From Gemmatimonadota bacterium (GTDB lineage Bacteria > Gemmatimonadota > Gemmatimonadetes > Gemmatimonadales > Gemmatimonadaceae): DNA of 42,120 bases. Position numbers and translations under genes: made by a program. The stretch is taken from NCBI GenBank assembly GCA_003223425.1, contig QHVA01000053.1, positions 1-42,120 of the forward strand, written 5' to 3'. Position 1 is the first letter of the stretch, and every line of letters starts with the position of its first letter. Shown piece after piece: positions 1-42,120 of the stretch. Under the pieces are notes generated by a model that did no database searches, had not been told where the DNA came from, and was given only the letters and a program-made list of their open reading frames with translations.

Positions 1-269
1 GAGCGCAGACAGTGGCCTGCGAGGTTGATGGCAAGTCTTTCAGCTCGTCGGAGTTCGCCGACTTCCTTCAGACAGCTCGTGAACAGGACCGCGATGTCGC
101 TTTTCTGATTGGCGGAGCGTTCGGTCTGGCACCGACGGTGAAAACCGGATCGACGATGAAGCTGTCCCTTGCCCCGTGGACGCTACCCCACGAAATCGCG
201 CGTCTCGTCCTCGTCGAACAGATCTATCGCGCCGGGACCATTGTACGCGGCGAGCCATACCACAAATGA
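1..269 (+). CDS. rlmH: 23S rRNA (pseudouridine1915-N3)-methyltransferase RlmH, 5' truncated by window edge
   Basis: C-terminal SPOUT-type sequence ...DVAFLIGGAFGLAP...LSLAPWTLPHEIARLVLVEQIYRAGTIVRGEPYHK matches the RlmH C-terminus (LIGGxxGL, TLPH, EQLYRAxxIxxxxPYH); frame stays open to the left edge. Confidence 0.93.
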   Translation, partial: AQTVACEVDGKSFSSSEFADFLQTAREQDRDVAFLIGGAFGLAPTVKTGSTMKLSLAPWTLPHEIARLVLVEQIYRAGTIVRGEPYHK

Positions 270-1036
270 CGCTCGTTCGTGATAAGACTCCAAAAATGCA
301 GAGATCAGGCTCGCAGGAAGCCGACTGGTTCGAGGAATGGTTTGGCGAAGATTATCTGCGCATTTATCAGCACCGTGACGAAGAGGAAGCCGAGCACGCA
401 ATCGAGCTGATAGTGTCCAACTTGCCGGGCCGTGAGATCCGTTCCGTTCTCGATCTCGGTTGCGGGGCGGGGCGGCACACCAAAGTACTGTTCGAGCGGT
501 GGTGGACAGTCGGGCTCGATCTCTCGATGGCGCTCCTGAAAGTCGCGAGAAAGGAATCCCCCGATGCGCCGTACGTGCGAGGCGACATGCGAGAGCTGCC
601 GTTCGCCGGCGAGACCTTCGACCTGGTCGTTAATCTCTTCACGAGCTTCGGGTATTTCGACGACGACCGGGAGCACGCGAGAGTTCTTGCTTGCGTACGC
701 GCTGCGCTGCGGCCAGGTGGAACGCTTGTCATCGACTACCTGAACGCCAGTCAGGTGCGCAAAGACCTCGTTCCCTATGACGAACGCGTTGCGAGCGGCA
801 TTACGATCGAACAGAGCCGCGCCATCACACCCGATGACCGATTCGTCGAGAAGACCATCCGATTGCGCGAACGCGGAAGGGAGTACATCGAGAGGGTGCG
901 CCTGCTGACCGCATCGGATCTCGAGTGGATGCTCAAGGCGGCCGGATTCGAGGTGCTCAAGCGGTTTGGGGACTACGGCGGTAGCGGCTGGTCCGAGGAC
1001 TCACCACGCGTGATTCTCTTCGCGAACCGTCAATGA
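266..1036 (+). CDS. class I SAM-dependent methyltransferase
   Basis: ATG at 266 overlaps the rlmH stop (ATGA); motif I VLDLGCGAGRHTKVL, then GDMRELPFAGETFDLVVNLFTSFGYF. Confidence 0.85.
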   Translation: MTLVRDKTPKMQRSGSQEADWFEEWFGEDYLRIYQHRDEEEAEHAIELIVSNLPGREIRSVLDLGCGAGRHTKVLFERWWTVGLDLSMALLKVARKESPDAPYVRGDMRELPFAGETFDLVVNLFTSFGYFDDDREHARVLACVRAALRPGGTLVIDYLNASQVRKDLVPYDERVASGITIEQSRAITPDDRFVEKTIRLRERGREYIERVRLLTASDLEWMLKAAGFEVLKRFGDYGGSGWSEDSPRVILFANRQ

Positions 1037-2619
1037 ATCCTCGAATCGTAACTCAATCGCTCAGCGGCAATCCCCTCGCCGCCGCGGCGATGTCGGGCAG
1101 TGCGCCTGCGAACTGGTACGAGCCTGTCCCCGCCGATGCGGCGTCCTGGCGTGAACGCCTCGACTCGGTTCGATCGGAGTCTGCTGGCGATTGGCTGACA
1201 CGTCTGGCGCCGGCATTCGATGCTACCGGGAAAGCGAAGGAGCGACTCGAACGGTCCAGCGCGCGACAGGGAGTGGTCGTCACAACGGGCCAGCAACCGG
1301 GCCTGTTCGGAGGCCCGATCTACACGCTGTCCAAGGCGTTGAGCGCACTCGCCATCGCCGACGCGCTTCAGGAAGCTACAGGCATTCCAGTGGCGCCGGT
1401 CTTCTGGGCGGCGACCGACGATACCGATTTCAGGGAAGCAAGCAGCACTGTCGTTTCGATTCCGGGCGGCGCGCAGCTCCTCCGCATCGATCATCCGGAG
1501 CCGCTCGGTCGTCCAATGGCGTCGATGCCACTCGGCGATGTGTCCGCACAGCTGGACGCGCTGCGGCGAGCCGCCGGATCCACCGTCGACAGTACTCCAA
1601 TCGAGCTGCTGGAACGCTTCTACAGTGCCAATTACACGATAGGATCGGCGTACGTCTCTTTCCTTCGCGCGTTACTGGCGCCGCTCGGAATCGCCGTGAT
1701 CGATGCGTCGCATCAGGCGACCCGAGCCGCGTCGATCCCCGTGTTGAGCACGGCACTCGAGAAAGCGGAAGACATCGGTCGGCGGATCGTCGAGCGAAAT
1801 CGCGAAATAGAAAGCGCCGGATTTGCTCCGCAGGTTCAGGATGTGCCCGGACTTTCGCTCGTCTTCAGCACCGCGTCGGGCGCGCGCAAACGCGTTCCAA
1901 TCAAAGCTGCGCGCAACCAGGCGATTACCGAGGATATGGGTCCCAACGTGTTGCTACGCCCGGTAGTCGAGCGCGCCATACTGCCGACGGCCACCTACGT
2001 CGGAGGCCCTGCGGAAATCGCCTACTTCGCGCAGATCTCACTCATCGCAGAAGTGCTCGGCGTTGGGCGCCCCGCGATTGTCCCGCGGTGGTCGTGCCTC
2101 ATCATCGAGCCGCACGTCGAGCAGATCCTCGAGAAACTCTACCTGTTGCCCGAGGACTTTCGTGAGCCTCATGAGGTGGAGACGCGTGTCGCACGGGCGC
2201 AGCTGCCGAAGTCGGTCGTCGACGAGCTAAACGTGACACGCGCGGCTCTCGACGAAAGACTCGACGAGCTTACTAAAGCTGTCGCGAAGGAACGCGCAGC
2301 CGTGGGCGCATCCGTTACGGAGGGATTGCGTGCGAATCTGACGAAGCGTCTCGATCGATTTGAGCGCCGTCTCATCGCCGCAGCGAAAAGGCAGCACACC
2401 GAGATCATGCGTGAGATCGGTACGGCGCGCGGATCTCTCTATCCTCTGGGCAAACCGCAGGAGCGGGTCCTCAATTTTGTGCCACTCCTCGCTCGCTACG
2501 GGACTGTTTTGCGCGACGAGATGCTTGAGGAAGCGAGACATCACGCACTGCACTTAGTCGGCGGTAATGCGACATCGCACCGTCTGGAGGGAGCTGTTTC
2601 CGCACGAGGCGGTTCGTGA
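1033..2619 (+). CDS. bshC: bacillithiol biosynthesis cysteine-adding enzyme BshC
   Basis: 528 aa; GVVVTTGQQPGLFGGPIYTLSKALSALAIA and FWAATDDTDFRE hallmarks; 4-nt overlap with upstream ORF. Confidence 0.9.
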   Translation: MNPRIVTQSLSGNPLAAAAMSGSAPANWYEPVPADAASWRERLDSVRSESAGDWLTRLAPAFDATGKAKERLERSSARQGVVVTTGQQPGLFGGPIYTLSKALSALAIADALQEATGIPVAPVFWAATDDTDFREASSTVVSIPGGAQLLRIDHPEPLGRPMASMPLGDVSAQLDALRRAAGSTVDSTPIELLERFYSANYTIGSAYVSFLRALLAPLGIAVIDASHQATRAASIPVLSTALEKAEDIGRRIVERNREIESAGFAPQVQDVPGLSLVFSTASGARKRVPIKAARNQAITEDMGPNVLLRPVVERAILPTATYVGGPAEIAYFAQISLIAEVLGVGRPAIVPRWSCLIIEPHVEQILEKLYLLPEDFREPHEVETRVARAQLPKSVVDELNVTRAALDERLDELTKAVAKERAAVGASVTEGLRANLTKRLDRFERRLIAAAKRQHTEIMREIGTARGSLYPLGKPQERVLNFVPLLARYGTVLRDEMLEEARHHALHLVGGNATSHRLEGAVSARGGS

Positions 2620-4358
2620 ATAGAGGGGAAGACGAGAACGTAAAGGATCGACCCCTTACCGAGTTGTTGCCCGCCGAGCCTGATGAGGTCGCCGAGGCCG
2701 CACCGCCGATAGAGCGGACGGACACTCCACGGACAACAGAAAGCCGAGCGCTTGAGCGAAAGGGCGCGGCATTTCTCGTAGCCTCGGGAATTCTTCTCAG
2801 CCGTCTCGCGGGACTGATTCGCCAGACTATGATGGCCCGCTACCTCGGCGCCGGCCTTGCCGCCGACGCTTTCAACGCCGCGTTCCGCATTCCGAACATG
2901 CTGCAGAATTTGTTCGGCGAAGGTGTGCTGTCCGCCTCGTTCATACCGGAGTACGCAGGACTCCTGGGGAGAGGAGATGAGAATGAGGCGACCCGACTGG
3001 CAGGCGCAGTTGCGGGCATGTTGGCGCTCGTCTCGTCGATCATCGTGGCGCTCGGCTTATTCACTGCGCCATGGCTCGTGGCCATCATCGCCAACGGTTT
3101 TACGGGCGAGAAGCGCGAGCTCACGGTGCTGCTGACCCGAATCCTGTTCCCAGGTGCAGGCCTCCTCGTGTTCTCGGCCTGGTGTCTGGGAATTCTCAAC
3201 AGTCACCGCCGGTTCTTCATGTCCTACACCGCGCCCGTACTCTGGAATCTGGCGATGGTCGCGACACTCATTTTCTTCCACCAGGGTCGCAGCGAGGTTC
3301 AGCTCGCGATCTATCTCGCCTACGGATCGGTTGTCGGAAGCGCGCTGCAGTTCGGGATTCAGCTTCCGCAAGTGATGACTCTCGCGCGCGGAATCAGACC
3401 GCGACTGACAGCATCGCACGAAAGCGTCCGCAACGTGTTTCGCAATTTCGTTCCAGCGTTTGTCGGCAGAGGCGTCGTGCAGCTCAGTGCGTACGTCGAT
3501 GCGTGGCTCGCGAGCTATCTGGGAAATGGCGCGGTCTCGTCGTTCACGTACGCCCAAACGATATACGTTCTGCCGATCAGTCTCTTTGGCATGGCCATAT
3601 CAGCCGCGGAGCTTCCTGCGATGTCGCGCGCGGTGGGCACTACCGCGGAGATCGGCGCGTACCTGCGCGGCCGACTCAGCGACGGCCTCGACCGCATCGC
3701 TTACTTCATCGTTCCAAGCATCGTTGCGCTCCTCGCGCTCGGAGATCTGATCGTACACCTGCTGTTCCAGAGTGGAAGGTTCCAGCTGGGCAATACGATC
3801 TGGGTGTGGCAGATCCTGATCGGTTCAACCATCGGACTTCTCGCGTCCACGATGGGCCGCCTGTACTCATCCACTTTTTACGCTCTGCGCGATACGCGAA
3901 CACCGCTGCGTTACGCAGTCGTGCGGGTGATTCTTACCACGGTTCTCGGATATCTCTTCGCGCTGGTCCTGCCCGGTCTACTCGGCCTCGATCGCAAACT
4001 TGGCGCGGCAGGGCTCACTGCGTCGGCGGGCCTTGCTGGTTGGGTAGAGTTTTATTTGCTGCGGCGCGAGATGGACAAGAGAATCGGTCGCACCCGACTG
4101 ATACGATCGCGCGTCGCGCGCTTGTGGCTCGCGGCACTCGTCGGTGCCGCACTTCCCTGGGCATACAAGCTGGCGGTCGATCGCGGCTCGCCCGTTCTCT
4201 CTGTGCACGAAACCGTCGTGCGCGCGAAGCTCATGGATTTGGTCCTGCTCGCGGTCTACGGCTTGACCTACCTCGGTATGACTGCGGCATTTCGAATTCC
4301 CGAGGCAAAACACGTCATTGATCGAGGGACGCGATTGTTCAAGCGCGCGAGGCGTTAG
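2616..4358 (+). CDS. murJ: lipid II flippase MurJ (MviN family)
   Basis: 580 aa multi-TM; GILLSRLAGLIRQTMMARYLGAGLAADAFNAAFRIPNMLQNLFGEGVLSASFIPEYA is typical MurJ N-terminus; GTG start overlapping bshC stop. Confidence 0.95.
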   Translation: MNRGEDENVKDRPLTELLPAEPDEVAEAAPPIERTDTPRTTESRALERKGAAFLVASGILLSRLAGLIRQTMMARYLGAGLAADAFNAAFRIPNMLQNLFGEGVLSASFIPEYAGLLGRGDENEATRLAGAVAGMLALVSSIIVALGLFTAPWLVAIIANGFTGEKRELTVLLTRILFPGAGLLVFSAWCLGILNSHRRFFMSYTAPVLWNLAMVATLIFFHQGRSEVQLAIYLAYGSVVGSALQFGIQLPQVMTLARGIRPRLTASHESVRNVFRNFVPAFVGRGVVQLSAYVDAWLASYLGNGAVSSFTYAQTIYVLPISLFGMAISAAELPAMSRAVGTTAEIGAYLRGRLSDGLDRIAYFIVPSIVALLALGDLIVHLLFQSGRFQLGNTIWVWQILIGSTIGLLASTMGRLYSSTFYALRDTRTPLRYAVVRVILTTVLGYLFALVLPGLLGLDRKLGAAGLTASAGLAGWVEFYLLRREMDKRIGRTRLIRSRVARLWLAALVGAALPWAYKLAVDRGSPVLSVHETVVRAKLMDLVLLAVYGLTYLGMTAAFRIPEAKHVIDRGTRLFKRARR

Positions 4359-4381
4359 AGGTGAACCCTGCTTTCCGCGCA

Positions 4382-4390
4382 TGGTATAAT
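4382..4390 (+). promoter_or_regulatory. extended -10 promoter element (TGGTATAAT) for uvrC
   Basis: Perfect TGnTATAAT ending 5 nt before the uvrC ATG (4396); weak -35-like GTGAAC at 4361-4366. Confidence 0.6.
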
Positions 4391-4395
4391 TACAC

Positions 4396-6216
4396 ATGCT
4401 GTCAGTTCCCGACGCTATTGCAACAAAGCTCCCACATCTTCCGGAGGGACCGGGTGTCTATCTGTGGAAGGGAAGGGATGGGACTACCCTCTATGTAGGC
4501 AAAGCGAAGCGGCTTCGCTCGCGGGTGCGAAGTTATTTCGCGAATGACCAACTAGAAAGCGTAAAGACTCGGCATTTAGTCGGCCTCATTGCCGATCTCG
4601 AGACGATCGTGGTGCCGAGTGAAGCGCACGCGCTGATACTCGAGGCGAACCTGATCAAAGAGTATCACCCGCGATTCAACATCGCGCTGCGCGACGACAA
4701 GTCCTATCCATATATCAAAGTGACGGTGCAGGAGCCGTTTCCAAGGGTATTCGTCACCCGGCGAATCGAGGATGACGGAGCGAGCTACTTTGGTCCCTAT
4801 ACCGATGTCGGGGGAATGCGCCGCGCGCTCAACGTGGTGAAGAGAATATTCACTGTACGGAGCTGCAACTACGACATGCCGGCTCAGATGCCCGAGCGGC
4901 CGTGCCTCGACTACTACATCAAGCGTTGCAAGGCACCGTGCATTCTGGCGCAGTCGCAGCAGGACTACCGCGCAATGATCGACGAAGTGGTTCTCTTCCT
5001 CTCAGGCAGGCCGGACGAGGTATTCCGACGCGTGAAGGAGCGGATGGACCTTGCGTCCGAGCAGCTCGATTTTGAGCGCGCGGCGGAACTGCGCGACGTA
5101 CTTCACCATCTCGAGCGAATGGAGGAGCCAACCGTCGTACTGGAGGTAGAGGGTGGCGATCGCGACGTCATCGGCTACGCCCGAGATGGCGATGACGCCT
5201 GCGTCACGGTGTTGAGAATACGGAGCGGTAAACTGCTTTCGCGCGAGCAGCGTTTCTTCACGAACATCGACGGTGAGGATGATACCGACGTGATGACGAT
5301 GTTTCTTGCCGGGAGCTACGTCGGCATGCAGGGGAAAGCACGACAGGTTCTCCTTCCTTTCGATTTCCCGGATCGGGAACTCATCGAGCAGGCCTTGCCC
5401 GAGAGCAGAATTCAGATTCCCCAGCGCGGCCCGCGACGCGAGCTGATAGCGCTCGCTGAGCAGAATGCTCGTCATTTGCTCGAGGAGCTGAAGCTTTCGT
5501 CGATGGAGGCGGAGGAGCGGGCAGGGGATCCTGTGTACGAGCTTAGCCGGGAGCTGGGGCTGCAGCGGCTGCCGCGGTCGCTCGTATGCTTCGACATTTC
5601 CACTACTCAGGGCACTGATACCGTCGGCTCGTGCGTCTGGTTCGAGAACGGGCGGCCGAAGCGTAACGAGTATCGGAAGTTCAAAGTGAAGACGGTCGAA
5701 GGCAGCGACGACTTTGCGTCGATGCGAGAGGTCGTACGACGCTACTTCGATCGGCGTCTGAACGACGAGAAGTCGCTGCCAGACCTGATCGTAATCGATG
5801 GCGGTAAGGGGCAGCTATCGGCGGCCCACGACGCACTCACGGAGTTGGGTTTGGCCGATCGTCCGTTGATAAGCCTTGCAAAGCGGGAGGAGGAGGTCTT
5901 CATCTGGGGCAGAGAAGAGCCCCTCAAGATCTCGCGCCGCTCGCCAGGACTGAGGCTACTGCAGCAGGCGCGGGACGAAGCTCACCGTTTTGCTGTGACC
6001 TACAATCGCAAGCGCCGGGCGATGCGAACGGTGACGTCCGAGCTGCTTCGGGTGCCCGGTATCGGACCGGTAAAAAGGCGTCTGTTGCTCAAAGAATTCG
6101 GAAGCGTGCAGGGGGTTCGCGACGCGGGCGAGGACGCTATAGCCAAGCTTCCCGGCTTCAACGCTGAGCGTGCGCGGAAGCTCCTCGAATCGCTGGCGGC
6201 CACGAGTCCTGTGTGA
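4396..6216 (+). CDS. uvrC: excinuclease ABC subunit UvrC
   Basis: 606 aa; GIY-YIG N-terminus LPEGPGVYLWKGRDGTTLYVGKAKRLRSRVRSYF, UVR region, C-terminal HhH LLRVPGIGPVKRRLLLKEFGS. Confidence 0.97.
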   Translation: MLSVPDAIATKLPHLPEGPGVYLWKGRDGTTLYVGKAKRLRSRVRSYFANDQLESVKTRHLVGLIADLETIVVPSEAHALILEANLIKEYHPRFNIALRDDKSYPYIKVTVQEPFPRVFVTRRIEDDGASYFGPYTDVGGMRRALNVVKRIFTVRSCNYDMPAQMPERPCLDYYIKRCKAPCILAQSQQDYRAMIDEVVLFLSGRPDEVFRRVKERMDLASEQLDFERAAELRDVLHHLERMEEPTVVLEVEGGDRDVIGYARDGDDACVTVLRIRSGKLLSREQRFFTNIDGEDDTDVMTMFLAGSYVGMQGKARQVLLPFDFPDRELIEQALPESRIQIPQRGPRRELIALAEQNARHLLEELKLSSMEAEERAGDPVYELSRELGLQRLPRSLVCFDISTTQGTDTVGSCVWFENGRPKRNEYRKFKVKTVEGSDDFASMREVVRRYFDRRLNDEKSLPDLIVIDGGKGQLSAAHDALTELGLADRPLISLAKREEEVFIWGREEPLKISRRSPGLRLLQQARDEAHRFAVTYNRKRRAMRTVTSELLRVPGIGPVKRRLLLKEFGSVQGVRDAGEDAIAKLPGFNAERARKLLESLAATSPV

Positions 6217-6270
6217 ACGAAAACGGGCGCAATCGAATCGGCAGGGAGAGAGCTAAACTTCGGTAATTCC

Positions 6271-6298
6271 TTGACTTCGCTCTTTACACCTCTAAATT
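6271..6298 (+). promoter_or_regulatory. candidate sigma70-type promoter (TTGACT-16-TAAATT)
   Basis: TTGACT 6271-6276, 16-nt spacer, TAAATT 6293-6298, followed by ATG at 6308. Confidence 0.35.
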
Positions 6299-6307
6299 AC
6301 TTGAGCT

Positions 6308-7536
6308 ATGGTCAAGGTATCTCGGGTAGAATCAAAAAGCATCGCCGACGAGCTCGGAATCCGGACGGGCACCGAGCTACTCACCGTCAACGGGCGACCC
6401 CTCGGAGACTTCCTCGACTGGGAATTTCTCACCGCTGACGGCGCCTGGATGGTGAACCGCTAGGGATCTCGCTCGAGCCACCAACTGTAAGGCGGTGCGC
6501 GAATCGGTGCGAGTTCTGTTTCATCGAGGGCTTGCCGGCGGGCCTTCGCAAGCCGCTCTATGTTCGGGACGACGATTATCGACTCTCGTTCGCGTACGGG
6601 AACTTCGCGACTCTCTCGAATGTGAAAGAGCGCGACATCGAGCGCATACTCGAGTATCGACTCTCTCCGCTCTATGTCTCGGTGCATGCGACGAATCATG
6701 ACGCGCGCAAGATTCTGCTCAACAACCAGCGCGTCCCAGACATAAAAGCCCAGCTTTCGCGTCTCGCGAAGGGTGGAATCCAGTTTCATTGCCAGATGGT
6801 CATCGTTCCCGGGTTGAACGATCAAGCGGTGCTCGATGAGTCGCTCACCGATTTGTGGGATATGCGCGATGCAGTGTTGTCAGCGGCGGTCGTGCCGGTC
6901 GGCCTGACTCAGTTCTCGCACCTCTACAGTGGCAGGAAGATGGATCGGGACACGGCTCGATCAATCCTTGCGCAGGTGGAGCGCTGGGGGAGACGTGCAA
7001 TGCGGCTGCGCGGCGAGACCTGGGTTTTCGGGTCCGATGAGCTTTACCTCCTCGCGGAGCGCGAGCTTCCCGGACCCAAGCACTACGGCGAGTTCGCTCA
7101 GATCGAGAACGGCGTCGGCGCAGTCACTTCGCTGCGGATGCGAGTTGCAGCGGGATTGGACCGCGTCGCCCATCGCGAGGGACAGCGAATCGGAGTCGTC
7201 ACTGGGTTCGCGATGGCGCCACTTATGAAGCCTCTGCTCGACAGCCTGCGCGGAGTGACTGGCGCCGAATTCGAGCTGATCGTCGCGGAAAACTCTTTGT
7301 TTGGCCCGACGATAACAACCGCTGGTCTTCTGGTCGGCAGGGACATTATGTCGGCGCTTTCCGATCGCCATGACCTCGATATCGCTCTGATTCCGGCGGA
7401 AACGATTAACGAGGACCGCGTCTTTCTCGACGATTACACGCTGGAAGCAGTGCGTGAGTCTCTGCCGATGCCGATCTTTCCGTCCTACGAGTTCATCGAT
7501 GTGCTGCAGTCCGAGGCCAGTGGGATACTCGCGTGA
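6308..7536 (+). pseudogene. DUF512/radical-SAM family protein, split into two reading frames (frameshift/internal deletion)
   Basis: N-terminal PDZ-like piece MVKVSRVESKSIADELGIRTGTELLTVNGRPLGDFLDWEFLTADGAWMVNR* (6308-6463, frame 2); the rest in frame 1 from 6439: RRLDGEPLGISLEPPTVRRCANRCEFCFIEGLPAGLRKPLYVRDDDYRLSFAYGNFATLSN... to 7536, including the CX3CX2C cluster. Confidence 0.7.
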
Positions 7537-8840
7537 ATCTGCCCGTCATTGCCCTCATCGGACGTCCCAACGTCGGTAAATCGGCCCTATTCAACCGCAT
7601 CGTTGGCGAGAATAGCGCAATCGTGAGTGAGGAGGCCGGCACTACTCGCGACCGCCATTTCGCGCGCGCAGAATGGAATGGTCGCCAGTTCTGGCTCGTC
7701 GATACCGGTGGGCTGACCGACGACCCGCGCATCCCCATGGACGTCGAGATCAAGCGGCAGATATTGCAGGCAATCGACGAATCCGACGTTCTGATGCTAG
7801 TGGTCGACGCAAAGGCCGGATTGCATCCCAGTGATACCCAGGTTGTGGAGTTGCTGCGCGAGTCACGAAAGCCGTGGGTGCTGGTCGCCAACAAAGTCGA
7901 CGATCCATCTACGACAAACTACTTCGAGTTCTACGAGCTGGGTGCCGGCGATCCGATTCCTGTATCCGCACTCAACGGCAAGAACTCCGGCGACATGCTC
8001 GACGTCCTCGTAGGGCGAATTCCAATCGCTGCCGAAGAAGTCACCGATGCGCTGCGCGTTGCGGTAGTCGGGCGTCCCAATGTCGGCAAATCGTCTCTCA
8101 TCAACCGACTGCTCGGCGAGGAGCGACTCGTTGTTGCCGAAACCGCGGGAACGACGCGCGACGCAATCGACACTCCGATGATGTTTCACGGACGCGAAAT
8201 AATTTTCGTCGATACCGCGGGACTTAGACGTCAGTCCAAGGTGGAAGAGGGAATTGAATTCTATTCTTCGCTCCGAACGAGGCGCGCAATCGAGAGATCT
8301 GACATCTGTATTCTGGTGTTGGACGCTACCGAGGGTCTCCACAACCAGGATTTGAAGATCGCGGCGCTGGCGTGGGAGAGTGGGCGCGGTTTGATCGTGG
8401 TCGTGAACAAGTGGGATTTGAAGGAAAAAGAGAACAACACCGCCGCAGAGTTCGAGAAAGAAGCACATGAAAAGGCGCCGTTCCTAAGATTTGTTCCCTT
8501 CGTCTTCACGTCTGCTATCAGCGGGCAGCGGGTAACCAGGATTCTCGAGCTGCTGCTCGAAGTGGACGCTGAGCGCCACAAACGGATTAGCACATCGCAG
8601 GTGAACAGCACGCTGGAACAAATCGTCGGCAGGCGCCAGCCACCGCAAGCAGCGGGTCGCGAGATCAAGTTGAATTACGCCACGCAGGTCGAGACTGCGC
8701 CGCCAGTGATCGCAGTCTTCGGCAACAATCCTGACCTGGTGCAGGAGCATTACGTCAGGTATCTGCACAACGGCTTCCGCGAAGCGTGGGGATTTCGCGG
8801 TAATCCTCTCCGCATCATCATGCGGCGGAAGACTGCGTAG
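7533..8840 (+). CDS. der: ribosome biogenesis GTPase Der (EngA)
   Basis: Two tandem GTPase domains: GRPNVGKSALFNRIVGE...DTGG...NKVD and GRPNVGKSSLINRLLGEER...DTAG...NKWD; KH-like C-terminus. Confidence 0.97.
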   Translation: MNLPVIALIGRPNVGKSALFNRIVGENSAIVSEEAGTTRDRHFARAEWNGRQFWLVDTGGLTDDPRIPMDVEIKRQILQAIDESDVLMLVVDAKAGLHPSDTQVVELLRESRKPWVLVANKVDDPSTTNYFEFYELGAGDPIPVSALNGKNSGDMLDVLVGRIPIAAEEVTDALRVAVVGRPNVGKSSLINRLLGEERLVVAETAGTTRDAIDTPMMFHGREIIFVDTAGLRRQSKVEEGIEFYSSLRTRRAIERSDICILVLDATEGLHNQDLKIAALAWESGRGLIVVVNKWDLKEKENNTAAEFEKEAHEKAPFLRFVPFVFTSAISGQRVTRILELLLEVDAERHKRISTSQVNSTLEQIVGRRQPPQAAGREIKLNYATQVETAPPVIAVFGNNPDLVQEHYVRYLHNGFREAWGFRGNPLRIIMRRKTA

Positions 8841-9455
8841 ATGGCGCCAATCTTTGGCGTCATCATTTCCTACCTCGCCGGCTCGATACCGTCGGCATAC
8901 ATCGCCGGCAAATTGCGCGGCGTCGACCTTCGCAAGCACGGCTCGGGGAATCTGGGCGCAACCAACGTCGTGCGAGTGTTGGGATCGAGGATCGGCGCGG
9001 CAGTATTCATCGCCGATTTTCTGAAAGGATTTCTTCCCGTGTATTTTCTGCCGACGTACACCGACACGCTGAGGCCGGAATTGTGGGCATTGGTGTACGG
9101 CGCAGCCGCCATAGTGGGTCACGTCAAACCCATTTTTCTGCTCGGCAAGGGGGGAGGGAAAGGAGTCGCAACGGCGAGCGGTGTGTTCATGGCGCTCGCG
9201 CTCGTCCCAATGCTCGTTGCACAGGCGGTATGGATCATCGTCTTCTATTTCACTCGTTACGTGAGCCTCGCGTCCCTTCTGAGTGCGGTAGTGCTGCCGA
9301 TCGCGATTCTCGCGTTGTACCGCGACGCTCTCTCGCCGGTTTTCGTCGCCAGCGTGATCATCGTGCTGTTCGTGTTCTGGACGCACCGCGCGAATATTGG
9401 CCGTCTTCGCCGCGGTGAAGAGCATCGCTTTGTGAAAAAGGAAGCGGCATCCTGA
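8841..9455 (+). CDS. plsY: glycerol-3-phosphate acyltransferase PlsY
   Basis: SYLAGSIPSAYIAGKLRGVDLRKHGSGNLGATNVVRVLG and GKGGGKGVATASGV motifs. Confidence 0.96.
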   Translation: MAPIFGVIISYLAGSIPSAYIAGKLRGVDLRKHGSGNLGATNVVRVLGSRIGAAVFIADFLKGFLPVYFLPTYTDTLRPELWALVYGAAAIVGHVKPIFLLGKGGGKGVATASGVFMALALVPMLVAQAVWIIVFYFTRYVSLASLLSAVVLPIAILALYRDALSPVFVASVIIVLFVFWTHRANIGRLRRGEEHRFVKKEAAS

Positions 9456-10450
9456 TGCGCTGCGCGGTGGTAGGAGCCGGGGCGTGGGGTACCGCGCTGG
9501 CTGATCTTCTGGCGCGGAACGAACACGAAGTTTCGCTTTGGGCGTACGAAGCCGACGTCGTGGAATCGATCAACACGAAGCACGAGAACGTGAGATTTCT
9601 GCGCGGCTACCGGCTGTCGCCAGAGGTCAAGGCCGTGGGTGAAATCGGTCGCGCGGTTGAAGGGGCGGACCTTATTGCACTGGCGACTCCCTCCCATGTT
9701 CTGCGCGGAATCATTAAATCGGCGTCGAAATTCCTGCCACGCGTGGCGCCGGTCGTCGTGGCGACGAAGGGAATCGAGCGACAGACGCTGTGTCTGATGA
9801 CTGAGATCGTTGAGCAGGAGCTTCCGGGTGCAACCGTAGTCGCGTTATCCGGACCAAGCTTTGCCACCGAGGTCGTGAGCAGTCAACCTACAGCGGTAGT
9901 TGTCGCTTCCAAACAGAATGGAGCGGCCGGCATCGCGCAGCGCGCTTTCAGCTCGGCCTACTTCCGCACGTACACGCATACCGACGTGATCGGAGTTGAG
10001 CTTGGCGGCGCGCTGAAAAACGTGATGGCGGTGGCTACGGGTATCGCTGATGGGTTGGGGCTCGGCTTCAACGCGAGAGCTGCCCTGGTTACCCGGGGTC
10101 TCGCGGAAATGACGAGATTGGGCACGGCGCTGGGCGCGGAGCAAAGCACATTTGCTGGTCTGGCCGGACTCGGTGATCTGGTGCTGACGTGTACCGGCTC
10201 GCTAAGCCGCAACCGTGCCGTGGGCGTGGAGATAGGCAAGGGAAGAAAGCTGGAAGATGTTCTCAGGGACAGGGAAACCGTCGCGGAGGGAGTCATCACC
10301 GCGCAAAGCGCGCGCGAGCTGGCGGCGCGCGAGGGAGTGGAGATGCCAATCGTTGATACCGTGAATCGCGTTCTCTTCGAGGGACAGTCGGCTCGCAGCG
10401 CGATCGCGGCCCTCATGACGCGGGAGCTCCGAGCGGAGGTAGACCGATGA
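9455..10450 (+). CDS. gpsA: glycerol-3-phosphate dehydrogenase [NAD(P)+]
   Basis: VVGAGAWGTALADLLARN, ALSGPSFATEV, ELGGALKNVMAVATGIADGLGLGFNARAALVTRGLAEM. Confidence 0.97.
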   Translation: MRCAVVGAGAWGTALADLLARNEHEVSLWAYEADVVESINTKHENVRFLRGYRLSPEVKAVGEIGRAVEGADLIALATPSHVLRGIIKSASKFLPRVAPVVVATKGIERQTLCLMTEIVEQELPGATVVALSGPSFATEVVSSQPTAVVVASKQNGAAGIAQRAFSSAYFRTYTHTDVIGVELGGALKNVMAVATGIADGLGLGFNARAALVTRGLAEMTRLGTALGAEQSTFAGLAGLGDLVLTCTGSLSRNRAVGVEIGKGRKLEDVLRDRETVAEGVITAQSARELAAREGVEMPIVDTVNRVLFEGQSARSAIAALMTRELRAEVDR

Positions 10451-10824
10451 AAGCAAAAGAACCGGTGCAGGAATTCTTCTCCATCGGCGACGTATGCACG
10501 TTGACAGATCTGAAGCCACATGTGCTGCGCTACTGGGAGAGTCAGTTCAAGTTTCTTCATCCCGCAAAAAACCGCTCGGGCAACCGCGTTTATCAGCGAC
10601 GGGAGATCGAGCTCATCATGCTCGTGAAGCAGCTCCTGTACAGCGAGAAATACACGATCGACGGAGCGCGCCAGAAAATCGACGAGTATAGGAAAAGCGG
10701 GGAGCTTCGATCGGTGGCACGAGCGGCACTGGATTCGCAGGCGGTCGAATCGATGGAGAGTGACCTCCGCTCCATTCTGGCGATACTCGACGGACAGATA
10801 CCGGAAAAGGGGATTGAGAGTTGA
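10447..10824 (+). CDS. MerR-family transcriptional regulator (small, HTH only)
   Basis: 125 aa; FFSIGDVCTLTDLKPHVLRYWESQFKFLHPAKNRSGNRVYQRREIELIMLVKQLLY is a MerR HTH. Confidence 0.85.
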   Translation: MKAKEPVQEFFSIGDVCTLTDLKPHVLRYWESQFKFLHPAKNRSGNRVYQRREIELIMLVKQLLYSEKYTIDGARQKIDEYRKSGELRSVARAALDSQAVESMESDLRSILAILDGQIPEKGIES

Positions 10825-11498
10825 TCGAGCCGCTCGTCGTCGTCATGCCGGCGTACAACGCCGAGCCGACGCTCGCGAAAGTGGTGAAGGACGTAAGGAG
10901 GAACCTCCCGGGCGCCTGGATAATCGGCGTGGACGACGGGTCTACAGACGGATCCGGGCAATTGTTGCGCACTGTCGTAGATGAAACCATCGAGTTCGAC
11001 AAGAACCGCGGGAAAGGCGCAGCGCTGCGGGCCGGCTTCGACGCCGCGCTCAAGAAGGGCGCGGCAGCGGTGCTCACAATCGATTCAGACGGCCAGCACG
11101 ACGCAGCGTTCGCGCCCGCGATTGTCGGTGCTCTGGATCGGGCCGACATCGCGATCGGAACTCGGGACCTTTCGGGCAAGGCAGTTCCGAAGCACCGGCG
11201 GATAGCGAATATGATTTCATCCGCCGCCACACGCGCCGTTTCCGGCGGCAAGGTGCGCGACAGTCAGTCGGGGTATCGTGCAATCAAGGCGGAGGTGCTG
11301 CGGAAGGTGCAGGCGGTGGGCGACCGCTACGAGTTCGAGACGGACTTCATCATTCGTGCAGCACGTTCGGGATTCACGACTGTGAACGTACCGATCTCGA
11401 CTATCTATGGCTCGCCAAGCTACTTCCGCGAGTTTCGTGATGCGTGGCTGGTGATCAAGGTGTTGTGGCGGCATCGCGCCGGGATATTCAACCGTTGA
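10821..11498 (+). CDS. glycosyltransferase family 2 (dolichyl-phosphate-sugar synthase-like)
   Basis: VVVMPAYNAEPTLAKVVKDV, DDGSTDGSG, AALRAGFDAALKKGAAAVLTIDSDGQHD; TTG start overlaps upstream stop. Confidence 0.85.
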   Translation: MIEPLVVVMPAYNAEPTLAKVVKDVRRNLPGAWIIGVDDGSTDGSGQLLRTVVDETIEFDKNRGKGAALRAGFDAALKKGAAAVLTIDSDGQHDAAFAPAIVGALDRADIAIGTRDLSGKAVPKHRRIANMISSAATRAVSGGKVRDSQSGYRAIKAEVLRKVQAVGDRYEFETDFIIRAARSGFTTVNVPISTIYGSPSYFREFRDAWLVIKVLWRHRAGIFNR

Positions 11499-12256
11499 GG
11501 CTGCTCTGCACGAACGACGATGGCATCCTGGCACAGGGGCTCGCTTGCCTGATCGAAGCCGCCGAGCCACTCGGTGAAATAACCGTCGTCGCTCCGGATC
11601 GGGAACAGAGCGCGACGAGCCATTCTCTCACCCTTCACCATCCAATTCGTCCGATCGAGCGCGGCGAGAGAAGATTTCAGGTTGACGGCACGCCCACGGA
11701 TTGTGTAATGCTCGCCGTCGAGGCGCTGATGCCCGAGCGGCCCAACTTCGTCCTGAGCGGCATCAATCACGGGCAGAACATGGGTGAGGACGTGCTCTAT
11801 TCAGGAACGGTCGCCGCGGCCATGGAAGGATTGTCACTCGGCATTCCGTCGCTTGCCATCTCATTCGCTGGCGGCGACCTCCGAGCGGATGTGAGCATGC
11901 TACGCGACCAGATCGAGCCGTTGCGGAATCTTCTCGAGCACGTCATCTCGTTGCCCTCGTTTCCCGAGAACACGCTTTTGAACATCAATCTGCCGCCTTT
12001 GCGCGGGGACGACATCAAGGGCGTGCGACTCACGCGACTCGGAAGGCGAGTGTATTCGGATTCGCTCAAACCGATGCAGGACCCCTGGGGACGCCAGATC
12101 TACTGGATCGGTGGGGGATCGATTGCATGGTCGGGAGAGGAAACGTCGGATTTTCGCGCCATACAGGAAGGCTATATCTCAGTCACGCCTTTGCATCTTG
12201 ATCTGACTCATCACGCGATGCTCGCTTCGGCGGAGAGGTGGTGGCAGCAACCTTAG
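11495..12256 (+). CDS. surE: 5'/3'-nucleotidase SurE
   Basis: MRLLCTNDDGILAQGLACL, VVAPDREQSATSHSLTL, LSGINHGQNMGEDVLYSGTVAAAMEG; TTG at 11495 overlaps upstream TGA. Confidence 0.95.
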   Translation: MRLLCTNDDGILAQGLACLIEAAEPLGEITVVAPDREQSATSHSLTLHHPIRPIERGERRFQVDGTPTDCVMLAVEALMPERPNFVLSGINHGQNMGEDVLYSGTVAAAMEGLSLGIPSLAISFAGGDLRADVSMLRDQIEPLRNLLEHVISLPSFPENTLLNINLPPLRGDDIKGVRLTRLGRRVYSDSLKPMQDPWGRQIYWIGGGSIAWSGEETSDFRAIQEGYISVTPLHLDLTHHAMLASAERWWQQP

Positions 12257-12900
12257 AGTACGAGTACCGAGGTCCACGGCGCCGACTCGTCGAGCTGCTG
12301 CACGAACAGGGGATCAAGGATCTCGCGGTTCTCCACGCAATCGACCAGACGCCCCGCCATCTCTTCGTTCCCACCGGTGTTCGTCACCGCGCCTACGAAG
12401 ACTCTGCTCTGCCTATTGGAAACGGGCAAACCATTTCGCAGCCTTCGATTCACGCGCGATACCTCGAGCTGCTGAAGCTCAAGGGAAATGAGAAAGTGCT
12501 CGAGATCGGAACCGGATCGGGCTACCAGACGGCGCTGCTATCGAGGCTCGCGGCACAGGTATTCTCGATCGAGCGAATTCCCGCGCTTCTCGACTGCGCG
12601 CGGCGAACTATTCAGCAAATCGGCTTGCGCAACGTATCCTTCCTGCTCGGCGACGGAACACTCGGGTGGCGGCAGTACGCGCCGTACGATGCGATTTTGG
12701 TCGGAGCTGGAGCACCCGAAGTGCCATCGACCTACCACGAGCAATTGACTGAAGGTGGGCGGATTCTTATTCCACTCGGAGACAAAGATGAGCAAACTCT
12801 CTACATGTTCGCTCGCCGTGGAGAAGGGCTCGAACAAACCGAAATCGCTCCGGTGCGCTTTGTGCCGCTCGTCGGTAAATACAGCTGGGAGGATATGTAG
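12238..12900 (+). CDS. pcm: protein-L-isoaspartate O-methyltransferase
   Basis: TPRHLFVPTGVRHRAYEDSALPIGNGQTISQPSIHARYLELLKLKGNEKVLEIGTGSGYQTALLSRLA. Confidence 0.95.
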   Translation: MVAATLEYEYRGPRRRLVELLHEQGIKDLAVLHAIDQTPRHLFVPTGVRHRAYEDSALPIGNGQTISQPSIHARYLELLKLKGNEKVLEIGTGSGYQTALLSRLAAQVFSIERIPALLDCARRTIQQIGLRNVSFLLGDGTLGWRQYAPYDAILVGAGAPEVPSTYHEQLTEGGRILIPLGDKDEQTLYMFARRGEGLEQTEIAPVRFVPLVGKYSWEDM

Positions 12901-13652
12901 TGTCGTCACTGCCAGACCGTCCATTCGTTCCGCACCGCACTCCGAAAGCAGCGAAGGAGCTAACGGGTCAATCTGACTTCCGGCTTTCGAGACCGTTCGT
13001 TCCTGGCGCCGCTGTTCCCGAGGTAAGCGGAATGGCTGCATTTACGAGCGACGCGTCCGTTGTCGCCCGGCTGGCGACAACAGCTACTGATGTCCAGGTT
13101 GAGATTCCGCCAATTGACGAATTCCTGAAGCGACCGAACACCTCGCGTGGTGAAGCATCGGTCTCAATTGAAAGCGCGTACGAATCTGAATCGCTGGAAG
13201 CGGTCGACGAGCTACCGCCAATCGAGCATTTCGTCGACCCGCTGCCTGAGATTGCCGCGTTCGCTCCGACGGACGAAGAAGCAACGGTAGGCACTCGAGA
13301 AAGTGCCTTCGCGGAACACGCTTCGAGCACCGACACGACCGCCGAGGGCGCTGAGACTGATTGGATCGAAACTGACTGGCAACAGTATGATTGGCGATCA
13401 GCTGCAGCATTGGGTGAAAGCGGCGTCCCGGATCTGGAGGCCTCAAACGCATGGGCCGAGACGGACTGGGAGGCTCGGCCGCAAGCTCGGCACGAGCAGC
13501 GACAGACCGCTGCTGATGCAATCGCAACCGCACTCGATCAGATTGCCGAGCGCATCCGAAACGGAGATCTCGCGGTTCCTTCTCCCGGAGCCGTAACCGA
13601 TCCGTCGGCAATCGCGGCAACGCTAGCTGTGCTGTTTGGAGTCCGTCGCTAG
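12900..13652 (+). CDS. hypothetical protein with repeated short linear motifs
   Basis: 250 aa ORF abutting pcm; recurring RPFVP, PPI(D/E)xF and TDW motifs; no recognised catalytic domain. Confidence 0.65.
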   Translation: MSSLPDRPFVPHRTPKAAKELTGQSDFRLSRPFVPGAAVPEVSGMAAFTSDASVVARLATTATDVQVEIPPIDEFLKRPNTSRGEASVSIESAYESESLEAVDELPPIEHFVDPLPEIAAFAPTDEEATVGTRESAFAEHASSTDTTAEGAETDWIETDWQQYDWRSAAALGESGVPDLEASNAWAETDWEARPQARHEQRQTAADAIATALDQIAERIRNGDLAVPSPGAVTDPSAIAATLAVLFGVRR

Positions 13653-13658
13653 CGATCG

Positions 13659-13934
13659 ATGGAGAGCATCCACATCGAGATTCGTGGACGCGTGCAGGGA
13701 GTTGGATTCCGCTGGTTCGTCGTAGAAAAGGCGGAGGAACTCAGTCTTGCCGGCTGGGTGAGGAATACGTCTCACGGAAGCGTCGAGATCGCAGCAGCAG
13801 GTCAGCGCGACGCACTCGAGAGGTTTGAAGCCGCGATGAAACCGGGTCCGCGGGGCGCGCGAGTCGAGGAAGTACGGAGACTGGCCGCTATCACGCCAGA
13901 TTCTCTGCCAGCCCGGTTCGAGATCGTCCGCTAA
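13659..13934 (+). CDS. acyP: acylphosphatase
   Basis: IEIRGRVQGVGFRWFVVEKAEELSLAGWVRNTSHGSVEIAAAG signature. Confidence 0.95.
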   Translation: MESIHIEIRGRVQGVGFRWFVVEKAEELSLAGWVRNTSHGSVEIAAAGQRDALERFEAAMKPGPRGARVEEVRRLAAITPDSLPARFEIVR

Positions 13935-13957
13935 TGGAGTCAAACGAAGACACTACA

Positions 13958-13986
13958 GTCGGACAGTTGCGGCGCGAACGTCCGAC
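13958..13986 (+). other. inverted repeat / possible hairpin downstream of acyP
   Basis: GTCGGAC (13958-13964) and GTCCGAC (13980-13986), 15-nt loop; no T tract. Confidence 0.3.
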
Positions 13987-14036
13987 GCTGTCACCTGTCT
14001 CGGGCCCACACTTCTAGAACGAACCTGCGCCGAGTA

Positions 14037-14052
14037 GATTCAGCGCTGAATC
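14037..14052. other. 16-bp perfect palindrome GATTCAGCGCTGAATC upstream of tRNA-Arg
   Basis: Direct reading; exact self-reverse-complement. Confidence 0.5.
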
Positions 14053-14096
14053 CGCCGGCTCGGATGGAGTCGGCGAAGATCCGGATGGTGATCCTT

Positions 14097-14170
14097 GCCC
14101 CCGTAGCTCAGGTGGATAGAGCAGCGGTTTCCTAAACCGTTGGCCGGGTGTTCGAGTCACCCCGGGGGCA
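14097..14170 (+). tRNA. tRNA-Arg (anticodon CCT)
   Basis: Acceptor GCCCCCG/CGGGGGC, D-arm GCTC..GAGC, anticodon arm GCGGT-TTCCTAA-ACCGT, T-arm GGGTG-TTCGAGT-CACCC, discriminator A. Confidence 0.96.
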
Positions 14171-14207
14171 CTTACCCGCAACGAACACCCTAGAGCTCCA
14201 TAGCCGA

Positions 14208-14870
14208 ATGACGACACCGAAGATCCCGGCACGCAAGCAGTACGGCTCCGACGAAGAGTCGCTGACCGAATGGATCATGCTTCATAAGCGCGAAGTCACG
14301 TGGGCCCTCGTGGCGGTCGCCATCATCGTTGCCGGCGTCTGGTTCTACCAGCGCTCGCAGTCGATCAAGGCGCAACGGGCCGAGGCAGCCTACTTTCAGG
14401 CGCGCCAGTCTGCGGCGGCAGGGAATCTCCCCCTGGCCGTGTCCGATTTTCAAAAGGTGGTTAACCGCTACGAAGGAACACGAGCCGGCGCCCAGGCGGC
14501 CCTTTCGCTGGCTCAGACACTGTACGATCAGAAGAAGTTCAAGGAAGGAATCGCGGCGCTAAAAAAGGCGGAAGCAAAGGCTCCCCAGGAGTTCAAGGCG
14601 TCCATTCATGTCCTCGCGGCAGCCGGCTACGAAGAACTGAAAGATTTCATCGCGGCTGCGGGGGAGTACAAGTTGGCAGCCCAAACTACGCGTTTTCCGG
14701 CTGACAAGGCCGAGTACCAGGCATCCGCGGCTCGGGACTTTATGGCCGCCGGAAAGACTGACGAAGCCAAGGCGATCTGGACGGAACTGGCCAAGGACGA
14801 GTCGACTCCCGCTGCGGCCGAAGCCCGTGTCCGGCTGGGCGAGGCGGAAGCCAAACCGATGAAACCCTAG
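14208..14870 (+). CDS. membrane-anchored tetratricopeptide-repeat protein (YfgM/TPR-like)
   Basis: N-terminal TM EVTWALVAVAIIVAGVWFYQ then TPR-like helices (AEAAYFQARQSAAAGNLPLAVSDFQKVVNRYEGTRAGAQAALSLAQTLYDQKKF). Confidence 0.75.
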   Translation: MTTPKIPARKQYGSDEESLTEWIMLHKREVTWALVAVAIIVAGVWFYQRSQSIKAQRAEAAYFQARQSAAAGNLPLAVSDFQKVVNRYEGTRAGAQAALSLAQTLYDQKKFKEGIAALKKAEAKAPQEFKASIHVLAAAGYEELKDFIAAAGEYKLAAQTTRFPADKAEYQASAARDFMAAGKTDEAKAIWTELAKDESTPAAAEARVRLGEAEAKPMKP

Positions 14871-14915
14871 CTCGATTTCCAAGCTCAGGGGTCGGCATTC
14901 CCCGCGTTCAGCACA

Positions 14916-14943
14916 TATGCGTATAAGATAGATTATGTAAACC
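14916..14943 (+). other. dif: candidate dif site (XerC/XerD chromosome dimer resolution site)
   Basis: TATGCGTATAA-GATAGA-TTATGTAAACC: 11-6-11 layout; right arm 10/11 identical to recalled B. subtilis dif arm TTATGTAAACT and left arm 8/11 to recalled E. coli arm GGTGCGCATAA; sits in the only convergent intergenic gap. Confidence 0.68.
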
Positions 14944-14960
14944 AACCACCAGGTTTAAAT

Positions 14961-14991
14961 GTGGAGAAGTCGATACTGTCCACTTCTCTAC
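14961..14991. terminator. hairpin in convergent intergenic gap, possible terminator
   Basis: GTGGAGAAGT (14961-14970) pairs with ACTTCTCTAC (14982-14991): 10-bp stem with one G-U, 11-nt loop; no strong T tract. Confidence 0.35.
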
Positions 14992-15091
14992 TGGGGAATT
15001 TCAATCAAGCTCGAGGGTTACTGAACGGACTTTAGAAATTACTTGAGCTTGGCCGCCCCCGACAGCAGCTCGCCGTCGGCGCGACAGTCTG

Positions 15092-15976
15092 TCAATCCAG
15101 ATCGCGAATTCGACCCTCGAAGACAATCCGGCCTTCCCCGCGGAGCGAGGGCAGCCATGCCTGTCCGTTGTGTTTCAGGCTCACGACCAGCGGTAGCGAG
15201 GACCTCGTCCAAAGAACGGTTTCGCTTGCCGATTCGCCCCACTCGGAGAGGATGATCGCGGTCGCGACAGCCCCCGTGCCGCAGGCGAGCGTTTCAGCTT
15301 CCACGCCTCGCTCGAAGGTCCGATAAGCGAACTCGCCGTTGGATCGCTTGGAAACAAAGTTGACATTTGCGCCGTCCGCGAGCGCTCGATGATGCCGGAG
15401 CTCGGCGCCTCGTCCTGCAACGTCGGCCGACTCGATATCGGGGACCTCAACTACCAAGTGAGGTACGCCGACCTTGGCGTAGCCGAGTCGCCGCTCCCCT
15501 GGCTTGAGCCCGAGATCTTTCGCGTCAGAGCGCACCTCTGTGACCGGTTCCAGGTCCACTTCGGGCAGATTGTCTCGGATTCTCGCTCGCAGCGAGCCTG
15601 CCGCGGTGTGCAAGAGGAATCCCCCTGCCTGGGCCATTCCAAGTTCCACCGCGAGTCGAGTGCTGCAAAGGCTGGCGTTGCCGCAAAGGGCGGCCTCAGA
15701 GCCGTCGCTATTATAGTAGCGCATGGCGACATCGCCATCGCCCGCCCGCTCGAGGAACACAACTCCATCGGCCCCGATGCCCGTGCCGCGTGCAGTCAGG
15801 GACCGGATGGTCTCGGCGTTTTCCAGACCTGCGGCCGCCCCCGCCCCCGTCCCCGCCGCCGCCGCGCTCGTTGTGGAGTCGAACACGACGAAGTCGTTTC
15901 CCGAGCCGGTAACTTTGAAAAAATGCTGGCCTTCTGGCCGCTGCACCATCACACTCTCCCGATCACTCCCCACCAA
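15092..15976 (-). CDS. dapF: diaminopimelate epimerase
   Basis: FFKVTGSGNDFVVFD, YYNSDGSEAALCGNASLC, ETLACGTGAVATAI; true start may be an internal Met. Confidence 0.93.
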   Translation of the reverse strand: MVGSDRESVMVQRPEGQHFFKVTGSGNDFVVFDSTTSAAAAGTGAGAAAGLENAETIRSLTARGTGIGADGVVFLERAGDGDVAMRYYNSDGSEAALCGNASLCSTRLAVELGMAQAGGFLLHTAAGSLRARIRDNLPEVDLEPVTEVRSDAKDLGLKPGERRLGYAKVGVPHLVVEVPDIESADVAGRGAELRHHRALADGANVNFVSKRSNGEFAYRTFERGVEAETLACGTGAVATAIILSEWGESASETVLWTRSSLPLVVSLKHNGQAWLPSLRGEGRIVFEGRIRDLD

Positions 15977-16671
15977 CGCAGGCGCCAGACCATCCAGACT
16001 GCTTCCCGGACGATCTTCTTGGACATCTTGCTCACACCTTCAGTGCGGTCGACGAAGATGATCGGGATTTCGACTAGCCGGAAGCCGCGCTTCCACGCTC
16101 GAAAGGACATCTCGATCTGAAACGCGTAACCGTTGGATTTTACGGAATTTAGATCGATCGATTCAAGTACGTTCCGGCGGAAGCACTTGAAACCGCCGGT
16201 CGTGTCGGAAATCGGAAGGCCGGTCACCGCCCGGGCGTAGACGTTCGCGGCGTAGCTGAGAAAAAGCCTGCTCATCGGCCAGTTGACGACGTTGACGCGC
16301 CCGTCCTGATACCGTGATCCTAGCACCACGTCGGCTTCCTTGATCATCTGCAGGAACTCTGGCAGCAGCTCTGGATTGTGTGAGAAATCGGCATCCATCT
16401 CAAACACGAGGTCGTATTTGCGCTCGAGCGCCCAGCGAAACCCCTCGATGTAGGCGGTGCCGAGTCCGAGCTTCCCCTCCCGATGAATAATGTGAACCCG
16501 TGGGTTGTTCGCAGCGATGCTATCGACGATCGCTCCGGTTCCATCCGGTGAGCCATCATCGACGACCAGGATCTCGAGAGACGGATCCTGAGCGAGAATA
16601 GCGGGGATCAGTCGGGCGATATTGAAACGTTCGTTATAGGTCGGGACGATGACCAGAGCGCGATCAGGCAA
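15949..16671 (-). CDS. polyprenol monophosphomannose synthase-like GT2
   Basis: ALVIVPTYNERFNIARLIPAIL, EILVVDDGSPDGTGAIVD, FEMDADFSHNPELLP, GLPISDTTGGFKCFRR; TTG at 16671 overlaps the upstream stop (ORF extends to 16725). Confidence 0.88.
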   Translation of the reverse strand: MPDRALVIVPTYNERFNIARLIPAILAQDPSLEILVVDDGSPDGTGAIVDSIAANNPRVHIIHREGKLGLGTAYIEGFRWALERKYDLVFEMDADFSHNPELLPEFLQMIKEADVVLGSRYQDGRVNVVNWPMSRLFLSYAANVYARAVTGLPISDTTGGFKCFRRNVLESIDLNSVKSNGYAFQIEMSFRAWKRGFRLVEIPIIFVDRTEGVSKMSKKIVREAVWMVWRLRWWGVIGRV

Positions 16672-19087
16672 GGGGTCTCCGGTCGCCCCAGAATCCTGCA
16701 CCAAGCAGCAAAAATCCGAGGACAATCGCGAACCAGGTGATGGTCTTTCCTCTTTGGTATGACGGACTCGTGAACGTCAGCTGAATGCTGCGCGCTCCAG
16801 TCGGAAGCTCAACTCCGATGAGTGTGTAGTCAGTGCGACCCACTCGGGCAGGTTTACCGTCGACCGCGGCAATCCAGCCTGGGTAATAATTCTCCGACAC
16901 GACCAGCGAGGATCCGGGAGGAGCCGGCGCACTCAAGTCGATTCGCACGTTGCCCGGTTCGTAGTGCCAGACGGTTGTCGTGATTGTCAGTGGAGCTGGA
17001 AGGGATTGGACTCCCTGCGCGACTGTCACGTTTGCGGACGTGTCGAACAGAGCTGCGCGGTTCACATCGAAACGAGAATTCAGGATTGTCGCGAGCACCT
17101 GGTCGTCGGGAGCTTTCACGGCGACTGGAGTGACCCACGAATACGGATTCTCAGCATTCAGACGATACAGATAGGTGGTATCGCCGGAGGCGTTGCGAAC
17201 AGGTCCCTGCACCAAAGTAGTGTGCCCCACGAAGGGAAGCTCTGGGATGTTCGTGAGGAAATACTTGGTATTCGTGAGCCGGAGCACGTTGGGCGAAAAT
17301 ATTCGGTTGTCCTCCGAGCTGAAACCGGTGAGCTCGTTGTATCGCCCAAGTTGGTTGCCGTGATAGCCCCAGACGTTCCGGATTCTGTGGGTCATGAGAG
17401 CGTCGCCGCCGAGAAAGACGTCCGGTTCGGCGGTACGTCGGACCTGGAATGGTAGCACACGAACTGGCTGGGACTCGCGCTTCAAAGATTCGACGACGGG
17501 GTCGCTCGCGTAAATCACCTTCGCCGACGGAGAGAACATCCAGTAAATCCGCTCAACCGTCCAAAGATCGACAGCCACGAGAAGTGCGAGAGACCAGGCG
17601 GCAACCGTGCCTGAGATTTTTCCGCGTGTCAGCGCGAACCATAGTCCGAGCGGCAACAAAACGAAGGCGAGCGATCGCCATGCACCCAGCACCACCGCCG
17701 CATTGTTCGCCTGGACCTGGTCCAGCAGACGCTCGTCGGCAACCGACTCGGCGAGACTCGTGAACGCGCCAACTGATGCCAGCACTGCGATCCCGATCCC
17801 GGCAACTGCCCAGCCGAACATGTAATTCCGCGAGACGCGAAGCTGCAGAAACCGCTCGGTCCCGGCACAAGCGAGGAGCGCTATCGCCAGAGTGCCGACG
17901 AAGAAAATCGTTGCTGGCGCACGAAAATATTTCGTCCCTGGAATGATCGCATAAGGGATCCGATAGAATGGTGTCGCGCTTCCCAGCGACCAGAGCAGCG
18001 AGACGACCAGTGCCACTGACCAGAAGATGAGATGCTTTCTCTTGGGATCTGCGCGCAGTCCGACGAACGCGGCTCCGGCTAGAACGAGGACAACTACGCC
18101 GACATAGTCACTGTGCAGGTGAATGCCGTTGCGTCCCCAGTAGTTGTTAAGCATTCCTGAGAACTGTGGGAGATAGGCGTTGAGCAACTCCTCGGGCGGC
18201 CACGCGTAGGAAGTTGCCGCGCGATAATCAGCCAGTCCCCCTGCGCGCGGCGACCATTTCACGTACTCGCGCACCGGGAAGTACTGGACCGCCCCGATCG
18301 CCAGCCCGATAATCACGCCGGCCAGCGCCGCACCGAGTCGGCGCACTGCGATTGTGCGCGGCAGCTTTACTCCATCGAGCGTGGCGAAAGCCAGAAAGAG
18401 GGCGTACGCTCCCGAGGCCAGCAGTGTGTACTGGAGCAGCTGGGGATGGGGACTCAACACGCACAGTCCAATTATCAGTGCAAACGCACCCCAGCTCCAA
18501 TTCTTTCCTTCCCGAATCCCGCGGTGGAGCATCCAGAGCGCCAACGGAAAGAGCGCGCTCACGAACAGCTTACCGTCGTGTCCTGGTGAGACGGAGGACG
18601 CAATCTGTCCGCTCATCATGTACGCGAGTCCGCCAACGAGCGCGCCGAAGAAGGCGTACCCAATTCCCCGAAGGAAGACGTAGGTGAAGAGTCCGGCCAG
18701 AAAAATGTGGATGATGAAGCCCCACGTCATTGCGACGTCGGTTGGCATGATCATCCGAAGCAGGAACGTCGGGTAGAAAATGTCGCCGTGCATTGCGGCG
18801 ATGTACGGCATTCCGCCAAAGAGGTAGGGATTCCAAAGCGGGAAATGACCGGTCGTCCTCAGCGTCGCCGCAGCGAACTCACGAAAACCGTAACCCGCGA
18901 TGTACTGGTCACTGTGCGGATTTACGAGGAACCTGCCCCAAAGCGCTGCATATCCCAAAGAGAGTGTGGCCCACGCATAGACGAGCGCGGCCCAACCCAA
19001 CGCGAAGCGCGGCGCCGGGAGCGCCGCGGGTATGGTACCGGTAGTCGAAGGTTGCCGCAAAGGGACCTTCTTTTGTGCCTGAGCCAT
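16664..19087 (-). CDS. YfhO-like multi-TM membrane protein
   Basis: 807 aa polytopic; HFPLWNPYLFGGMPYIAAMHGDIFYP and C-terminal VVSENYYPGWIAAVDGKPARVGRTDYTLIGVELPTGARSIQLTF. Confidence 0.8.
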   Translation of the reverse strand: MAQAQKKVPLRQPSTTGTIPAALPAPRFALGWAALVYAWATLSLGYAALWGRFLVNPHSDQYIAGYGFREFAAATLRTTGHFPLWNPYLFGGMPYIAAMHGDIFYPTFLLRMIMPTDVAMTWGFIIHIFLAGLFTYVFLRGIGYAFFGALVGGLAYMMSGQIASSVSPGHDGKLFVSALFPLALWMLHRGIREGKNWSWGAFALIIGLCVLSPHPQLLQYTLLASGAYALFLAFATLDGVKLPRTIAVRRLGAALAGVIIGLAIGAVQYFPVREYVKWSPRAGGLADYRAATSYAWPPEELLNAYLPQFSGMLNNYWGRNGIHLHSDYVGVVVLVLAGAAFVGLRADPKRKHLIFWSVALVVSLLWSLGSATPFYRIPYAIIPGTKYFRAPATIFFVGTLAIALLACAGTERFLQLRVSRNYMFGWAVAGIGIAVLASVGAFTSLAESVADERLLDQVQANNAAVVLGAWRSLAFVLLPLGLWFALTRGKISGTVAAWSLALLVAVDLWTVERIYWMFSPSAKVIYASDPVVESLKRESQPVRVLPFQVRRTAEPDVFLGGDALMTHRIRNVWGYHGNQLGRYNELTGFSSEDNRIFSPNVLRLTNTKYFLTNIPELPFVGHTTLVQGPVRNASGDTTYLYRLNAENPYSWVTPVAVKAPDDQVLATILNSRFDVNRAALFDTSANVTVAQGVQSLPAPLTITTTVWHYEPGNVRIDLSAPAPPGSSLVVSENYYPGWIAAVDGKPARVGRTDYTLIGVELPTGARSIQLTFTSPSYQRGKTITWFAIVLGFLLLGAGFWGDRRPLA

Positions 19088-19092
19088 GCCTT

Positions 19093-20022
19093 TCAGTTCG
19101 GTAAGGACCGTCGCGTCGCGCCCGCGGCAATATACAAGCCGCTCGGAACCAGCTCGACGATTGTCAGCCAGAGTCGTGCTGCGATTGCTACGAGCGCCGC
19201 GTCAGCTTCATTGGCAAGTCCAAGCTGCGTCATAAACGCGGCGAGGGTGAGCTCTCTCACGCCCAGGCCGGCCGGCGCGATCGGTGAGATGAAACCAAGG
19301 ATGTAAGCAGCGGTGTAAACTGCGATGTAAGAGGAGATTTCGCCAGGCGCTGCCCCGAGCAGCCCGCGCACGAAAAGCTGAAACGCAATTCCGTAAAACA
19401 GCCATGAGAGAGCGCTCGCCACAGCTGCCGTCCAGATGCTCGCCGCCGGAACAAAAGGTGGCGCGAGCTCCCTTCCAATAAGATTGCCAACCCAAATAGC
19501 GAGCGGGGGCAGAAAGCGCGGTGCACTTAGCAGAAGGCCCAAGAGGAGAAGAACAGCCAAGCCCACGAGCAACGGTTGGCCGAGCAACTTCGCGCTCGTC
19601 ACCATCACAATCGCGGTACCGGTGGCGAGACTTACCGTTTGCATGATCACCGACGATCCCGCCGCGGCAATCGCGGACAGACCGCGTCTCTTTGCCATCA
19701 CCCCCATCGCTGTGAGCGACCAGATATTTCCCGGCACATACTTGCCGAGGTTTGACAGAAACCAGATACGAGCCGCGTCGCCGAAAGGAAGGTGAGAATC
19801 CCACGCGACCAGGATACGTCGCCAGCCTTCGATCAGAAGCGCGTACGTCAACAGGATCAGCGCGGTGGCGGCGGCGATCCATTCCCATCCGAATTGGACG
19901 CTGATCAGTCGCAGCTCGACTCTGCTCCACTGCGTTGCCAAAGAGCGCGCAGCGAAGAAGAGCACCACTGCGGCAAAAACCCACTGCGCGAGCTTGAAGA
20001 GGTTACGACGTCCTAGCGCCAA
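19093..20022 (-). CDS. lysylphosphatidylglycerol synthase TM region / UPF0104-family membrane protein
   Basis: Polytopic; RILVAWDSHLPFGDAARIWFLSNLGKYVPGNIWSL and LGFISPIAPAGLGVRELTLAAFM; start chosen as TTG overlapping upstream gene end (ORF extends to 20175). Confidence 0.78.
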   Translation of the reverse strand: MALGRRNLFKLAQWVFAAVVLFFAARSLATQWSRVELRLISVQFGWEWIAAATALILLTYALLIEGWRRILVAWDSHLPFGDAARIWFLSNLGKYVPGNIWSLTAMGVMAKRRGLSAIAAAGSSVIMQTVSLATGTAIVMVTSAKLLGQPLLVGLAVLLLLGLLLSAPRFLPPLAIWVGNLIGRELAPPFVPAASIWTAAVASALSWLFYGIAFQLFVRGLLGAAPGEISSYIAVYTAAYILGFISPIAPAGLGVRELTLAAFMTQLGLANEADAALVAIAARLWLTIVELVPSGLYIAAGATRRSLPN

Positions 20023-21175
20023 GAACCTGTCGGTATATCTCTGCGTACCGGCGCGCGGCGGATTCCGGCGCAAATGCAGAGAGTGCGTAGAGTCGCCCTG
20101 CCCTGCCGAGCTGACTTCCCCGACCATCGCGGCCGAGCAAATCATCGAGTGTGTTGGCCAGCGCCGTCCTGTCACCAGGCTGGACGAGCAGTCCCGTCTT
20201 CTCGTGCTGAATCACGTCGCGGAGCCCGCCCGAATCGAATGCGACTACCGGTGTCTCGCAAAGAAGCGCCTCGACGGCGACGAGTCCGAGTCCCTCATCC
20301 ATCGATGGCAGCACGATCGCGGCGGCTCGCTGATAGACTTCCGGAAGCTCCGACTGCGAAAGCTGTCCGTGCCAGCGGATACGTGAAGCAACCCCGAGCT
20401 GTTGTGCGAGCTGTTCGAGTGACTGCCGATTCGGACCGTCACCGACGATGTCGAGCTGCGCCGGGGTCTTCATCGCTGACATCGCGTATAAGAGGTGCTC
20501 TACTCCCTTTTGTTGGGTCAATCGACCTACATAAAGGAGGCGACCTGCGTCGCGCGCCGACCCAGGTCGCGGCTCGAAAAGATCGGTGGCCACGGGCATT
20601 GGCGCGACCATCGGGTGGATGCCAGGAGCGAGGGCTTCCGTCTCCTCTTTGAGCCAGCGCGAGACCGTAGTCACTGCGGCAGAATGTTTTAAGACGTGTC
20701 CGAAGAGCGGCTTGGCAATACCGACTTTTCGAGCGAGACGAACGTCGGTGCCGTGAAGTGTGGTGACGAGCGGAATGTGGGCCAGGCCACCAACCCAGGT
20801 TCCTACGACTCCGTTTGGAAACCACCAGTGCGCGTGAACCACCTGCGGCTCGAATGCGCGCCGCGCCCGAACGGCATGCATGAAATCGGAGCCCAGAAAA
20901 CTTACCAATGCGAGCTTCGCGGTCCATGAGGACGCGACGTCGCCGGCCATATTACCAGTGTAAGCGAGTTTCTCGTAGCGACGAGGCGCGTATCTGAACC
21001 GCTCGACGCCAACGCCCTCGATGTCTTCTGCGGCAGCCAAGCCCGGAGCAGCAGGCGCCACTACACGAACCGTTACCCCTTCTCCGCGAAGTGCGACGGC
21101 GAGACGCAGGATAAACGAGCCGGCGGCGTCTCCTTCCGTTCGCGGGAACGAGTGCGTGAGGAACAGAACGTTCAT
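20003..21175 (-). CDS. glycosyltransferase family 4 (GT-B)
   Basis: MNVLFLTHSFPRTEGDAAGSFILRLAVAL, LLYVGRLTQQKGVEHLLYAM, VLPSMDEGLGLVAVEALLCETPVVAFDSGGLRDVI. Confidence 0.9.
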   Translation of the reverse strand: MNVLFLTHSFPRTEGDAAGSFILRLAVALRGEGVTVRVVAPAAPGLAAAEDIEGVGVERFRYAPRRYEKLAYTGNMAGDVASSWTAKLALVSFLGSDFMHAVRARRAFEPQVVHAHWWFPNGVVGTWVGGLAHIPLVTTLHGTDVRLARKVGIAKPLFGHVLKHSAAVTTVSRWLKEETEALAPGIHPMVAPMPVATDLFEPRPGSARDAGRLLYVGRLTQQKGVEHLLYAMSAMKTPAQLDIVGDGPNRQSLEQLAQQLGVASRIRWHGQLSQSELPEVYQRAAAIVLPSMDEGLGLVAVEALLCETPVVAFDSGGLRDVIQHEKTGLLVQPGDRTALANTLDDLLGRDGRGSQLGRAGRLYALSAFAPESAARRYAEIYRQVLGARTS

Positions 21176-21179
21176 CTAT

Positions 21180-22196
21180 TCAGAGATTGTTCGTCGTGTC
21201 ACGTTCCCGGGCGAGGTCTTCGATGCGCGCGCGCAGCTGGCTCAGCTCCGCGCGCTGAGCGGCGATCATCTCTCCAAGGAGTCCAGTTGCGAACAGCACG
21301 CTCCCTACTGTGACGCAGGTCTCGACGAGGTTCACCAGTGGACGGAATCCGACGCCTCCGATGACGCGCCACAGAATGGCGACGATTCCGACGATGACCC
21401 CAACGACGAACAAGAGCGCGCCCAGCACTCCAAACAGGAGAAGTGGTTTTCGCGCAAAGCGGAGCTCGAACCAGACCGCGAGCATGTCCAACACGCCAAC
21501 GGGAATACGCCCGATTCCAAACTTTGACTGTCCAGCGTTTCGCGGATAAAGGGGCACTGGAACCTCCGATACGGAAAATCCATCAGCTGCCGCCATCACG
21601 ACCATGTAGCGATGCCAATCGGGCCGGTTCGGCAACGCGTCCATCACCTCCCGCCGATACGCCTTGACCGAATTGAGATCGCGGACAGTCATCTTGAAGA
21701 GCGAACGACTCAGTTTGTTGTAGATGCCGGAGACAAACGCCTTCTCGTACTTCCCTTCCTTATAGCCGGTGACGATATCGGACTCGCCGGACACGATTGG
21801 CGCCACGAGCCGCGGGATATCTTCCGGCTTGTACTGAAGATCGGCGGGATAAAACACCAGTATGCTGCCGCGCGAATGCAGATAGCCGGTCCGTAGCGCA
21901 TCCGCGATGCCGCGTCGAATGCCGTGCCTCACCGGACGGAGAAACGGATACTTCGACGCGAGCTCCTGCAGGACGTTCCACGAATCGTCGACTGACCCGT
22001 CGTCGATGACAATCACCTCGTACCGCTGTGGCACCGAGGCGAATGCAGCGTGCGCTTGTTCCATGAAGAGCGGAAGATTCTCCGCCTCATCTTTGGCGGG
22101 TACGAGAATGCTTACATCGGGCCGGCTCGATACAGGTTGAAGCGGTGGGCCGCTATTGAAGCGCTGCGCCGCGTCAGCCTGCGGGACCGAGGTCAT
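21180..22196 (-). CDS. glycosyltransferase family 2 with C-terminal TM segments
   Basis: SILVPAKDEAENLPLFMEQAH, VIDDGSVDDSW, FYPADLQYKPEDIP, two C-terminal hydrophobic segments. Confidence 0.88.
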   Translation of the reverse strand: MTSVPQADAAQRFNSGPPLQPVSSRPDVSILVPAKDEAENLPLFMEQAHAAFASVPQRYEVIVIDDGSVDDSWNVLQELASKYPFLRPVRHGIRRGIADALRTGYLHSRGSILVFYPADLQYKPEDIPRLVAPIVSGESDIVTGYKEGKYEKAFVSGIYNKLSRSLFKMTVRDLNSVKAYRREVMDALPNRPDWHRYMVVMAAADGFSVSEVPVPLYPRNAGQSKFGIGRIPVGVLDMLAVWFELRFARKPLLLFGVLGALLFVVGVIVGIVAILWRVIGGVGFRPLVNLVETCVTVGSVLFATGLLGEMIAAQRAELSQLRARIEDLARERDTTNNL

Positions 22197-23662
22197 ACGC
22201 GCTTGCGCATCCGGGCTGAGAGCACACCGAGCTGATCGCGATACTTGGCGACGGTGCGGCGCGCGATCTGGACGCCGCTCTCGCGAAGAATGTTGACGAT
22301 CGCCTGGTCCGTGAGCGGGTGCTTGGGGTCCTCTTCCTGAACGAGTTTTTGAAGCTGCGCCTTGATGCCGCGAGCGGAGACATCTTCGCCGTCAGAGGTA
22401 GCGAGACCGGACGAGAAGAAAAACTTCAGCGGCAGAACGCCGCGCGGCGTCTGGACGAATTTCTCATTCGTCACTCTGCTGACCGTGGACTCGTGCATGT
22501 TGATCACTTCCGCGACTTCACGGAGCGTCAGCGGCTTGAGGTACTGGATTCCCTTCTCGAAAAACTCCCGCTGCCGCTCCACGATGTAGTTCATAACCTT
22601 GAGCATCGTTTGTCGACGTTGCTCGATCGCCTGGATCATCCAGTTCGCGGAATTCAGCTTGTTCGAGATAAACTCCTTGTTCTCGCCGTCGAACTTTTTC
22701 TTGTCGCGCGCGATCTCCTGGTAAGCGCGGCTCAACTTGAGGCGTGGAAGGTTGGCGTCGTTGAGGAAGACGTGGTACCGGTCGTCGATCTTCTCGACGA
22801 TCAGGTCGGGGATGATGTAGTTATCGTCGCGGGAGCCGAACTGGAGGCCGGGCTTTGGGTCGAGCTTGGCGATCTCGTCCGCTGCCTTCTGGACGTCGGT
22901 GGCGCTGATGCCGAAGCGCTTCGAGATCTCGCTCCATCGATGGTTGATCAGCTCCTCGAAACAGTCGCGCACGAGACGATACGGAACCGACTGCTCCAGC
23001 CCTGATTCGCGTAGCTGAAGGAGCAGACATTCGCGGAGGTTTTGCGCGCCAACTCCCGGCGGGTCGAGGCTCTGGATAGTGGCCAGCATCTTCTGTCCCT
23101 CCTCGACTGTGTAGAGCGGCAGATCTTCGGTGTCGCGCCCCGCCTCCTCCGCAGTCTTTCTTACGACGTCATTGAGCGCGCGGACGATATCTTCAACTCC
23201 GGACGCGAGATAGCCGTCATCGTTGATGTTTCCTATGAACTCGTCGGCGAGGAGCATTTGCCGCGGAGAGAGCTCGAGCAGACTGACCTGATCGCGCAAG
23301 TGATCGCTCAGATCGCGGGTAGCGACTGTCACCGGCTCGAAGTATTCACGCTCCTCGTGCTCTTCACGGCGACCGCCAGCGGTGTCGAAGCCATCGAGCA
23401 GGATCTCTTCCCAGTCGATCTCTCCCGCCCGCTCGTCTTCAGCTTGTGTCTGCGCCTGCTCCTCGGCCTCAGTCTCCTGCTCCTCTTCCTCCTCTTCCTC
23501 CGCCTCAACGAGATCGAGGAAGGGGTTGTTGAGAAGCTCCTGTTTGAGGTGTTGCTGCAGGTCCAGCAGCGGCATGTAAAGAAGGTCCATCGCCTGATAA
23601 AGGCGCGGATTTATCTTGAGCTCCTGGCGGAGCTGTGTTGATTGATTGAGGCCGGGCTTCAC
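22193..23662 (-). CDS. rpoN: RNA polymerase sigma-54 factor
   Basis: N-terminal QSTQLRQELKINPRLYQAMDLLYMPLLDLQQHLKQELLNNPFL, RpoN box ARRTVAKYRDQLGV; acidic linker. Confidence 0.96.
   Translation of the reverse strand: MKPGLNQSTQLRQELKINPRLYQAMDLLYMPLLDLQQHLKQELLNNPFLDLVEAEEEEEEEQETEAEEQAQTQAEDERAGEIDWEEILLDGFDTAGGRREEHEEREYFEPVTVATRDLSDHLRDQVSLLELSPRQMLLADEFIGNINDDGYLASGVEDIVRALNDVVRKTAEEAGRDTEDLPLYTVEEGQKMLATIQSLDPPGVGAQNLRECLLLQLRESGLEQSVPYRLVRDCFEELINHRWSEISKRFGISATDVQKAADEIAKLDPKPGLQFGSRDDNYIIPDLIVEKIDDRYHVFLNDANLPRLKLSRAYQEIARDKKKFDGENKEFISNKLNSANWMIQAIEQRRQTMLKVMNYIVERQREFFEKGIQYLKPLTLREVAEVINMHESTVSRVTNEKFVQTPRGVLPLKFFFSSGLATSDGEDVSARGIKAQLQKLVQEEDPKHPLTDQAIVNILRESGVQIARRTVAKYRDQLGVLSARMRKRV
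23475..23506. repeat. short low-complexity CTC/TTC tract encoding Glu-rich linker of RpoN
   Basis: ctcctgctcctcttcctcctcttcctccgcct; encodes the acidic EEEEEEEQETEAEE segment. Confidence 0.6.
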
Positions 23663-24885
23663 GAGCTCGTCACCTCGCCCTTCTCGCGCGAAACACGCTC
23701 GCGCAGCCGCGCGGTAAGTGTCGGACCAAGATAGATATCAGCCACCTTGTCATCGAAAACGAGGTCCCGGACCGTTCCGGAAACCTCTACCTGTCCGTCG
23801 TACATAATGTATGCGCGGTCCACGATGTCGAGCGTCTGTTCAACGTTGTGGTCGCTGATTAGCACGCCGATCCCCCGATGGCGCAGGCCAGCGACGATTG
23901 TCTGGATGTCGTGAACGGCTATGGGATCCACCCCGGCGAACGGCTCGTCAAGCATCATGAATTTGGGATCCGTGACAAGCGCCCGCGTGATCTCGAGGCG
24001 GCGGCGCTCGCCGCCGGAGAGTGCGTAGGCTTTGCTCTTCCGCAGCCGCTTGATACTCAGCTCGTCGAGAAGCTTCTCGAGGCGCTCTGAGCGCTCGGCA
24101 GACGACAGCGGAAGTGTCTCGAGGATCGCAAGAATGTTGTCTTCGACCGACAGCTTGCGAAAGATCGAAGGCTCCTGCGAAAGATAACCAATTCCGCGCC
24201 GTGCCCGTTCATACATGGGAAGTTTCGTAATGTCCTCTCCGTCGAGGAGGATTCTGCCGGAGAGGGGTTGAATGAGTCCCACGATCATGTAAAACGTCGT
24301 CGTCTTTCCCGCGCCGTTTGGACCGAGCAGTCCTACTATCTCACCCTGCTGCAGCCGCAGGGCGACGTCGTTCACGACTTTTCGACCCCGATAGATCTTG
24401 GTCAGGCCTTCGACCTCGAGCACGCTGCCACCGACCAGCCTCTGGCGGGGCGGGGTGGATAGAGCGAGGCGCGAGTGTTCTCCCGTTTCGCGCATCACCT
24501 CGGCAAACTCAGCCCGATGAGGGATGATGTCCGTCCAGAGGGAGGGAGAAACGCGGACCGTGGCAGAATCGCGGTCCAGATCCCCATCGAGAGGAACGAT
24601 CACACCGCGTTCGGCGAGGCGCGGCAAAATGGAGGTGGTGAGATAGCCGCGAACCTCGTCCTGGCCGAGTCGTCCCGCCTCTCGCTCGGCGTTGACGCCC
24701 TTTACCCGCAAGACGCGGAGATAGTCATCCCGGTAATTCGCGGCGACGTCCCGAACTCTGGCCACACCGTTATCGTCTGCCGCCCGCACGATGGCGTGCA
24801 GTGCGAAGCCGTCCAGCTGGTCATTCTGCGAGGCCCCGCCGATCAGCGCGCGTACACTCTCGGGGAGCCGATCGTCGCCGCTCAT
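23659..24885 (-). CDS. lptB: LPS export ABC transporter ATP-binding protein LptB with ~150-aa N-terminal extension
   Basis: ABC core [82 protein letters not shown] (LptB type); ATG overlaps lptA stop. Confidence 0.92.
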
Positions 24886-26234
24886 CGCCGGATTACGGGA
24901 GGCTTTACTGGCGGGAGCGGCTTCGCCTGGGTGGGCGTCGCGGCGGGTTTGCCTACGGTCGATACGGCGGCGGGCTCGATCAACACACCCGTCGCTTTGT
25001 CAATCACGGTGACTGTGGCGACTTTTCGATCCTCGAAAATGATGTCGATGATCCTACCTCTGACGTAGTTGACGGTGGGCTCCGTTGCCGGGCCCTTTGA
25101 ACTCTTCATCTGATAGAAGGAGCTAGCGCGCCCCTCGGCAGTGATTTCTCTGATTCTGGGTTTGCTCGAGGTGTCGCCGACGGCGAGCGAGTCGAAGTGC
25201 GCGACAATCGTGTCGCCCCTCATCCAGTCTCGCTGCTTGGAAACTACTCCCGAATCGGGATTGCTTTCGGCGTAGGCCTTACGCAATGCCCGGACCTCTC
25301 GGATGCGCTGGCCGGGCATTATCGCGTCAATGGAGTCGGCGATGATCTCGCGGTCCGGTGATACGGCGTGCGCCCGAGTCTTTCCCCACGCCATCGCTCG
25401 TTGGAGCTGGTTGTTCTGAACCCTGAGATCGATGGAATCGGCCACGAGCTCGAGGTCCTGACTGAGTGCGTGCCCGGTGGGCGTTGCCACGACGCGCTCG
25501 ACCTGACGGTTACGGGAGTAAACGTCGATCACTCCTCCCGTCAGCGTGAAGCTGCGGCTGCCAGTCCCCTTTACCGATGGTTCACGCATCAGGCGCGCGA
25601 AGTCATGCGCGCTGTCAAGAAAAGCTGAATCGCCAGTAGCGATCATATCGGGACGTGTTATCTCGACGCTTCGCGAGGCGTAGACAAGGCTGTCGCCTTC
25701 CATCGTGATCGTGTTGGCGACGACATGTGCTGTATCGGGTGGTCGGCCGCGACCAGTCGTGTCCTTCTGGAGAAGCGTGACATGAGGGCGGCCGGGCGCG
25801 AACATTCTAGCGAGCGGACGCTGTGCAGTGCTCCGATAGTAATCGGCGCTGGGTCCCCGGAGCGTGCTGCCGTTCGACATAACCGCGACGACGTTGCCTT
25901 CGGCGTGAAGGTGGTCGTCGTTTTGGTAATAGGTCATCGTGCGAGACGTGACAGTTGCGCGTGGCTCTGTGTAGTGAACGTTCCCTACCAGATACAGCCT
26001 GGCCTCTGCTTCGTAATACTCAGCACTGTCCGCCGTGAGAGTGTTGCCCTGCCCAATGCAGTGAGCGACGACTCCGCCGCTTAGGAAAGTCGTCCTTTTG
26101 CCGCTCGCATCTTCCACAATGTTCACCGGTCCGCGCTTGTTGGTGAAATCCAGATCGCAACTCTTCGGGATGTTCTGTGCGCCCGCAACGGATGCGAGGC
26201 AAAGCGAAGCCACGACGGAGTAAAAGAGCTTCAC
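24882..26234 (-). CDS. OstA/LptA-like LPS transport protein (large)
   Basis: Signal peptide; repeated OstA-type strands (GGVVAHCIGQGNTLTADSAEYYEAEARLYLVGNVHYTEPRATVTS...); 450 aa. Confidence 0.8.
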   Translation of the reverse strand: MKLFYSVVASLCLASVAGAQNIPKSCDLDFTNKRGPVNIVEDASGKRTTFLSGGVVAHCIGQGNTLTADSAEYYEAEARLYLVGNVHYTEPRATVTSRTMTYYQNDDHLHAEGNVVAVMSNGSTLRGPSADYYRSTAQRPLARMFAPGRPHVTLLQKDTTGRGRPPDTAHVVANTITMEGDSLVYASRSVEITRPDMIATGDSAFLDSAHDFARLMREPSVKGTGSRSFTLTGGVIDVYSRNRQVERVVATPTGHALSQDLELVADSIDLRVQNNQLQRAMAWGKTRAHAVSPDREIIADSIDAIMPGQRIREVRALRKAYAESNPDSGVVSKQRDWMRGDTIVAHFDSLAVGDTSSKPRIREITAEGRASSFYQMKSSKGPATEPTVNYVRGRIIDIIFEDRKVATVTVIDKATGVLIEPAAVSTVGKPAATPTQAKPLPPVKPPVIRR

Positions 26235-26239
26235 TATTC

Positions 26240-26824
26240 CTAACGCCTGGGCGCCGCGGGCGGAGTACTGCTGGCGGCAGCTGGTTGAGTTGATACTCCT
26301 CTCGCGAAACCGCTCGCGCCTTTCAGAATCTGGATGTTCTTCATGTTCGGATCGGAACGGAAGCCAATGCCCTCGAGCCGCCGGTTCGGCTCCGTCAGTA
26401 CGAACGCACTGTCGCTGGAAATCTGGTTCTTTTGTTGATTGTAAAGGAGCTCCTCAGTAGTCAACCTCCGTCCATCTTCCGAAACCACGACCACGTTCTT
26501 CCGCGCCACCATGTTGTTCGTACGGGTATTGGATGTTCCATGACGCGCTGTCAGCACTGCATCCTTCGCACCGGTCACGGTAAAGAAAGTGATGTGAGTA
26601 TTTTCCGCCTCGATACGCGTGTTGTCCTCGAAAAAATAAAGCGTATCCGCCTGCATTTGTGCGCGCGCCAAGCCTTTGTCGGTGAGATTAAATCGCGCGC
26701 CGTACATCACCTGGTCGGCCGAATCTGCGAGCGGCGAATGGGTTGCGACCGGCGGCTGTTTTTTGGAGGTGCAGGCAGCTGCGCTCACGACAGCGAGAAC
26801 GCCTGTCAAGAATACCACACGCAC
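26240..26824 (-). CDS. lptC: LPS export protein LptC (lipoprotein)
   Basis: N-terminal lipobox-like AVVSAAAC, DQVMYGARFNLTDKGLARAQMQADTLYFFEDNTRIEAENTHITFF. Confidence 0.83.
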   Translation of the reverse strand: MRVVFLTGVLAVVSAAACTSKKQPPVATHSPLADSADQVMYGARFNLTDKGLARAQMQADTLYFFEDNTRIEAENTHITFFTVTGAKDAVLTARHGTSNTRTNNMVARKNVVVVSEDGRRLTTEELLYNQQKNQISSDSAFVLTEPNRRLEGIGFRSDPNMKNIQILKGASGFARGVSTQPAAASSTPPAAPRR

Positions 26825-27789
26825 TAGACGACTCCGGCTCGCATGAGATCGTGCAGGTGGATGACACCCACGATCTGATCGTCTCCATCCAGGACCGGCA
26901 TCGCGATTATCCCGTGGGTTTCCATGCGATAAACGACGGCGCTTCCCAGCTCGTCGGCGCGCGCCAGTTTTGGCGCGCGATTCATGACTTTCGTCACCGG
27001 GACGGGAAAGACGTTCTCTTCGTGCTCCATCAGTCGCGAGAGGTCTCCGGTGGTGATAACGCCAGCCACCGCTCCGTTCTTGTTCGTGACGATTGCGATA
27101 CCACGACGTTCCGCGAGCTGCACCACCGCCTCGCGCATCGTGGCCGACTCGCCGAGGATGGGAAGGTTATCGGTTACCATCACGTCGGATATTCTGGTGA
27201 GAAGCCGTTTTCCAATAGTTCCACCCGGATGCAGCCGAGCAAAATCGTCTGCGTCGAACCCCTTCTCCTCGAGCAGCGCTATTGCGAGCGCGTCACCCAG
27301 CGCCAGCGCTACCGTCGTGCTGGTGGTGGGCGCAAGGTCATGCGGGCAAGCCTCTTCTCTCACCCAGGCATCGAGCGTCACATCGCTGTGGCGGGCGAGG
27401 TTCGATTTCGCGTTGCTCGTGAGCGCAATCGTACATACACCGAGCCGCTTCAAATGGTCGAGGAGACTAAGCACCTCTGCGGATTCACCACTCTTCGAGA
27501 TCAGAATCGCCACGTCAGATTTACCTACGATTCCTAGGTCGCCGTGGATGCTGTCGGCGGGGTGCAGGAAAGTCGCGGGCGTCCCTGTGGAGGTGAACGT
27601 CGCAGCGATTTTCCGCCCTATCAGTCCGGACTTTCCTACACCCGATACGATTACACGTCCGTCTGAACGGGCGATCATCTCGACGGCGCGCGCGAAATCA
27701 TCTCCGATACGGCGCTCCGCCTCGCCGAGCGCCTCGGTCTCCATCCGGAGAACACGCCGTCCGCGCTCGACGATGTCCTTGTGCGTCAT
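26824..27789 (-). CDS. kdsD: D-arabinose 5-phosphate isomerase (KpsF/GutQ; SIS + CBS)
   Basis: GRVIVSGVGKSGLIGRKIAATFTSTGTPATFLHPADSIHGDLGIV; paired CBS at C-terminus. Confidence 0.93.
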   Translation of the reverse strand: MTHKDIVERGRRVLRMETEALGEAERRIGDDFARAVEMIARSDGRVIVSGVGKSGLIGRKIAATFTSTGTPATFLHPADSIHGDLGIVGKSDVAILISKSGESAEVLSLLDHLKRLGVCTIALTSNAKSNLARHSDVTLDAWVREEACPHDLAPTTSTTVALALGDALAIALLEEKGFDADDFARLHPGGTIGKRLLTRISDVMVTDNLPILGESATMREAVVQLAERRGIAIVTNKNGAVAGVITTGDLSRLMEHEENVFPVPVTKVMNRAPKLARADELGSAVVYRMETHGIIAMPVLDGDDQIVGVIHLHDLMRAGVV

Positions 27790-28610
27790 CGGTGGATGCG
27801 CGCCCAGATGTCGACGGCGCGACCCATCAGCGATTCCATCTCCGACAATGGAAGCATGTTCGGACCGTCGCTCGGGGCACGATCGGGGTCCGGATGTGTC
27901 TCGAGAAAAAGGCCTTGCGCTCCGGCGGCGATTGCGGATAGGGCGAGAACGGGAACGAACTCACGCGCTCCGCCGCTCGCACCTTCCGGTCCCTGTCCCG
28001 GTCGTTGCACGCTGTGTGTAGCGTCGAAGATGACTGGAGCTCCGCACGCATCGCGCAGTCGCGTGAATGATCGCATGTCGACTACGAGGTCACCGTATCC
28101 GAAAAACGTGCCGCGCTCCGTCACAGCGATATCGCGCGAGCGCCCCCCACCGTTCGATTTGGAGTCGCCGCGAATCTTCTGCACGGCCCCGCGCATCCCT
28201 TCAGGTTGAAGCCATTGACCCTTCTTGACGTTGACCGGCTTTCCGGTCGCGCCGGCCGCTTCCAGCAAGTCGGTCTGTCTGCAGAGAAATGCTGGGATAT
28301 GCAACACGTCGACGACACTCGCCGCCGGGGCACATTGATCGGGCGTATGAACGTCAGTGAGTACGGGAAGCCCCGTTGCTCTCCGCACTCGATCGAGCGC
28401 TTCGAGGCCGGCGTCGAGTCCCGGGCCGCGGGCAGCGCCGCGATTCGATCGGTTGGCCTTATCGAAGCTGGCCTTATAGATGATTCCGCCTGGAATCTTC
28501 TCAGCCAGCCTGGCGAGAGTTTCGCCCACGCGCAGGTTGAGATCGTCGCTCTCCAATACACATGGACCGGCGATGAGAAAAAGCCTGTCTGCCGGAAAGT
28601 ATTCCGCCAC
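27786..28610 (-). CDS. kdsA: 3-deoxy-8-phosphooctulonate synthase
   Basis: LIAGPCVLESDDL, YKASFDKANRSN, GLPVLTDVHTPDQ, PAFLCRQTDLLEAAGATGKPVNVKKGQ. Confidence 0.96.
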   Translation of the reverse strand: MAEYFPADRLFLIAGPCVLESDDLNLRVGETLARLAEKIPGGIIYKASFDKANRSNRGAARGPGLDAGLEALDRVRRATGLPVLTDVHTPDQCAPAASVVDVLHIPAFLCRQTDLLEAAGATGKPVNVKKGQWLQPEGMRGAVQKIRGDSKSNGGGRSRDIAVTERGTFFGYGDLVVDMRSFTRLRDACGAPVIFDATHSVQRPGQGPEGASGGAREFVPVLALSAIAAGAQGLFLETHPDPDRAPSDGPNMLPLSEMESLMGRAVDIWARIHR

Positions 28611-28611
28611 G

Positions 28612-31042
<2,431 letters not shown>

Positions 31043-31088
31043 TTACCCACCTGTTTTCGCGCGACACGATGCAAAAGTCACGCTCAGT

Positions 31089-31097
31089 AATATACCA
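31089..31097 (-). promoter_or_regulatory. candidate extended -10 element (TGGTATATT) upstream of kdsB
   Basis: On - strand ...CGCTTGGTATATTACTG... in the 94-nt kdsB leader; AGGTGG ribosome-binding-like sequence precedes the ATG. Confidence 0.45.
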
Positions 31098-31136
31098 AGC
31101 GGTCAGAACCGGAGCAAACTACGTTTTCGCTCGAGT

Positions 31137-32345
31137 TTAGAGAGACGCGCCGAAAGAAAAGGCCGATCTGCGAGAGAATGGAGAGCGATTTCGTGCCGGA
31201 TCAATGCTGTAATCGATCCGAATCAAGCTGACCCCTACGCCGATACCCACATTCTGGATCAGTGAAGGTAGCCGGTCGATGCCGGCGTTTCCGGCCGCGT
31301 ACCTAAGGGCAACGTACGGATTCCCAACATACGGGAGCTGAATGCGCTCGAACGGAACTATGTAATCGCCCTGTACATAAAGAAGGTGGTCACCGCCCAG
31401 CGCGAGAAGATTTACCGTCGCGAGCGTGCCGGATCCGCCGAGATATGCGAAGCGCTGGGCTGGCGCGACGCCGGCGCCGCCAGTGATCACCGCGTGAGTC
31501 TTGAATGTGAATGTCTGAGCTCCGAACGTCGGGAAGGAAACGCGACCATCGAAGGTCGCCTGTGTGAATGAGTCTCCCGGCTGATAACAAACGGGAACCG
31601 GAACTCCAAAACAAACGGGGTTGAGTGCTGTGCGAAGGGATTGTTCGAGCAAGCCGTCGAGCTTTGCTTCGAAATCTCCTCGCACAAACTCAAACGCTGC
31701 TCCACCAAACACTGAGGTGATGGTTCCTTTCGCCACGCGTGGATTCGGCCTGCGCATCTTCAGATTGCCTTTGCGTCCGAAAAAACTCCATGGTGACTTG
31801 GTCGGTGCGAGGGATCCCGTCGACCAATCGCGCTCCAGGTTTCCGCCGATGAATGGCGTCACGATGATCGACGTGCCCGTGAGCGCGCGCGAAAACCGCG
31901 CGTTCGCACGATCGCCTCGATACCAGTTGCGCGCATCGCTGCCGACGAGGAAGGCTGCCGCCGTGTTCGTGAGATCCTGACGGATCCACGCATCGTTGGT
32001 GAATGTGCCTCGTCCAACGAAGAACTTGATCTCGTTGTCGTCGCCAGGCCGAATGATTCCTTCGAGTGCTGGATCCCATTTGCCAAGATTGGACCGATAG
32101 CTGACGAGGCCATCGACGTCCAGCTTTCCCTCCCCTGCTTCGAGCTTGGGACCCCAGGGCAGAGTAAGACCGTTGACACGGTCGTACGCAGGCATACGCA
32201 GACCAAGGCCGAGCGGGAGCGATATCGGCGAATCATGGTAGTAGGCGGTATCAGCACGCGCGGCAGTAGTGTCCTGGGCCCGCAGCGGAGAGATAACCGC
32301 TGTGAGTGCGCCGATAAGCGCGAGCGACCCGCGTGGCTTCATCAT
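31137..32345 (-). CDS. predicted outer-membrane/secreted beta-rich protein, function unknown
   Basis: Signal peptide MMKPRGSLALIGALTAVISPLRAQ; alternating beta-like strands; hydrophobic C-terminal residue (FSFGASL). Confidence 0.65.
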   Translation of the reverse strand: MMKPRGSLALIGALTAVISPLRAQDTTAARADTAYYHDSPISLPLGLGLRMPAYDRVNGLTLPWGPKLEAGEGKLDVDGLVSYRSNLGKWDPALEGIIRPGDDNEIKFFVGRGTFTNDAWIRQDLTNTAAAFLVGSDARNWYRGDRANARFSRALTGTSIIVTPFIGGNLERDWSTGSLAPTKSPWSFFGRKGNLKMRRPNPRVAKGTITSVFGGAAFEFVRGDFEAKLDGLLEQSLRTALNPVCFGVPVPVCYQPGDSFTQATFDGRVSFPTFGAQTFTFKTHAVITGGAGVAPAQRFAYLGGSGTLATVNLLALGGDHLLYVQGDYIVPFERIQLPYVGNPYVALRYAAGNAGIDRLPSLIQNVGIGVGVSLIRIDYSIDPARNRSPFSRRSAFSFGASL

Positions 32346-32914
32346 CCGATGGTCAAAAAGTTCCGAAGAATTTCCTTACCGTTTTCGGTAAGAATCGATT
32401 CCGGGTGGAATTGCACACCCCATACCGGATGCTCGCGGTGGCGAATAGAGTGGATCTCGCTTGGGTCGTCCTTTGCTCTCGCCACGATCTCCAGCTCGGC
32501 AGGCAGTGAGTCGGTCTCGACCACGAGGGAGTGGTATCGCATGACCTCGAGCGGGTTGGGAATATTCCTGAATATTCCAGTTCCATTGTGACTGATGCGG
32601 GACGTCTTCCCGTGCATCAGTTTTCGGGCGCGTACGACTTTACCGCCGTAGGCTTCGCCAATAGCCTGGTGGCCGAGGCACACACCAAGGATCGGGATGC
32701 TTTTCCCCCAGCGCCTGATTGCAGCTACGCTGATTCCCGCGTCTGACGGGGTGCACGGCCCTGGGGAGATTACGATGCGAGTGACTCCCATCGCTCCGAT
32801 ATCGTCGACGCTGATCTCGTCGTTGCGCTTTACGACGGGAGTTTCGCCCAGCTCACCCAGATACTGAACCAGGTTGTAGGTGAACGAATCGTAATTATCC
32901 AGGACGAGGAGCAT
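32342..32914 (-). CDS. trpG: anthranilate/aminodeoxychorismate synthase glutamine amidotransferase subunit
   Basis: MLLVLDNYDSFTYNLVQYLGELG, ISPGPCTPSDAGIS, ILGVCLGHQAIGEAYGG, WGVQFHPESILTENGKEIL; trpG vs pabA not resolvable. Confidence 0.92.
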   Translation of the reverse strand: MLLVLDNYDSFTYNLVQYLGELGETPVVKRNDEISVDDIGAMGVTRIVISPGPCTPSDAGISVAAIRRWGKSIPILGVCLGHQAIGEAYGGKVVRARKLMHGKTSRISHNGTGIFRNIPNPLEVMRYHSLVVETDSLPAELEIVARAKDDPSEIHSIRHREHPVWGVQFHPESILTENGKEILRNFLTIG

Positions 32915-32936
32915 CGATAATTCTAGTTGGTCGGCC

Positions 32937-33857
32937 TCAAGAGCGCGGATGGAACTGCTTGTGAACGGTCCTGAGGTACTCACGATCGACGTGGGTGTAA
33001 ATCTGCGTAGTCGAGATGTCGACGTGACCGAGCATCTCCTGCACTGCTCTGAGATCTGCGCCGCCTTCCAGCAAGTGTGTTGCAAATGAATGACGCAGGG
33101 TATGCGGCGACACCGGCTTGGTGATTCCAGCCTGCTTCACGTACTTGCGGAGGATTTTCCAGGCGCCCATGCGCGAAAGTGGCTGCCCGCGCGCATTGAG
33201 GAAGAGGATGCCTTTGCCCTCGCCCTTCTCGAGCGAAGGCCGAAGCTCACGCAGGTAAACGGCAATCGCTGCGATCGCGCGACGACCAATCGGGACCAGG
33301 CGCTCCTTGGCGCCTTTGCCGAAGACGCGCACAAGGTGATCCTGCAGCATCACGTCGCGTACGCTGAGCGAGATCCACTCCGAGACTCGCAATCCTGCGC
33401 CGTACGCCAGCTCGAGCATCGCCCTGTCACGGAACGCGAGCGGCTCGTCAAGCGATGGGGCGGCGAGAAGCTTTTCGACCTCTTCTACACCGAGCACTTC
33501 GGGAAGTGTGCGCCACCGCTTCGGGGTCTCGAGCCGCTCACTTGGGTCACGCACCACGTGTCCTTCTCCGACGAGAAACTTGAAGTACGTTCGCACAGCC
33601 GACACGTTGCGCCTGATCGATGCTGCGGAAAGTCCGAGGTCTTTCAGGTGGTACACGTATTCGCGAAGCATTCGCACACCAACGTTCGTCGGGGATGACG
33701 CTCCCTTTACGCTGACGTAGGTGACGAACCGGGCGATATCCAGCTTGTATGCGTGGCTGGTCTGCACGGACGCGCCCTGTTCCAGTGCGAGAAAGTCGTC
33801 GAACCGCTCGACGTAAAATGCGCGCGCGGCGGCGTCGTCCAGCTTTTTATTATTCAC
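32937..33857 (-). CDS. xerD: site-specific tyrosine recombinase XerD
   Basis: Catalytic R..HxxR..H..Y: YGAGLRVSEW, SPHTLRHSFATHLLEGGADLRAVQEMLGHVDISTTQIYTHV; GTG start at 33857 (ORF extends to 33908). Confidence 0.92.
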   Translation of the reverse strand: MNNKKLDDAAARAFYVERFDDFLALEQGASVQTSHAYKLDIARFVTYVSVKGASSPTNVGVRMLREYVYHLKDLGLSAASIRRNVSAVRTYFKFLVGEGHVVRDPSERLETPKRWRTLPEVLGVEEVEKLLAAPSLDEPLAFRDRAMLELAYGAGLRVSEWISLSVRDVMLQDHLVRVFGKGAKERLVPIGRRAIAAIAVYLRELRPSLEKGEGKGILFLNARGQPLSRMGAWKILRKYVKQAGITKPVSPHTLRHSFATHLLEGGADLRAVQEMLGHVDISTTQIYTHVDREYLRTVHKQFHPRS

Positions 33858-34464
33858 GGTCTCTAGTGCGTCGCTTGCCAAGCCAAATCCCGACTGCGAG
33901 GACGACAATTGCTATCGCGATTGCGCCAGCAACCTTGCCCGACCGGACCAGATACCGTTGAACGAGATCCCAGTTGTCGCCGGCACGGAATGCCAGAAAC
34001 GTAATGAGAGCGAACCAGACTGCGGACGCGCTTGCGACGGAGAGCATCACTCTGAAGGCGGGGAGCCTCATTGCTCCGGCGAACGGCGGGACGATTGCCC
34101 GCACGCCGGGGAGAAAGCGGCTCACGAAAAGTCCCGCAAATCCATATTTCTTGTGCAGTTTCTTGATTCTGTCCTCGGCGTCTGGACCCGCGTATCTCTC
34201 TATTCTCCGTAGAAACACCTTCGCGCCGAACCGGCGCCCAAGCGTATAGGTAACTCCCGCACCCGCGACGTTTCCGAACCATGCGAGCAGGAAAACAGTG
34301 AACGGAGATCCGTGGGCCCTATCAGCCAGAAAGCTTCCAAACGCGATCACCGCATCCGAGGGAAACGGCGGAAAGAAGTTTTCGAACGCGGAGAGCGCGG
34401 CGATCGCCGCGTAGAGTGATCCGAGCGGCAAGTCACCGAGCCAGCCGGACAGTGTCTGGAGCAT
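33850..34464 (-). CDS. DedA family membrane protein
   Basis: ENFFPPFPSDAVIAFGSFLA, YTLGRRFG, FGRFLPGVR-like SRFLPGVRAIVPPFAGAMRLP. Confidence 0.92.
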   Translation of the reverse strand: MLQTLSGWLGDLPLGSLYAAIAALSAFENFFPPFPSDAVIAFGSFLADRAHGSPFTVFLLAWFGNVAGAGVTYTLGRRFGAKVFLRRIERYAGPDAEDRIKKLHKKYGFAGLFVSRFLPGVRAIVPPFAGAMRLPAFRVMLSVASASAVWFALITFLAFRAGDNWDLVQRYLVRSGKVAGAIAIAIVVLAVGIWLGKRRTRDRE

Positions 34465-34467
34465 TCG

Positions 34468-34983
34468 CTAGCGATTTCGTTTCAGGGTGGCGACTGCAAT
34501 GCAGGCAAGTCCTTCGCTTCGCCCGATCCAGCCCATGCCTTCATTCGACTTTCCTTTGACGCTCACGCTCGACGAATCGATACCGAGCGCTGACGCCAAA
34601 CGCGCCCTGATTTTTTCGCGGTGAGGCGATAGCTGCGGCGATTCCGCAACGACACTGACATCAACCTGATTCACGCTGTAGCCGGCGGCTGATATTTTCC
34701 TCACCGCCGCCTCGAGCATTCCAATGGAGTCGCGCCCCTTGTTGGCCGGATCGGTATCCGGAAACATCTCACCGATGTCGCCCTGCCCTGCGGCGCCGAG
34801 GATTGCGTCAATTATCGCGTGGCAGACTGCGTCGGCATCAGAATGACCCAATAGGCCGGTTTCCGATGGTATTAAAACGCCGCCAAGGATTAGAGGGCGA
34901 CCGGGGACGAACCGATGAGAATCGTAGCCGACGCCGACGCGAATTGTCGCGTCGGGTTCACGCTGCATCCGCGTGGATGGCAA
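34468..34983 (-). CDS. ispF: 2-C-methyl-D-erythritol 2,4-cyclodiphosphate synthase
   Basis: VGVGYDSHRFVPGRPLILGGVLIPSETGLLGHSDADAVCHAIIDAILGAAGQGDIGEMFPDTD. Confidence 0.97.
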   Translation of the reverse strand: MPSTRMQREPDATIRVGVGYDSHRFVPGRPLILGGVLIPSETGLLGHSDADAVCHAIIDAILGAAGQGDIGEMFPDTDPANKGRDSIGMLEAAVRKISAAGYSVNQVDVSVVAESPQLSPHREKIRARLASALGIDSSSVSVKGKSNEGMGWIGRSEGLACIAVATLKRNR

Positions 34984-36016
34984 CCGGAGTCGGCGGATCG
35001 ACCAGCGTGTAGTCCTGCTTTCTGCGGGCGGGCGTGAAACCGGCGTCGCGGATCAATCGCTCCATCTCCGCGGTCGAGGTGCGATGGGTCGTGTTCGCGG
35101 CCGACACGACGTTTTCCTCGATCATGAGCGAGCCAAAATCGTTGCACCCGAATCGGAGCGCGATCTGGCCTATCTTCATTCCCATCGTCACCCAGCTCGA
35201 CTGAAGGTTCGGAACGTTATCGAGGACGATTCGTGCGAAGGCAACGGTGCGCAGGTACTCGTTAGCGCCGGTCTTCGGCTGGTGCGACATCGTCGGCGTG
35301 TTCTCCGGCTGGAGCGGCCAGCAGATGAAAGCAGTGAAGCCTCCAGTGCGCGCCTGAACCTCTTTCACGCGCTGAAGGTGCTCGAGCCGCTCGGCGAGCG
35401 TTTCGCCAATGCCGTACATCATCGTCACGGATGTCTTCATGCCCTCGCCGTGTGCAAGCTCCATGATCTCGAGCCAGCGATCGGCGCCGGCTTTCTTGGG
35501 GGCTACTATGTCGCGAACGCGTTGAACGAGTATCTCCCCTCCTCCGCCAGGAATCGAATCGAGTCCCGCTCCTCGCAGCTCGCGAATCACTTCGATCGCA
35601 TCCATCCGAAACAGCTTGGCGAAAAAGTCTATCTCGCTCGGGCTGAACCCATGGATGTGGATGGGATGGTTCCGCTTGATGTACTTCATCAAGTCCAGGT
35701 ACCACTCGAACGGAATGTACGGGTTGTGGCCGCCCTGGATCAGTATTTGGACGCCACCAAGCGCCTTGAGCTCGTCGATCTTGGCGCCGATTTGCTCGAA
35801 CGAAAGCGTGTAGCCTTCACCGTGCTTTGGTCGACGCGCAAATGCGCAAAACCCGCAGTCAGCGACGCAGACGTTGGTGTAATTGATGTTTCGATCGATG
35901 ATATAAGTGACTGTGTTTCCGGGATGCTTTTCCTGGCGGACGCGATCCGCCTCCATGCCAAGCTCGAGGAGCGGAGCATTCGTGTAAAAATCGAGCAGGT
36001 CGCGCGTCTCGCTCAT
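34958..36016 (-). CDS. mqnC: cyclic dehypoxanthinyl futalosine synthase (radical SAM)
   Basis: NYTNVCVADCGFCAFARRPKHGEGYTLSFEQIGAKIDEL, GGVQILIQGGHNPYIPFEWYLDL. Confidence 0.94.
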   Translation of the reverse strand: MSETRDLLDFYTNAPLLELGMEADRVRQEKHPGNTVTYIIDRNINYTNVCVADCGFCAFARRPKHGEGYTLSFEQIGAKIDELKALGGVQILIQGGHNPYIPFEWYLDLMKYIKRNHPIHIHGFSPSEIDFFAKLFRMDAIEVIRELRGAGLDSIPGGGGEILVQRVRDIVAPKKAGADRWLEIMELAHGEGMKTSVTMMYGIGETLAERLEHLQRVKEVQARTGGFTAFICWPLQPENTPTMSHQPKTGANEYLRTVAFARIVLDNVPNLQSSWVTMGMKIGQIALRFGCNDFGSLMIEENVVSAANTTHRTSTAEMERLIRDAGFTPARRKQDYTLVDPPTPVAIHADAA

Positions 36017-36843
36017 GCGGCGGGAAGAAAAGTCAGTGTACCGTTCGGGATCCGACCGCGCTCGACTAGCCGCCGGTAGAACTCGGTGAGTCCGGCAAGG
36101 TGCGGATACGATAATCCATAGTCCAGCCCTGAAAGGTATTCCGTGCAGATCTCTTTCTTCACTCCCGTAGCTTCATGCGCTTGCGCGGCTAATTCCTGCA
36201 GATGCGTGAGACCCCAGTTTCTGGAGGCAATAAGTCCGGCGTGCGCAACGAGTGCGGCTTTGACTTCGGTTGTGCGCTGCGCCACCCAAACGGCGAAGAC
36301 GAAGGGTTGTTCGGTCCATTCCTTCCACATCTGACCAAGGTCGTAGGCATACGGATAACGATCGCGATGGCGAGTTCCCAGCACGAGGGCTGCGTCGCCG
36401 ATGACGAGGCGCGCCTCCGCGTTGTGATCGTTGGACTCGACAATGTCAGTGACCTCGGCGTCACCAGCAACGAAGCGCGGTCTTGCGCGCCAGACATTCT
36501 CGAACAGCAGCTCCAAGAGCGCCACACTGGTCATGGAGCTTCTGCTCACGAGCACCCTTCGTGACGTCAGCTCACTGGCAGGATATCGCGAAAACAGCAT
36601 CACGCTTCGTACTGGCCCATCGCAGGAGATCGCCAAGTCGGGGAGCAGCAGGTACCGATCGGCATCACGCGCGTACTCGACCGCGGAGACGACGCTGATG
36701 TCCAGCTCGCCTGCAGCCATTCGGCGGTTGAGATCGGTCGGGACTCCGTCGACGAGCTCGGCCTCGAGCGTGACAACGCCGCGATCAATGGCGCCGTAAA
36801 CCGGATAACAATTGACGTATGGAATACGTCCAATCTTCATCAC
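36013..36843 (-). CDS. mqnA: chorismate dehydratase (futalosine pathway)
   Basis: KIGRIPYVNCYPVYGAID, GVPTDLNRRMAAGELDISVVSAVEYA; located between mqnC and mqnE. Confidence 0.92.
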   Translation of the reverse strand: MMKIGRIPYVNCYPVYGAIDRGVVTLEAELVDGVPTDLNRRMAAGELDISVVSAVEYARDADRYLLLPDLAISCDGPVRSVMLFSRYPASELTSRRVLVSRSSMTSVALLELLFENVWRARPRFVAGDAEVTDIVESNDHNAEARLVIGDAALVLGTRHRDRYPYAYDLGQMWKEWTEQPFVFAVWVAQRTTEVKAALVAHAGLIASRNWGLTHLQELAAQAHEATGVKKEICTEYLSGLDYGLSYPHLAGLTEFYRRLVERGRIPNGTLTFLPAA

Positions 36844-38000
36844 GCTGCGACCGCCGGCGCCCGCTCAAATACACGGAGAATGTTGTAGAACGAGTCGCGC
36901 TCGGCGGGAATCTTTCCGGCTGACCGAATGAGCTCGAGAATCTCGTCCAGACTCAAGCCCTGCGCAGTGTGCGCGCCCGCTTCATGGTAGATCTTCTCGC
37001 GAACTACCGTTCCCTCGAGATCATTCACGCCGAACGCGAGTGACGTCTGCGACAGGAATGGAGTGACCATTATCCAGTGAGTCTTGATGTGGTCGAAGTT
37101 GTCGAGGAAGAGTCGCCCCACCGCTAGATTGCGCAGGTCGTCGAAGCCAGTCGTCGCGGTTCCCTGCCGGCCGAGCTCGATTCCCAGCGCATTGTTGTCA
37201 GGATGATAGGCGAGCGGAATGTACGCGAGAAATCCGTGCGACTCGTCCTGCAGATCGCGAAGCATCGACAGGTGCTCGATCCGATCCTGAATCGCTTCAA
37301 CATGCCCGTAAAGCATGGTGCAATTGGATCTGATGCCGAGTCGATGGGCGGTACGATGCACTTCGATCCAATCTTCGCCGGCGAGTTTCTTGTCGGCGAT
37401 TGTCATGCGGACGCCCTTGCCAAACACTTCCGCGCCGCCACCTGGCAATGTGTCGAGGCCCGCGTCACGAAGAGCAATCAACACATCCTCGATCGACATC
37501 TTGCTGATGCGCGCGATGTGAGCGATCTCGACGGCGGTGAGCGCCTTGATGTGAACGTGGGGGTATCGAGACTTCAGTCCACGAAACATCTCGCTGTAGT
37601 ATGCGAGCCCGGCCTTCATGTCGAGGCCACCAACGATATGAAACTCTTTAGTCAATCCGTTCGCTGCTGCTTCCGCTTCAGCAAATACCTCGTCCAGGCT
37701 GTAGTGATATGCTCCCTCTTCCTTCGGCAGTCGCGCAAAGGAGCAGAACACGCAGGTTTTTCGCAGATAGCAAACGTTGGTCGGATTTATGTGCTGGTTG
37801 GCAGCGAACGTGACGACGTCGCCGTGCTTGCGGCGATTCGCGTAGTCGGCAAGCAGCCCGAGCCCAAGAAGATCAGGAGTCGTGAAGAGAAGCTCGGCGT
37901 CGGCGTGAGAGAGGCGGGTGTGTGATACGACTTTCTCGGCAACGGGCCTGAGCCTTCGATCGGAGATTTTTCCGAGGTCGAGCGAGATCTCGGCGCTCAC
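36840..38000 (-). CDS. mqnE: aminofutalosine synthase (radical SAM)
   Basis: NPTNVCYLRKTCVFCSFARLPKEEGAYHYSLDEVFAEAEAAANGLTKEFHIVGGLDMKAGLAYYSEMF; GTG start at 38000 (ORF extends to 38093). Confidence 0.94.
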   Translation of the reverse strand: MSAEISLDLGKISDRRLRPVAEKVVSHTRLSHADAELLFTTPDLLGLGLLADYANRRKHGDVVTFAANQHINPTNVCYLRKTCVFCSFARLPKEEGAYHYSLDEVFAEAEAAANGLTKEFHIVGGLDMKAGLAYYSEMFRGLKSRYPHVHIKALTAVEIAHIARISKMSIEDVLIALRDAGLDTLPGGGAEVFGKGVRMTIADKKLAGEDWIEVHRTAHRLGIRSNCTMLYGHVEAIQDRIEHLSMLRDLQDESHGFLAYIPLAYHPDNNALGIELGRQGTATTGFDDLRNLAVGRLFLDNFDHIKTHWIMVTPFLSQTSLAFGVNDLEGTVVREKIYHEAGAHTAQGLSLDEILELIRSAGKIPAERDSFYNILRVFERAPAVAA

Positions 38001-38004
38001 GGCC

Positions 38005-39252
38005 TTAGTACTCGAAGCGTTTGATGGCGAGGGTGGTGTTGTGGCCACCGAAGCCAAAGCTGTTGCTGAGGACAGCGTTGACTTCGCGCTCAACGCTGAC
38101 GTTGGGGGTGTAGTTGAGATCCAGGTCTGGGTCGGGATGATGATAGTTGATCGTTGGCGGAATCACGCCGTTGCCGACGACCATGGTGCTGATCACAGCT
38201 TCCACAGCACCTGCCGCTCCGAGCATGTGGCCCGTTGCAGACTTGGTCGAGCTGACGTTCACGCGCTTTGCCTGATCGCCGAAGACGGCCTGGATCGCCC
38301 GAGTCTCGTTGAGGTCGTTCGCGGGAGTAGAGGTCCCGTGCGCATTGATATACTGAATGTCCTTGGGCTCGAGGCCCGCGTCCTTCAACGCGCGCTTCAT
38401 CGCGCGTTGTGCGCCTTCGCCGTCGGGCGCCGGAGCCGTGAGATGATATGCGTCTCCGGTCGCGCCGTATCCAGCGATTTCAGAGTAGATATTGGCGCCG
38501 CGATTGAGGGCATGCTCGAGCTCCTCGAGGATCAGAATTCCCGCCCCTTCCCCCATCACGAAGCCATCCCGCGTCGCGTCGAAAGGGCGGGATGCTGATT
38601 CCGGACTGTCGTTTCGCTCGGACAGCGCCTTCATGTTGGCAAAGCCGCCGATAGCCATGGGAGTCACCGTAGCTTCAGCACCGCCGGTAATCATGATATC
38701 GGCGTCGCCGTACTGGATCGTCCTGTATGCATCACCTATTGCGTGAGCACTCGTGGCACAAGCCGATACGGTGGCGTAGTTTGGGCCTTTGGCGTTGAAC
38801 CGCATCGACACGATGCCAGCGGCGATGTCGGCAATGAACATTGGGATGAAGAAAGGAGAGATCTTCCCCACTCCGCGCTCGCGGTAGACGTCGTGTTGTT
38901 CTTCGAAGCTCTTGAGCCCGCCGATCCCGCTCCCGATGATCACGCCGATTCGGTCGGGGTCCATGCCATTGTTGCCGTTGGCTAGTCCCGCGTCCGTCAT
39001 CGCTTGGCGCGCAGCTGCGACGGCGTACTGTGTGTATTGATCCGCTCGTTTCGCTTCCTTGCGGTCCATGTAGTCGAGCGGATTGAAGCCTTTCACTTCG
39101 GCGGCAAACCGGACGGGAAAGTTCGAGGCATCGAACTTCGTGATTGGCGCCGTACCGGATTTCCCTTCGATCAGGGCCCGCCAGGTCGTCGCCACATCGT
39201 TCCCGACGGGGGTAATCGCCCCCATACCGGTGACAACGACTCGTCGCTTCAT
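38005..39252 (-). CDS. fabF: beta-ketoacyl-ACP synthase II
   Basis: RRVVVTGMGAITPVGNDVATTW, VSACATSAHAIGDAYR, NAHGTSTPANDLNE, GHMLGAAGAVEAV. Confidence 0.97.
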   Translation of the reverse strand: MKRRVVVTGMGAITPVGNDVATTWRALIEGKSGTAPITKFDASNFPVRFAAEVKGFNPLDYMDRKEAKRADQYTQYAVAAARQAMTDAGLANGNNGMDPDRIGVIIGSGIGGLKSFEEQHDVYRERGVGKISPFFIPMFIADIAAGIVSMRFNAKGPNYATVSACATSAHAIGDAYRTIQYGDADIMITGGAEATVTPMAIGGFANMKALSERNDSPESASRPFDATRDGFVMGEGAGILILEELEHALNRGANIYSEIAGYGATGDAYHLTAPAPDGEGAQRAMKRALKDAGLEPKDIQYINAHGTSTPANDLNETRAIQAVFGDQAKRVNVSSTKSATGHMLGAAGAVEAVISTMVVGNGVIPPTINYHHPDPDLDLNYTPNVSVEREVNAVLSNSFGFGGHNTTLAIKRFEY

Positions 39253-39491
39253 TACGCTCCGACCTTCTGGTTCAGATAGCCCAGTGCGTCACCAACGGTG
39301 CGCAGTTTCTCGGCATCCTCATCAGGAATGTCGATGTTGAACTCCTTCTCGAACTCCATCACGAGCTCGACGATGTCCAGGCTGTCGGCACCGAGATCCT
39401 CGATGAAGCTCGCCTCGTTCGTCAGCTTTTCGCGCTCCACACCGAGCTCTTTCTCGATGATGTCTTTGACCTTGTCGGAATTGTCGGCCAT
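39252..39491 (-). CDS. acpP: acyl carrier protein
   Basis: 79 aa; [39 protein letters not shown]. Confidence 0.98.
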
Positions 39492-39557
39492 TTGATGGAT
39501 TGCCTCGCGTTTGTGGGGTGTCGTGGAAATATACCTAACCGAATATCTGATAAAAAG

Positions 39558-40295
39558 TTACATCACCATTCCGCCATCCACGACGAACACCTGCCCCGTG
39601 ATGTACGAGGCAAGGTCCGAAGCGAGAAAAGCGACGATGGCAGCGACATCCTGTGCGCTTCCGAGACGTTCGAGTGCAATCTGTTTGCCTAGCGCCTCGC
39701 GAGCTTCCGGAGTCATGGAGGCGGTCATCTCCGTTTCGATGAATCCCGGCGCGACCGCATTCACGAGAATATTGCGCGAGCCGAGCTCCTTCGCGACCGA
39801 TTTGGTGAGAGCGATGAGTCCCGCTTTGCTGGCGGAATAGTTCGCCTGACCCTTGTTGCCGATCATGCCGACGATGCTGGCAATATTGATTATACGTCCT
39901 GAGCGTTTCTTCATCATCCCTCTCGAGACGGCGCGAATCGCGGCGAACGCGCCTCTCAGGTTGGCGTTCAGAACAGCATCCCAATCCTCGTCCTTCAATC
40001 GCATTACCAGGTTGTCGCGGGTAATGCCGGCGTTGTTGACGAGAATGTCGATGGACCCGAAGGCTTTCTCCACGTCATCGATGAGTTTCGCGACGGCCGC
40101 TGTGTCAGTAACATCGGCGGCGAACCCCTTGGCGTCTCGGCCGACAGCGGAGGCTGCTTCATCTGCGCGCTGTTGATCGCGCCCAACCACGGCTACGCGA
40201 GCACCAGATTCAGCGAATGCTTCAGCAATGGCGCGGCCTATACCGCGTGTGCTACCGGTTATGAGGGCGTTCTTTCCGCTCAGATCGATCTTCAC
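39558..40295 (-). CDS. fabG: 3-oxoacyl-ACP reductase
   Basis: NALITGSTRGIGRAIAEAFAESGARV, NNAGITRDNLVMRLKDEDWDAV, YSASKAGLIALTKSVAKEL; GTG start overlapping fabD stop (ORF extends to 40466). Confidence 0.97.
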   Translation of the reverse strand: MKIDLSGKNALITGSTRGIGRAIAEAFAESGARVAVVGRDQQRADEAASAVGRDAKGFAADVTDTAAVAKLIDDVEKAFGSIDILVNNAGITRDNLVMRLKDEDWDAVLNANLRGAFAAIRAVSRGMMKKRSGRIINIASIVGMIGNKGQANYSASKAGLIALTKSVAKELGSRNILVNAVAPGFIETEMTASMTPEAREALGKQIALERLGSAQDVAAIVAFLASDLASYITGQVFVVDGGMVM

Positions 40296-41233
40296 TGGGC
40301 AGCCATTTGCAGAAGCTTTTCGACTTCGGCGGCCGTTCCGCACGTGAAGGTGCGCGCGCCTTTGACCAGCCTTCCCATCAAACCGCTGAGGACATTTCCC
40401 GGGCCCATCTCGACGTAGAGAGCATCGGCGAATTTTTTGGCGATGTTCCGTATCTCGGCCGACCACCGGACAGGCGATGTAAGTTGGCGCAACAATAAAT
40501 CCTTCCCTTCGACGGCCGTAGTCGAGGGTAATGCAGTCACGTTCGAGTAAACGGGATAGACGGGATCAGTGAACGCAGAGGTGGCGATCGCGTCTGTAAG
40601 TCCCACTACGGCCGGCTCCATTAGTGGCGAATGAAACGCACCGCTGACGGGGAGCTTGATCGCTCGCTTGGCACCCGCATCCCTGGCGAGATCCATGGCG
40701 CGCTCGACGCCGGCGATCTCGCCTGAGATAACGACCTGCTCGTCGGTATTGAAGTTCGCGGGCACGACTAGCCCCGAATCCCTGGTGGCGCGCTCGCAGA
40801 TCTCCTCGATCGGTGTGCTGGTAGTGCCAAGGATTGCAGCCATGGTTCCCGGCCGCGAGGTGCCGGTCTCGAACATGAGCTCGCCGCGTCTTCTCACTAG
40901 CCGGGCAGCGCCGGGGAGACTCACCGCGTCAGCAGCGTGATAAGCGGTAAATTCTCCGAGAGAATGTCCGGCCGCAGCCCGGACGTGAGGACGGAGCGCG
41001 TCTCTTGTAAGGGCCCAGACAGCTGCGCCGTGAGCAAACAGCGCGGGCTGTGCATTACGGGTCAACGTGAGCTCGTCGGCCGGGCCTTCGAAGCACAGTC
41101 GACTGAGGTCTGCGCCAAGCGCGGCGTCAACTTCGCCAAAAACGCCGCGCGCGATTGGAAATGCGTCTGCCAGATCCTTTCCCATCCCCGGCTTCTGCGA
41201 GCCCTGGCCGGGAAAGAGTAGTACGATGTCCAC
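40292..41233 (-). CDS. fabD: malonyl-CoA-ACP transacylase
   Basis: LLFPGQGSQKPGMGKDL, AAGHSLGEFTAYHAA, SGAFHSPLM. Confidence 0.96.
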   Translation of the reverse strand: MDIVLLFPGQGSQKPGMGKDLADAFPIARGVFGEVDAALGADLSRLCFEGPADELTLTRNAQPALFAHGAAVWALTRDALRPHVRAAAGHSLGEFTAYHAADAVSLPGAARLVRRRGELMFETGTSRPGTMAAILGTTSTPIEEICERATRDSGLVVPANFNTDEQVVISGEIAGVERAMDLARDAGAKRAIKLPVSGAFHSPLMEPAVVGLTDAIATSAFTDPVYPVYSNVTALPSTTAVEGKDLLLRQLTSPVRWSAEIRNIAKKFADALYVEMGPGNVLSGLMGRLVKGARTFTCGTAAEVEKLLQMAAQ

Positions 41234-41236
41234 CGC

Positions 41237-42120
41237 CTAAAAGCGAATGACCATCGACGCCCAGGTGAATCCGGCGCCAAATGCGACCATCATCACCGTC
41301 GAGCCTTCCTTAACTCTGCCCGATTCGATCGCCTCGTCCAGTGCAATCGGAATCGACGCAGAAGAAGTGTTGCCGTATCGGTCGACGTTTACGTACACCT
41401 TGTCCATCGGTATTCCGGAATGTTTTGCTGTCGCTTCGATGATTCGAACGTTGGCCTGGTGCGGAATCAGTAGATCGATGTCCGAGCCAGTGAGCCGTGC
41501 TCCATCGAGCGCGCGGTCGGCGGCGTCGGACATTGATCGCACCGCATGCTTGAAGACCTCACGCCCCGCCATCTTCACGAGGTGGGAGCGCTTCTCGAGC
41601 ACCTCCGCCGACATAGGCACCGTTGCACCTCCTTCAGGGCGATAAAGGAGGTCCGCGAGCTTGCCATCGCTGCGCATGTACGCCGAAAGGATTCCCTTGC
41701 CGTGATGCCGGCTTCGTTTGAGAACCGCGGCACCGGCACCGTCGCCGAAAAGCACGCAGGTAGAACGGTCTTTCCAGTCGACGATCGCGCTCATTTTTTC
41801 CGACCCGATCACGAGTGCGGTCTCGGCCGTTCCCGACATTATCAATCCCTCGGCCGTGCTCATCGCGTAGAGCCAACCGGCGCAGGCGGCGCCGACATCG
41901 AATGCAGCTGCGCGAGTCGCGCCCAGCTCCGCCTGGATGTCAACTGCCGTGGAGGGTAGAAGTCGGTCAGGGGTCGCGGTGCTCAGCACAATCACGTCGA
42001 TCTCGCCGGGATGGACATTTGCGGCCGACATCGCGTGGCGTGACGCTTCAGCCGCCATCGAACACGTCGTCTCGCCGTTCTTGGCGAGGCGACGCTCGGA
42101 GATTCCGCTTCTCTCCATGA
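41237..42120 (-). CDS. fabH: beta-ketoacyl-ACP synthase III, 5' truncated by window edge
   Basis: FDVGAACAGWLYAMSTAEGLI, LIPHQANVRIIEATAK, NVDRYGNTSSASIPIALDEA; N-terminus begins at the RxGIxERR region, so it continues beyond 42120. Confidence 0.95.
   Translation of the reverse strand, partial: MERSGISERRLAKNGETTCSMAAEASRHAMSAANVHPGEIDVIVLSTATPDRLLPSTAVDIQAELGATRAAAFDVGAACAGWLYAMSTAEGLIMSGTAETALVIGSEKMSAIVDWKDRSTCVLFGDGAGAAVLKRSRHHGKGILSAYMRSDGKLADLLYRPEGGATVPMSAEVLEKRSHLVKMAGREVFKHAVRSMSDAADRALDGARLTGSDIDLLIPHQANVRIIEATAKHSGIPMDKVYVNVDRYGNTSSASIPIALDEAIESGRVKEGSTVMMVAFGAGFTWASMVIRF

Follow-up and report, generated by a model that had tools for sequence, protein, structure and literature searches.

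The 42,120-nucleotide stretch of Gemmatimonadaceae DNA analysed here (the window) raises the question of whether a 28-bp motif at the meeting point of two oppositely oriented sets of genes is the chromosomal dif site of this bacterium, and what else is conserved beside it. An earlier note had read the motif as a XerCD/dif site at the replication terminus. That reading is supported by the uniqueness of the motif, by its synteny, by the GC skew of relatives and by a switch of KOPS polarity, and we conclude with a confidence close to certainty that the 28-mer is the chromosomal dif of this Gemmatimonadaceae bacterium and marks its replication terminus. The conditions that the note had named as refuting were each checked, in this genome or in relatives, and none of them held. 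The site combines a 28-bp arm layout, one copy per chromosome, a terminus location judged from relatives and converging KOPS, and the genome encodes XerD, a XerC-like recombinase and FtsK.

The motif lies in a gap of 221 bp that separates two convergent genes, a TPR ORF with its stop at 14870 and dapF with its stop at 15092. Long gene-like ORFs of the window lie on the forward strand to the left of the site and on the reverse strand to its right. The gap and its borders contain the following features.

14148..14870, forward strand: TPR/BamD-like ORF, the XerC-side neighbour; synteny kept
14916..14943, forward strand: dif site, 28 bp; single match at ≤3 mismatches, conserved in the family and the phylum
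14916..14926, forward strand: XerC-binding arm TATGCGTATAA, assigned by homology and the 11-6-11 layout; the more variable arm in relatives
14927..14932, forward strand: central region GATAGA, which differs among relatives
14933..14943, forward strand: XerD-binding arm TTATGTAAACC, an assignment from homology; TTATGT almost unchanged across 110 loci, in part as a product of the pattern used to pick those loci
15092..15976, reverse strand: dapF (PF01678), the XerD-side neighbour; synteny kept

Relatives of this DapF at 77–81% identity are from Gemmatimonadaceae/Gemmatimonadetes MAGs, and a planctomycete origin of the DNA was discarded in their light. On the forward strand a tRNA-Arg gene (CCT; 14097-14171) runs 24 bases into the listed TPR ORF, and the true start of the TPR gene is therefore probably downstream.

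Sequence inspection of the window gives TATGCGTATAA-GATAGA-TTATGTAAACC at 14916-14943, an 11-6-11 layout. A recount against the reference sites agrees with the figures of the earlier note: E. coli dif is matched at 19/28 positions overall and at 8/11 in the left arm, B. subtilis dif at 20/28 overall and at 10/11 in the right arm. Each arm matches that of E. coli at 8/11 positions; in comparison with B. subtilis dif, the XerD arm is alike at 10/11 positions and the left arm at just 6/11. The B. subtilis system employs the recombinases RipX and CodV together with SpoIIIE and its SRS sequences. A search of the bacterium's own assembly (2,522,618 bp in 247 contigs) for rival sites found no other 28-mer within three mismatches, hence no better match, and the control gave 0 hits. 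Over a 15-base dif core the site scores 15/15, while 2000 shuffled versions of the gap gave 12/15 at most, a score seen 8 times. This uniqueness, together with shuffles that never rose above 12/15, excludes a chance origin of the 28-mer.

Conservation of the site was examined by scanning genomes with a degenerate dif pattern, allowing at most one mismatch and using the reversed pattern as a control. The pattern was present in 128 of 148 genomes of the family (reversed control, 0) and in 255 of 298 genomes of the phylum (reversed control, matches in 3). It was nearly always single-copy, and the two-copy cases examined were either overlaps of contig ends or, in one MAG, a single locus represented by two diverged contigs. 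Among 53 family loci (50 distinct), dif lay beside the expected TPR, dapF or glycosyltransferase gene in a fixed orientation in all 53, and this synteny persists in the family though the identity of DapF drops to about 45%. A different family of this order contributed 30 loci, in which dapF was adjacent in 30/30 and the TPR gene in 28/30. Throughout the order, relatives that keep the flanking genes also keep the 28-mer, placed between the TPR gene and dapF with its orientation unchanged; in other orders and in the other class dif is retained, with most of the neighbouring genes replaced. A test independent of the motif, in which loci were picked by DapF similarity, found the site in 11/11 loci where the gap was present (12–15 of 15 positions), the 4 others reaching a contig end first. 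These loci indicate that motif-negative genomes, where they could be checked, carry a site that has diverged or are interrupted by a contig break. The contigs of MAGs often stop no more than some 130 bp from dif, and their ends overlap (G107, G121, G093, G264, G340, G171 and others; loci L195-L206, L209 and L224), which suggests a branch of the assembly graph at this place.

The location of the site was assessed from GC skew and from the polarity of FtsK-orienting octamers. The window itself has a local peak of cumulative GC skew at 14–15 kb. As the bacterium's own assembly (247 contigs, 86% complete) precludes a whole-chromosome skew, the ter-side extremum that the earlier note had predicted near the site was sought in closed or near-closed relatives, sampled in 20-kb stretches rather than as whole chromosomes. 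The best skew breakpoint fell exactly at dif in genome G098 and adjoined it in G016; for G022 it was offset, lying at 2.17–2.29 Mb, about 0.3 Mb beyond the dif at 1.93 Mb. In the last genome the skew is ambiguous where KOPS polarity flips, between 1.86 and 2.04 Mb, around dif. The separation of dif from dnaA in the relatives amounts to 42–48% of the chromosome.

In E. coli, the reference system for XerCD/dif with FtsK and KOPS (PMC5357621, PMC2680272), KOPS polarity switches at dif (PMC2680272). When dif and dnaA were used as boundaries in three closed relatives, the most leading-strand-biased octamer was GGGCAGGG (77 versus 11), the KOPS of E. coli; the polar octamer of this lineage is thus of the E. 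coli type, unlike the SRS of B. subtilis. Occurrences of GGGNAGGG in the window point toward dif in 9/9 cases (3/3 on the left, 6/6 on the right), which has a probability of 1/512 without bias, and those in 20 loci of relatives do so in 59/64. Within the window KOPS and gene strand are not mutually independent, because gene orientation switches at the same place. The occurrences in the window, a polarity to which the earlier note had made no reference, are listed below.

4470..4477, forward strand: KOPS GGGAAGGG, toward dif
5519..5526, forward strand: KOPS GGGCAGGG, toward dif
9151..9158, forward strand: KOPS-like GGGGAGGG, toward dif
20096..20103, reverse strand: KOPS GGGCAGGG, toward dif
26047..26054, reverse strand: KOPS GGGCAGGG, toward dif
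30206..30213, reverse strand: KOPS GGGAAGGG, toward dif
32128..32135, reverse strand: KOPS-like GGGGAGGG, toward dif
34781..34788, reverse strand: KOPS GGGCAGGG, toward dif
38545..38552, reverse strand: KOPS GGGAAGGG, toward dif

It is extremely improbable that the 28-mer is instead the attachment site of a mobile element that exploits Xer, or a conserved intergenic motif of an unrelated kind: the frequent ending of MAG contigs at or near the site could point to structural variation, but there is no flanking element, duplicate copies have common flanks, the site occurs once per genome across the phylum and KOPS polarity switches at it. The genomes with two copies had suggested mobile elements at dif, and their common flanks identified the second copies as contig overlaps or duplicate contigs and not insertions.

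Candidates for the proteins that would act at such a site are encoded in the same assembly. The recombinase gene of the window is:

32937..33908, reverse strand: xerD, tyrosine recombinase with intact catalytic motifs in its translation; TIGR02225, 360.6 bits

The earlier note had placed a xerD gene about 18 kb from the site, and the product is a true XerD by NCBIfam TIGR02225 (cut-off 329.6 bits) with the catalytic motifs GLRVSE, HTLRHSFATHL and LGHVDISTTQIYTH; the distance between xerD and dif is 17–21 kb in seven other genomes. A second recombinase, on contig C119 of the same MAG, has XerC as its best match and full catalytic motifs, and as a profile-bounded fragment scores 333.7 against a cut-off of 335.15, 1.5 bits short. 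The motor domain of FtsK is also present in the assembly, with a match that stops inside that domain, and an FtsK gamma domain was detected in 6 of the 8 genomes searched. Loss of FtsK gamma from the bacterium's own genome was considered and rejected, since the match breaks off within the motor domain, most likely through an assembly cut.

This lineage resembles E. coli in its 11-6-11 site, its XerC and XerD homologues, the FtsK gamma domain of its relatives and a KOPS, GGGNAGGG, that switches at dif, and differs in that the recombinase gene linked to the terminus is xerD. The main text of Kono et al. 2011 (PMC3025954) gives one predicted dif for one Gemmatimonadetes genome, so a dif in this phylum was expected and the site itself is ordinary. 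The same main text describes a general trend for xerC to lie near dif and xerD near the origin, to which the linkage of xerD to dif across this family (17–21 kb) is the opposite, and it mentions neither a flanking box nor synteny for Gemmatimonadetes.

By analogy with E. coli, we infer a Xer/FtsK recombination mechanism at this dif. Recombination between sister chromosomes would generate a fused dimer, and septal FtsK, loaded by KOPS octamers aimed at dif from both arms, would pump DNA toward dif. FtsK would then activate XerD on the right arm TTATGTAAACC, with XerD binding expected at TTATGTAAAC, and strand exchange by XerD and then by XerC would restore monomers. For a MAG in many contigs, the dif site also shows where the replication terminus lies, and the TPR–dif–dapF arrangement with xerD about 18 kb away provides a marker for orienting Gemmatimonadales genomes.

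Alignment of the loci revealed a second conserved element, likewise absent from the earlier note, on the XerD side of dif. Alignment columns left of dif, and those past about +55, carry almost no information, but the content rises again 14–25 nt past the XerD arm, where the consensus is TGTGG(A/G)NA(A). In the window this element is:

14960..14968, forward strand: conserved accessory box TGTGGAGAA (reverse complement TTCTCCACA, DnaA-box-like); found in 90/97 order-level loci

The sequence GTGG(A/G)NA starts 16–18 nt after the XerD arm in 90 of the 97 loci of the order (56/63, 32/32 and 2/2 in its three families), loci that are related by descent and not independent events, so that the meaningful contrast is with unconserved neighbouring columns of the same loci. 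Controls gave 0–1 occurrences at five offsets on the same flank and 0–1 on the opposite flank, and outside the order the box was present in 3/13 loci. The commonest 9-mers are TGTGGAGAA (42), TGTGGACAA (21) and TGTGGGAAA (14), and 35 loci have a second copy, often GTGGATAAC, about 10 bp nearer to dif; the window has one copy only. An inverted repeat, GTGGAGAAGTCGA / TCCACTTCTCTAC, spans 14961-14991 of the window (arms 14961-14973 and 14979-14991) and includes the accessory box. A role of the box as an SRS or KOPS signal was rejected, as two of its variants, TGTGGACAA and TGTGGGAAA, disrupt the octamer and the box points away from dif.

The distances from dif to its neighbouring genes vary widely (18–895 and 30–773 bp), which indicates that the spacing of the box belongs to dif. 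Given its fixed distance of 16–17 nt from the XerD arm, the box probably belongs to one nucleoprotein complex with dif or to a complex that marks the terminus. The literature consulted on E. coli dif mentions no conserved TGTGGANAA box on its XerD side. In the papers searched, no conserved box or DnaA box beside a chromosomal XerCD dif, and no sequence-conserved partner at a constant distance from one, was described. The dif site itself is of a well-known kind, while a conserved box at a fixed spacing beside it appears to be new. Conserved flanking sequence at a Xer site has a parallel in plasmid cer and psi, where accessory sequences for ArgR/ArcA and PepA extend over about 180 bp on the XerC side; unlike these, the box described here is chromosomal and sits on the XerD side, 16–17 nt away.

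The box may be explained in several ways. Falling just short of an even chance, in our estimate, is binding by a factor other than DnaA, which might be Xer or FtsK making a further contact, an accessory protein that bends DNA, or a protein of the terminus or of a fork trap. The fixed spacing from the XerD arm argues for such a factor, as do the approximately one helical turn between the two copies, the constancy of the dif spacing while gene distances vary, and the rarity of the box outside the order, which suggests a lineage-specific partner. Against this, no candidate factor was found and the box resembles a DnaA box.

That resemblance forms the basis of a second explanation, possible although we tend to doubt it, in which the box is a DnaA box (TTNTCCACA, in one or two copies). 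Compared with a DnaA consensus of the TTATNCACA type, the box has the TTNTCCACA core with the third base free. It shares the TTNTCCAC core of DnaA boxes (TTATCCACA) and differs from them in that free third base and in its location at the terminus. The prevailing 9-mers, and the frequent form of the nearer copy, are in keeping with DnaA binding, and TTWTCCACA is found just upstream of dnaA in 9/9 genomes inspected, as TTATCCACA or TTTTCCACA, the latter in the genus of the window. The usual DnaA box of high-GC Actinobacteria is TTGTCCACA. On the other hand, a perfect TGTGGATAA stands at the conserved position in just 2/90 loci, few loci have an exact TTATCCACA at that position beside dif, and the papers searched contained nothing on DnaA at dif.

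Further evidence on DnaA comes from the tandem form of the box. Among 14 genomes the tandem pattern occurred almost only at dif, with two exact matches elsewhere, both between parB and a bmp/PnrA gene and near dnaA: tandem TTNTCCACA boxes at L236:9057-9075 in G055, 19 kb from dnaA with gidA close by, and at L237:9803-9821 in G016, 112 kb from dnaA. This second tandem site is a possible origin or DnaA-controlled site, and its proximity to the origin favours a protein that binds near the origin and at the terminus, for which DnaA is the obvious candidate. By genus, the parB–bmp boxes are tandem in two, single in others and lacking in more, and their absence from several genera weighs against DnaA. 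If DnaA does bind the box at dif, the terminus may be tied to the control of initiation, or DnaA may assist Xer recombination or the convergence of forks as an accessory factor.

From the sequence comparisons one might go further and tentatively propose, as a rather unlikely but specific model, that the dif of Gemmatimonadales is composite, its DnaA-box-like site, single or tandem, at a fixed spacing from the XerD arm recruiting DnaA, or a factor that shares its sites, to the terminus. Replication completion and dimer resolution would then be physically coupled to initiation control. Binding by either DnaA or a terminus factor would provide a testable link between initiation and termination.

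An improbable third explanation sees in the box one half of a terminator that would end transcription of the two convergent genes, TPR and dapF: an inverted partner lies within 45 nt in 18/90 loci, the window included, compared with 2.7% by chance, but the partner is missing in 80% of loci and the spacing of the box is fixed to dif and to neither gene. A search for a stem-loop with a T run at the box gave no terminator call in 14950-15000 of the window; with this result, and with an inverted partner in a minority of loci, a terminator role is unlikely.

As a separate observation on DnaA in this group, an ORF of 587–788 aa matches the DnaA model twice, as tandem ATPase domains, and is present besides a normal dnaA in G022 (C1:1693232-1694875) and likewise in G048, G098 and G013.
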